Assembly: GCA_009192285.1 (NCBI GenBank)
Contig: CM018607.1
Location: forward strand, 372,001 to 436,000
Length of the DNA: 64,000 bases
Origin: Morchella semilibera
Taxonomy: Eukaryota > Ascomycota > Pezizomycetes > Pezizales > Morchellaceae
Direction: 5' to 3'
Position numbers and translations under genes: made by a program. The notes beneath the pieces were generated by a model. That model was given only the letters and a program-made list of their open reading frames with translations. It ran no database searches and was not told the origin of the DNA. Shown here piece by piece: positions 1 through 64,000 of this stretch; positions within the stretch are counted from its first letter, which is position 1; each line of letters opens with the position of its first letter.

Positions 1-1066
1 TAAAAGCCTGGCCCCGTAGTGGATCCGGAGCAAGGGAAAATTCAGAATATTTGGTAGCCTATGTTCTGTCTACAATTCCTCATATAGACTATCATGGCCT
101 TTAGTCCTATCCCCATTACCATGATTTCATTACTGTCGCGATCTACAAACAAGCGGCAACCTGTTGAAAGAACCAGGAAACGCAAGTGATGGAAACAGGG
201 ATAAATTGTAGAAGAGGTCATTACCACCCCCCTTTCCTCTAGCAGCTGCGCTTCTGGTTCTATCAATGGATCAACGGGTACTCAATGCCTTGTCCACGCA
301 GGGAAACGATTACCAAGTACTTTTTCCTTTTTTATAGAATTGAGCAAAAACGTCGATACAAGATTCAGTAATTATGTGGCATTTTAATTCTAGCAGAGTG
401 AGTACACAACCTAGCCAACACGAAACAACCAAGACGCATGTCCCTACCAGATCAGTTGTTGATTCCGCTCTGTTCAACAGGCTAGCTGCAGCTCTGTTTC
501 TTTGCGGGTTTGGTTACTACTTGTGCGTCGTAAAAGGGTTTATTTCTAAGACTCTGTGATATGACCATATGTTCAATGCTTACGAAAGAAATAGCTCAGC
601 ATATCTGGATCATCTCGAGGGCCATGTACGTATTAGAGGTACTACGTTTATTCCCCGAATTAAGCCTAGGCCAAAGATCGTCGAGCTGGTATCGATAAAC
701 TCTCATCTATTTGAGCTGAATATATATCTCAGCTGAATACACGAAGAAGCAAGACACCAAGAAGCAAGACACGAGCCAGACCGGCGGCTAGAAGACGCTT
801 TTCGTGAAATTGAACAGCAATATGTCTCACAGAGTGAGTTCGATACCCCTCCCGCCCCCGCAATTGAAACATGTTGAATAATTCTGAGAACTAGTATAAA
901 CAGGTATTCTTTGCCAGCTTCAATCCAGCAGTATAGATACAGCTCAAGACCGCCCGCCGATATTGAAGCAACATACCCAAGCTCCCCAGAGTTCCTGTGC
1001 CAGCCTCGAGTTCTTTCAAGCTTCAAACCTTACCCATAACTCTCTATACCCATCTTTTCACCAAAA
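1..1066. other. intergenic, no gene recognised
   Basis: AT-rich sequence with only short open frames that lack family motifs or plausible splice context. A 61-codon plus-strand frame at 374-559 has a hydrophobic stretch but no recognisable relatives or promoter. The last 100 bases are the upstream region of the gene that starts at 1067. Confidence 0.5.
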
Positions 1067-2694
1067 ATGACCGACGTCGATAAGCCAGTTGATTTCCTCG
1101 CCCACGCTACGGCGTTCCTCTATGACTGTGCTGCTCATGCACGCGAGTCCGGCGTTAAAGCGCCCGCCGAGCCTACCGACAGATTCGTCTTCCATACCGC
1201 CGAAGGGGTTCAGCTACAGCTTTACCTCCGTCAGGGCATGTTGTTGCCCGATACGAAGGAGGCCTACGAGACTAAATTCCCGCGCAAGGATGTGGAAGAT
1301 TTTCTCAACGGGCTAGACAAAACAACAAACCTATACCAGGTAAGTGGTCCATCTAGAGCTCCACAGTCTGCCCTGACTGACTGTTCGGCTCTGTACGCTC
1401 AAGAGTGCGGAAGACAATGCCCTCAGTATCTTCAAGCACACGACGGATTTCTACAACAACACTTTCAATGACATGTTTACCCTAAGTATACATCCTTGTA
1501 AACTCGACTTAATACCAATTTATCTGCTAATTCCGCATCCATAACAGCGGGCGAGATCGCAAACTTTGCCGCGGAGGCCCAGGACAAAACCAATTTCTTG
1601 CACGAACAGTTTGCGATTATAACGGCAGAGGGCTCAACAATCACCGATCCCAAGGTCAAAGATGCAGTCGGTACGTCTCAGGCCCTCGTACAAATCCTAG
1701 GCGGAAAGGCAAAAACCGCAGGTGAAAAATGTGAAGTGATGCACAAAGCCCTCTTGAAGGTATTCTTCTCGCGCTCTAGTACCATAGGTGAGGGGTGTCT
1801 AACAGCCAGTGCAGTTCAAAAACGATACTGAAATCGATCGTAACAATGTGATGGAATGCCACAGAAAATTCACGGCTCTACTGCCGGATATCAACAAGCA
1901 ACTCGACAAGCTGAAAGCAGACATCAAAAAACTCCAAGACGAAACTCAAGGGCTCGAGGATGAGTACCACCACGAAGTCGTTATCGCGGCGACCACCCCT
2001 AGTTATGGTATGTCATGCAAATTAAAGGTTCATGCGTACTGGTGACAAACGGTTACTAACCACGTTTAGCCTGGTGTGGCCCATTTGGGTTAATCGCTGC
2101 CATCACGGTGGCAAGTATTTACGGCCCGAAGGCAGTGGCTGCAAAGAATGCATAAGACGACAACCTAGCCGACACCATCAGTGCACAAGGGAAAGAAGGG
2201 AACCTGATCAAGATGAAAAGTGGGTTATCTTCTGTATAGCTAGATATTCGCAGGTATCTCGGTTGGAATGACTTTACTGACAGGAGCGACAAATAGATGG
2301 CATTAACATGCAGAATGATGCTATGAATGGCGTCAGAGAAACTATCGATGCTGCCATAACGGCTACCGGAAAGATGCGAGGTATGCACTCTTGACTAGCT
2401 CTAGCTTACAAAGCTGATTATTGATATTGGTCTCAGGTGCTTTCAGTTTAATGCAAGCGGACTTCGAAGGCATTAACACCAAGCTCACTGATTTTGAGTC
2501 CAATATTGGAAAGACCGAACTGTTCTACCGCAAGATCGGTGGACGTGACCTCAAACAGGCTGAGACCAAGTGGGCAGAGGTACATAAGATTCCATTATAT
2601 TCGGGGCGTAGATGGCAGGTGCTAACCTTCGCAGGTCATGGAGCAAACCAAGATCTTCCAAACTTCGGGCCAGGCCGACATCAAAACCATGTAG
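1067..2694 (+). pseudogene. alpha-pore-forming-toxin-like gene (XaxA/HBL-like family), apparently decayed
   Basis: A multi-exon gene with about six coding blocks separated by short GT-AG introns. It encodes a mainly alpha-helical protein. The N-terminal half is charged and helical, a long amphipathic coiled coil lies in the middle, and a short Gly/Ala-rich hydrophobic segment with a Tyr-Gly pair follows it. The C-terminal part is again helical. This order (helical bundle, coiled coil, hydrophobic tongue, helical tail) resembles the XaxA/HBL class of alpha-helical pore-formers, which has fungal relatives. The assignment rests on architecture and is tentative. The gene looks broken, with about one or two interruptions, and most of it is well preserved, so the decay is probably recent. 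No partner subunit gene is visible nearby. Confidence 0.45.
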
Positions 2695-3248
2695 GATACA
2701 GCGGGGGGACATGTATGATTATTGGATTGTTTCAAGCATATCCGCTTCTGATTGGAGTATAACTAGGATCACCTTCGTTTGAATGTAACAATGAACAATT
2801 TAAAGCTCTTCTCGTAAAGGCGGCATAAGCCCCTAGCTTTAGTTACTTAGTGGTGATTACTGACACGAGAGGCCGCGCCTGAGCTGGACAAAATGAGCAA
2901 GGTGTGGTTGGGATAAAGCACATCGCTTGTACTCGTGAGGCGTGAAAATATTAGGCATTCATGAAGTTACATCTCAGCAGGTCCCTGCATTCTAGGCCCA
3001 GCAATTAATGTGGCATGTTTCAATGAATTAATCCATCTTGCCCAAAGAATATCTTGGCATAGTCCCCTGTCCTATTTCGGTTGTTCCTTGATATATTACT
3101 ACCCTGGGCGGTGCTACTGCAGGGCAGTTGCCCGTTCCGTCATGTAAGGTCACTCGGACCATCATCGGTTATCACTCGGGATTATACATTGAGTATCACT
3201 GGGTTTTTGCCTGTTTTTTTTTTTTATATGCATACAACCCTAGGCGGT

Positions 3249-3482
3249 TATGGAGCGGTAAATGTGTCAAAAGTAATTTCACCAACGGTGGTATAAGCAC
3301 TGAATTTCAGTCCTTGTTCCAGTATAGATGCTAACTTTCAGTCTTTATTCTACATTATCATTAATACCAACTCCTCCCGGTGGTAAAATACCTACCACCG
3401 GTGGTGAAATTCCCACTGGTGGACAATGTTGATATATACTGGCATTATATAGGGCGAAAAGGTCTGTGCTATTATCCATTTC
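3249..3482. mobile_element. hAT-like MITE, family ACCGGTGGT, copy 1 (3' truncated)
   Basis: The first 230 bases closely match the complete copy at 25607-25950. It starts with the same TATGGAGCGGTAAATGTG end and carries the same internal ACCACCGGTGGT palindromes and the GGCATTATATAG segment. The right terminal repeat is missing, so this copy is truncated. Confidence 0.7.
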
Positions 3483-3553
3483 TTGAAAGTCTCGGGATCA
3501 GGGCCTGGTCTTGGCAAAGTCTCCTAGACTTCGTTGTCACGCAGGAAGTAAAG

Positions 3554-3566
3554 TAACCCTAACCCT
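3554..3566. repeat. interstitial telomere-like motif
   Basis: TAACCCTAACCCT, two units of the fungal telomere repeat in the C-rich orientation, away from any visible chromosome end. Confidence 0.6.
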
Positions 3567-4015
3567 GAGCTGGTAGTTTACAACAACAAATTGGGTGGTG
3601 GACAAAATTCGAGGCCTGTATGACAGGTTGTCTTGTCTTGTTGCGCTCATCTTGTCTTGTTTTGCCACAAGTCTCGAGACAAGGTCTCGAGACAGAAGAT
3701 CATCAGCTGCTACTATACATTCTTGCAGTGAACCTAGCCTTAATTGGTTTCGCAATTGGCTGTAAATTCAGGGTTTATTAGCGCGAGTTGGTCAGAACTG
3801 CCTAATTCTGGTACACAGTTGCGGGGGTGCTGGTGCGATTCATTATGATTATGTGAGAGTCTTGGCGGTTTTAGTGCTTTGTAGTAATTTGTGCTGAAAT
3901 GGAGCGGGAAATGAGGATGCACTCCCGTGTACTTAGGTTAATCGAGTGATACTGCGTGCGCCAATTATGATCTCTTTTGATCCCACTAAATAAGAAAGCC
4001 GAGATCTGTCATCAA

Positions 4016-4097
4016 TCTTTGGTAGTATAGTGGTTAGTATACTCGCTTGTCAACTGACAAAACGCGAGTGACCGGGGTTCAATTCCCCGCCAGAGAG
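4016..4097 (+). tRNA. tRNA-Asp (GTC) with 10-base intron
   Basis: An 82-base gene. The acceptor stem TCTTTGG pairs with CCAGAGA with one G-T wobble, followed by G as discriminator base. The anticodon stem CTCGC/GCGAG encloses a 17-base loop with anticodon GTC at 4049-4051. Removing ACTGACAAAA (4053-4062), right after position 37 where eukaryotic tRNA introns sit, leaves a normal 7-base loop. The T arm contains GGTTCAATTCC. A second gene for the same tRNA lies at 57461-57541 on the other strand. Confidence 0.92.
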
Positions 4098-5632
4098 TTG
4101 TCATCAATAAGTCCATAGACTAAAGCTTTAGCCTAGCACCACAAATCTTTTACTGTTTAGATTTTTGGTTTCCAATCTAGTGGGCGCTACGGTTGGTGCC
4201 AATTCCGCTGAGGGTTTGTGTGAGGGGGTGTTGTTAGGTCGTACCTGGCCTTGCCGTCCATGACTATTCTTATGTGGTATCTTTGGGTTTTGATACTTCC
4301 TTCCTAGGGACGCTCTCCAAGTGGGAATGGCAGCCAGCAACTACTTATTCTCTATATTGGGGGATGGAGTAATTCACTATGTTCATGGCGGGGGTCTTCT
4401 ACTTAGTCTTTTGTGTCTGGCTTACGCAAAGGTCTTTTGGATGAAGCAAGTGACAGCCTGGTGCTGCAATCCGGAACTGGTTAACCCCTAGCTCCGCTGT
4501 ACTTGGGGTGAAATTACAGTACCGGAAATAGGCAGAAATTGACTACCGTATTTTGCTAGTGGTTCTGTAAGAATGCAATGCGGTATTGACGCAGTATCGA
4601 TAACCCTGGGTATTCTACTTACGATGCTGGTTTAGACCGGTGTCCTTGACTGAATACCGTTACATTTTTACCCCCATTTCCGAGACTGTAAGTATGTACC
4701 CCGGGGGTCCTCAAAGTGATGCAACGGCGACAAAAACCACAAGTTTCGTAGCTACTGGCCACCATGTCCAAAAGTTAGGAAGTAATTTATATATGTCGAA
4801 TTGCATCAGGCGGGGCTATATAATAAATAGTAAATGGAAATACAAATGGAAAAAATTGACTGGGTCTAGCTTTGGTGGTGGTCGCGACACTAGAATATCG
4901 AGCCTGTTGCATCACTTTAAGGACCCCCGGGGTACATGTATACGTATTGTCCCAACCACCTCTATTGCGCTGGCAACCATTGAACCCCACCGAGCAGGCC
5001 GATCACTCACTTAACGTATCTTGTACCCAAAAACAGTTATATCACACATGGCTATCGTGCTGAGGTCGGTTGCTGTCGTGCGCGAGGGCCTAGGTGGGAA
5101 TGCTTAGTTTTCTCGCAATTAAGTGTGGAGAATTCTTTTTCTTCTTTCGCTGTTCAATTGCACATACGCAGTCTTGAACCCGGCCAAGTATCCCATCTCC
5201 CAGAATTAGACGCCTCTCCACCCACCCACCGCCATCCAACAAGGAAGGCGGATGAACATTTCAGTACTAGCCCCCGCCAGCTGCAGCTAGGTCCGCTCAC
5301 TCACCACTCACAAGTAATTAATACCCCGCCCCTGATGATGGGGGGGATCATAACTGTCACGAGCCGGTTTCCGGTGTCGCTGTCCGCGGCGTAGAGAGGA
5401 ACTATGCGGTTCTGGTGCTGCAGGCGGGATACTAGGCCCCAAGGTGGGGAGTCTGAGGGTGGCTTGGTGCTGGTTCCAGTGGTGGGGGGGATGTTTATGG
5501 ATGCTCGGAGGGTTGGTGGGATAAAGAATGTTGAATAGAAAATAGTAACCATCGTCAACCATACAAAGGAGGGCGGGGAAACAAGGCCCCACACCACAGC
5601 CCCAGCTCCGCCAGCACTACCACGGGAATTAC

Positions 5633-6004
5633 TGTATCACTTGATACATTACCCACACAAGAATGACGCGTAATGCATTAAGTGATGCATTTAGCTGTAA
5701 AAAGTGAATCTAGTGATCTAGATACATTTACTGATGATTTTGCTGATGATTTATCTCTTTGAGCCGGATATTAAGTAGATAAAGTATAAGTTATTCATGT
5801 TACCATGGCTTAGGTGGGAGGATACTTACAGGAATAAATATGACACAAGTTCAAATCCCCTGCATATCTTTTTATTGTTAAATTATCTACAAGTCTTGGC
5901 AAAATGAGACTGTGATGCATTCTTGATGCATTATGAGATGCATTTATAGATTCATTATTTATATGATGCATATACTGATGCATTTCCGATACATTTGCGA
6001 TACA
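5633..6004. mobile_element. putative non-autonomous element with subterminal GATGCATT repeats
   Basis: The segment opens with TGTATCACTTGATACATT and closes with GATACATTTGCGATACA, so both ends read TGTATC inward. About ten copies of TGATGCATT or TGATACATT variants cluster in its outer thirds. Subterminal repeats of this kind are typical of short DNA transposons. No target duplication is clear and the family is unknown. Confidence 0.45.
5806..5873 (+). other. tRNA-like Pol III A/B boxes (SINE-like)
   Basis: TGGCTTAGGTGG (5806-5817) resembles an A box and AGTTCAAATCC (5848-5858) a B box. A T5 run, a Pol III terminator, follows at 5869-5873. No cloverleaf can be folded, so this would be tRNA-derived and not a working tRNA. 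It sits inside the GATGCATT element. Confidence 0.3.
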
Positions 6005-6285
6005 CGTTTCGCCGTGGTAGAGCAGTCACAGTATATACCTAGGTCTAGAAACGAAGGCGAGCGATCCATGACCCAGCCAATTCGTGTGGGGAATGGATCA
6101 AATCATCCGTCCGTTTTGATCCCCTACCGCCGCATTTAGTTGACGACCTTCTTAATAAATGACCCACCACCGCCAGTACCAAACGGCAAAAAGATACTTG
6201 TCTACGCTACCCCCACCCAAAAAAACGCGCCAAGACCGAGTGACACCCCATGACACACCCCAAACCCCCGACCGCCAGCGGAAGG

Positions 6286-6459
6286 CGGAATCCGTGGCTC
6301 GTATGTACGGCCAGCCCGGAGGTCCGTGCCAGCTGCAGACGGACGCGGAGTTCCGCGGGCGTCATTGCGGCCCGCGGAGTTCCGTTGGCTTCGGGGTTCG
6401 ACTGGCTGGTCGCTGGTGATGGTGCAGGCGGCGCGGAGTTCCGTGCTTACGGAGGTCCG
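6286..6459. promoter_or_regulatory. cluster of six CGG-N3/4-CCG palindromes
   Basis: CGGAATCCG at 6286-6294, CGGAGGTCCG at 6317-6326 and 6450-6459, and CGGAGTTCCG at 6346-6355, 6375-6384 and 6434-6443. Inverted CGG half-sites with short spacing are a known site type of Zn2Cys6 (Gal4-class) regulators. The cluster is in a GC-rich island 0.9 kb beyond the 3' end of the transporter gene and next to no recognised start codon. Confidence 0.45.
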
Positions 6460-7383
6460 GGGTTGTGCAGCGTGTGGGGAGTGGGAGTGGGGGGGGGGGG
6501 GGCTGATGTATGGGCTGGTGGGATCCGGACTTCCTGTTCGATCGGCGGGGTCACTGGGACTGTGTTTGTCGGAGATTAATTGTTGGTGTTGTTGGCAGAA
6601 GGGACTGTTATTACTGGAAGAGTGAGTCCTGGGTTCTGTAGGTTAGCGGCCCGGGGATACGGCGCGGGTGCGTGGCGGAGTGGTGATATTTGTGGGTTAA
6701 TTTATACTTGGGTATGCTATTGAACAACACCTCCAGGGCGTTGGAAAGTAATGCACATTTTGACCAGATCTAGACAACGCCCAAATACTTTACCACAACT
6801 TCTCTACCATACCCAAGTACTAAGCATGAAGAGTATCTGCACACTCATATTTACCTTGGTGTGGGGGTTGGTTCCCGTGTGGCTATGAAACCACCGGATG
6901 TGCATCGCTTTCTGACACCCTGGGTATGTACCTACCCACGCCCGCCCGTGTGGGGGAGTTCCGGAGAACATGTGTTGTAGCTTATATATACTCCCAACCA
7001 TAATAGGCCTACGTAGAGAACACTCCAGCGCAACATCAACCCATGCAGCAGCGCAGCTGTCAACCGCAAAATGGCACCAAGACCAAAGCCGGGGATCGAG
7101 TGTAGGTTGTGCGGATACATACATATGCATAGAGCGCATTAAGAGTGAGATATTTCATTCTAGCTATATAGTGTAGTAGTCTATCAATCAATCTATCCCG
7201 TAGAGTATTTTCGAGCAGGAATTATAGCAATGGCCACAAGTAGGGCGGGTCGAGTAAGTATGGAGATTTAACAAAGAAAAGAAAGAAGCAAAGAAGCACA
7301 GTATAGCATCACCACCCCATCCAGAAGTTAAAGAAAACATAGAACCCACCCCCGCCCCCACCACCCCTCACCACCCAACACGC

Positions 7384-9220
7384 CTACCTCAACTTCACAG
7401 GCCACCTCTCCCGAATGACCTTCCCATAGCGATACACAAACGGCAAGAACGGGACCAGCAGCAGCCCCAGAAACCCCAGCAGCGTATTCCCCCACCCGAG
7501 TCCCAGCCTCCCATACATCTCCGGCCCGGCCATTGGGAGGAACGCGCCAAAGAGGCTCCTGGTGGCCGTGAGGCTCGCGACAACACTGGCCGCATACTCC
7601 GGGAACGCATCGATGAGGTACGTCTGCACGGGGATGAAGATGCCCATCATGCCGAAGCCAAAGGGGACCATCGCGATGATGGCCACGACCCAGTGCACGT
7701 GGCGCTCCGTCACCCACCCGTACCAGAAGAGGGACAGCGGCAGGAAAAGCCCAAAGAACATGCAGCTCGGCAGGCGCATCTCGGGCTCCGCCACGCCGCC
7801 GTTGCGCCCAGCGAGCCTGATGACCGTTGCGTCCGAGATCTTGGCCACGGCCGCGACCCCCAGGAACAGCCCGACCCCGATGCCGAGGTAGGCGAGGCCC
7901 GTCATGTCGGCTTCCCACCCGTAGGTGCCCTGGAAGACGCTGGTGATGGTGGTGAACAGCAGGTACAGCAGCCCGTACGTGATGCTCATGTAGAGCGAGA
8001 GCAGCGCCACGATGGGCGAGCGCACGAGCAGCTTCAGCGGGCGCAGCAGCCCGTGCGAGAGGACCACGAGCGGCGACAGCGGCGGCCCGACATGTTCGCG
8101 GTCGTACCAGCTGACCAGGGCGTCGTTGCCCGTCTGCCGGCGCATGGCGGCGGTCCTGCGCGCGAGAAGCACGCGCGGGTTGCTCTCGCGGTTGAAGGCC
8201 CAGATGGCGGCGGTGACGAGGCCGGATAGGATCAGGAGGACCCAGTAGACCCAGCGCCAGCCGACGCGCTGGGCGATGAAGCCGCCGCAGATGGGGCCGA
8301 TGACGGGGCCGAAGAGAGGGCCCATGGCGTAGATTGCGGTTGCCTTTCCGCGCTGCTCGGCGGGGAAGAGGTCGCTGATTACGCCGCCGCCGATGGTGAG
8401 GCAGCCGGATCCGCCGACGCCGCTGAAGAAGCGGAAGAGGATTAGGCTGTTGAGGTTTGGGGCGAGGGCGCAGCCAATCTGCCAGAGGACGAAGAAGAGG
8501 TTGGCGTAGTTTAGGATGGGGGCGCGGCCGTAGATCTCGCTGAGGGGGGAGAGGACAAGGGGCCCGATCTAGGGGTGTGTCAATGATTGTATGGACGGGA
8601 AATGTGGGCGGGGGGGTACTTACGGCGTAGCCGAGGACAAAGACGGAGACGACGAAGGAGGAGAGGATGGTGGATGTATTGTGAAACTCCTTGTTCATGA
8701 AGCCGACTCCGGGGGCAAACATGGAGGACGCCAGGGGGCTGTATCATATCCAACCTGTGTCAGTGGTGCAGTTTACAAACAGGGCGTACTACCAATACAT
8801 GACATACCTGACCAGCGTGATGCTGCTCACGAGCGCAAGGATGGTCCACTTGAGCTTTGGCGAGAAGTTCTTTGGGTTCTCTGGGTCGTGCTGGCCGTCC
8901 CAAGCCACGATGCCCGCGGCGAGGTCCGTGACGGGGTGTTGGGCCTCCTTGAGCTGGTGTGCATCCTCGGCCTCGGGGGGTTTATCATGGACTGTTTCGG
9001 TCCGCACCGTTGTCTGTGCTTCAATTAGCTTCATCTTGTATCGCTACTAGAGGGAGAGAGGACTAACCAGCTCGTGGACACTCCCGTTGACGGGTGTGGT
9101 GGCGGTGGTGTCGGGACGGCTGCTGCCAAAGTCGCTCTTGCGGTCCTCGATGGTCTCTTTTTCGCCGTGGAGTGTTTCGGCGGTGGAGGGGGGCTGGGTG
9201 CCCTTCTCGTTGAGGGACAT
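7384..9220 (-). CDS. MFS multidrug transporter, DHA1 (12-TM) family
   Basis: Four exons are placed by frame and GT-AG ends: 9220-9068, 9013-8808, 8738-8624 and 8568-7384, giving 552 residues. The introns are 54, 69 and 55 bases. A polar cytosolic N-terminus of about 110 residues precedes twelve hydrophobic segments. The first helices read FAPGVGF..., followed by the loop motif PLSEIYGRAP (motif A type). The GPLFGPVIGPICGG segment with RVGWRWVYWV is the drug-proton antiporter signature (motif C region) of fungal DHA1 exporters. Predicted role: proton-coupled efflux of small toxic compounds or metabolites at the plasma membrane; the substrate is unknown. It is divergent from the Zn2Cys6 gene at 9938, which probably regulates it. 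The length is normal for the family and no defects are seen. Confidence 0.92.
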
Positions 9221-9937
9221 TTCTGAATATATATATATGTGAGGGTTATATATGTCTCCTCTCGCTATACCGTACTATATGACTACCCCAATAGTATAAG
9301 GATCGTAAACAGTTGGCAAGCCAAGTCAAGTCTCAACAGTGTCTGGCAGATGGAAAGCAGAGCGGATTCAATATATAGTAGTCCATTTTTTTATTTTGTT
9401 TCTCTCGGAGGGGGAGTTCGGGTTGCGGTGCCTGGTGGTGGTGCCGGTGGTGCTCGGGTTCCGGTCGGGTTCCGTCGACCCCTGTCGGTAAGGCCAGACT
9501 GAAGCGTCCTCAGGTAAGGAGAGGAAAGAAAGCAGTCTGAGAGTAATTATAAAGCAGAGTGGGAGAGGGAGTATCATTGGTGGGAGTGTTGTTATTATTA
9601 TTCTGTCTGTCTGTCTGTATGTAAATACGTATTAGAAGGGTATGTACATCATGCGAGAGAGAGATTGATGTCCCGGACCATACGTATATACGTACATGGC
9701 CGAACAGCCAAGATGCCGAGCGGAACCCGTGGAGAGGAAGAGGAATGTTTCATAGTTAATTTATAATATACTATTCATTACTCCAATCACTAATCCTGTA
9801 ATAGAGAGTAGTAATAATAATATTGTAACGCCCTTAATAATACAGTTATTATTATTATTATTATTACTGTACCCCCAACCCCTCGACGCCTTGGTATTAC
9901 ACCATCGCCAGCGAAGAGTAAAGCCAACACCACAACA
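9221..9937. promoter_or_regulatory. shared divergent promoter of transporter and Zn2Cys6 regulator
   Basis: A 717-base intergenic region between divergent start codons. It contains three copies of the 9-base palindrome-like site CGGGTTCCG. Two are direct copies 11 bases apart (9455-9463 and 9466-9474), and one is inverted at 9721-9729 (CGGAACCCG). CGG-N3-CCG is a plausible zinc-cluster site. A TATATATATA run lies just upstream of the transporter start, and a short GTCT repeat and several ATT runs lie toward the regulator. Confidence 0.6.
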
Positions 9938-12191
9938 ATGCCCCCCTCCGTCTCCTCACCGCAGCCCCCCCCGGCTTCCGAGTACGCCCGTTTCCGCGCA
10001 TGCGACGAGTGCCGCCGCCGAAAGGTTTCTCCTACCCCTTTCAATCTAGTGCCTTCCTTCTTCTACGTTCTAACCCGGTACCCCCGTAGATCAAGTGCGA
10101 CGGCCGAATCTCGGGATGCCGCCACTGCGTGAACGCCAGTGTCCCCTGCGTCTACAACACCCCGACAAGGGGCCCACGCAAGCGGGCGTCGTCGTCGTCC
10201 TCAAAGCCGGCAAAACATGTGTACGTCGGTGATGCCCACCCCCCGCTCCCCCCCCGCACTCCCCCCCTCACTAACTGCCGACCAGCCGCGACGCCGAAAC
10301 AGCAATCAACATCGAAGAGCGCCTCGACCGGATCGAACGCGCCGTCAAAGAGCACCTCGCCACGCGCCTCTCCGCCCTCCCCCCGCAACCACCCCCACCG
10401 GCCCCCGCCACCACCACCACCGCCCCGCAGCCCCCGCCACAAACCCGCTCAAGCAGCGCGCCCTCTACCACTGGAAGGTCTCTGACGACGACGACGCCGA
10501 CGACGAGCACCAGGCCGACGCGGGCCTGATCGAGGACTTTGCCGGAAAGCTAAAGTTCATTGGCGAGAGCAGCGTCTTCTCGCTGTTCCTGCCGCGCGGG
10601 ATGCAGTGGGTGTGTGAGAAGCTGGGCGAGCCGCAGCTGTGCGAGCCCATTGGCCGCAGCGCCATCAATTCCTGGCCGCTCAACCCCCCCGTGCAGCCGC
10701 AGCAGCAGGCGGAGGGGGAGGAGGAGGGGGAGGAGGCGGCGCTGCCAGAGGGGGAGAGGCTCTGGGCGCTTGTGAACGGTGGGTAAGCTTAATGTCCAGA
10801 GATGCACACTACAATTTCTATTCTATTATCCTGTTATGGACAGACTTGCTTATGATTATTTACACACAGACTACTTCACGCGCATCAACCCGGTGATCCC
10901 CATCTTCTCGCGCGCATCCTTCACCGCCTCCCTCCGCACCTACCTCACGACGCGGCACGCCCCGCCCTCGTTCCTGATCTCACTACACACGATCCTCGCG
11001 CTCTCCCTCATCTCCAACCCCCTCGACGAGCCCACCCCCGCCCGCCGCCTCGCAACCGAACGCGCCGCCGCAACCCTCTTCCACAAAGCCCACGCCCACG
11101 TCCCCACAGTCCTCTTCTGCAACCGCGACCTCACGGGCGTGCAGGCGCTCCTGGTGACGGTGCTCTACCTCTGGGAGACGCAGGGCGCCGAAGGCGTCTT
11201 CACGCTTCTCGGCGTCGCCGTCAGCATCGGCACCGAGATCGGCTTCCACCGCTGCGGCGCAATGCTAGGCCTCAGCCCGGCCGAGGCGCACATGCGCCGC
11301 AACGTCTTCTGGGCCGCATACATCCTCGACAAGGACCTTTCGCTGCGCATCGGGCGGCCCAGCAGCATTGCGGACGAGGACGCGATTGTCCCGCTGGGCG
11401 AGGAGGCGGAGGCGGGGGAGGAGGCGGCCGCGGACGTCTTCTGGCACCGGGTGGCGCTGGCGCGCATGCAGAGTCGCGTGGCGAGCTTGCTGTGTAGTCA
11501 GGTTGGCGTGCGGGCGGGGGCGGGCGCGGTGCTGGGCACTATCGCGATGCTGAACGGCGAGCTGGAGGAGTGGCGGAGGGGGTGCCCGCTCATGGAGGGT
11601 GGCGTGGAGGGCGTGGCGGCGGACGACCCGGATAGGTTGCAGCATATGCTGCGGCTGAGGCTGGTATACTACTCGTGTCTGAGCGCCATCAACCGGTTTG
11701 TCCCCCCCCCCCCTTCTCCCCCACCACAAAACTAACAACCTGAACACAGCCCGCTCTGCCCGGCCTTCGACCTCCACGACACCACCCCGCCGGACACCGA
11801 CACCGCCTATAGCTACACGCTCACGCTGCACGCCGCGCGCTCCTCGGTCGCGCTGATACCAACCTACACCGCGCACGGGCTGCGCCTGCACCGCTCCACG
11901 GCCGTGAACCTGGTCGCCGCGGCCGTGACGCTGTTCACAAACATGCTCGAGGACCCCGGCGCGCCCACCGTCGCCGCGGACGTGGCGCGCATACGCGATG
12001 TGGCCGGGTTCCTGCGCGCCGCGGTCGAGAAGGGGTCGGCCGCGGTGAGGGAGATGTGTTTTTTGGTGTGGGCGCTGGCGGGCATGGCGGAGGGGGTGGG
12101 CCGCTTGGGTGGGGCGGCGGCGGCGGTGGGCGCGGGAGGGCGCGGGCGGGGGAGCGCGAGGGGCGTGGAGGGCCTTTGTAGAGGGTTGTAG
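9938..12191 (+). CDS. Zn2Cys6 fungal transcription factor
   Basis: Five exons: 9938-10024, 10090-10220, 10286-10778, 10870-11695 and 11750-12191, about 659 residues. The zinc cluster spans the first intron and has six cysteines spaced C-x2-C-x6-C-x6-C-x2-C-x6-C (CDEC...C...CRHC...C). A basic linker and a short coiled-coil segment with EERLDRIERAV follow, as in Gal4-type dimers. The fungal_trans (middle homology) region starts at DYFTRINPVIPIF and includes VFWAAYILDKDLSLRIGRP. One oddity: reading from the coiled coil into the middle region needs a change of frame in the C/A-rich tract near 10370-10450. No GT-AG intron fits there, so it is an indel, an assembly error or an unusual splice. The nuclear regulator probably controls itself and the divergent transporter. 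Confidence 0.85.
10370..10450 (+). other. low-complexity Pro-coding tract with unexplained frame change
   Basis: CCC/CCA/ACC-rich tract in exon 3 of the Zn2Cys6 gene. Upstream coding and downstream coding are in different frames and the tract has no GT dinucleotide for a canonical intron. Homopolymer C runs make a one-base error plausible. Confidence 0.5.
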
Positions 12192-12558
12192 TCTGTATGT
12201 AGCAATTGATCGTCCGTTCGTTCGTTCAGTAGGTGTGCGCGGTGTACGTGATTAGCTGTGAGTGGTAGGAGCATCGTGTGTACCCAACGCCGCCAATAGT
12301 CTAATCCGCCTGCAGTCGACTACAGTCCGCCTGTGCCAAGCCAGTCTGGTCCATACTTTAATGGACTGCATGGACTGCAGTCGACTGCAGTTTTTCAGCC
12401 AAGCCAGCCCGTCCCAACAGGGGACGGACTGTTGGACTATAGACTACATAACATCCCAAAATAGTGATGTTATGATATATATAAGAACTAAGAATGTATT
12501 CCCGCCTCTTTTGTAATTCTAATCATACTACAATACATAACCATCTCCAAGTACAAAA

Positions 12559-15129
12559 ATGTCCTTCAATGAAAACAACATCCAAACTGGCGAAGATTCA
12601 CTTTATGAGCCATCAATAGCTGATACAGCTCAATCGGTGAATGTTAGTGGCCTACCCCCTAATAATCCACGTATTCCGGCAGCTTTTCTTCCAAGAGTCA
12701 GAGAACGAACGAGTTGGGTTTGGAAGCATGGATATCTTTTCCAAGGACCTGATAGAAACGGTGTAATGAAAGATCGCTGGAAATGCAATCTATGTAAGAC
12801 AAACACGTAATCCAGTTCCGACTGCTTACAGATTACTAAATCTCACGCAGGCCCTAATCCTGAAACGGCTGTACACTATTCAGATACGACTACTAAAAAT
12901 GCAATCAATCATTTGGTTAAAGTCCATCAATTCCACCAAAACGGAGAAAAACAGATGGTTACTAGTGGCGTAGCCCTTGTAGATAGTGGTTCTCTAGCTA
13001 CAACAAACAACAACGCGTCGCCAAATACAGCAACACGTATTTTATTCAATAGCGACGTGTTTAAACAACTTTATATACGTTGGATCGTTACCAATAATAT
13101 TCCTTTTCAGCAAGCAACATCCACTAGTTTGAGATTTTTGTTGATGTATTTATGTGCCGTGGTAAGTTATATATATAAATAGACTTTGAAAACTAGCTTC
13201 TGACTATAGGGGTAGCAAGCATCATATACAGAACTGGGTAAAGCAATGCCTAAATCTTCCGCCACCGTTAGTAGTTGGGTTCACGAATCATTTACAAAGA
13301 GTAAAAACTGTCTCCGTCGGGTTTTAAATAATGCCATCTCTTCCATACATATCAGTTTTGATATGTGGACATCACCAAATAATTTGGCTTTGATGGCAAT
13401 AGTTGGGTATTGGTTAGATGAAGAGGGGAATTTACGCCATGGCCTGCTAGGGTTACGGTGACTTTTGGGTGCCCATACAGGAGAAAATCAAGGCAGTATT
13501 GTCTGGACAATTATTCAAGATTTCCAGATCCAAAATTCAATCGGATACTTTACACTTGACAACGCCTCGAATAATATTACCACACTTCGATTCATTCAAA
13601 ACCATATCAATACACCATCCGCCGGTATTCAATTCAATAATACATTTGGGCAGATCAATTTACGATATGTTCGTTGTTACGGTCATATTTTAAATTTGAT
13701 TGTCAAAGTATTCCTCTATGGCAAGAAATCAAGCCAACTACTGTCCTACGAAGATAAGAATACAGTTGAACGAGAAAATCTGGAAATTGATAGATGGAGG
13801 AAGTTGGGGCCTTTGGGCAAGCTTCGAAATATAACAGTTTGGATACATGGTAGTCCACAGAGGAGAGACGCATTTTGTCAATCGGTAGCCACTATATTGG
13901 GAAATTCAACCCAAGCCCGAACTTTGATTTTAGGAAATGTCACATGTTGGACTGGTGATTATGATGGTTTGGAAAGAGCTTTAAAGTTAAGGCATGCAAT
14001 TGATTTTCATATCCACCAAATAATACGAGAGGCTTCAATAGCTGGAAAATCAACACTCGAAAAAGATCAATTATCTGCAGGCGATTGCATCAGCAAGACT
14101 TCATTTGTCTCCTGATGTCTCCTGAGCCTCAGGAGACTCAAAAGATCTCCAGGAATCTCAGGAGACTCTCAGGAGACTTGGGAGACTGTTGGGAGACTGC
14201 AGTCATAAGTTGAGTTTGCTGATGTGGTTAGTATTACAACAAGTTTTCAAATTTTTGAAACCATTTCGGGACGAAACACTACTTCTGGAGGGCCATCGTA
14301 CTCAGGGGTCTTTATATGAGATCTACCCTTCATTCGAGTTGTTGAGACGACATATTTCCTATACTCGAGAAAATTTAGCATCAGACGTTCTGGCAACTCC
14401 ATTACAACTTGCGGCCCAAAAGCTAGAAAAATATTACTCAATTGATGAATTGAGTCCAATTATATGTGCTTCAATTGTATTGCATCCCGATATGGACAAT
14501 TTTTTTGACGATTCAGAGTCTGGTTGGGGCGACCGTCCGGAATGGGGATTTAAAGCAAAAGATTTAGTAAAATCTTTATGGGAATCTTCATATAAGCAGA
14601 TAGCATTGCATGCCGTACCGTCAGCAACTCCTAATTCTCCCAAACGTACGCTAGACCCAAATTCGTACTCCTTCAAAAAAGTCAGGACCTTTAAAAAACC
14701 AAGATTGAATCCTGATTCAATTGAGGATGAGCTTTCGCGCTATCTACATTGGATATCCCAAAACCGACACGAAGTAGGCGAACCTATACCATGGTGGATT
14801 AAAGCTCGACCAACGTATCCTCGGTTATCTATTTTAGCACTGGATACCTTTTCAACACCTGCAATGTCAGCTGAATGTGAACGTGTTTTTAGCAGGTTCG
14901 AACACATTAACTCTCTCTATCAAATTTCAATTACTAATTACTTTATAGTGCGAAACAAAATATCACCGACAGGCGGAACCGGTTAGATGAGCAAATCATT
15001 GAGGCAGGGGAGTGTCAAAAGTCATGGGCGCGTGCAGGTTTAATCGGGTTTGATGAGGCTAGAGATATGTCTGATTACCTTCAAAAATGTGAGAGAGATA
15101 GTTTAACGTCAGTTATTTTAAACCAATAA
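12559..15129 (+). pseudogene. hAT transposase with BED zinc finger, nearly intact
   Basis: Exons are about 12559-12793, 12851-13161, 13216-14894 and 14949-15129. The BED finger reads W-K-C-N-L-C...H-L-V-K-V-H and is completed across intron 1. The RNase H-like catalytic part includes FDMWTSPNNLALMAIVGYW and GYFTLDNASNN. The C-terminal dimerisation region reads LSILALDTFSTPAMSAECER, and intron 3 restores its RRNRLDEQIIEA tail. The frame has an in-frame TGA at 13459-13461 and an insertion of about 100 bases of GGAGAC repeats near 14104-14203 that also shifts the frame. The copy is therefore probably inactive unless it is supplied in trans. Confidence 0.88.
14104..14203. repeat. palindromic GGAGAC/GTCTCC insertion in the transposase
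   Basis: A tract of CTCAGGAGACT and TCTCCTGAG units in both orientations, including GTCTCCTGAG-c-CTCAGGAGAC, a 10-bp perfect inverted repeat with a one-base loop. It interrupts otherwise continuous transposase coding and looks like a small inserted or expanded repeat. Confidence 0.6.
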
Positions 15130-15203
15130 TTATGATTGTTTTTCTTTTCAAAAGTTATTGAATAGTTTATTTTCTGTTGATAGCAACCGTTTTTTTATTT
15201 ACA

Positions 15204-16512
15204 TTAATTGAATACTTTCATAGCATCCAATTCTTGCTTAACGTTCTCATGAAAAGTTGCCACCAAACTAAACCGAATACCTTCCCATTTAGTTGTGCAA
15301 TGCTCCAAACGACTTCCCCTAATAAACCCAATACCACCAGGTTGGTAATTAAATTTCCTGCCCAATTTTCTGATACAAAGTTCGCCTCCACGAAAGTCGC
15401 CCATTGGCAACATTGAAGCCCAACCATTATTAAGATCACCACCATCATAATGAGGTTCAGTAAATACGTTGATCAAACATGCTCTCAAAGAGAAGCAATC
15501 TTTGTCATCTGTGATCCACTGTTTTTTTTTGCCGTCATGAAATCTTTTAACCATCTCTTCAGTCATGTCTCTGACTTCTTTGTCGACTGCTCCTAATAGG
15601 ATTCTCTAAGCCCTTGTAATATTGCCGAAAGACTTGAAAAGATCTGAAAGAACTGGTTGTATTCTTGAAGGAATATTGGCAACATCCTTTGTAATGCAAG
15701 AACCTTTTGCCGTATGTCCAAGTTCCATCCAACAACCCCAATGATAAACGCCAGCTCTTGACCAAGGTGCCCAGCACAAATGAGGATTAGACAAAAGCCA
15801 ATCTTTCCAGTTAAGATGTCTTTTATCTTTAGGCATATCTGGAGGGTGGATTTGAGAGTATTCGTCAATGTTCCAAGTTGTCGAATCCAAAACCCATTTT
15901 CCAATCTGTGGCCCGTAGACTATCTCCAAACCTTTGTTAAAGTAAACAAAGAGGCGGCGGAATTTGGAATCCAAAGCTACATAAAATGCCCCCGAAGGCA
16001 GATTAATAGTAGGATATTTGTCTACAATCTCCTGAATTTCTTCTGAAGATTTTCCGTGTAATGTTTCCGACTTTTTCTTCGAAGGTGAAGCATCTAAATC
16101 GATTTGGAAAAATACCTCAATCATATTGCCTAATAATATTAGTTAAAGATATTTCAAAATTAACATTAACAAATAGGCGAATATTACCTTTTTGGCCAAA
16201 TGATTGTGTAAAGGTTTTATCGCCTCTATTTTTAGCAAGTTGGCAGTCCACCAAAGCAGTACTAGAAAGAGTCATGTATTTGTCGAGTGCCTTCCCAATA
16301 TCTCTATCCGACATTTTTTTGACAGGACCTGGTGCAGGAAAATCTCTCCTAGCATGCGTAGGCTGGAACTGATCCGTAATAATATCTGCTTGTGTTACTG
16401 GCTTTAGGAAACCGGAGGTTGAGACTCTCTGCCCTTCGTTTACATAAGGTGGTGCTTTCAGGACACCACCTTTTGTTGTCATTTTTGCCGTAGGAAATTG
16501 TAAAGTTGTCAT
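15204..16512 (-). pseudogene. TET/JBP-like 2OG-Fe(II) dioxygenase with one in-frame stop
   Basis: Two exons, 16512-16188 and 16129-15204, with a 58-base GT-AG intron; 416 codons before the final stop. The C-terminal third has the hallmarks of the fungal TET/JBP group: PHYDGGD (the HxD iron ligands), then MGDFRGGELCIRKLG, YQPGGIGFIRGS, LEH (distal His) and WEGIRFSLVATFHEN (Arg for 2-oxoglutarate). These enzymes oxidise 5-methylcytosine or thymine in DNA. The middle region has many Trp/Tyr (GVYHWGCWMELGH). One in-frame TAG lies at 15606-15608, where CAG-to-TAG is the simplest origin. Everything downstream remains open, so decay is recent or readthrough occurs. Convergent with the hAT transposase and inside the same putative element ends. 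Confidence 0.8.
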
Positions 16513-16814
16513 TTTGCTGATAGGTGGTACTAGCGGAAAGCTCTGGAGGTTTTGCTGTAGAGCAATTAGTTGACGGACTATAATTGAAGACCTATTAGTC
16601 TAAATATTATAAGTCCAGAATCAAGACCTACCAGTCCTGTATTCCCAACTAATGGATCCGTTGTGTTGATGCGAGTTGTGTTGATGTTATGATTTGGAGG
16701 AAGGGAAGAGAAGGTTACGCGACCTATACAAGCAAAAGACAGATCGCATCGGGTAACCATGGCCACTATATGTAGTTACCTACTACAACGCGAACTACCC
16801 ACCAAGCACACCAA

Positions 16815-16912
16815 GCGAACTACCCAGTACCAAACACCACAAAGCGAACTACCCAGTGCCAAACACCACAAAGCGAACTACCCAGTGCCAAACACCACAA
16901 AGCGAACTACCG
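16815..16912 (+). repeat. 29-bp minisatellite
   Basis: Units start with GCGAACTACCCAGT at 16815, 16844, 16873 and 16902, an exact 29-base period with about 3.4 copies. It lies in the right non-coding flank of the hAT element, upstream of the dioxygenase start. Confidence 0.9.
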
Positions 16913-18361
16913 GACCACAGTCTGACTATGGTCAACCTGTCTTGCTCTACTTGACTGCTGCAGCACCCGCAAATCACCAGGTCTGGACTAGGACTGGTCT
17001 GCTGTCGGCATTGTGTGTACCCAAGACAGCCACTGTGTGTGCACCGGACATAGCGCCAACGCTGTGCTAGCGGTAATCAATCCACACACAAAGACCACCG
17101 CTGCCGGGGGCCTCGTACGGATGTTGACGGCCACGCGCGCCTAGAGTAGGTAGCAGACGGGTGTTTCGACGCCATTGCTATGATATGTTGGTGGTGTTGG
17201 CGGCGTGTCTTGCTTGGTAAGAAGGTACTTACCTGCTGCGCGGGTGCGGCGGATCATGAGCTCTCACTCGCCCGCTCGCGGTGTGCGTGGGGAGATTAAA
17301 CACACACCGGGGGGATGTTACGTCCTCCGGGCGCGGGAGAGTTGGTGTGTGTATGCAGGTTGAGTCGTGTGGATGGGCGCCGGAGGGGGAATGAGATGCT
17401 TCAGCGCGGCCGCGGGCACTGCGGGTAACTGTGGAGCGGGTTATGCAGTTATATACTTAACCTGTTTCGTTGTTGTTTTCCAGATACCACATATATCCAA
17501 GTCCCCATCTCCACATGCGTAATCGTCATGTGTGTTTTGTCCGGCGCAGGGTGCCTTTGTGGCTCCCGGTTTTAGTATGTAGCTGTCAATTTGGGGGTTC
17601 TCCCGGGTCCTCCGACTGGCCCCTCTTTTCGTTGCTGAACTCTGCTGTGCCTTGCTGTTGTGTTCTGTCGTGTGCATAGAGGCCGGATGGGATGAATCAA
17701 CGTCTCTGTTTTTGACGCCACGAAAATTTGTAGACACTAAATGTGGCAAAGAAAGGATATGAGGTTTAACTCTGGATACACTGGTCTTTGCATTCCCTTC
17801 AACGTATTGGTGCTGTTTAATTAATGTAGTGCCTTATCAATATATCGAGCAGGCTTCATGCCACCGACCCTACACCCGACGCCATAAATATATAGTAGGC
17901 AGCTGCAATAGACACGCTCACACCCCGCGAGCGCTGAAGCACCACAGTCCTCAGCTCCTGCCGTGAACGAGTTCGAATTGTTGATTATTAGTTCATATCC
18001 TCATATCTTTACTAAGAACCACCCTAGACCGGAACGGTAGATTGGCTCCAAACGGCCACGGCTAGCTACTCGGAGACCATTCTGGCTCCCAAAATAGAGT
18101 GGGAGACGGGGTGGTTGCCGGTCCGAGGTGGCTATGCAATGCCGCAATTGACTAGCTACTTGTCTATAAGGCGCCGTATGGGCCTCAGCTCCCGGGTAGT
18201 GCCAAGGATTCAGGGTCAGAGTAGGGGGAGTAGTTCTTGAGAACCGTGGGCCCGAAGACGTTGTGATAATAAGCGTAAACGGGAAGCAACTCGAACCCCA
18301 CCCCCGGTCTCGCTACCGGCGATTTTGGGAGATTTTTTTTTATTCCAGTGCAAGCATGCTA

Positions 18362-18546
18362 CTTTTAAACGCCGGATTGGATATTCCTATAAGCCTTAGT
18401 CAAAAGTTAGTCTAATAAAGACCTTATATGTTCCTCAGATCACTCTTAAAAAATGCTTGAATAAGGTCTTTATTAGACTAACTTTTCACTAAGCCTCTTC
18501 TAAGGCTGAAATCAGGCCCGCAGGGGTATCCGACCGGGCGTTAAAG
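18362..18546. mobile_element. MITE with TIR CTTTAACGCC, copy 1
   Basis: Bounded by CTTTTAAACGCCGG and CCGGGCGTTAAAG and flanked by TA on both sides (18360-18361 and 18547-18548), as for Tc1/mariner-type insertion. An inner inverted repeat around GTTAGTCTAATAAAGACC forms a long hairpin. The same parts recur in the copy at 19956-20175. Confidence 0.75.
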
Positions 18547-19162
18547 TATCTAAGACTCCCGTAGCGACATCTCGCAGCTGGAGATATCCATCCAGCCCGC
18601 GGCACACGCTTCGGCGAGCTCTCCATGCAAGTGCCCGTAGACCTAGCACTTGGACCTCTATGTCTGCCCACGACGGCTCGCATGAGGTCGGGGTGTATGC
18701 TGCTGTTGGTTATGGTGTTCTGGCGTCGTCTAGCTTGGTGGGGAGGGTGAAGGGCTTGGTCGGCTGGTTGAGCGGGTCGGGAGGGTGGTGGTGTTGGATA
18801 TGGTGTAGTAATGTTTGGGCTGTTTAGTGGGCTAGTGTTGACGTATGTAGGTGTTGATAGCGGGTGATGCTGGGTTACAGTTGAAGAGGGTCTGGTCGGC
18901 ATTTATAGTATACCTGTTTTTAAGGGACTGGCAAAAGTAACTCGGCCTGGCCTGACCTCACTCTCCTCGACCATGCGGGTTCTGCCGCTGGTTGCATCAT
19001 GGTGTATCACTCGCTCCACACACACTGTGGGTTTTCTTTTTTTGTTTGTTTCTTTTTTACGTTGTGGGCGTGTTATAGAGCTGTCCAGCGCGGACCGCCC
19101 TGCACTTACAGCGTGGGAATATTGGCCACTCTCATCTTGTGATGAGGACTTCCCGTAGGCTA

Positions 19163-19313
19163 TCCCTTAAGCTGGCAGTGCTGACCCCCCTATAATAGAG
19201 AGTTGGGATTTGTATGGGAGATCAATTATTTGATAAGAAAGATGATCTGTGAGCAAACGCCACCAGCCTTTGCTTCTTTCTTGGGGGTCAGCATTTACTG
19301 CCAGCTTAAGGGA
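19163..19313. mobile_element. Stowaway-like MITE with TIR TCCCTTAAGCTGGCAG, copy 1
   Basis: A 151-bp element with near-perfect inverted ends (TCCCTTAAGCTGGCAGTG...ACTGCCAGCTTAAGGGA) flanked by TA at 19161-19162 and 19314-19315. Subterminal GCTGACCCCC and GGGGGTCAGC extend the pairing. Related copies lie at 55787-56117 and 56172-56322. Confidence 0.85.
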
Positions 19314-19534
19314 TAAGGCTGTTCTGTTCGAATTCGTATTTTACGGTTCCGCATGAAGATCTAGGCGAGCCTCGGAGTTCGGTGGGCTGGTAGGCGGGTA
19401 TTGTGGGGGGGATACTATTTTGTGATGACTTTTAAAGGTTAGGGAGTAGGTTGTGTCTGGGTGCCAGCCCAGGAACTATGGTGCCTGGATATAGATACCA
19501 CGGCTTTGAGTGTTAATTTCTGGTCCATTAAGAT

Positions 19535-19838
19535 TAGTGATGGGCACGGGCCAGGGCCTAGGGGCAGCAAGACAAGACAGGATTTGTCAGTGATATCTCG
19601 AGCCTTTGATTTCCCACCGTACAGCTTGATATTGCAAACTTCCAAGTCAGGGTTAGGGTTTGGCAAAGACCCCCGACTTGCTGTTTTTGGTCTTTTCTGA
19701 CCTTTTCTGGCTTTTATAACACCAAAGTCAGTATATAACAGCAATGCCCTTGTCTCAACCCCGGGACAAGAATAAGGAATATAAGACGAGGGAAGGCGTG
19801 TGCAAGTCTCGTCTCGTCTTGTCTCGTGCCCGTCACTA
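19535..19838. mobile_element. hAT-like MITE with TIR TAGTGAYGGGCACG
   Basis: The left end TAGTGATGGGCACGGG and the right end CGTGCCCGTCACTA are inverted copies 304 bp apart. A CTCGTCTCGTCTTGTCTCG tract abuts the right end and a telomere-like motif sits inside. No matching target duplication was found. A CAGTGATGGGCAAAG motif at about 52526 resembles the same end sequence. Confidence 0.65.
19649..19661. repeat. interstitial telomere-like motif
   Basis: AGGGTTAGGGTTT, two G-rich telomere units inside the MITE at 19535-19838. Confidence 0.6.
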
Positions 19839-19955
19839 GTACTATTGAAGATTCATGAACTATTGGTTCTAGAGGTTTTTTCTGAAATTAGTGGTTCCGA
19901 TATCTCTAGAGACCATGCATCTTATTTTTGTATACACTTCCATACGCTACATAAG

Positions 19956-20175
19956 CTTTAACGCCCGATCGGATATTCCTATGGGCCCGACTTCAGCTCT
20001 AGCGAGGGCTTAGTCAAAGGTTAGTCTAATAAAGACCTTATAGATTTTTTCAGGCCTTTTTATGTATGATATAGGTATGATTTAAGGAATATATAAGGTT
20101 CAAAAAAATCTATAAGGTCTTTATTAGACTAACCTTTGACTAAGGCTTATACGAATATCCGATCTGGCGTTAAAG
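19956..20175. mobile_element. MITE with TIR CTTTAACGCC, copy 2
   Basis: A 220-bp element bounded by CTTTAACGCCCGATCGG and CCGATCTGGCGTTAAAG, with TA following the right end. The inner hairpin arms AGGTTAGTCTAATAAAGAC are perfectly inverted around an AT-rich loop. Homologous to the copy at 18362-18546. Confidence 0.78.
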
Positions 20176-20639
20176 TATACGGCAAGGTTCTTATGGAACA
20201 TGATAGAATTATGGTACATCACTCGCTTCCTAATCCAGTTAAATATTGTGCTTAGGACTAAGTACATATGCCCGATACACACGTGTGTGATTCTCTTATA
20301 TGGTATATAAGATGCCTCTATTATATTCAAGGTTCATAGGATAATGAAGCCTGTTATGCTTACTTACCACCATATAATATTCGAACTATATTAGAAGGGA
20401 TGGGTATTGCAATTAGCGGCGAACCACCCAACCTGGTATTAAAAGAAGAAATCAATAAATGACCTACCCTTATAATCGGCGGGCCGAAACCTATAGTATT
20501 GGGGAGGAAGACCGTTCCCTCCGAGACCGGCTAACAAGGGAGAGAGGTCAGAAGGAATTAAGGCGATGACAACATAGATCCTCACACAAACCCAGAGGTA
20601 CCCTTAAAATTTCTTTAGGACAAATAACTTTACATTTCT

Positions 20640-21120
20640 CTTATACGAGTGTCGACTCAATCTAACTCTACTGGCTCTTCCATTAGTCTCTCATACATGT
20701 ACCTATTATATTCCCCAATAAGAATGTAATAATCCACACTCTTAGCAGCGCTCAGATAAATTAGTCAATCTGAGAGCGTATCCGCAAAGACAGTGGCTGC
20801 CAACATATCGGGTCCCCGTCTATGTAGCTCGAGTACTGTTTCCTTCGCATGCTCATTACCTTCCAATAACTCCTCACATTTCTTAATCTCTCCCTCTAAT
20901 TCCGGACCCTAAACTCGCTGTCTAACGCCCTCATGGCCTCTGCGAGTTGCCTGCACATGAAAACAAACTGCAGCATAGCCTCAAAATTCTCTAGCCTCCT
21001 ACTAAGTACCCCGATGTCGCCTAAAGTTATCGCACGCGCGTTAAAGGTGGTATACTTTGAATTGCCTATAGTAGCTAGGGGGATGAAAACCTAAGTCAAC
21101 CGTTTAAGCTCGATCAGGTT
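20640..21120 (-). pseudogene. decayed coding relic of unknown family
   Basis: Read on the minus strand, a mostly open stretch includes FNARAITLGDIGVLSRRLEN and MLQFVFMCRQLAEAMRALDS, then a second block with KKCEELLEGNEHAKETVLEL, interrupted by several stops. The amino-acid composition is protein-like and helical, not random. No family is recognised. It is probably a dead host gene or gene fragment, with uncertain ends. Confidence 0.35.
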
Positions 21121-21773
21121 TGTCTCGGTGGTGGATGTAGTGGTTGTAGTGAGTATAGCTTTAATTTTTGTGATAAGTAGCAAGTGTTAATGTCTATTGG
21201 CGTCGCGTTTTATATCTAGCTCCCGGAAATCTTAAAACATGGTTTCGAACTTTAAAAATGGGGACATGAGAGGACCCGTAGACCCTCGCAGGTTCTGAGC
21301 AGTTACCGAAAACTACCCATTTACAAAACCAACTTAATAGCAAGAATTGCATGCGCCCCGGACTAGCCTTACGTTCATCGAGTTTGATCATTTGCTTTGA
21401 TCAACAAGGAGGGTAGTTTGCAACGGGTTTGTGAGATTTGGTACCCGGTGTTCTAAACGGGCCACTGCTGGATGTATGCGCGGGAAGAACGCCCCCAGAA
21501 AACCCACGTCGGTGCTATCATTGACCGTCGCGGATCTAGTTAAGGGTACATATCTCGATAGAACCCATAATAGCTAGCTTCGAGTTCATCATCGTTCCTA
21601 TCCTTTTTTCTCTTCGAAGCGCGCCTATTAACTCATAATCGGTTACGCTAATTTGTGAGATGAGCGCAATCATGGGGGCAAACGCAATTAATCATATGAG
21701 TTTGGTCAATTGATCAGTATAGAGTAAGTAAAAAGAATCTTTAATTTAGAACAAGCAGGCCAAGTATTAACTA

Positions 21774-21791
21774 CCTAACCCTAACCCTAAC
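21774..21791. repeat. interstitial telomere-like motif, three units
   Basis: CCTAACCCTAACCCTAAC, three C-rich telomere units, the longest such run in the window. Confidence 0.75.
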
Positions 21792-22227
21792 GCCAGCTAT
21801 CACTGATTCATCAACACTTGAGCGCAGATAAGTAGAATCATTATTGAGCGACCTTAGCTGACATCTTATCTCTCTGAATTGGAAACATTTTCTACTCTCT
21901 ACTTCTATCATGGCAAACTATCCTCCCATCTACTCGCTCTATTTCAGAACACTGCTCTAAGCTTCGGCTGCGCCCTTTCCTAGCGCCGTGACTTTAGTCT
22001 TAACTAGCCTAGAGATCCCCTATCCTCTCCTTCACGTCAGGTTTCTTTGGCGACATGGAGTTCCCAATAGCTGGTGTTTGTTGACTCCCACTAGCCTCGC
22101 ACTTGACCACCCTCCTATCCGGGTTCAAATGTTCAGTCTGCAGCGGAGGTCCCAATCAGTACTGCCAGAACCAATACATATATTGAGCGAATGGTACTCA
22201 CAATTCCGACAAACTCGCATTTGTTAT

Positions 22228-22940
22228 TTAGTCTATTGTGCTTATAGATGACTCTAAAGGCCCCCGGCATTCCCGCCTATCAACCCGTACCCAGTTAGCT
22301 AAGCACGTTTCCTTCTGCAGGACGAAGGCGAATATGTCACCACACAAAGGACACTCACATCATTATACCCCACCGCGAAGATCGGAAACTCCATCAGATC
22401 ATTTCCCGACCCTGGAAACATAATATTGCTCGGTCCGTCCCCATTCGCAAACTCGGCCGGATAGGCCTTGCCAACCCCTGAGACGAAGTGGGTGCCCTCC
22501 ATAAGCTGATCCAGCACGCCCTGGATCGGCCCAACCTTGAAGTCGGCCGCCTCCGGCCGCTTCAAGTTGCCAACGTTGGGCTTCCCATTACCAGCACAGT
22601 GCCAGGATGCGAGCTGCGCAGGGGGATCGGTGAAGGACGCGCAGGGGAGCTTACGTGCGGTTTTCTGGCCTTTGACGCCTTTGGCGCTTTTTCTGGCTTT
22701 TTTGGCGTTGCCGTGGCTCTTGCGATAGACGGTCTCTTGGTAACCGCGGGGGCGGATGTACGGGGCTGGGGTGTTTTGGCTGGGGATTATATTAGCGGAC
22801 GCATGTTGGGGGGGAGAGAGGTGGAAGAGGTACCGTTTGGAAAGATTGGACTCAGTGCTTGAGCGTGGAACGTTCAAGGAGAAGGTAATGTCCATGATAC
22901 ACAGAGAGACGAGAATGAGGGCGGTGCGTGAGAACTTCAT
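22228..22940 (-). CDS. small secreted protein, RNase T1/N1-like (tentative)
   Basis: Two exons, 22940-22359 and 22314-22228 with a 44-base intron, give 222 residues; without splicing the frame stops at 22299. The start MKFSRTALILVSLCIMDITF is a signal peptide, and a Kex2-type Lys-Arg (LSKR) follows near residue 36. A basic Lys/Arg-rich segment (KSHGNAKKARKSAKGVKGQK) lies mid-protein. The C-terminal part, with YPAEFANGDGPSN and LMEFPIF, resembles the core of fungal guanyl-specific ribonucleases (YPH..NxEG, EWPI). The His expected in the YPH motif is not there and the catalytic tail is not clear, so it could be a non-catalytic RNase-like effector. It stands alone between MITE-rich tracts. Confidence 0.5.
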
Positions 22941-24653
22941 TTTGAATTTCAAAGGGGAAGAGTGAATGATTAAATGAACGGGTAGATCCGATAGGAACGA
23001 GTCAATATCCAGGGCCTGCTGAGATGGTAAAGAGTGAAATTGTCGATGGAACTGAAACAACTGAATACTCAGAGATAATGAGTTTTGTTTAGAAAGAAAA
23101 AAAAGGCAATGAAGAAATGAATCAATCTATGAAAAAACAACGAGAAAATGCTCAGGACCTGCTGAGATAGAAAGAATTCAATGAGTGTGATGTATGAGTT
23201 GCAGTGGATACGGTCTTGGGTGGTTGGGGGATAGATGGGGCACTTTATACACGCTGAAAGGACAACTCGCCGTATACACAAGACAAAAGCTGTTGTTAGG
23301 AATGAAACGTGATACTCCCAAGCATCGGTAGAAAAAGTATCATTATAGAATGAGGCGTGTCGACTAGAGATATGTAGGGAGCCGTAGAAATGGGACTTAT
23401 ATGAATTTCCGGGATAATGTACTCATGGTGCTCTGACGGGGGTGTATGCTCGGAGCTTCATAAACTCATATAGTGCATATTTTGTGATAAACACAGTACC
23501 AGTTTATACTTTTCATGGTGAGATTTCTTCAAGCACATCAGATTATATAAAATAGTGCAGTACGAGTAAAATATGTCGAGGGTGGGTACAATACTACCTT
23601 TCAAGTCGAGGAATCATAAGTTCTATCCGGTTTACCAACCCATCCTAGCTATTATTATTAGTTTCTACGGAGAGCCTTCTCATCTAAAGGTCTCATATGG
23701 GAGTTCTGGGCTGCGCTACATACCTAAGGAGCTATATGACCTCCAATTTTGGCTCCATACGGCTTCATTACCTCTCTAAACCGCTACCGGGAATAAATGG
23801 TTCCGGGAAATATATTTCATATGCTATGATGAATACTACGAGTTAATTCTTGTAAAGTAGAACAGAACCTCCGCTTTCTAGAAGACTTGGCGCAAGTGGC
23901 AGCACCTCTACAGGCACTGCAGATAGATATAGTATGTGAACCTCGATCGAGACCCTAAGAACACAGCTAGACCCCGTCTCACCGGTAATTTGAAACGCAG
24001 AACACATCAGTACATATAGAAAGTGGAGACCTAAGACTTTACTTGTGGGGCTCATGTTGGACTTTATAGCTGTTAGTACATAGTATATATATGTGGTGGG
24101 AGTGAGGCGCAAATTCGTGGCCGAAACCTGTCAAGGTCAAAGCTCCGCACTAGCCATGTGAAACCTTGCACCATTGAAAGATGTACATCATTCGACTCTA
24201 GATGAGTATTATAATATAAGTTTAACTAGCTATATATATCGATCAACGGACCGCGCGATCTCGAATTAGGCTGAACTTTAAAGAAAAGTAAATAGAAACA
24301 CTGTGTAAGTACAATTGGTACGAACGCCGGCGAAACTATTATACTCCAGGTCCTCGTCTTTGTAGGGCGGGGCCCGATTGGAGCTTTGACAGCGCCAGCT
24401 CGGCCTCCCGGACATGTTTAACCATCACCGCACGAACTCAGTTCCAAAGGGTAAAGAAGATACAAAAATAGTTAAGTACTACGTATGGCTGCTTTCCGGC
24501 TGTAACATTGCTGTTTCATAACACATACAATACATGATATTTACGTAGTATCCCGGATGGGTACCGTTCTAGATTCTAATGTCCCTAGTAGATTATTAAT
24601 TTATGTAGGAATGGGGGTCAGACGGGGTCGTGTGGTTGGGTAGGTGACCATGT

Positions 24654-24748
24654 TGTACTACGCTGGTAGGGGTAAGTCTGTTGACAGTGGCCGTAAGTCT
24701 GTTGACAGTGGCCGTAAGTCTGTTGACCACCCCCACCAGCGTAGTACA
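24654..24748. mobile_element. short palindromic element TGTACTACG, copy 1, with 21-bp tandem repeats
   Basis: Inverted ends TGTACTACGCTGGT and ACCAGCGTAGTACA enclose about 2.6 copies of a 21-base unit containing GTAAGTCTGTTGACAGTGG (24672-24726). Related copies with the same ends lie at 37859-37944 and 51325-51370. Confidence 0.65.
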
Positions 24749-25133
24749 CCTTCACTGCATGATGACCATACCTGACCACGGAAAGGGCTAGGGTTTGGGT
24801 ATTATATACAGTCCGGTGCACCTGGCCATAGGAAAGAGAAATATTACAACGCGGTCTTTGGCATACCACCTCTCCGACCACCCATGTGGGCGCCGCCCAA
24901 AGTGCCGAGAAAAGGTGTGCTAACTAAGCCAAAAGAGACCACTTGAGCGTAATACACATTTATTCCACCAGGGTCATGAGAAAGTTGTCTAAATGATTGA
25001 TTTCACAGTCCCTGATGGGCTAGGATATGCCGAAAGGAGACATGGAATTAACTAACTCGTTAGCGAATAAAGAGGCTTTCCTTTCAGTGGCCCGGCTACC
25101 TACATAGTACTGGAAAATTCATGATGACCATGC

Positions 25134-25311
25134 TACAGTATGAAAAAATGGGGTGAAATCACTACCATATTAGGATTACGGAATTTAGTGACAAATACCG
25201 AATTAAATCGGCATTAGAGGAAGAGTACTGTACAACAACCGTATTCTTACCGCAATGCTAGCGTACCAACGAGAATACCGTAGTGATCCCACCCCTTTTT
25301 TTGGTACTGTA
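25134..25311. mobile_element. MITE with TIR TACAGTA...GGGGTG
   Basis: The left end reads TACAGTATGAAAAAATGGGG and continues to AATCACTAC. The right end mirrors it with GTAGTGATCCCACCCC, a T7 run and GGTACTGTA. About 178 bp; family unknown. The AT-rich interior has repeated TACCG motifs, and a similar TACCG-rich patch lies near 4540-4600. Confidence 0.6.
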
Positions 25312-25606
25312 GCTTTACTAGTAGGTTTTTTTTGTGTATTCAATACGAAACCACGAGTGTAAGATAAGTTCTTTAATAATTCTTGTCCACTACCCAGTAG
25401 AGGAAAGCATTGATTTATGTCTATCCATCAGTGGGATATGTGGTGAAGAAGAATTCAATAGTTATTCGGCTCAGAGAATTAATATACTTGCGATGTAATT
25501 AAGTAGTGTCTCTCGTGATAGTTTGGTTAATTGCCAGTGCAACTAGGACAATACTTAATTTCACCGCAAGTATACCCTAATACAATATTCCCATAGACTA
25601 GAATAC

Positions 25607-25950
25607 TATGGAGCGGTAAATGTGTCAAAAGTAATTTCACCAACGGTGGTATAAGCACTGAATTTCAGTCCTTGTTCCAGTATAAATGCTGACTTCCAGT
25701 CTCTATTCTGCATTATCATTAATACCCACAGTTTCACACCGGTGGTAAAATTCCTGCCACCGGTGGTAAAATAGCCTACCACTAGTGGTGAAATTCCCAC
25801 CAGTAGACAATGTTCATATATACTGGCATTATATAGCCCCTTTTGGCGAAAAGGTCTGTGCTATTATCCATTTTGAGGTATAAATGCTGCAGCTGGTATT
25901 ATTTTCACCACCGGTGGTAAAATCACTTTTGACACGTTTACCGCACCATA
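25607..25950. mobile_element. hAT-like MITE, family ACCGGTGGT, complete copy
   Basis: A 344-bp element. Its ends TATGGAGCGGTAAATGTG and (inverted) TATGGTGCGGTAAACGTG pair over about 45 bases with few mismatches. AGAATAC directly flanks both ends (AGAATACT if one terminal T is counted), a 7-8 bp target duplication as made by hAT transposases. The interior has four ACC-N-(C/A)GGTGGT palindromes. No coding capacity. Related copies lie at 3249-3482 and 53534-54690. Confidence 0.88.
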
Positions 25951-27666
25951 AGAATACTTGAGACGTATGTAAATCATGTAATCCACTCTGCGGGTTTATA
26001 ACAGCAATTAGCCTCATGAAAGATTGGCGAAAGAAAATAAAACTTCAAACTGTCAAGCTTGTATATATCTTTCATCCATAGATAGGGTTTACTGTTTTGT
26101 TGTAGGTATGATTTATTTTGTCATTTCACATTTTTTATCACAAAGGTTCTACACGAGAAGTATCAATCTTCCGAACTTATTATCCTACAAGAAGACTTCT
26201 AATTAGTTGTGCTTTTATGCAAGCAGTGATGGCGGCATACCCCCTGTGCCACTCTACCCACCTGCGGTATAGTAAGGGTCAAATTCCACGATAACCAGGT
26301 TTTAAAGTGGCTCACTAGTTGAACTCAATGCATACTAATTCCCCCAGATTTCGCTCTATTACCCGGGCCCACGCATGAAATTTATCATTTCTTGAAAGCA
26401 AAGACCCACGATAATACGCATACATATATAAATTGTTCTCTCAAAAATGCAATTCCAACTTAACACACACCACACCCACCACAACCCTACTCAGAAAAAA
26501 CATGGACTCCGCAATAGTTGTTGCTGGACTGAAAAGTTTAACAGGTGCCCACATGTTGCTACAGTGCATGTGTGCTAGCGTGCAGCTTGAGGAGGCTAGG
26601 CCTACGTTACTCTTGCACTATCTCAATTGCTTGAACGGAGTTGCCCGACCCTGGTTTGGAGGCGGAGCTATCCTTTATGCACCAGGAGTTTGGAGACGGT
26701 TATATTATGTTATTAGAAAAAACTAAATCAGGAGAGCATTAAGGTAAATGGATGTGAGGGTGCGTTGAAAGGCGATCCGACTCTAAATGGAATACCTGCC
26801 GGGTTGGCCATGCAGAAAGGTAGCTTTCTGGGACCATCAGTATACCGGAATTAGATCTAAGAGGGCGTTATATGAAGTTCTAGAAGCTGGATCAATCCGA
26901 CTAGATTAAATCAATAAGACGAGACGGGAAATATAATGAGGCTAGCTCATTAATAGTATGAGTTATTATATTGTCGAAGAACGTCGGAAGTTCAGCGTTG
27001 TTCCCCGATCCCTGAGCGTGGAAGTGCCGGGGTGCTGTAAAAAGGTCAACGACAGTCTACTCCGAGCTCCCTAGTAGTTTCCCCGCGGTCCAGGATGTAG
27101 AAAGTGTAATCCTACACTGTAGGTGATAACCTCGACAAACGGTTACAGATGATGTTGCAAAGGATACGATATTCGAAACGATGTGTCGGCGATGCCCTCG
27201 AGAGGCCCCACGCCACCAAGGGCTCCAGATGCTTAGGCACGTTCACTTCTCCACTTTTTGATATGCTCCAAATGCCTAAGTGGCCTCTTCTGAACTGGCC
27301 TCCTTTACGACCTTTCGGTGAAGCGGCACCTGCGAGAACTGCGCTCTTGCTCTTCTGATTATACGGCCGAGACACTCCATTATCAGACGTGATGGGTGAC
27401 TCTGGATACATAGTTGTTCTTTCCCTTATCTGCCACCTTCTTCACATCATTAGCTCAATCAGAGTCCAGGGTGGGCTGTCTTATTCATATTATTCCGCTC
27501 GATCGTTTGCCTGACCGGTACTCAGGTTTGGTAGATTATCCTGTTGGGCTGTATTCCCGTTCATAATGACATATTCGGTAGTCCCCCCTTATTTATCATT
27601 GCCGTCATATAATTTCCAATTCTCTTGGTCGGGAATCCATTCAGGTCAATATTCGGTTGTCGACAT

Positions 27667-27677
27667 GGGTTAGGGTT
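27667..27677. repeat. interstitial telomere-like motif
   Basis: GGGTTAGGGTT in an otherwise featureless intergenic stretch. Confidence 0.5.
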
Positions 27678-28743
27678 GCCATGAGTTGTGAAATGTTGGG
27701 CTGCAGCCCCAGGATGGAGGGGGATGTGGAGGGGTATTTATAGGTGGAGTAAGTACGTTGGTGGGCAGGTTCGCGTATGGCTCATTATAAAGTAAGTTTT
27801 TTTTCCGGTTTGCCAAGACGATTTCTAAAATTCGAGTACGTAACGTCCACACAAGCCGTGAACTAGAGAAGGGGGATACGCTTCGAGGAACAGGGTTGAG
27901 GGTGAAGCAGGACCTGGGCAAGCAAGCTAGGGACAAGACGGGACGGGGAAGGGCGAGGATGGGGACCAGTGCGAGTGCAAGATCAACTAGGAGCCAGAAG
28001 CTAGAGAAAATTACCAGATACAAGAATAACTTCAAGTACTGTTCGCCGAATGGGTATTTTACCCACCAGTTAAATTGTTTATTAGTCAAAAATCATTATA
28101 TCATATATGTTTTTTTATTTATTTCTATCATCTTATCATTATACTATCAGATACATACTTAATTGTATCTTGTTTTCTAAATTCATAAAACATAGTTCGA
28201 TAGCACATAATCAGCCCACAACCACCGGAGAAATTCGCCGAGACAGGGAAACTGGCTACCCCGATGAAATGGAGTAGAAGGACATGTATATTTTGGACTA
28301 AACTTGCTATAGACCATCCTGTATGTTTGAAACATGCCTAGATCAATGTTAGAAGTAGTCAAACTCCATACGGCTCTGTTTACGTACGATTGCCATGCCA
28401 CCTCGGGGTTATTAAGTGACGGTCTGGGCTTGCTATATACGAATGTATGAGACTCTAGGTGATTGGTGAATGCGCTTAAATTTTGTTCATTCACAAAAAC
28501 GTATTAATCTCTGATGACCTTGAATGGATCCCCCCTCTGGTTGCTCCATGATTGCTGTTCACCAACAGACTTGACCCCTCCAGCGCCGTTCTAAGCATGC
28601 CTCCTGGTCTATGTTCATATATGCTCTGGTACACAGGATAATCCATGTATTTAAGCATCTTGAGGGGATTCGATAAAACCCCGACTGTTACTTTGAAATG
28701 CCAATGAATAGCAATTGAATTTCTTCACCACCTGTTTATCTTT

Positions 28744-29190
28744 CTAAGTGTGACACAGCTTCCTGTACTCTATCTCACCATTCACGCGTTGTACCTCCAC
28801 AATCAACCGTTGCTTTTCAGCCAATGCTCTCTCTGTCTCAGCCTTTATTTTCTCCGTCTCAACCTTGAGTCTTTCAGTCTCTGCAGCAATTCTCTCCCTC
28901 TCTTCCCTGATCACCTTGGCCTCTGCTCCTCGACCCACACTCACTTCACCTCCTGCTGCTATATCACTGCGCTTTACCCTCTCGTGATCGTTCCTTGCAT
29001 TGACAAGGTCCCGTTCCGCACATCTCCAGGCAGTTTCAGCCGTCGCCTTAAACACATACAGAGCAAGACTCAGCTCTTCATCTCGAATCCCCTCGCGTCT
29101 TACAGGTCCCATAATATGTAATGTGGCGTGAATGTTTTGTCGTAGTAATTCAAGGATCTCATTGGACGCCAGGGGTATAGGCTCGGACAT
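28744..29190 (-). CDS. hypothetical coiled-coil protein, 148 aa
   Basis: A single uninterrupted frame starting MSEPIPLASNEILELLRQ. The first 75 residues are mixed helical with several aromatic and Cys residues. From about residue 90 to the end there is a highly regular Glu/Lys/Arg/Ala heptad pattern (ERERIAAETERLKVETEKIK), a strong coiled coil. No family is recognised. Regular composition and ATG context favour a real gene or a preserved fragment of one. There are no neighbours within 3 kb. It may be part of a larger transcript or a remnant of a longer coiled-coil protein. Confidence 0.5.
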   Translation of the reverse strand: MSEPIPLASNEILELLRQNIHATLHIMGPVRREGIRDEELSLALYVFKATAETAWRCAERDLVNARNDHERVKRSDIAAGGEVSVGRGAEAKVIREERERIAAETERLKVETEKIKAETERALAEKQRLIVEVQRVNGEIEYRKLCHT

Positions 29191-30329
29191 AGTAGCAAGA
29201 TCGGTATTCTAAGCGTCCAGGAAATCACAACATTACTAACGCTATTAAGGATTATGTATTCTCTAAAAGTAGTGGAAAACTCACTGATAGGACAAGGGAT
29301 GCGTTGAGGTTGTCTTGGGGTTGAGTCGAGAGAGAGGGCATAGAGTGAGAGTACGGGGTTGAGTCATCTCTTATAGGAACCAGCTTCTTGGCAGTGCCGA
29401 GGAGGGTGCCTAACCTATGATATGACTGGTCATGTCTGTCTGGCACGTGCAGGCCCCAAACCGATGTTGTCGATATGGTTGGGGACACCTGTAATCGGAG
29501 CATTTGTGACATTGATTTCCGAAGATCACTTCCCTAATCGGGTAATTATTTAATTATTTTAGGCCGAGATTATGTGTCAGGATGTGCCAAGACTATGATT
29601 TGGGAGCTGTAGACCCATTGAGCTTACCGATTGGGATAAATAAGTCCAGATCGGGCAATATATCTGTCCAAAATAGGCAATTACTGGTGTGACATTCGTT
29701 TGGCTCCCCACCAAAAACCCAACTTTTGGAAATTTAATAACTCCACCACAACGAAAGATAGAATTTATCTGGCTCTATTAAGTTGTAGAGAAGAAGCAGT
29801 TATATCACCCAATAGAGAGAAAAATAATTTAGGGTGTGGTTGGGGAAAGTCATTAGCGGTTGAAGTTGACCCTCGAAAGTGGTCAGGTTACAGGAGTCCC
29901 CAACCATATAACCACCCTAGAGTTACTATTGGGATTCTATGGATATCCATTTACTCGAAGTAATATTCCGAGCTCGCCTCTCTATTATGTTAGTGATATA
30001 TGATTAGCTATTAGGTGCTACACGATTACAAACTACTAAATTTATAAATCGTTGACGAAATGATCAGCCTCAACAAGTACTTACCTACATTCAACCCAAA
30101 CCTCTCTCAACCTCTTGTAGTCGTGCAACCCTGAGAGAGAATGATAACTTTCACGAGGTTCGACAAATTTAAGCTCCCTACTAAGCTTCTTGATGAAACC
30201 TATAAGCATATAATTACCGGCACTTCCAGCGTGGTGGAGACGTGGGAAAGACCAAATCAATTGACAGGGTGAAGGTACTTCTGGTAACGTCTATAGAGTA
30301 GTACTCCCCGAGCTATTAATAAAGAAAGG

Positions 30330-30850
30330 GGGGTAGCTAAGGGAAACATTCTAGTTGTCAAGTGGATGCCACTGATCTGACAGTAAAGATCGCAGATTTT
30401 GCGCACCAAAGAACTTCGACGGGACCGAGGGACGGAAGTTTGCTGGTAGCCAGCGCTGTATATATGGCACCTGGAGTCCAGGGAATGCTTCCGGATAGCG
30501 ATATCAGTAGCTACTTATATAGCTATCGATATCTGGTCGCTAGGGTACATAGTTTCCGCCATCCTTACGCGTGGTCTGTTTCCCGAAACAAGGAATCTGA
30601 TTGATTATGTTGAAGGACGCAACAAGTCTCTTCACAGAACCATCGAGAATATGAGACCCTTGGCTGTTGAATTCATAGCCAGTCTGTTGATGCCGCTTCT
30701 CTACCGCAACCCCTTGTTCTCTGACCCTCGGCCTCTCTCTCGACCCTGATTTCCTCCACGAGCTGGCATCGAACCTGATTAGGCGAAAACTCTTCTCAAG
30801 CAAAGACAGGTAGCGAAAGTCGTTAAATCGTCACAAGCTTAAGGGGGTAT
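30330..30850 (+). pseudogene. protein kinase relic (Ser/Thr kinase C-lobe)
   Basis: Fragments in shifting frames spell a kinase activation segment: VKIADF (DFG position with Gly changed to Ala) and VYMAPGV (APE-like) in one frame. AIDIWSLGYIVSAILTRGLF in another frame is the helix F DxWSLG motif. A degenerate downstream block follows with LLMPLLYRNP, like the subdomain XI end. At least one frameshift and several stops are present and the N-lobe is not visible. It is a dead fragment of a host-type kinase, or one carried by local duplication. Confidence 0.6.
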
Positions 30851-31925
30851 GCTGTGGTGCCAACTCCGAATAGTTTGAGCTTCTCGAAGAGCTAGCTAAT
30901 ATTAATTTATAGTGCTAAAGGAGGGCGCAATAACTAAAGGAGGAGCAGCAAGTGGCAACACCGTGTCCACCCGCGGCATGGTATTGCAAGCTAGGATATA
31001 GGAGCTAATATTAATGCAGAAGACAGGGAGGGCTTCACAGCGCTTATTGGCACTGCCAAGGGTTAGCCATCAGATTGTTATAGACCTTTTACTGGAAGAG
31101 CCCCTTCATCTTACGCGGCGGAGTACATAGCTCTTTGGCCCCAATATTCTTGGAGGTGCTGAATAGCTGCTTGTATATGAAAGATATGGCGTAGAGTATG
31201 GGGGGTATGGTGCCGAGAACGAAAGAGTTCAATCGTGGAGGCATGCGCATGGCGCCGGTAATGGAACGCGCATGAAGGATGTCAGTGTCGGACGTGGAAG
31301 AGGAGCGGCATGCAGGAAGGAAGTAAGTAGTGGCATAGAAGAGGAGCGTCAGGCATGAAGATTCTAGTGGTTTGACTTGAGAGAGGCTGATGAGTACATG
31401 TATTTGGATGAGTAGCGTACATGTCTATATTAGTATTAGTATCAATTTGGTCGTTCTTCTTAGTGTTAAAAGGAAGGGCGTCAGGCTGTGCCGCCATCAA
31501 GGGCAAGGATGTTAAGTTTTGCCGCTAATTAATGCCACGGCATATCGTGCAATTTAAACCCCACTAACTCTAAAACTTCCTTCAACACCTACAGGATCAA
31601 AGATCCAGCAAGCCCTGTTATATTATCAATAATATGAGAATTTTCACAATCTTCATCTCCAGTTGTACCCACCACGGATCTGAGGGTAGGCCCATAGTCT
31701 ACGCCCAAGCACCTAAAATTAAAGATGCCAACAAGGGGCGCGAGAGACCATAATAGCCAACAGCTATATATATGTATTATCAATTTTTGATCCATCATGC
31801 CCGGGTATACATGGGCTCTATTACCGCCCCTTTCCGGACTTCCCAACTTTTCAGGCCAAGACTCGGAGAGCAACAAGACGATACAAGACTAGACTAGCCA
31901 CAGAGGTCTCAAGAACAGCCTCAAG

Positions 31926-31929
<4 letters not shown>

Positions 31930-31958
<29 letters not shown>
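31930..31958. repeat. 29-base poly-T run
   Basis: An uninterrupted T run, 14 bases before a telomere-like AGGGTTAGGGTTA motif. It could be the reverse of a retroposed poly-A tail, but no retroelement body was found next to it. Confidence 0.7.
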
Positions 31959-31963
<5 letters not shown>

Positions 31964-31972
31964 ATCCAGTTC

Positions 31973-31985
31973 AGGGTTAGGGTTA
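31973..31985. repeat. interstitial telomere-like motif
   Basis: AGGGTTAGGGTTA following the poly-T run. Confidence 0.6.
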
Positions 31986-33194
31986 CATATTTACAGTTCT
32001 TTATCGCTACCATTATATTAATTAATCAAGTCTCAAGTCTGAGTTTTCCCCCAAGACCTCCGAGGCCAGCCAATGGAATAAGATAAGATAGAAAAGATCT
32101 GTTCAAAACCCTACTCACTTTTGATCCCATCACTAAACAGATTCGAGAAGTCGGAGACATTTTTTGATGGGGGAGCTTGGTCGATTGCTGTATCTTTATC
32201 TAGGGATGGAGTATTGCTGGGAACAGAGCCTCGACGGTTTCTAAGGTTTTGGCTTGAACCCCCCACATCACTATATCACTCAACTCAATTTGTCTAACAC
32301 AACTCATCGAGTGATAATCTATGACTAATCCTCCTGCACGCACACCACTCCGCAAGAATGTTGAAAAACGTTTGCGCCCTCAAAGCCCCTGGAAAAATAT
32401 CTCAATCAACTATATGTATGTAGCCACAAAACGTCTCGCCGAAAGTATAAGTAAATAAATAAATCAATAAACGCTTCGCCAGGAACACCGAGTGATAGAC
32501 TATGACTAACCCCCTCTTTTGGTTACCTAGATCACATGGCGCCGGCTCACTGGCACTCCCGGCCTCACCTAAGCACCGAGCCCCGGTTTCGGAACGATTG
32601 TTTCTTCCTAGTCGTATCCTACCTTTTGTGGATGAGATGCGGGGATGAGCCGAGGGTCCTCCGGCGGATGGAGTAGAATATAACGGGGTCAGTGCTTCGA
32701 TGGGACTGGGTGTCCTACTCTCGCTTACGTGTCCATGGGGCGATGGATATATTTAAGGAAAACTAATGATCATGATATATTATTGTGATGTCGTGAGGTG
32801 CTAGCCACGCTGGAGTATTTCATATCAATGAATTGGGTGTACGCGGTGTCGCTACAAGAACTATGTTTTCCAACAACCGGGGCATATCGAACTCCGATCC
32901 GGCTGCTGACTTCCAAGGCACGGGAAAGTGATAGTCATAGTCATATTTATTATGTTTGGGAGTCAAGTCATAACCAAACCAACCTCTCTTACCATTATGA
33001 TGGCCAAGAGGAGAGGAAATAGGCCATGCTAATCACTAGCGCTATGACCCATTTAATGCTGGCAAGAACTTCAATCATCACTCTCGTTGGGCGAAACAGG
33101 CCATATTGTTAAATAATCTTCATTGCAAATCCTTACATCACACCCAGAGAAATCTTATCAACTATATACACATATATCCTACCTCACTCGTCCC

Positions 33195-35325
33195 CTAAGC
33201 CAGAACCTCCACTCCTACCACATCCGGCGCATACTGCCACCCCGGCGCACCCACCACCAACGTATTCCCACTCCCGGCGACAAACCCATCCAGCAGCACC
33301 CCCATGCGTCCCGTATCCTGCCAGTCACCGCCCGAGATCGGGAAGCTCCACATCTTCGGCGTCCCGCCATTGACCGCAAACGTCGCATTCCTGACGTTGG
33401 TCCCCGTGCCATCCCAGGAGTTGCTGAACGCGAGATCGTAGTTGATGTAGTCGAACCACACCCACTTGCTGCCGGCCACGGTGCCGCCAGAAAGACCATT
33501 GAATGTCAATGTTGAGCCGACGACGAGGTTACCGACTTTGTAGTTTGTGGGCTTGCAACCGTCGGCGTCCGCGCACTTGCTCAGTGAGGCGCCGCCGGCG
33601 AGCGCCGCGGTCTGCGCAGAGTAGTAGACGGAGGACGTGGCGAGAGTGGTCTTGATTGCAGTGATGGCGCCTGTGGAGTCCTGGATCTTGATGGTGTTCT
33701 GGCCCGCGGGGAGCGGGAATGCAGAGATGGTGTAGGATGTGCCGGAGACGCTCAAGGTGCGGCGGGTGCTGCCGGAGATGACGGTGATTGTGCGGGCTCT
33801 AGAGCCGGTGGCTGTGACGGCGATATTGTATGTGCTGCTGGTGAGAGCATAGACGTTATTGAACGTAGTTGTTGTACTATTAATCATTGGTTAGGGGGTC
33901 AATAATCGAGTTGCAGGTAAAATAGGGTACTTACTTAGCGGACGTATACTTAGGGTTGACATATGTCCCTGCGGGCGTAGTCTGCTGGAGGACCAATAGT
34001 TTTACTCCGTGACCAGGAATTGAGGCAGTATACACGCCGTCGAGGGCGCCGAGGTCGCTGGCAGCCCAGACATCGCGCGCCTTGACGGCGCTCTGGATCC
34101 CGGCATCGGGAAGATTGACAGTGACAGTTTTTGTAACGGGCGCCCAGTTGACGACCATGAGCACCGTACGCGAGTCGGAGAGATTTCCGGCCCATACATC
34201 ATACTGCTCGAGCGTGAATCTTCGCATCAGCTTTGCGGCCTGGCCGAGCGGGTCCTGATTGATCGCCACCAGATCCTTATTACTGAGAATTTGCAGCGCC
34301 GCGGGGTCCAGCAGGTCCCCTTCCAGCGCAGCACCAATCATCAAAAGTGACTTCTCCACACACCAGATGGTAAAATGCGTCTTGGCCTCCTCCTCCGTCA
34401 GCACGCCATTGCCTATCATCAACATGTCCATGTCGTTGTAATGCCCGGGCGCCGAGTACTTTGACAGAGGCACGACCTGGTTCGTGATGCGGAAGATGGA
34501 TATCCAGGCGTTGGTGATGTCGTTTGACATGCGCCAGGAGTTTCCGATTTGGCCAGCCCACTCAGGGAGGTTGTCGCCAATGCCCCATTGGCAGATGGCG
34601 TAGACGATATCGCGAGATACAGTGTCGAGGGCGTTGGCCATGGTCTTGAAGCGTGTGGAGGGGTCTTCGTTGGGAAAGTAGACGACATTGTTGACACCGT
34701 CAGCCCAGCAGTTATCGCTGCGGGGTGGGGGGGGTATATGTCAGTGATCGGTTTAGCAACAAATTCTTGCGGGGGGGAGAGGGGAGTAATTACTATTTCA
34801 GATAATCACCTCCCCACTCTGCGAATGTCTCTGCATCGCTCTGCTCATGCCCTACCCACACCGTCAGCACCCACCTCCGCCATAACCAAGAATACACGCA
34901 AAACAGCACTTACCCAAACTCGCCTGAATCAGCGCACTCGGATGGCACTGCCACGTTCCCGCCCCCGAGTAGATCCCAAACTTGAGTCCCAGCCCATGCA
35001 CATAGTCCGCGAGCGCCGGATATCCATTAGGATAGTACGTGGTGTTCCAGGTGATCTTTCCATCTGCCGTGCGCTCGCTGGCGCTCCAGCCGCAGTCAGG
35101 GACGACGTAGTTGTAGCCGACATCCGCAAGGCCGAGGGAGAGGAGGGCGTCGGCATTCGATTTGATGACGGCCTCAGTGGCGTAGCAGTTGTAATGATTG
35201 TAGGAGTTCCAGCCCATGGGGGGCGTGAGGGTCCGCACATCGATGGCGGTGGTGAGGGTGAGGAGGAGGAGGCTAGTAGCGGAGAGGAGGGTGAAGCGAG
35301 TGGAGGTGGTCATGGTGGGTGCCAT
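33195..35325 (-). CDS. secreted alpha-galactosidase, GH27 with C-terminal CBM35-like domain
   Basis: Four exons: 35325-34914, 34851-34794, 34717-33935 and 33876-33195, giving 644 residues. The introns are 62, 76 and 58 bases. A signal peptide (LLSATSLLLLTLTTA) precedes LTPPMGWNSYNHYNC, the start of the GH27 barrel. The nucleophile motif KYDNC is rebuilt across intron 2 (Asp158), and the acid/base Asp lies in SWRMSNDI (about Asp223). The C-terminal barrel strands and the Greek-key domain follow. After a linker, residues from about 500 contain the CBM35-like galactose-binding fold with DGCKPTNYKVGNLVVG and a conserved Trp-rich strand. It hydrolyses terminal alpha-1,6-galactose from galactomannan or raffinose-type sugars outside the cell. 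A TATAAATACTA-like box lies 40-60 bases upstream. The start could also be the Met four codons downstream. Confidence 0.95.
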
Positions 35326-37646
35326 GGTGGGCGGTGTGTGAGAGCGGAGTGTGAGTTGGATATAGTATTTATATTTACTATATCGCAGGAGGGTCGTCTC
35401 TGCCCACCCACCTCATCTGCCCACTCTCTCTCATCTCGTATCAAAATATATTTCAAAACAATACCGGGCTCCTTCCATCCATTGTCGAAGTCAATCCACA
35501 ATTCTCAGCGCTTTGCTAGGACGATCCCCATCCCCCACCACCAAGTTTCCTCGAACCTCCGTGACATTCCCCCGATGCCCCGAGGATATTCTGCCTTAAT
35601 TAACCTTCCTTCCCCCGAACAGCCCCTTTCCCCGCATCCAATCTAAAGATTAGGCTATTGGTGAGATCGATAACCTCCGCATGAACATGCAGTGGGGAGA
35701 TCGTGCGTGCAAGATAGTTCAGGTACCATGATCAGTACCCGGGTTCAGGGGCCTCGGATCTAGCCAGTACCGCTGTCATAAGCCCCAGTAGACAAGGGGC
35801 CGGGATAAAGGAGGGCGGCGTTTAGCCGAGCGGTGATGCGAACGTTTGATCCTCCGGGCCGTTTGAGGGCAAGAGTACGGGAGAGCACCGGGAATAGTCC
35901 GCCGGGGCGGGGTGCGGATATTATTATATATTGTGATGATGTATTGTATCATGCCAAGAACAATAACTTGGCGCCAAGGATCACGCCCTTTGTAAAATCT
36001 TAATATCGGTATTAGATTAGCAGCTAATCAAAAGGAGATGGGACGAGGTTAGTAATATGGGTTCTTTCCTAACATATATATAACCTCTAAACCAAGGTAG
36101 AGTTAACGTTGAACGATCGTGAAGCAGAGCACCAGCAAAACGGGGACACCCCCGGCCCGGCCACGGAACTATAGCTAGGCACTGATTAATTAATTGATTA
36201 TATTCAACGTGCTGTTTGGCTTCCTAGGGCATCTGATAAGATATACCTAACATCTTCACTGATTTTTTTGTAGTAGCACATACCCATAGTATAGTGACGT
36301 CATTTTCTGGATTGTATGTGCGAGTGATAGATTGTGATTTAGTGACTATTCAGGTTTTATTTAGTAGTGAATTGGAACCGTAATTATGTGTATATTGACG
36401 GGAAATCGGCCAGTTGTTAGGCGGAGGTAAGTTCTTTATCTAGAGTGGTTACGTCAGAGGATGTCTTATTCCCATTACAGAACCTTCCGCAGACCGCAGG
36501 GACACCGGGGGGGATATGGCTGGTCCGGACACTGTATCAACGTGCGAAGGGTTAACATCGCTGGTAGAGGCTAACGGGTCAGAGGTTTGATTATACAATC
36601 TGCAACAGGTGGTCTTTTCGGTGAAGAACAGATTTCAGATCGTCCATTGGAACCTCCGTGTAAAGCCAGCTTATGTCGGCATGCGAATGTACTAATAAAG
36701 AACGTAGCTAGCGCAGTAATATAAGATTAGATGCGAAAGTGGAATGTGTATGGTGGGAAATCAAACATCACCACTAGGAGATTTACTTCAATGGGGCCAG
36801 GACTTCTTTAGTCAGTTTCCCCCCGACGTTTCCTCAGTAATGTGATTCTATAGATCTAACCTATATATGGAGATTAGTACTGATATTCTTTGATAAGCCT
36901 CTCGTCTATGCTGCTGGCGCGTTATGTTATTCTATCCAGAGGCACTCCGTCCGCTAGAAGCTATTCTCGTTCCTCTACTTATGCCTTAGAGACAGGTGAG
37001 AAGATTATCGAGAAGAAGAAACTATCAGGTTGGAATGTTGTGATGTGTGCTGATCGTGACCATAACCCTAGGCCTAGTATTCCACCAGTGCACGTGTTCC
37101 AGAACGCCTCCGCGCATAGGCCCAACCATCAACGACCGGGAGTTGTGTGACCTAGGTGTGGCACGAGGTGGTGGAAACCGCCGAGTCTAAGATCATGTTA
37201 ACGTTCCTGAGGTAAAGGATAATCCCAAGTGCAAGTTCAGGCATTCAAAGCGCTCATGATACAAATGGGCAGAAACTCCCGAGCAGTCCCCAACAATAGT
37301 CTTAGACAAAGAACTCATTCCCCCACTTTTACACAACTCGACACATTCGCGTCAATAAGAATTGCATCTCGGGGCGGGTGCGGGAAACTAGCTGTAGTTC
37401 CCGGCCCGGACATGAGCACAGTAATGCACGATATCAATATTAAGTACATGCTATAGCGCTATTGCGACCTTCGATCGCCCCAAACAATCTCATATTCCCC
37501 AGCTTCTTGTGTATGGTTGTTGGCCGCCGGCATAAACCATAAGGAGATGTGCAGCTAGTCATGCATATAGTTCCATATGTGTATGTAGATAGGTCGATCA
37601 GGTCCTCCTCTAGATGTCGGAGACTAGCTTAGCGTATAATGTAATC

Positions 37647-37733
37647 CGTTGCGCTGCAGCAGGGGAATTCTCTACCAAATCTGTCTAAATACTGCCTCTG
37701 GTTGGCTCATACGTCCCCTGCTGCAACGCAACG
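37647..37733. mobile_element. MITE with TIR CGTTGCGCTGCAGCAGGGG, copy 1
   Basis: An 87-bp palindromic element whose 19-base ends, CGTTGCGCTGCAGCAGGGG and CCCCTGCTGCAACGCAACG, are inverted copies with one mismatch. The interior includes CTCTGGTTGGC, also present in the copy at 40403-40500. Confidence 0.8.
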
Positions 37734-37763
37734 AAAAATTGGAGATCAAAATTGCTATAAGCA

Positions 37764-37800
37764 GACCTGATCTACGCCCTTCAACCAATCGTGAAGGAGG
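37764..37800 (+). repeat. 37-bp dispersed repeat, copy 1
   Basis: An exact 37-base match in the same orientation with 49676-49712, starting GACCTGATCTACGCCC. It is adjacent to the palindromic elements at 37647-38043; origin unknown. Confidence 0.85.
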
Positions 37801-37858
37801 TAATCCCTGGCCGGAGATAGTCAATTTTTTGAGTTTTTGCGGTACTACGGCAAGTTGT

Positions 37859-37944
37859 TGTACTACGGTGTCAAGGGTAAGTGAGTAGAACGTAGCAACG
37901 CAAACCGCCGAGTTCTACTCACTTACCCTTCACACCGTAGTACA
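37859..37944. mobile_element. short palindromic element TGTACTACG, copy 2
   Basis: A long hairpin: TGTACTACGGTGT plus AAGGGTAAGTGAGTAGAAC pairs with GTTCTACTCACTTACCCTT plus CACCGTAGTACA around a loop of about 20 bases, with a 2-base bulge. Family of 24654-24748. Confidence 0.75.
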
Positions 37945-38043
37945 GCGATGGGGAAAATTATTGTAGAAGTATGGTGCGAGTCCTATTGGCTGGGGCAGCC
38001 ACCTAAACCCTGTTTTAGGCCCCAATGATTTTCCCCACCGCTG
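37943..38043. mobile_element. MITE with TIR CAGCGATGGGGAAAAT
   Basis: A 101-bp element with CAGCGATGGGGAAAAT inverted against ATTTTCCCCACCGCTG (one mismatch). It abuts the previous element directly and its CAGNG start suggests hAT ancestry. Confidence 0.7.
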
Positions 38044-38435
38044 TATAAATCTTTAAGAGTTCTTGGCGCATAGTTGGATGCAGCAAAACCTCGTTTCTAT
38101 TTTCTTGCAGCATGTAGGCGCACCTCATTCATGCATGTCGGAAACCCCAAACCAGTAGTATGGACCGGCGGGAAGGTTCCTGGTGCAGTAGAGTATGGAG
38201 GTTGATTCACGAGCTAGTTATTCTCTTGACCACCTCTAATAGGGCGTTGTCCGCGCGATAGTAATTAGACTATGCTAAATGCAATAAATGCTATATACCA
38301 CTTCTGTATATATATCATAAACCTTCTCCTGCTTGAACTACATAATATAAGTTACATAGAGCACCTCAATCACTCAAAGTCGAAACATCCCTCAATTGCA
38401 ATCCATCCACCTGTTCTCGCATTCCAACCGCAAAC

Positions 38436-39229
38436 ATGACTTTAAGAATAGAATTTAATGCAGGTGATAACACATATCTAAACGGGCTTGATATCCGGCT
38501 TCATCTCGGTACTAAACCGTCCACCGAAACAGTGAGTTCTAGATACACTATCAATATCTCTAATAAGAGCGCTGTCGACAAAGACTTCATGATTTTCACT
38601 GGAGAACCGCAAGTGAACGGCAGTATGGGAAGCAACCCAATTACATACGTTTTTATGGACGGCCTTATCGGTTCGGGAAACACTGGAAGCTTCGAGTTCT
38701 CCTCCGACACCTACGCGGTCTGTATGCAGAAGACGGGAAGGGGCGTCCCACAGATCAGCACCAGAGGACCTGTTCGTCTTGGTACCCAGAATTATAAGGG
38801 GGACTCTCTCCGTATCGCTTTGCAAAATGGTATTCCTAGATTCGTCGATAACGACCCGTCCAACGCCGGGGAGGGTGCGTTTCAGATTTCCACAGGGCCC
38901 GACTTCGATCAGGGGAGTAAGTGAAAATAAGGATATCTCGGATTAGTAGTGCTGCTTTACTGAGAGAAAATCCAGGCAAAATATACATTGGAGTCGGCCT
39001 CAAGCAAGATAACGGTCAAGTCGCCATGGTCGCTGGTGTCGAGGCAAGCCCGAACGCCACGGTGTCATTCGTGCCTTCCACCGCATGTTATGCTGCTCCC
39101 GGAAATTCCAAGTCTGGCACCGTCATTGATGCCAGTCAGGTGAGCAACAAAGCAACATTTGATTTTGCCTACCGTAGCAATAGTGCTACTGCCCAATATA
39201 ATCCGAATGGCACTTGGACCCAGGCGTAG
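38436..39229 (+). CDS. hypothetical beta-rich protein, paralogue A
   Basis: Two exons, 38436-38916 and 38976-39229 with a 59-base GT-AG intron; 244 residues. No signal peptide or membrane segment. The sequence is rich in Ser, Thr, Asn and Gly with alternating hydrophobics, typical of beta-sandwich proteins. Landmarks shared with the minus-strand gene at 47063-47774 are: N-terminal INISNKSAVDKDFMIFTG, central GPVRLGT...KGDSLRI, G(A/E)...ISTGPDFDQG at the intron position, and C-terminal TFDFAYRSNSA...YNPNGTWT. The intron phase and place are conserved in both. Function not recognised; a cytosolic lectin-like or effector fold is possible but unproven. TATATA boxes lie 110-140 bases upstream. Confidence 0.8.
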
Positions 39230-40068
39230 CCGCAATTGAGGGGCTGTGGTAGCGGCCGACGTCCTGTGCATGTGGCCGGGAGTTTGTAGGCCGGAGGGCC
39301 GGATTGCCAGTTTGGAATATTTGCTATTTTTTTCTCAGTTTGAGGGGCTTTGTCTTTTTATCGAATTTAAGCATGAAATTGAACATATCTCAGGGAAATA
39401 TTTCAACATTAATGTCCTTAGTAGCTTCAAGACTTCTGCTGTTGCGAGCGAGCTGGAAACAAGGAATAGGTTTTTGATCCCATCAATATATATGCTTGTA
39501 ATTACACACTGTGGGCCGAACAATTGCAAGCAGATCTAAAAATGGGCCTATATCTTTTTTGCAGTAGGATTTAAGTATACTAGGATGGCTTGATTTAAAG
39601 AGTGTTACTTATTCCAATGTCAATATTATGGGTTTGGTCGATAATTATCCTGCGTCAATGAGTACTCGAGCAGCGTGTACATCATACAGGTGTAGTGGGT
39701 ATGTACGCATATTTCCATTATTATTATTGTTATTATATACATGAGGGTTATATGCATGAGGGTTGATGATTGAATCGACACTCCGGATCGATTGGAGGTG
39801 GATTGGGGACTAGCTAGAGCTGCCAGGTGTGGAATACAGACGAAGTACTTGCCTCGCACCCTGGTACTTCACCCCTCCCTACGCCCCCTCCATCAATATC
39901 TACATACAATTTTACACTTAAGTCATCTCGCCACATATTATACACATACACTGGAAGTGTCGATCTGGATGCATGGAAATCTCTCCCACCCATTAGCGTG
40001 CCTTATCCACCAACATAGGGCAGAAATGAGGGAATTATAGCACAGCTAAGAATTTATTGCCTGGTGGG

Positions 40069-40187
40069 GCTCAGAATCTGGTGCTTTGCAGCCTTGGCAA
40101 ACTTTGGTCAAAACTTACTGTTTGTGGGAGTTTCTTGTTGAAATCTCAACTGTAGCATTACCCTACCTGGCAATGCAGATTCTGAGC
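40069..40187. repeat. 119-bp inverted-repeat element
   Basis: GCTCAGAATCTG at the left is perfectly inverted as CAGATTCTGAGC at the right. The flanking TGCCTGGTGGG and CCTGGCAATG extend the similarity weakly. A possible MITE without a clear target duplication. Confidence 0.5.
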
Positions 40188-40402
40188 ATGTTTCGGCGAT
40201 AAACGAGGCTGTTTACCCTCACCTAAATTACAATCGAGATCACATATATATTTATGAGTGAGAGTCATGTGCCTCATACAGATAGCCCCTCTCGGCGCCG
40301 GGGCAGAAAGGTTCCATGCATTGATCGAGTTTCGGCCTTTGTATTAGAGTGTTCGCATTGGTACGGTACGTCGACTTTTGACATTCTAGCGTTGAGAAAT
40401 TT

Positions 40403-40500
40403 CGTTGCGCTGCAGCAAGGGCTGTTTACACCAAAAACTTTCAGATTGACGTCTAAAGGTGGGCTCTGGTTGGCCTCTTTACCCCTGCTGTCTCGCAACG
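40403..40500. mobile_element. MITE with TIR CGTTGCGCTGCAGCAAGGG, copy 2
   Basis: A 98-bp relative of the element at 37647-37733, with ends CGTTGCGCTGCAGCAAGGG and CCCCTGCTGTCTCGCAACG and shared interior GGGCTCTGGTTGGC. Confidence 0.75.
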
Positions 40501-41061
40501 AATCATTTCAGATAACACGGCACAGAGTGAGGCGGGGCGCCCATGCAACCGCACTCTAGAGTAGAGTACTACTACATGTATACATACACAGCGATATGAA
40601 TGATCTATGGAAAAGCAGTTAAATGGTGCACAGATATTTTCCCCATACAATTCTGACACCCTTGTTTTCCATTGATCATTCCCAGTGCACCGCTGTATAG
40701 TATGTACTCTACATGTAGCTAGCTGCCTACATGCAGCTTCCACCAAGCGGGGGCCGGGGCTTTCAGCTCAACCGTTTCACAGCGTTTTTGAACACAACCG
40801 CACCAATATGTGTTGATTTTCCTATTGAAGATTCTACTCTAATCACCAGGTCTCGGCATATATTGCATGCCATATAGAAGGGTTGTTTTGGCAGTTTCTT
40901 GTGACGTGTATGCAGCTGAGTATCAGTTCTAAGAAAGTTAAAAGTAAACTACCCATTAATTCGTATGAGCCAGTTAATTATAACGTTAATCAGTCGGAAA
41001 CAAAATCGGAAGGGATAATTTGATGATTTAATTTTGATCTAGCAAGTCTACGGGAGCTAGA

Positions 41062-41073
41062 AACCCTAACCCT
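41062..41073. repeat. interstitial telomere-like motif
   Basis: AACCCTAACCCT, two C-rich telomere units. Confidence 0.55.
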
Positions 41074-42029
41074 GGAGCCCTCAGCGGGTGAGGGTACCTC
41101 TTATTCAACTTCAAATGATGCAATCAACATCAAATGTCAGGGTCATCGCGAAATAAGTTAAATTCCGGTGACATAATCTTGCAAATATAACAGCTCCGTG
41201 ATGAAAGGGAAGTTTGAGGATTCTGATGGATATGATCTCACCGTTAGGACCTTGATGTTTTTTAGTTGGAACGTATAGCGGGATGAAAGATAGAAGCTTA
41301 AGAGGGAAAAAAAAGGGCCCTTGTATTAAAACAACCCCTGTCTGGATATGACTTTTCTGCGTTGGTTAATTAGGCTCATATATCAAGTAGAAGAATCATG
41401 GCCATGGATAATTTGTCGACGATTAAACGCAAGTCCAAGCTCTAGAGTAACAGAGACCGGCAACCGACCGAAGCCTCAGTTTTTATTTATTTTGGTACTT
41501 CATTAAGTTGTGTTAAAAGCTAACGGGGCCTTCTGCAGCTCTCGATCCACTAGCTAGGCCTTTTGCTAATTCTGAGACTTCAAGTCAACACAATTAACCA
41601 CCTACCCATTAGAATCGTGCTATAACTACCCACTCTACTGCTAGCGTTCTTTATATTCCCTAATCAACTTATAGAAGTTAGGGGTTAGGCATCTTGGTAT
41701 TACATCGAGAGGACAAGCAGCTTAGTACCGCATAAGACGTCAAAACCTTCTTTATGAATAGGTAGGTATGCCCCCTCATGCATATGTACTAGCTTGAAAA
41801 GGTAACTTCGACCTCTTGTGTGACCGGCTGTGTGTGACCTAAGTCCTCAAGCCCTGAGTCTCCCGTAATGGTACTATAGTACTACGTATACATGATGTAG
41901 TGCCTAGGGCATTCTCTTAGATATATCATATCGATTCCTATGTGCTACCTACAAAAAGGATTCCTCTAAAGTCGCGATCGATACACCCTCTAGGCTTTCT
42001 TACGCTATAGGTAGAGGTTTATTGCCTTA

Positions 42030-42373
42030 GTATTGCCAGGTTTCAAAAATAACTGCGCACCCTGGTCTGTATGGAAAAGTAGCGTTTTTTGAGCGTATCT
42101 TCTCATACTAGGAGTACCCCATCTCTAAAACTCGTGTTACAAACTGCCAAAGTTGTTGGACTTTGTATGGTTGCTATGTGGGTTACTAACATGCAAAAAG
42201 GGGCTCACTTTGAAAACTCACCACCCCACAATTAAACCACATGGGATGCAGTTGTGACAAGTATATGATTGTGTTCCTAGCGCCCTGAAGATATTCTCTG
42301 GATTATATGAGAGGATACCCTCAAAACAGCGTTCTTTTTCTATACAAATTGGGGTGCGCAGTTATGGCAATAC
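42030..42373. mobile_element. Tc1/mariner-like MITE with TIR TTGCCATAACTGCGCACCC
   Basis: The right end reads GGGGTGCGCAGTTATGGCAA followed by TA. The left end reads TA then TTGCCA, a short insertion, and AACTGCGCACCC. Subterminal TGTATGGAAAA and the CTCTCATATAA region also pair with the opposite end. About 340 bp, no coding. A TA duplication and these ends fit the Tc1/mariner superfamily. Confidence 0.7.
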
Positions 42374-42735
42374 CAGATGTCATGTAAAGAGGAAGCCGAT
42401 GTCCCCCCAATATGACAGGAAACAAGAGCCCAGAAATGCAACCTGCAAAGCAGGGTCCCGGTCTGTGTACACCATCGTGAAAGAGAGGCTAATACCATTA
42501 AAACTCATTTCAGAGCCTTCTTACCTGCGCCGCCCAAGTAACAACCCCATGAATTACAAATGTAGAAATATAGTGGTGACTGAAATAGGGCTTTGCGCAA
42601 GTGTCCCCCTAGTCCAGTATCGCGCCCCCCCCCCCCCGCTTCAGAACGCGATTATGACTATATAAGTTGCAATGCCCATGGTTGCGACCATGGGCTCAAA
42701 CAGGACCTGGTAGATGCTCCAACCTATTCAACGCA

Positions 42736-45500
42736 ATGGCTTCGTGGAGTGTAAAATCCATAAGTGCAACCCCCGACTTTGCGTGCGTCAACGATGAATC
42801 ACCCCCAGCCATTACTCTCCCTAAGAAACAGATTATTTGGGACAATATAAACGACTATGTCGATGACAGCTACGAGGGATCCAAACGTCCGGTCGTCTTC
42901 CGTACTACCGAAGTACATATATTCGGTGCGCCCCAAGTCCCAGCCGAAGCTGCCAAAGTCCCAGCCGAAGCTGCCAAAGTCCCAATTGCAATCGAGGTGA
43001 CAGGGACTACTAACTTCCCCGAATCATGGGAGGGGGCGACATATACTATTAGTGCCTTATTGGGAGATGTCAAAGTTCTAGAAAGTGAGAGAATTCGTGC
43101 CGTCACCGGCAGCAGCGAAGTCAGCGCAAAGAATTTCTCTCTACTCTTGTCAAATCCTGCTGCCGCTGCCGAGATACCATTTCGATTGTCTGGAGATTTT
43201 TCTTGGTTGATAGAATTAGTGGATAATTCGGATCCTTGTACGTCAACCACTTGTACCTTGGGTTTACTATGGCGAGGGGATCCTGATACTACACTATGAT
43301 CAAGACTGACCAGCGTTTGCAGCTAAAACAGCGTGTCCTGCGGAAAACCCTACTCGCCTGGAACTCTGCTGGGCTCGCTCTGCTGCCCCGAACGGAAACC
43401 CAACTCCTACCAAACCGGATGTTACCCGTGTCAATCTCGGTGGAGTATATCCCATTGTGTTATTTCGCTTGTTTTCGCCCAACCCCAGAGATTTCGAACT
43501 CGAGCCGCCAGAATCAATCTTGGGATGGTACATCAATCGAGCGATGAACGCTATCTGGGATTGGCCCAACGATAACGATGAAGAGATCAGCCCCAAGTAT
43601 GATGTTGTTGATGGGGGCATCTGGGTTTGGCATGTCGATGATGGGTGGTACCTTCCCACTGAGGAGATGGGTGAAAAAACAGTACAACAAAGCCAATTGC
43701 TTTGACCTAGCTGCGATAAGCCAACTCGCGTGTGCCATTCTTGTAGATGAGGAAGGCAACGAACTTCTCTGTTCACGTTGGGTCTGTCAAACGCCAAACG
43801 GCTTCATTAATCCGGGACCGTTATTCGGATGGAATAAAGTCCAGGATGATAAAAATCATATGAAGTGTAACAACCCGCTCTGGCGTAGTGACCTCCATTG
43901 TAAGTATCACCAGGCCACTCATGGCACCCAAGAGTGATCGTCTTATTAATCGATCAGATTACTGACCAACCATCACCTCCACCACCCAGGTTCTATGCCA
44001 GACGCGCCACAGCAATGCTTGGGCAGGTCGTCATTTTCGACGCATGTCTGGGTCGAGATTAACGGGGCTCAGGTACTCGATGCATGCCACGCATCTACTG
44101 AAAACCCTCACCCAGATACTGGAACACGCGATCGGGAGGTTTATCTCATGGAAACAATTGACCAGAATAGGGGAGCTCGAGGCAACGCAGAAAATTACAT
44201 GGAGGATGGGAATACGGGTGGCAGTTGCCGTTTGTACCCCCCAGCCCAGTGGAGTCTTGAAATCAAGTCATTACTAACTGTATGAATCCCTGGGGCACAA
44301 AAATTAAAAGGCATTAACCCATACGCTCAGACGGCTCGACTAGGAGTCATTGGTATTAGTGGTTACGAGCCAGGGGTAACAGGTGCTGCTAAGCCGAGCA
44401 TGTTTACCAGCAAGCAAGGCTACTTGGGGGTGTCCGACCCGTCCATGCTTAAGAAAGCCCGCTCCTCGCTCACGAAACCTCGTTCCCCGCCCGCGAAACC
44501 CCGCTCCCAACCCACGGATACTCGCTCCCCGTTTAGCCGGCCCATAGCACCCCTGCCCATTGACGTCAGCGCGGATCACCCAGTCATGAACCTACCGGAG
44601 GACCTTCGTCGCTACATCGAGGATACGCTCGAGCGTGGGAGATCTTCCAAACCGCCCGTTCAAACCATCAACCGCGCCAGGGTCAATCCCGAGGCCCTCA
44701 TTTCGCTTTTGGCGCCCGAAACCACCCCGCAGGAGCCACAGACAAGTTTATCAATCAATCCTGATGTGACAGAAATACAGATAATCTTCGATTGCACTCG
44801 GGAAAACCTTAAGGCCATCCATTTAACTCTCGATGTCTTCAACTCCTTCGAAACTGCCATTGATGGTCTTACGGGTCACTTATTGACCTTTTCGAATCTC
44901 GAGTACCTGAGCTCGATTGTAAAGCCACTTGATCAAACGATCGGACATTTCTGCTATAAAACCTCAGACTCTATCTTCTGGATCCATGGTAATCTGCTCA
45001 TCAGGATTCATGAGTGCAAGAATGACCCCTTCGCCCCCGCTGGAGACCCCGCAATCTTCGAAATGGCTACAAAGCTTGACAACCATCTCGGTTCTACAGC
45101 TCATCACCCTACTAGCCCCCCTGAGTCCGATCTCCTCCCCCGCCCTATTGACAGGTCCGGATCTCCTCCCCCCAACCTTATCGACAGCCCTATCGACAGC
45201 CCCCACAAACCCCCCCCTATTTCCGGCGGGCCGGATAACAAAGTTCAAGTACTTCATGTCCGCAGCAGGGAGACATTCACTACCCAGGTCGCAGGGAAAG
45301 CTTCTTTCTTGCCGACGAGAGAAGCGTTTTGCAGGGATACCAACATCATTCTTCCAGTGGGGCCTACTCAGGAAGGGGACTTTGAATTCTATGCCGTGGA
45401 ACCTGGGAAAACAGAGGTTTGTATTTGTGTAGCGGATGCCGAAACCTTAAGTCCGGCTGAGTTGATTTATGAGATTGTTGTGGATCCTGACACAGATTGA
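42736..45500 (+). CDS. large protein with transglutaminase-like Cys-His-Asp domain; one frameshift in a G run
   Basis: Four exons: 42736-43237, 43323-43899, 43990-44229 and 44311-45500, with introns of 85, 90 and 81 bases. Intron 3 has a perfect TACTAAC branch site. The product is about 835 residues. The N-terminal part includes a direct repeat (VPAEAAK twice) and a beta-rich domain. The core has NCFDLAAISQLACAIL (Cys about 293), HVWVEI (His about 378) and LDACHA (Asp about 390), the order and spacing of a transglutaminase-like or papain-like fold. A Pro-rich linker (KPRSPPAKPRS) and a C-terminal region of unknown fold follow. One extra G in GGGGG at about 43617-43621 shifts the frame within the conserved YDVVDG-GASGFGM stretch. 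The exon sum is off by exactly one base, so this is a sequencing slip or a very young lesion. No signal peptide. Flanked by the two paralogues of the beta-rich family. Confidence 0.75.
42945..42979 (+). repeat. in-frame 21-base duplication in the transglutaminase-like gene
   Basis: CCAGCCGAAGCTGCCAAAGT occurs twice in tandem, giving two VPAEAAK units in the protein. Confidence 0.8.
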
Positions 45501-47062
45501 TGGATTTTGTCGAGATGGCTACATGTGTAACGATTTTCTTTAAATGCTTTTGCAACGGTTCCTTCTTTATTATTCTTCTTATTTAACCAAGTTCATACAT
45601 GTATCTTGTCGTGATTGTTATCGTTCGCCCTGTATTTGCTCGAAATTTCTTACGCAATGAAACAAATTACAGTAAAGACAAAACAGCTGAATGAATAGCT
45701 GGTGGGTTCTCATGTACCAAACTAAAACCTACATGTTTCCGGCCAGGATTACTCAGTCGTTAATTAAAAAGTCGGAATTTTTGATAAGCGTTTGGTTGCA
45801 ACGATATCCGACGACTTAGTTAACGCTATCTCTACCGTAATTACTTACCCGATTAATCCGCAACACTTTTGAGTACTCTTTGGTGCATACAGTCATGCCA
45901 GGTTTCCCCACATTTTCGCCTACTCCTCATGCTGGTTGATCTGTGCGACAGTGACTGCAGTAATTAAAGATGCCCATTGCGTTGCATGCCTGCAAGGTGG
46001 TCCATGGTGGGGTTTGATGCGTTTCGAAATGCGATAGCAGCCCATTTGATAAACCCATTACTCCATGTTAATATACTCGCCTGTAAATTGGCGGAGATCT
46101 GATAGAGGCTGTCGATGATCTTAGCAAACATACTCGCGTACAGGAATAAAGAACCAAGTGACAGTATATTACAGGGATTAGCCATACAAATAACCCTATT
46201 GCACTTTCCGGTTCTTTCCGAGTACCTGGGCAGTCCGGATGATCGTCAGCGGTTACTTGGCCTGCATACAAATGATCTACGGCCTAGCAACAGGATTCCC
46301 CATCTTAGCCGCCCCTCGACTTTACCAATTCAAGAACGTGCAAAAAGGCTTCTCCCAACGATCAAATCATTTTACCTCTATCCATCATTATAATTAACTA
46401 CGCTACAGTTCTACACGAACCTAGTTCTACCTAGTAGAGCGCGAGCGGTGGAGGGTTGGGCGAGAGGGAAGGCTTGGAATTCTTAGTAGGGACTGCCTCG
46501 CCATAGGTACCCTCCCTCCCGCCCAACCCAAATTATTAGGTTAACATGTGCCTGCCCGGAACCTGCGGCATTAGTCATTCGTTTGGATCTGCGCTGTGGC
46601 TGGTACCACATATGAGCGCAGGATGCGATATGTCACATTTTAGCACCGAACCGAGAGCTAATATACAAATTAGCGCCACACTAGCCACATTAGCCATATG
46701 GGCGCCGGACACAGAGCTAGAGCTAACTACGAATTAGCAGGTGATTTTTTGCTGATGCAGCTCTATGTAGCTCTACTCGTTTGCTCTTTTGACTTCATTT
46801 TGACCAGGGATGATATGTTGATATTTTCTTCAAGATCGAAATTCTGGATCTCAGGATTTCTGGTGGGGATTCAAAATCACATGCAAGGTATGAGAATTTT
46901 CAACGTAAATCAACTTCAAATTTCTTTGGACTCAATACAAATGACAAACTACCTGGAGCCAAAAAAAAAAAGGTTCCACTCTGAAAATTCCAAGCACCCT
47001 ACAAATCCCCGAGTCCAAATCAAAACAATCTTAGGCCTAGTCCAAGCCGGATCATAGGTTGA
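45501..47062. other. intergenic, one inverted repeat
   Basis: No gene recognised. GGGTTGGGCGAGAGGGAAGG at 46453 pairs imperfectly with CCTCCCTCCCGCCCAACCC ending at 46529, a possible small palindromic element. A patch at 46620-46740 has repeated AGCTAA/TTAGC words. Confidence 0.45.
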
Positions 47063-47774
47063 TCAACCGCTGGTGAAGGTGCCATTTGGGAGATACTTGA
47101 CAGAAGCTGTATCTTTGCCGCCATCATAGCTCACCTTGAACGTGGCTCCGATAGTCTGGGCGTCGAAGATTTCACCCTTCTTCAACTCTCCGGTGGCGAT
47201 GTAGTAGTCCAGATGCGGATAGATATTGGTGTCGGCATTGGGAGTGCATTGGATGGTGGCGACCGGGGTAACGGGGGAAGAGCTGTCCACTTTGTTGCCC
47301 AGACCGAGCCACAAGGGGTCTGTGTTTTGCCATCGCTGTTAGAGACTCGTTTATCAGTAATATCTCGGATTGTTTCTACTCACCGCCTTGGTTGAAGTCG
47401 GTCCCAGTGAGGATGTTGTACGCTCCGGGCTTTCCGGTGTCGCCCGCTGAGTCTGGAGCAATTGAAGGGGAGTTGTTGGTGACTTTCATTCTGTAGGTGC
47501 TCCCCTTGCTATGGTCGGTACCAAGGGTAACAGGTCCTTGGGAGCCCACTTGGGAAACTGTAGCACCGTTCTGAAGCACCTGCTTTCCAACGACAGCGTA
47601 CATACCGCGGGTCCAGGTGAAGGTCGTCGCATTGGTAGAGGGAACGTAGTCGGTCAGGAAGACATTTGTAAAGATCCTATCCTGGGTTACGCTAGCATTC
47701 GGCTTGTCGGCGAAAATGAAGAATGTTTTGCCTACGGCACTTGTGTTGGTAATGACGAGATTTAGAGTGGTCAT
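47063..47774 (-). CDS. hypothetical beta-rich protein, paralogue B
   Basis: Two exons, 47774-47384 and 47319-47063 with a 64-base intron; 215 residues. The intron end was chosen because it keeps phase and joins DFNQG to DPLWLGLGNKV, matching DFDQG-S-KIYIGVGLKQ of the plus-strand gene at 38436-39229. Shared landmarks: VITNTSAVGKTFFIFADKP near the start, GPVTLGTDHSKGSTYRM, ILTGTDFNQG, and the C-terminal TFKVSYDGGKDTASVKYLPN. It begins about 30 residues later than its paralogue. No signal peptide or membrane segment. A TATATAAAGG-like box lies about 120 bases upstream. The family is unrecognised. Confidence 0.8.
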
Positions 47775-49675
47775 GGTGATGGCGGGAGAATAAAACTATG
47801 TATTTAGGATAGCGAGGTAAGGAGTCTGAGATCGGTGTTGGGAGCGCTGCTGGTTGAGGGTCGAAGTGAAGGGGATGATAACCCCTTTATATATTTGGTC
47901 CCATGGTAGTTGTAATTATGGAAGGGAACAGTTGCCGACTGAAAGCTGTACAGTCGAGTACCTAGGGCAGTGATCGGAGCTGGGTGAGGTCAGAGGCAGG
48001 AGGCCCAGAGTGGACTGCATTGCCTTCTGGACCATGGCTATCACTTTCCGCATCACGGAGACGGAGGTGATCTGCAGCGGTTAGAAGCATTCAACCACCA
48101 GCTGAAAGCTACAGGAAACGAATTGGTCGAGGCGCATCAAATGGTCGGCGTTTTCCAGTCAGAATCAACATTTCTATGAATGGGGCACCTTGTATGCGAG
48201 GTATGCACGTGTCAGCTTTGGCCAGAGCGCAGTGGCCCATCGATACCTAACTGGGGCGCTCCTATTGTGTACCAGAGACTGTTGCGGTCAATAAGGGGAA
48301 TTAAGGTCTGGAGCGGAGTGTAGCTTTCCGAGCTCCAGCATGGAAGCAAACAAACAGGGCCCGGCCCGTAAATTCCACGATGCGGGGTATGTCGGCGCGT
48401 CTTAAAGTTGACATTCCGGTACGTGTCTCAGCTGGAACAGTCATAGCTGAAAATTATATCTTGGCTGCAAGTGATACCCACCAGGTCTTGGCGCTTTTGC
48501 ATACAAAAATAGGTAAATGGTATCTCTTATAACCTCCCCACCAAGCAAGATATCAAAAATCTAACACACAAAAGTCAACACGACTGATATTGCATATTGC
48601 CATACAAAAAGTAGCCCTGGTGGTTTTTTCCTGTGTATGCAGTAGCAGTTGTGTCCGGAAACGCCACGAGATTACTAGTAGACTCTCCTTATCATTCTCC
48701 CATGTATTAAAGATACGAGTGCGAGCCGGGTAAAAATGTTGCTCCTCAATCATTTCCGCTTCCCTAGCAACTACCCCACAAGACTACATGTAATTCCTCC
48801 ACGAAAACAGGGAAGAAAATTCCTTGCTTTGTGAATATGATACTAGATATTCAGGTCTACAGAATCGAGCTTTGGGAAATTTTTTTAATAACTGTACTTC
48901 ATGACTAATGCTATACTATATATACTGTACTTGTGCTCTGAATTATTTTGAGAGCAATTCTCCCGTACTTGTGATGATGCAAAAAACATCTTGCAGTTTT
49001 CCGTATACACCTTTGCGCCTCGAATATCATACCCTTGAACTGCGGGCTTGGGTTATGGGAACTGGTGGTTCTATCAAAAAAAATGGTTATGTCCACTTCT
49101 TCGTTCGACCAGAGACGTCGTTGCGTTGCCCTGCCAAGCCCGTTCCACTGTATCACAGATCTAACTACTAATCTAGATCTCTTGGCATCAATAATAAGAA
49201 ATATAAACGAGCGCATTCAGTCAACTGCAGCCAACTGCCCACATGCATCTAACTCAACGACCTCAATGGCTGCAGAGTACATAATGTGTCAAGCTTTTAC
49301 CACATGGTGGCTACCGCAATTGGTCTTCGTCTTCCAGACGCCAACAAAAAAAAAAATGTAGAGTACGTATACATACCGCAAAAACAAAAAATTGGCTATA
49401 TATCCCGCCCAGGGATTATCAGCTTAACGATTGGCTGAAGGTGCAGTAGATCCCAGACCCCAGCGGTATTTTTTTTTGTTGTATGGTTCAATACTGGAAG
49501 GGTCTGGCGTGCTTGCCCAGTCCCCGGTTGCTATGCAAAAAACTCCGGCGGGGTTATTTAATGCACAGTCAATTTTTTCTTGCATACAGTTAGTTTCCTG
49601 GACCCCTTGTGCACGCACCACAACTTTAGATATCGCGTATGTAGTGGAAATGTCATATTACCGTCATTACTCGAA

Positions 49676-49712
49676 GACCTGATCTACGCCCTTCAACCAA
49701 TCGTGAAGGAGG
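49676..49712 (+). repeat. 37-bp dispersed repeat, copy 2
   Basis: Exact match to 37764-37800, about 11.9 kb away. Confidence 0.85.
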
Positions 49713-49848
49713 GTACTTTTTGGTGCAAATGGCGCTAGCGAATTTTGTTGGTACCTATATCTACGGGTACATACATATACGTACATCTACATGGACCCCC
49801 AAGGTGTTTTCTTAATATACAACACTTAATTAATACCCCACCCGAAGG

Positions 49849-49915
49849 TTAGCCTAGGGCAACCCACCGAAACTAGCCTAGGGCAACCCATACAAATTAG
49901 CCTAGGGCAACTCAT
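49849..49915 (+). repeat. tandem TAGCCTAGGGCAACYCA repeat, three copies
   Basis: TAGCCTAGGGCAACCCA recurs three times with 7-8 variable bases between copies (period 24-25). The inverse TTGCCCTAGGCAACTC occurs once near 51582. Confidence 0.75.
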
Positions 49916-51324
49916 GAGGGTGCTGAAAACCGGCCTGAATATATTGATTGACCTTTAGCAGCAACTGCAAGATTGTTGTCCAAAATTAGCAGTAAATCGG
50001 CCCGGTACCGAAACTAGCTAGTCTTTCACCGTCGCTTGGACCTTTGGGCCAATGGGAAATAAAAAAAAAACTGCAGATCTCTCAGCTTGGCTGTTTGTCA
50101 AGCGACTGTAGGTACATACTATTCCAGAAGTGCACAGAGGACTATGTAGCCCCCGCGAATATTAACTCGCGCCAGCGACAGGAATAACCATACCCTCCGG
50201 ATCCCAACTCACCCGAGGTCTATTGGATGTAGACACCTCCACGTGGGGTATGGGGGTATGATGCAACGCCTAAGAACATGATCGACATCAACCTCTGAAT
50301 CTAAGTAATTAGGGACTTTGCGCAGATGGGCCAGCTCTATATTTCAATTAGATTGGCAGGCTTTGGGATCGGCACAAATCAAGTTACCGAAAAATGGAGC
50401 TGGCTCCATTTGCGCAAGGTCTGGATCTGTATTTAGTTCTTGGCGATAGTTTTTGGTGTGAAAATCCCGCCAAGAACTCAAGGCAAATTGATAGGGACGG
50501 TGCACAGACAGAATTCTCCACGCAAAACAAGCACACGTAAAAGGAATATCACATCAAAGAGGAAAAAGATAGAGAACTACCTTGAATCAAACTTATGAAG
50601 TGAGGCCTATTTCCATCCCCCTACCTACACAATCATCCACTCTGCAGATCTAGAGTCTATCGCTTATTACCAACACCCATATGATTAAGACCAGAAGGCC
50701 GTGTGCTTGGCGTAAAGACACTTGACGGAAAGGCCTCAGCTTTGAGGTGCTTAGGCACAACGATAAGTAGTCAGAGTTTGATAGGACATTCACTCTCATA
50801 TTCTAGTCACTTTCTCTCAGCCCCCGGAAAGTCATCAGGTGGTGCCTCTCAAAGAAATTGCTGCAGGAAATACATCACTTGATCTTCATCACTATGGGGA
50901 TATTCATTTCGTGTTGCATTTCCTGATGCCGCAGTAGAGATTTATTTCTGGGTGACAAATTTCACCTAGATCATCGAAAGAAAGAAGCAAAGCAGGACGA
51001 TCTCCTAGAACAAAATAGAACCGTGCATGTAATATCAGTGATCATTATGATCACTAACGCACCATTTCATCGATCTAGCACTCGATAATATAACCTATTC
51101 CTTTCGTGCATAACCGAAATTTGTTTTAACTCGATATTTTCTTGAGATCGGGCATGCGTGTATGCACATACCATACCATAAAATTGAATTTCGTTCCTCA
51201 GATATTCCATAGCACAAGAGAAGATATCACAATTACGCAGGACTTACGAGTGATGGTAAATGATGCAAAGCATTGTCAATTAGCCAAGCCTTTGCGGCAA
51301 GTAAAAAAGAGCGCCACATAAATA

Positions 51325-51370
51325 TGTACTACGGGGTAGGGGTAGGTGTGTAGACAGTGGTCGTAGTACA
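51325..51370. mobile_element. short palindromic element TGTACTACG, copy 3
   Basis: TGTACTACG and CGTAGTACA bound 46 bases. The interior GGTAGGGGTAGGTGTGTAGA resembles the interior of 24654-24748. Confidence 0.5.
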
Positions 51371-52903
51371 AGCGCTTGATATCCTGGATTAGGCTTAATT
51401 TATTAAAGTCTTGAGACTGTAATATTGTGGGGCGACGCGACACCTAAGTCTAGATTGAACTTGTGCTGTCTCGTATCCACCACTAGTCAGGGCGGTGTAT
51501 GCATGGCGGTGTGCAGGTGTTCGTATCATTGGTTATCGGTTCGTTTCCTTGTAAAGGTCGACTTTGATTGATTTAATTTGTTGCCCTAGGCAACTCCTCA
51601 CTACGCCTGGCCGGGATGTTCCTACATAATCAATACTACATAGTACATCGTTTAGCAAAACGGAGTTTCCAAGGGTCAAGAGTAAAAACTGTATTCTAGC
51701 CTGTTGCTCAAGAGGCCTAGCTAAGTACTGGCAGCTTCATAGCGTTTCTGAATGCATGCCATAGAGAAATGTGTATATGTAATATATATTAGTCGTACGA
51801 TCGTGCTCAAAAACATTATGCAAGCCGCGAGCACCCGCGGGAGTACCCAACAACCCATAGCTGATAGTACCCGCAAAAACTCTCAATAACGAACGGGGCT
51901 GTGCTGGAATACTGTACTCTCACTGGTCAAGGCCTTGGAGGTTTCCTCTTTTGGCGGTCATATGCTTGAGGCATTATGCCCGTTCGTCGTTGTCGAGTTT
52001 TTGAGGCGCATATTGATGTAGGTAGGGTACTGGTTCACCTCCCGATTCGCTTCGCATAGTAATCTAACTCCCCCCCCCCCCGCCCAAACACGAAAAAGCA
52101 CCTAACCATTCTGTACGTTTGCGCCCTCCCCGAATTAATAATTCGATATTTTAAAAGGTCCCAAGGTCCCAAAAGGTCCGGGTGTTAAAAGGTCCGGACC
52201 TTTATAACAAGAAAGATTGAGATATTCAATAACGTGCTTCTGTATGAGTTAATTCAACGGCAAAACGATATCGAGGGAAAGGAATAGGTGATTACTCAGA
52301 AGAACTGGCAAGAATGGTATGTCAACATAGATATAGTGAGCCCGTAATGTTCTTCTTTACATGATTAAGAAAAGATTTGAACTCTACTCCGTAACTACTC
52401 CCAACGGAATATTAGCGGGTTAAGGATAGTGGCAGCTTCAATGGAATGTATAGAAACTAGAATCGAGTGATGCCTCATACAAGATTTAGTAGTTATGTTC
52501 GGTTCTTACTATTAGTTACTTCGCAGTGATGGGCAAAGTAACTAACAAGACGATTCTTAAGTGGAGCATGTCATTTTTGACAAAATGAAGGTTGGAATGT
52601 GCGAGTCGTTCTCTTGCAAAGCGTCGAGGCCTTTAGGTTACCTAGATTAGGAAGGGGTAGCCGTGTTTTCTGCATCGCAACGATCTTGTCCCTACAGTGT
52701 AGGTAATTGGGTTAGAAAATCGATCAAAACTATATACAATATTTGGATTGGTTATCCATCATTCAGGAACACATGCAACCGAGACGGATATACTCTATGG
52801 ACTGCTCTTAGTTTAGCGTATCCTTTTGTTGGATCCGGACCCCGTGTGGCACCTGAATTGAGCCCGGGTGGTTCAGGAGCGTTTAGCGGCCCATAACACT
52901 TAA

Positions 52904-53022
52904 GGGCCCGTTTGGCAACGGGCCGAAATGGAGTTTTCACCCTTGTAAACTCCGTTTCAACGATCTTTTTGTTAGGCCTTGATCCTTGGAAACTTCGTTT
53001 TGTCTGGTCGCCAAACGGGCCC
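52904..53022. mobile_element. Harbinger/Tourist-like MITE with TIR GGGCCCGTTTGGC
   Basis: A 119-bp element with perfect 13-base ends GGGCCCGTTTGGC and GCCAAACGGGCCC and TAA on both sides (52901-52903 and 53023-53025). The 3-bp TAA duplication and GGGCC(C/T)GTTTGG ends are standard for PIF/Harbinger MITEs. Confidence 0.85.
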
Positions 53023-53533
53023 TAAGTCAAATCTCAACACTTGTGCCCGAAAATACTGGGGCTATCTGCATTGCAGAAAGTGCCGTCTTGACAGACCACG
53101 TACTGTACTTGGCCGTCGTTAATCAAAAGGTCGGAATTTTCAGTAAGAATATAGTTACAACGATACCCAACTATGTACTTAACGCGTAAGTAAGTAAATC
53201 ATTCGTTTCATTTACGAATGCCCCTCCAAACAGATAGGCAACGAATCCTAAAACTCGCCAACATCACCGGTACAGTGATGGTGGGTTATGTTAAAGGATC
53301 ACACTCGGTGATAAAATTCTCCCCTCAATTCCAACTCTGAGATGCATGTATGAAGTATCAATCAACCAACCCTGATTTTATACATCATTAAATATCACTC
53401 GCATTTCAAAAACCTCAGATTAATTAATAACTCGTACATCTACACAACCCGTATTTTATGTGTTCCTTCCGAGAATAGTAGAGTAAAGCGCATAGGAATA
53501 TATGTCCGGTACATATGGAGGTATGGAGGGGAT

Positions 53534-54690
53534 GAATGTGGGCGGTATATAAATATGTCAGAATAATTTTACCACCGGTAGTGAAAATAATACCAGCATT
53601 TATACCTTAATGCCATTTTTATGGCCAGTGGAGATTTACATTTGCGATTGAACATTTACGTGTATTCCCCGGCCTGGTGAGATTTGCAGATTGGGGACCC
53701 CCCCAGATTTGGTGAGGTCTTTACCCTGAAGGAGAGTGCAACGGCCAATGGAGCGGTTGCAACAGTGAGATTTAGTAATGGCAATGGTCAAATCTTACCC
53801 TTCCAGGCAACGACATCACCAAACCTGGGGTCCCTGATCTGCTTGTGTCACCAGGCCAATAGCATATATAACGCTGAAGTTCAATGTTTATATGTACCAC
53901 TAGTAAAAATAATCGAGCATGTGTTGCTGTCGTATAATGTAGCGCAAGAACTGAAATTCCGTGCTTATAAACATTAGTTCATTTCCCATCAGTGGTATAA
54001 GCACTATATTTGAGTCTCCATGCTGTGCTATACTATAACTGCATAATTATACTCTTCCTCAACACCGTCAAGACTTGAGAATAGGGGGTAGCCCCACTTT
54101 ACAGACTTTTCTTAGGCTCCATGCCTTCCGAGAGTCACTTCTACTCCTCCTCGGTCCGCCCCCTCTAGCTCTGCCTCTACGGACGTAATCTGGGGGGCCT
54201 TCCCTATCCCCCTCTCTCTCTGGGCGTGGTCCTTTGGTCTGGCCCTCTTCTGTTACTACAAGAGGTGTCCTCCTGGTCCTCGTCTTCCCTCACGGATTTC
54301 CACCCTCGGGCTGTAACTGGAATCCACCCTCTCTCCTCGGGCAGCAGGTCCTTACCAGAGGGTCGCAGATAGTGAGCTGGCGGGGCTGTGGAAAGCGGTA
54401 GATCCAGCACCCACCCACATCAGCAAGCTAGCATATGCAGTCTCCTGACAGCCTCCGGAATATCTTTTGAACCTCCCGAGACTCCGGAGGCAGATGCTAG
54501 CTTACTGATGCCTCCTGCCGGTGATGGAATTCCCCCACTGGTGGACAATGTTGATATATATTGGCATTATACGGCCCCTTTTGGCTAAAATGTCTGTACT
54601 TTTCTCATAAAAATGGCATTAAAGTATAAATACTGGCATTATTTTCAACACCGTTGGTAAAATTACTTTTGACACCTTAACCACCCCATA
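53534..54690. mobile_element. hAT-like MITE, family ACCGGTGGT, copy 3 with large insertion
   Basis: Left part (53534-53620) and right part (about 54520-54690) match the ends and interior of 25607-25950, including GGCATTATA..GGCCCCTTTTGGC and the final CTTTTGACACCTTAACC. Between them lies about 0.9 kb of unrelated DNA, including a GC-rich block at 54100-54380 and an inverted repeat of CCTCCGGA around 54450-54500. It is diverged, so an old copy. Confidence 0.65.
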
Positions 54691-55099
54691 TGGTTTTAGG
54701 TATTACCATGGCCCTATGGTGTGCATGAAGTAATTCATTTAGCAGTAACATTCAGGCAAAAGTGGTTGGTCACTTAATTAATTAACAACAACAAAGTTGG
54801 TTGGTCATAGATTATCACTCGGCCAGAATTCTTTGACACTACGGGACCCTCTCTGTTTGTTTCCCCTGGACCCTCTCTCACCTGTCTGCATTCTAATCTC
54901 TCGCTTAGATCATCTATTACAGGCAATTCAAACCTGTCGATTTCATCCTGTGTGTAACTCAGGGGCGCAGAAGTGCTCCCACCGATCTTGATCCATCCAC
55001 AGAAGTTAGGTATATCTTTTCAATCTTATTGTTAAATCGTGTATTTAATCTACCCCCTTTCCCAATTACTAACTGCTAAATATGAGTCCCCATGAGGAG

Positions 55100-55243
55100 T
55101 ATAGCGAAAGCTTGCTATAACGGTCACTTCTCGGTCCTTTTTGCCCGGCCTTTAGCACCAGCACCTCTTATATAAGGGTAACCTCTCTATAACGGTATAA
55201 ATTCCGGTCCCGAGTGTACCGTTATAGCAAGCTTTCACTGTAA
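55100..55243. mobile_element. MITE with TIR AGCGAAAGCTTGCTATAACGG
   Basis: A 144-bp element. Left TAGCGAAAGCTTGCTATAAC and the inverted right end (ACAGTGAAAGCTTGCTATAA) pair, and the pairing extends to CGGTCAC/TCTCGG versus GGTACACTCGGGACC. TA lies at both boundaries. It resembles pogo/Fot1-like MITE ends. Confidence 0.7.
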
Positions 55244-55786
55244 CGGCAGCCACATTCAGAGAAACTTGGTAGAGGGCGGGTTCAGCGCACAAACCGGTGA
55301 CCCTTAGCGACTCGATTCGCCACCCGCGCTTTGCACGTGTCCACATCTCTACAAAATCCTGGCGTAGTGGATTTCCTTGCCCGCGAACGATGCTACCGTG
55401 ATCTCTACTAATATTAGCTACTTAGTTCCATCTTTAAATCGGAGCACGATTGCCATACCACCGCATTTCCTCCGAGCTCAGGAACCCACAAGGAAGAAGC
55501 ATCCCTCGTTTCTGGCGTAGAAGCACCGCAGGATAGTAGGTTCCACGGCCTCTCATAACCAAATGATGGAAATAAGTATCCCCGTCACCTATCCTCAAGG
55601 CGGCTATAGCGTGCACAGAAGCATCACAGTAAGTTAGATAGTCACTCAGGGCGGCCAGTCAGATCTTCGTCCAAGAAATTCCTAGAGGACTTACCCTTTT
55701 TGTCCTTCCTCCCCCCCTCTAGTACCCGCAGTGGGAACAAGGTTGGGATCTACATTCTCCGGCGGGAAACACCCCTGTATCCCTTG

Positions 55787-56117
55787 GTCTATCAATGTTG
55801 ACCCCCCATGTCTTCGTCTGTTCCCGGTTTTCACAACTTTCTGGCGTGGTGATAAACAGGGAATTGGTTTTTAGGCGACTTGCATGACAGGTGGGTCAAT
55901 ATTGCGCCGCTGGTTGATGGTTTCCGTTAGTCCCACAGTCTTGTGTGGTGAGCTACCGATAGCCTCAAGTCCTGAATTACAGACGAAGGCATAATAGGGA
56001 AATTAAATCTGCACGGGAGACCTATTGTTTGACAAGGGAGATAGCGAGAGCTATTAGTAAAGCCACACAAAATTTGCTTCTTTTGGGGGCTAGCATTTTA
56101 CTGACAGAATAAAGGAT
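55787..56117. mobile_element. Stowaway-like MITE, copy 2 (diverged, expanded)
   Basis: TCAATGTTGACCCCCC at the left and GGGGGCTAGCATTTTACTGACAG at the right (read in parts) correspond to the ends of 19163-19313. The longer interior shares GGGAGATAGCGAGAG-like words with the next copy. Confidence 0.55.
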
Positions 56118-56171
56118 ACTCTCCGCCAGCGACATCACCCCGAACCTCATCACCGCGCTCTCCACCCCACC

Positions 56172-56322
56172 GGAAGCTGTCAATGCTGACCCCCCGATAT
56201 TTTGTCTGGATCTGCACGGGAGTCAGGTATTAGTAAGAGAAGTAGCAAGATCTGTTGGCAAAAGCCACTAACCCTGGCGTTTTTCCGAGGCGATCAGCAT
56301 TTTACTGACAGCTTAGGGGATA
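56172..56322. mobile_element. Stowaway-like MITE, copy 3
   Basis: AAGCTGTCAATGCTGACCCC inverted against GATCAGCATTTTACTGACAG and CTTAGGGGATA, about 151 bp, the same length as 19163-19313. Confidence 0.7.
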
Positions 56323-57460
56323 TCCCGGGTGATGATATTTTTTCTCTTCCCACCTCGCCCCCCCTTGTAGTGTGATCGACTTTGGGTTGACCTTTTAGAA
56401 GTTAGAAGCGGCTTCAAGTCTTATTGGATATATCTTTACATGCCACTGCAAGTTTAAGCAACTGGGCCCAACGTAATCGACTCCGGTCTTCCACCGTATT
56501 CCCTCTGTAAGGGGGAAGTACCAATGGTTTCTGTGGAGCGTCACCGCAGGATAGGTACCGCCTCATAGTTAAATGAGAATCCTGAGAACAGCCAATATAT
56601 AGCGGATGTCGTGAGGGCGGCGAGGGCGGTCTCAACGTGCAAACAAAGAGAACTGTAAGCAGCTAGGAGAGGATGGAATGAAAGGGCGGCATCAACGTGC
56701 GGACAGACGAAGAGATGTGACAAACAGTCGGGTCTCAGAAGCAGACTTCACGAGCGATGAAGAAGAGTAGAGATGACGTTGTTCACCTGAAGGGGTAGGT
56801 AGAGCGGCATCGGTCTCCATCCAGCCCCCCCCCCCCCCCCGCGGCACTATTTGGGTATGTGCCTGCATGTACCAAGTACATACATGCAAGTAATGTAGTA
56901 TGCAGGTATCCGAGTGACCCTCGGTGACGTATGCATATTGGATCCCGTACCCTGCACGGCCCAAATACAATACAAGAGCTTAATTCTTGCTCGCTGCTGC
57001 CTACAGTACATACTAAAAAGGGGGTGTAATAGATACCATAGTAATATGGTATCGTAAATTAAATAGGAATTTCAGCCATTATACCGTAGCAATGCTGTAG
57101 CAATATTAATACCGCAGTGTCATTGTATTCTGTCAGATAAGGTACTGGTACTGTACTTACATGTACTCATCACCCCTGATAGGTATGTACATGTACATGT
57201 AGTTGGAGCCCGACGCAGGGGTCATTATTTGAACGGCCCCCAGCAGGAACCTTCCCATGGCGGAGACGACCACATCATTAAAGTAACAATTATGATCAGT
57301 AGCCTACAAATAATAGGAGATCAGCAGCTCGCAAAAGTCAAAACACCGCTGAAGCATTCTGCAGCACCTCTCTCCATGGCGCCATAGCTAGAGAGAGCCG
57401 ACCAAAACAAAAAGATAGACAATGTGACTACGAACAACATCATCAGCTCTCCCTTTGTGA

Positions 57461-57541
57461 CTCTCTGGCGGGGAATTGAACCCCGGTCACTCGCGTTTTG
57501 TCAATGACAAGCGAGTATACTAACCACTATACTACCAAAGA
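57461..57541 (-). tRNA. tRNA-Asp (GTC) with 9-base intron
   Basis: An 81-base minus-strand gene, identical to the copy at 4016-4097 over acceptor, D, anticodon and T arms. The intron after position 37 is TTGACAAAA, one base shorter than ACTGACAAAA in the other gene. Acceptor TCTTTGG/CCAGAGA, discriminator G. Confidence 0.92.
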
Positions 57542-58986
57542 TTGCTTAGTTAACGATAGTAACCTTTATAAACAGCTAGCGTAAGTAGACACGCCATACC
57601 AGATAGGGAAGGCCAACTCCTCGGTTGTGAGGCTACCACGATCAGAATTAGGTTTCGCTAGTTAAACGGTATTGATTGTTATAAAGCTAGATAAGCATAA
57701 ACTAGGCAAAGCATTGGGCTACTAAAATCCTCCCCCATTCCTATATAAAACCACAACGCGAGTGAGGATCCATGACCCCCACTATTAGACCAGGTAGCTT
57801 ATCTCAGCAGATTCTGTGTTGGGATCCGATCCGGACTTTGAAGACGAAGTCTTGCGCTAATTTCGGTAAGCAAGGACTGATGGTAATGAATCTGAGCGTC
57901 TAACAACTGCAAAAGCTTCCCGATCCCGAGACTACCGTGCTTACTACCGCATCCTTGCTAGACCCCCCCAAATGCCTACAGTCGCGGATATAAGCTGGGT
58001 CCATTTCAGGAGCCATAGTGCCAAAAGAACCTTACATGTAAGAGGTACAAGTAACTAGCAGATTAAAAAAGGAAAGATGTTATAGAAAGCAATCATAGCG
58101 ACTCGACTCGGCTATATTCTTTGTTCGTGCTAGGCATCCCCCAAGGTCTGAACGCTCGAACCCTCTATATACATCGGCGGAATGGGAGATGGCCGTCAAC
58201 AGTGGTGTAGGCCTTAATCGCACCACTCACCTTAAATTCTTTGCCCATATACCAAGATTCATGGGGAGGTTTCAGAGGATCCATCTACCAGAAGTCATGC
58301 GAAAGGATGCCTTTACTACCTCGTTTCCATAGTGAAGGCATACCGTATGCATGTACCCGTGGGTTTCGTGCAGCGGGGGGTTAAAATTCATGCAAGAGAA
58401 ACAGCTGGGGTATACGTCAACTCACAACCAAAAAATCAGCTAAAGAATTAACCAAAGAATTCACAAACTTCAACATCTTTGGGTGGTTGGTCCTCTTCGC
58501 GGCGGCTTCACGGTCTTTCCTAAACTCGGTGGCTGTATAAAGTGGACATCCCTTTGAAAAATATGCCGAAAAACAAAAATCAACTCTGAAACACTAATTT
58601 GTTCGAGCTACGTCTCTCCTTCCCCCGAGAACCCCACCTAGCCGGATCATGGTATGTGAAATAGTTTAGGGGCATAGGCTCAACGGATAGAAAATGTATT
58701 AGTCGGTAATGGTAGACGCATGCCGGCAGAAAGTCCCCAACTCCTTTTTTCCTCCTCCTCCTCCAAATGCTGAGACCCCCAATGCTGAGACATAATGAGA
58801 AGACCTCATATAATTCATGTATGAACCGATATTGAGATTCAGCAAAAATATGTTTCCACTTCCATGAACAAAAATACCCGTCCCCCGCCCCCCGCCCCCC
58901 GTCCCCCCGTCTCCCGCTCCTGCCTGCCCCGGCCCCCAACCTCTCTCCTACCCCTCAACCCTGACCCAATTCAACTCTGCTCCATC
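57542..58986. other. intergenic, no gene recognised
   Basis: AT-rich flank of the tRNA gene followed by a C-rich stretch near 58870-58930 next to the 3' end of the kinase-like gene. No coding evidence. Confidence 0.5.
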
Positions 58987-60693
58987 TTAAATATATATTT
59001 GGTTGAGTTTACCCAAGATCTATCATCATTAGCGTAGTCACCACTATAGTGTAACGGGCAGACTATACTCACGTTTTCAATGAAATTGATTTCCGGTGAC
59101 AATTCCGAACTATCCATACCCTCTAAGCATGCAAGGGTCACCTCTGAGAACAAGCTGCCCAACTTTAACGGGATCAGATCCCTTGCCATTTTCACCAACT
59201 CGTCCCTCACATCCCACCCGTTCATCTCTTGAAGATACGCCATGTCCGGATGGGCCTCTGGATTCTCGCCGTTCTCGTCGTATATCACAAATGACTTCCA
59301 CAAGGCGATCTCTAGCAAGCAAACACCCAGACTATAAACATCATGGTCCATCCGATAAACCTCTTCCGGAAACTCGCCCTGTCGCTCTGGATGACGGTAG
59401 ATGTTCTTCTCCCAGTTGGTGTCCCCCAGCTGCGCAGTGCTACCGCCAACCGCAACGCGGAATTTCTGAAAGCCGACGAGGAAAGGTACTCCGAGGCGGG
59501 GTGAGTCTCTTCCGCGTTTGTCAAATACGATAATGGTCTCGGGGCGGAAATTCTTGTGCACAAAGTTGGCGGAATGTACAAACGAGACTGTCCTGGCAAG
59601 CTGCTTCGCGAGGTTGACTTTTTCGTTGATCGTGTATATATCCGAGTCAGAGCTAGCCCCGCCGGCTTGAGGCAAAAGTAGGCTTCGGAAAGATCTCGGG
59701 CTTTTAAGCTCCTTAGGAACATCTAAAACCATCTCAAGGTTTGTGACTATTCTCTTATCACTTGCATAAACCTTTGCTATCCCAGCAGACGACAGGAGCC
59801 CGAGAGTCAAAGGGTCCTTTATGGCCTGGAGAACCAACGCAAGCCCTTGTAAATCTTTTATGATGTTTATTGCGCCTCGGTCCCTCCCATCGCATGGTAT
59901 TGAATCAATCAATATCATTCGCCCACTATCCCTCGTTATGTGTAACTGCACTGGCGTGAACTTAATCGAGGTCCTGTCGCTCCAATATGTATTGTCCGCC
60001 CCATTATACCGAACAGCATCATTGATCTCCTTCTTCGTCTGTTTCATTCTCTCCTCAGTCCCAGGCGAGGATGCCTGCCTCCTCGTGAGCTCCAAGTCTG
60101 CATTTGCTTGCCGCAAGCCTATAACCGTCGATATCGCAGCATTACCTTCCCGCGGTCCATTCTTGATCTTCTGGTCAATCTCATTCCCATCAACCTTCGC
60201 TAAGTACATGAATGAGGGGAGTAGATGTTCATGAAGCTCTGTAAACTCCTTAATAGCTTGCTTCAACCGTCTAAAGCCACCCTTCCCCGGCCTGAGCGCG
60301 GATCCTAGCCGTGAAAACAGTCCCTGAGGCTTATCGGGGATACTTTCGATCCTACCACTTATCCCCGTGAGTCTGGTTCTCAAAGCCCCAATTACCTTTA
60401 CATAGTAATCACGGTCTTTGCCTTCTAGGGAGGACTCGATCGTCGCGATGTACTCAATTTTCTCCTCGAGCTGCTTCCATTGAGCCTCCGCCTGGAGGGA
60501 AAGTTCTAATAGTTCGCTTTCGTAGTTCTTGAAGGTTTTGACTTTTTCGAGGATTGTTTCCCCGCACCTATAATCGTTGAAAAAAACGTGAGTCGGTCGC
60601 TCCATTCCCAGTATTCAAACGTCATAAAAAGTTGCTCACTTACTTGATACAGACAATAACGAGACTAGGTATTCCAAGCGTCACATCTGCCAT
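58987..60693 (-). CDS. HeLo-like / pseudokinase protein (MLKL-like architecture)
   Basis: Three exons: 60693-60644, 60567-59073 and 59019-58987, giving 525 residues. Introns of 76 and 53 bases; the second gives the family-like tail ENILGKLNQIYI. Residues 1-225 form a helical N-terminal domain starting MADVTLGIPSLVIVCIKCGE, like the HeLo/HELL membrane-acting helical bundles of fungal incompatibility proteins. The C-terminal part is kinase-like but degenerate. VHKNFRPETIIVF stands where HRDLKPEN would be, so the catalytic Asp is replaced by Asn, and LVGFQKFR replaces DFG. YRHPERQG and HDVYSLGVCLLEIALW follow, typical of this fungal family. Predicted role: signal-controlled membrane activity in regulated cell death or non-self recognition. 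No NLR or amyloid-motif partner is visible here. Confidence 0.85.
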
Positions 60694-61368
60694 GATTTCC
60701 CGTAACCCTGAATTATGTCCGTCTCTTTCGAAAAACTAGGGGCACCGCGGACAAGATGTCTGGAGAGAAGGTTGGATTTTTACAGCTTTTCCTACGATGC
60801 GAGGTTCGGCAGAAAGCGGGGTACTAGGATTTATTCCAAAAAACACGGAACTCCCTGCCTATTCGTGGACGGCGAATGGGTGTGCGAAGTGCGCACCGCA
60901 ATGATTATTGATAGCGGGCTACAGCCAACCATTGGGAACATGATATGCAGTCCATACATTATGTAATCGATCAACATTAAGCCTCACGGATTTACTATCA
61001 GCCAATGAAATACAAAGCGTAAGGAGCCAAGCGTTTTGCTCCGCATTCATAAAGCATCACTCGTCAGCTATGTCTCAGCTATCGTAAGCTTGTCCCATAA
61101 CATCAATTAGTTTCGAAACACATTACCTAGTGATCATATCAAGTTCACAATTAATTTCGGGTATAGAAGAGCTCGAGCGCGAGATTAACGCCGCATTTAG
61201 AGAATCATGATTGTTCCTTATCAAACATATATAAAAATCCAGGGCTCCAGGCCTCCATAGCTCAGTTGAAGAAAATTCCATACGGAAAATATATACTTGC
61301 AAAGAATCAGATGCTATCCACGATCGAATTACCACAGACCGAGCCTTGAGCAGACTCCATTTATGTCC
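60694..61368. other. intergenic between pseudokinase and IPK1 genes
   Basis: 675 bases between the kinase-like start and the IPK1 stop on the same strand. An 83-codon plus-strand frame (60715-60966) overlaps the promoter and has no recognised family. Confidence 0.5.
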
Positions 61369-62771
61369 CTAGTCCTCGCCAGTCCTGCAGTTTCTGGATA
61401 CCCCTTTACCTGTGTACCAACCACCCATCCTCAAGCGTCTCTCAACATCTCTCCAGTAAACTGCCCTTCCACCCTCTCCACCTTTCAAGTCTAAATCACC
61501 TATTTTGCAGTCGATCTTTGCTTCCATCCCTCTTCCACGCCGTCTCCGAACCCACACTTTCAGAAACAATGAACAGTCCCGTAGTGTCATGGCGGTCCAG
61601 ATATCGTCTTCGTCTGCAACAATGTTTTCATATATTTCGCCCGTTGCCATGCCAGCACGCTTCAAGTCTTCCTCGGACGGTAGCGTGTCATTATCGCCCA
61701 TCAACTGTAGTGTGGCAGATGTGAATACTCCCCGGGAACCAAAGCGTGATTGTAACTGTGTCAACAATGGAATGACTGGTGATGTCCGGAAAAAGTTTGT
61801 AAGAAGGGTCACTAGCGAGTTGGATAGTGCGCTTGCAAGTTGCTCATTGATGTTAGGTGGCAATGGGGAGGAATCTTCACCCTCGTCGTCATCAGAAGGT
61901 GGCGTTGGATCAGCAATCATAACCGCGTTGTCCATGTTGACAATCGCAAAAGTCGCCTTTTCGATGCGCGCAGGATCACCGGAGGATAGATCAAGTGGGC
62001 AGAATTCATCAGCGATAGACTCGTGTTCCTCTTCTATCTGCCCTTGATGCTCCTTGTTCTTGTGGGACTGCATGAAGCGTACAGCACAAGTCCGACATAA
62101 TTTCCAGTTTGCCGGAGCATTGGGAGATTGTGTTAGCCATTTTGGTTTGAACTCAATCATGGCCATGTCTTTCCAGATTTCCCCCTCATCCTCGCCCTCC
62201 ATGTCCATATCTTCATCCTCATCGTCCGCGTCCGCCCGGCGGCGCGGGGGAGCCGGAGGGTAGAGATAAAGATAGTTCCCACAACTCATATCCTCGACTA
62301 ACAGTCCCCAGGGTTCTTTCTCATCTAAGAGTCTTCTCTTCTTCTTTGGCGGATTAACAGGTCGCCCGGCCCAGTCAGTGGGTTGTTCATCCTCATCGAT
62401 CGCAGTAAGAATTAGGTTTAATGCAGGGATCAGGAACGTTGAGAGTGCGATAATCTCGGTGCGCATCAGATATTCACCCATCAATGGGCCAAAACGGCCA
62501 TGAAGATGATTGTGGAGCTTTTGGGTGGTAGGTGATCCAGGTAACAGCTTTCGAAGACGTAATAGATATGGTTTCTAGGCAGCGGTTAGAAGTTGGGGTA
62601 GGACAAAATATCAAGGAGAGATGGACGAACAAAGAATGTGTCCGCTCCCACATACCGGTACAGGACATTGTTTGCACCTTCACCGAAGTATTCCCAATCA
62701 TCGGGATCGTCCAGAACACGGTTAGGCACAGGCGGTGGAACAAGTCCGAGAGGAGTTGGAGTGGTAGTCAT
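61369..62771 (-). CDS. ipk1: inositol-pentakisphosphate 2-kinase
   Basis: Two exons, 62771-62631 and 62574-61369, with a 56-base intron containing a TTCTAAC branch site; 448 residues. The N-terminus has the nucleotide-binding segment WEYFGEGANNVLYRY followed by LLRLRK. The IPK1 signature EFKPKWL lies at residues 188-194. A Cys-rich NWKLCRTCAVRF segment (Cys207, Cys210) fits the zinc site known in the family. The late motif TLRDCSLFLKV is at 377-387. An acidic Asp/Glu tract at about 160-180 is an insertion common in fungal forms. The enzyme phosphorylates the 2-position of Ins(1,3,4,5,6)P5 to make phytate (InsP6), used in mRNA export and phosphate sensing. No defects are seen. The 5' flank is pyrimidine-rich on the coding strand. 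Confidence 0.92.
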
Positions 62772-64000
62772 AATGATAGATGATTATCTATTCAAGTAGC
62801 GTAGACCAACGTAGGCGAAGTCCTTCAATAGCGACTCCAGTCTGGTTTCAAGCAAAGGATATGTATTATGGCTTCGAAGTAAATCCAAGGGATAAGAGAT
62901 TGAGTCTGCAAGTTTAGACGATAGATAAATGAGCAAGAAGATGGGAATGGGCACAAGCGACTCAGAACGAAGACAAATCCAAGTGAGAAGGATGAGAGGC
63001 AACTATGATAAAACAAATGATGGAATCAAGAAAGCAGGTGATAACAGTTGATTCTGGAAATGGAAGAATTCTGTCGTGGCCGGTCAGGAGATGGCGTTGA
63101 GTGGGGGAGAACAAAGCTGATGCAGGAACGAGTGCAGGTTTCAAGGTGAGGAAGCTGGGAGAAACACTCACTCACTCACCTGTGAGAGACCACCAGACCA
63201 ATTCCGTGATATTCCCGGGTAACCCCACCTCCACTTATTTACCCTTGTCTCAAAAGAATGTGCGACATCACCCCCACCTCCACCGCCCCCCTCCCTTCTG
63301 AACAGCGACGATCATTCGATCCATCGAACCCTTTTCACACAGTTGACTGCATGATGGTGATCCGCTTCGGATACCTAGTACTACATAGATCACCACGTGA
63401 GATCCTACACTACTCACCTCGAGTCTCCCGATGGTGAGATGATCAGGGAGCAGAAAAAAAAAAAAAAAAGCAGGTACGTTTGCCAAATTCATGATCATGA
63501 GAACTATACATGTAGGCTTCAGGAGGCCGTGGGACACTCAAAATTATACCAGCCGGCACTTTATGCCCAATTTACAACAGCCTGATCCCGGAGTCGATAA
63601 AACTGTGCACGCGATCTGTTTCCTCTCATATGAAACAAAGTTGTTAACGCCAAGAACAATATATCGGGCGATTCGATGTAAGACGTTGAGTGCGGTAATT
63701 TCTCTTATGTGCGATGGCACTCGAAGGTTTGATGGGTTCCCCTTGGTAAAGTGCTCAATCGTAGATCTAGAACACCCATGGATTAAGATGCGGCTCTGTT
63801 TCGTGCACGTGGTGATAAGACATTGAATACATAACAACAGTAATCTAGCATATCTCTTAACGGATTCACATTTTACCCCCGAGATAGTACGAGATTTAAG
63901 TCACCATACCCTAAGTTTACACGTATTAAATGCTATTCTTGCAGATACTCTATCGTCTAGATCCATCCGTAGGTATTTCGGGGTTCTACTGCATCCTTCC
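62772..64000. other. IPK1 upstream region and featureless flank
   Basis: The first 500 bases are probably the IPK1 promoter and leader. Short frames beyond have no family motifs. A 17-base A run lies at about 63454-63470. Confidence 0.5.

Follow-up and report, generated by a model that had tools for sequence, protein, structure and literature searches.

A TET/JBP dioxygenase gene carried by a hAT transposon of the morel Morchella semilibera

A hAT transposon of Morchella semilibera carries a TET/JBP dioxygenase gene beside its transposase gene, and a dead copy of it lies in the window analyzed here, i.e., the whole 64-kb stretch of DNA. The two genes form one mobile unit, as the earlier note on this DNA had proposed: the element has matching ends and a perfect target-site duplication, and a sister family elsewhere in the genome carries both genes in three insertions. 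Judging from the sequence, it is likely that the transposase of such two-gene elements moves them and that the dioxygenase oxidises 5-methylcytosine, including that of their own copies, which would counter silencing.

The element spans 4,729 bp (12285..17013, plus strand), as delimited by its termini and by the duplication. Four other copies in the genome have left ends homologous to that of the element (74-75% over the first 167 bases), and the same search gave ten shorter matches elsewhere. The span originally given, 12276..17024, does contain the element but had to be corrected to these bounds. A 12-bp direct repeat had been noted on both sides, but a target-site duplication of that length is rejected: the duplication is the 8-bp TGTGTACC, perfect on both sides (12277..12284 and 17014..17021), and the match appears to reach 12 bp because G and CAA flank both copies by chance. 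On its plus strand, the window contains this octamer four times. As in other hAT elements, the 8-bp duplication is accompanied by short terminal inverted repeats. The left one, CAACGCCGCCAATAGTCTAATCC (12285..12307, plus strand), matches the right one (16991..17013, minus strand, reading CAATGCCGACAGCAGACCAGTCC inward) at 16 of 23 positions; these are the degenerate inverted ends that had been described as bracketing both genes. Subterminal GGACTG motifs, reported for both ends, do occur near both, but they are also internal and are denser at the left end (GGACTG at 12363, 12372, 12426, 13949, and 16991; CAGTCC at 12323, 16244, and 16632). The right arm contains 4.5 copies of a 29-bp tandem repeat (16785..16911) between the dioxygenase gene and the right end. 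A gene for a fungal transcription factor (PF04082) lies just to the left of the element, with its open frames ending at 12191.

The termini bear on whether the two genes arrived together. Two neighbouring independent insertions, of a hAT and of a separate TET-bearing element beside or inside it, would leave the shared duplication to chance. This reading would accommodate the presence of a single copy in the genome and the uniqueness of the right arm: a genome search with the right end and right arm matched only the window itself. We nevertheless regard it as very improbable. When both strands of the full 64 kb were searched for the 23-bp left terminus of the sister copy on contig C7, the best match fell exactly at the right end of the element (17/23 at 17013, minus strand), and the second best at the left end (16/23 at 12285, plus strand), tied with one other place (11681). 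Moreover, the right terminus directly adjoins the second TGTGTACC of the perfect duplication, and the sister copies hold the same gene content between their ends. The scan of the 64 kb with the right terminus of the sister copy on C14 did not single out the element ends: six places, including 12285, scored 15/23, and 17013 (14/23) was absent from the eight places listed.

The transposase gene (12559..15129, plus strand) has four exons predicted from GT-AG borders and homology (12559-12793, 12851-13161, 13216-14895, split by a MITE, and 14949-15129). Its product matches Dimer_Tnp_hAT (PF05699) with E=7e-12, and the product of the C14 copy does so with E=4.7e-9, both over the cut-off. The two share 71% (residues 1-300) and 78% (residues 293-519) amino acid identity over the C14 exon-3 product. 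Of the initial description as a BED-finger hAT transposase, the hAT part holds and the BED part is weak: zf-BED matches with E=0.13, below the cut-off, and C-x2-C...H-x5-H is readable by eye. The translation contains FDxW, TLDNAsNN, and SAxxERvFS, which are presumably the motifs of the DDE catalytic residues.

The window copy is dead. Its transposase gene is interrupted by an in-frame TGA (13459..13461, plus strand), where the C14 relative has an Arg codon, and by a 137-bp MITE (14088..14224) with termini CATCAGCAA...TTTGCTGATG. The dioxygenase gene has one in-frame TAG (15606..15608, minus strand), where protein P0003 of Morchella snyderi (DFP73DRAFT_601620) has Gln. The family of the MITE has at least 58 matches in the genome DNA search (whole or part, 83-99% identity), and its termini resemble the CATCA...TGATG ends given for PlavakaB by Kojima (2025, PMC12730594). 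A TAA at 12808 was rejected as a nonsense mutation, as it falls in a predicted intron. RIP was also rejected as the cause of the lesions: the composition indices of the element and its flanks are unremarkable. Both stops fit a C-to-T change, but two events prove nothing.

The dioxygenase gene (15204..16512, minus strand) is indeed tail to tail with the transposase gene, with 74 bp between the stop codons (15130-15203). It has two predicted exons (16512-16188 and 16129-15204), and the two parts of the enzyme are 85% and 83% identical in amino acids to M. snyderi P0003. The HxD, distal His, and Arg motifs noticed at the outset are confirmed: the iron triad and distal Arg (HYD...H...R) read HYD, EHC, and GIR in the window enzyme, and HMD, EHY, and GDR in the sister-family enzyme. 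Neither hAT-borne type (HYD, HMD) has the HxE that is the hallmark of the PE type. The HxD pair is missing in four of the ten aligned window-type proteins (C11, C5:1367k, P0004, and P0008). The search with Tet_JBP (PF12851) suggested in the earlier note matched the C-terminal part of the minus-strand product with E=2.7e-7, but at 30.4 bits it stays below the curated cut-off of 34.9; so do the full-length relatives P0002 (18.9 bits) and P0003 (24.0 bits). For the morel enzymes, the fold comparison points to the TET type, with CcTet of Coprinopsis cinerea (PDB 7vpn, 7w5p, and 8jkk) as best match at 16% identity, and the match also takes in CMD1. The profile of the window type alone reached CcTet with E=0.12 and ranked it below Eglin C, a hit due to chance, and the structure model of the window-type enzyme is poor (pLDDT 44).

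The genome comprises 56,756,124 bases in 23 contigs. A DNA search of it, in which the best 40 of 752 candidates were scored, revealed at least four more hAT places: C14:24635-29256, C7:461406-466371, C21:913053-918128, and C22:914715-919758. The flanks of the C21 and C22 copies are 97.7% alike, hence these represent one insertion and the sister family has three. Pieces of the sister copies are 81-98% identical to each other and 66-71% identical to the window over the transposase DNA; beyond the transposase, the right arm of the window gave no DNA-level alignment with any of the four. All four carry a TET/JBP-like gene downstream of the transposase on the same strand; compared with the window type, amino acid identity is 24-28%, and 36% in one piece of 63 residues. 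In C7 this gene is an open frame of 363 codons that scores 53.2 bits with PF12851, over the cut-off. The C14 gene is interrupted by a MITE of the family that also struck the window transposase, and the genes in C21 and C22 have stops. Copies with both genes between their ends, which the earlier note had named as support for one element, are present as the three sister insertions; at C7 and C21/C22 the 8-bp duplication is perfect. No clean duplication was found at C14, and the window subfamily is single-copy. Since this subfamily is also broken and its right end unique, a later insertion of the dioxygenase gene into a resident hAT is, for the window copy, a formal possibility. The locus L013 was rejected as a second TET-bearing hAT: it has no hAT transposase match, and no clear terminal repeats were seen among 25 of 37 inverted pairs listed.

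Purifying selection has maintained the transposase and the dioxygenase in the sister family, as seen in one pair of copies, C7 and C14. The dioxygenase genes differ by 38 synonymous and 13 nonsynonymous changes (pN/pS 0.10, dN/dS 0.09), and transposase exon 3 by 60 and 17 (pN/pS 0.08, dN/dS 0.07). In this one pair, the cargo gene is therefore constrained about as strongly as the transposase. Constraint is weaker for the dioxygenase between C7 and C21 (pN/pS 0.23) and between C7 and C22 (dN/dS 0.41), and for the transposase between C14 and C21 (dN/dS 0.57) and C14 and C22 (dN/dS 0.74). We take these higher ratios to mean that the copies in C21 and C22 have decayed, with part of the excess arising because sites were paired across frameshifts. 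Comparisons of the window with C14, and with other window-type genes, are saturated synonymously, so the window subfamily yields no ratio. Selection shows that the dioxygenase has paid, without showing how.

Not all relatives carry the gene. Using the C14 transposase as query, with 40 of 40 candidates scored, we obtained 33 matches, and eight places have at least 53% identity over long stretches: C14, C21, C22, C7, the window (on C5), C20, C2:4929k, and C2:4997k. A TET/JBP gene is present at five of the eight. In the 2 kb downstream of the C20 transposase (60% amino acid identity), we read the transposase tail, repeats with a MITE, and, by eye, a motif like the right end, but no dioxygenase. 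For the two C2 copies, there was no TET among the matches listed in the genome searches. Copies of the hAT that end without the dioxygenase had been named as evidence against a single element; they are found in part, in the form of the more distant C20 copy. Since the gene seems to be missing at C20, it is carried by no more than a part of this hAT lineage.

We built a tree of 21 TET/JBP proteins, in which the deeper joins are weak and long branches drew a warning from the program. In it, the window enzyme groups with two M. snyderi proteins, P0003 and P0006, as a trio (100/100), nested in a clade of 11 that includes C16, C11:879k, and C5:1367k (100/100). The sister-family enzymes fall in a clade of five with M. 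snyderi P0013, M. sextelata P0014, and C6:1734k (98/100). Among nine homologues of the C16 enzyme, eight are from Morchella and one from Choiromyces; two of five homologues of the C7 enzyme are from Morchella. The different TET lineages, the opposite orientation of the genes, and the unaligned right arms speak for two captures or an exchange; hence, at least two captures or exchanges of the TET module probably took place in the history of this hAT lineage. There may instead have been a single capture followed by old divergence and inversion, but it would then have to be accounted for that genes outside detected hAT elements are closer to the window enzyme than the enzyme of the sister hAT is. 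Taken together, the sequences incline us slightly towards one ascomycete hAT lineage in which two sister elements bear modules of two anciently separated TET/JBP lineages, oppositely oriented and accompanied by right arms that are unrelated. Its right half, i.e., the dioxygenase and the terminus, would be an exchangeable anti-silencing module, repeatedly acquired because it pays. If so, morels may hold a pool of TET/JBP modules common to hAT, Helitron, integrase-type, and pogo-like elements. A search for the ends of the pogo-like element led nowhere.

The dioxygenase could also be a passenger: one gene of a dispersed TET/JBP family of the host that became trapped between the ends of a hAT and is of no use to the element. 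Window-type genes do sit at places where the transposase search lists no hAT of this family: those of C16 and C11:879k are open, that of C5:1367k has one TAG, and those of C5:1877k, C5:1209k, and C1:5530k are in pieces with stops. The window gene is itself broken. We find this unlikely, however, because the sister-family gene has been carried through three insertions and has been under purifying selection between C7 and C14 like the transposase. The occurrence of two different TET lineages in sister hAT elements also makes chance capture less likely.

The function that we favor, protection from silencing, would work as follows. Going by its family, the transposase would recognise the short termini and cut and paste the element. 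The dioxygenase would oxidise 5-methylcytosine on DNA, including the element's own copies. The oxidation would counter the host cytosine methylation that silences, and may mutate, repeats, and expression of the transposase or transposition would thereby stay possible. Such evasion of silencing is in line with the proposal of Kojima (2025, PMC12730594), and the purifying selection on the sister-family dioxygenase is compatible with oxidation protecting the element. The genome has matches to C5-methyltransferases on C12 and C13, which probably represent a single locus present on duplicate contigs, and at two sites of C19. Instead of erasing methylation, the enzyme may make a different base (a product of thymine or adenine, or cytosine in a modified form) by which the DNA of the element is marked or protected during transposition. 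CcTet, the best structural match, has been solved with both 5mC and 6mA DNA, and CMD1, likewise within the fold match, is an enzyme that attaches a glyceryl group to 5mC (Kojima 2025, PMC12730594). We give this a low probability: no second modifying enzyme was seen in the open frames of the element, and the morel has the C5-methyltransferase matches above. Since morels have cytosine-methyltransferase genes, a possible defeat by transposon TET enzymes of the silencing of their own DNA is testable there.

Several known systems resemble the morel element. The KDZ transposons (Kyakuja, Dileera, and Zisupton) of basidiomycetes share the principle of a transposon-borne TET/JBP gene but have a different transposase, the morel element having the PF05699 hAT dimerisation domain. 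CcTet, the best fold match, with 16% identity, is related to Kyakuja according to Kojima (2025, PMC12730594). For Ascomycota, the text of that article reports only Helitron and IS3EU as TET-bearing elements, their enzymes being of the PE type with HxE. Those of Pezizomycetes (Helitron1 and IS3EU) come from the same fungal class and are likewise DNA transposons that captured TET/JBP, but they differ in transposase type and in their HxE hallmark, as opposed to the HxD of the morel hAT-borne enzymes. In hAT7 elements, too, a single pair of ends encloses both a hAT transposase gene and a TET/JBP dioxygenase gene. The pairing of hAT and TET/JBP had been put forward as distinct and new, but TET-bearing hAT7 elements with 7-bp duplications are already in print for six Puccinia species (Kojima 2025, PMC12730594). 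Going by that article, hAT7 has 7-bp duplications and PU-type enzymes, whereas the morel element has 8-bp duplications (window, C7, and C21/C22) and an ascomycete host. In the three hAT7 families for which that text gives the order, the TET gene stands upstream of a transposase gene that shares its strand; in morels it lies downstream, tail to tail in the window and on the same strand in the sister family. Relative to that text, and within the open-licence literature searched, the 8-bp hAT in morels, its HxD enzymes, and the two TET modules in sister hATs are new. They extend transposon-borne TET/JBP from the hAT7 of rusts to an 8-bp hAT of an ascomycete, and point to two separate captures in sister elements.

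Positions 1361-5340 of locus L028 (C11:1606001-1616000) hold a pogo/Fot1-like transposase gene that faces a TET/JBP gene tail to tail, and a second copy of this pair occupies positions 5093-8088 of locus L033 (C21:438001-448000). The two are diverged copies, 67-68% identical in collinear pieces. A profile run on the L028 frame gave a DDE_1 (PF03184) match for the transposase, to which the label pogo-like was assigned by eye; element ends were looked for and not found. Since the word Tc1 is absent from the main text of the survey of TET+ transposons by Kojima 2025 (PMC12730594), this pairing may represent a further TET+ superfamily.

TET/JBP genes of the type carried by the window's dead hAT transposon were also identified outside detected hAT elements, at C16:1040888-1041793, C11:879141-880022, and C5:1367833-1368729. 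Two of the three have an open frame and two of the three lack the HxD pair. Either they have been domesticated or they are carried by elements that went unrecognised.

A 137-bp MITE family, with one copy at window 14088-14224 and others at further sites in the genome, disrupts the transposase of the window element as well as the dioxygenase of the C14 copy, a member of the sister hAT family. Its termini, CATCAGCAA...TTTGCTGATG, resemble those of PlavakaB. By eye, we also noted an inverted repeat, AAAAGTTAGTCTAATAAAGACCTTAT with its own reverse complement, at about window 18391-18497, which looks like another small MITE.

Three contig pairs share content at nearly equal coordinates and are redundant or haplotype contigs: C9/C10 (identical over 10 kb), C21/C22 (97.7-99% over 9 kb), and C12/C13, a pairing based on one matching gene. 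The assembly is described as that of a monospore strain.

At locus L030 (C9:30001-40000), a TET/JBP gene with an open frame of 455 codons adjoins an integrase-core gene (PF24764), a pair that is perhaps IS3EU-like. Helitron-like elements with a TET/JBP gene, whose helicase-like open frames were recognised by eye, were found at C17:248001-258000 and C6:392001-402000. Their TET/JBP genes have an HKD motif, read by eye, whereas the PE type of Pezizomycete Helitrons has HxE according to Kojima's survey (PMC12730594).
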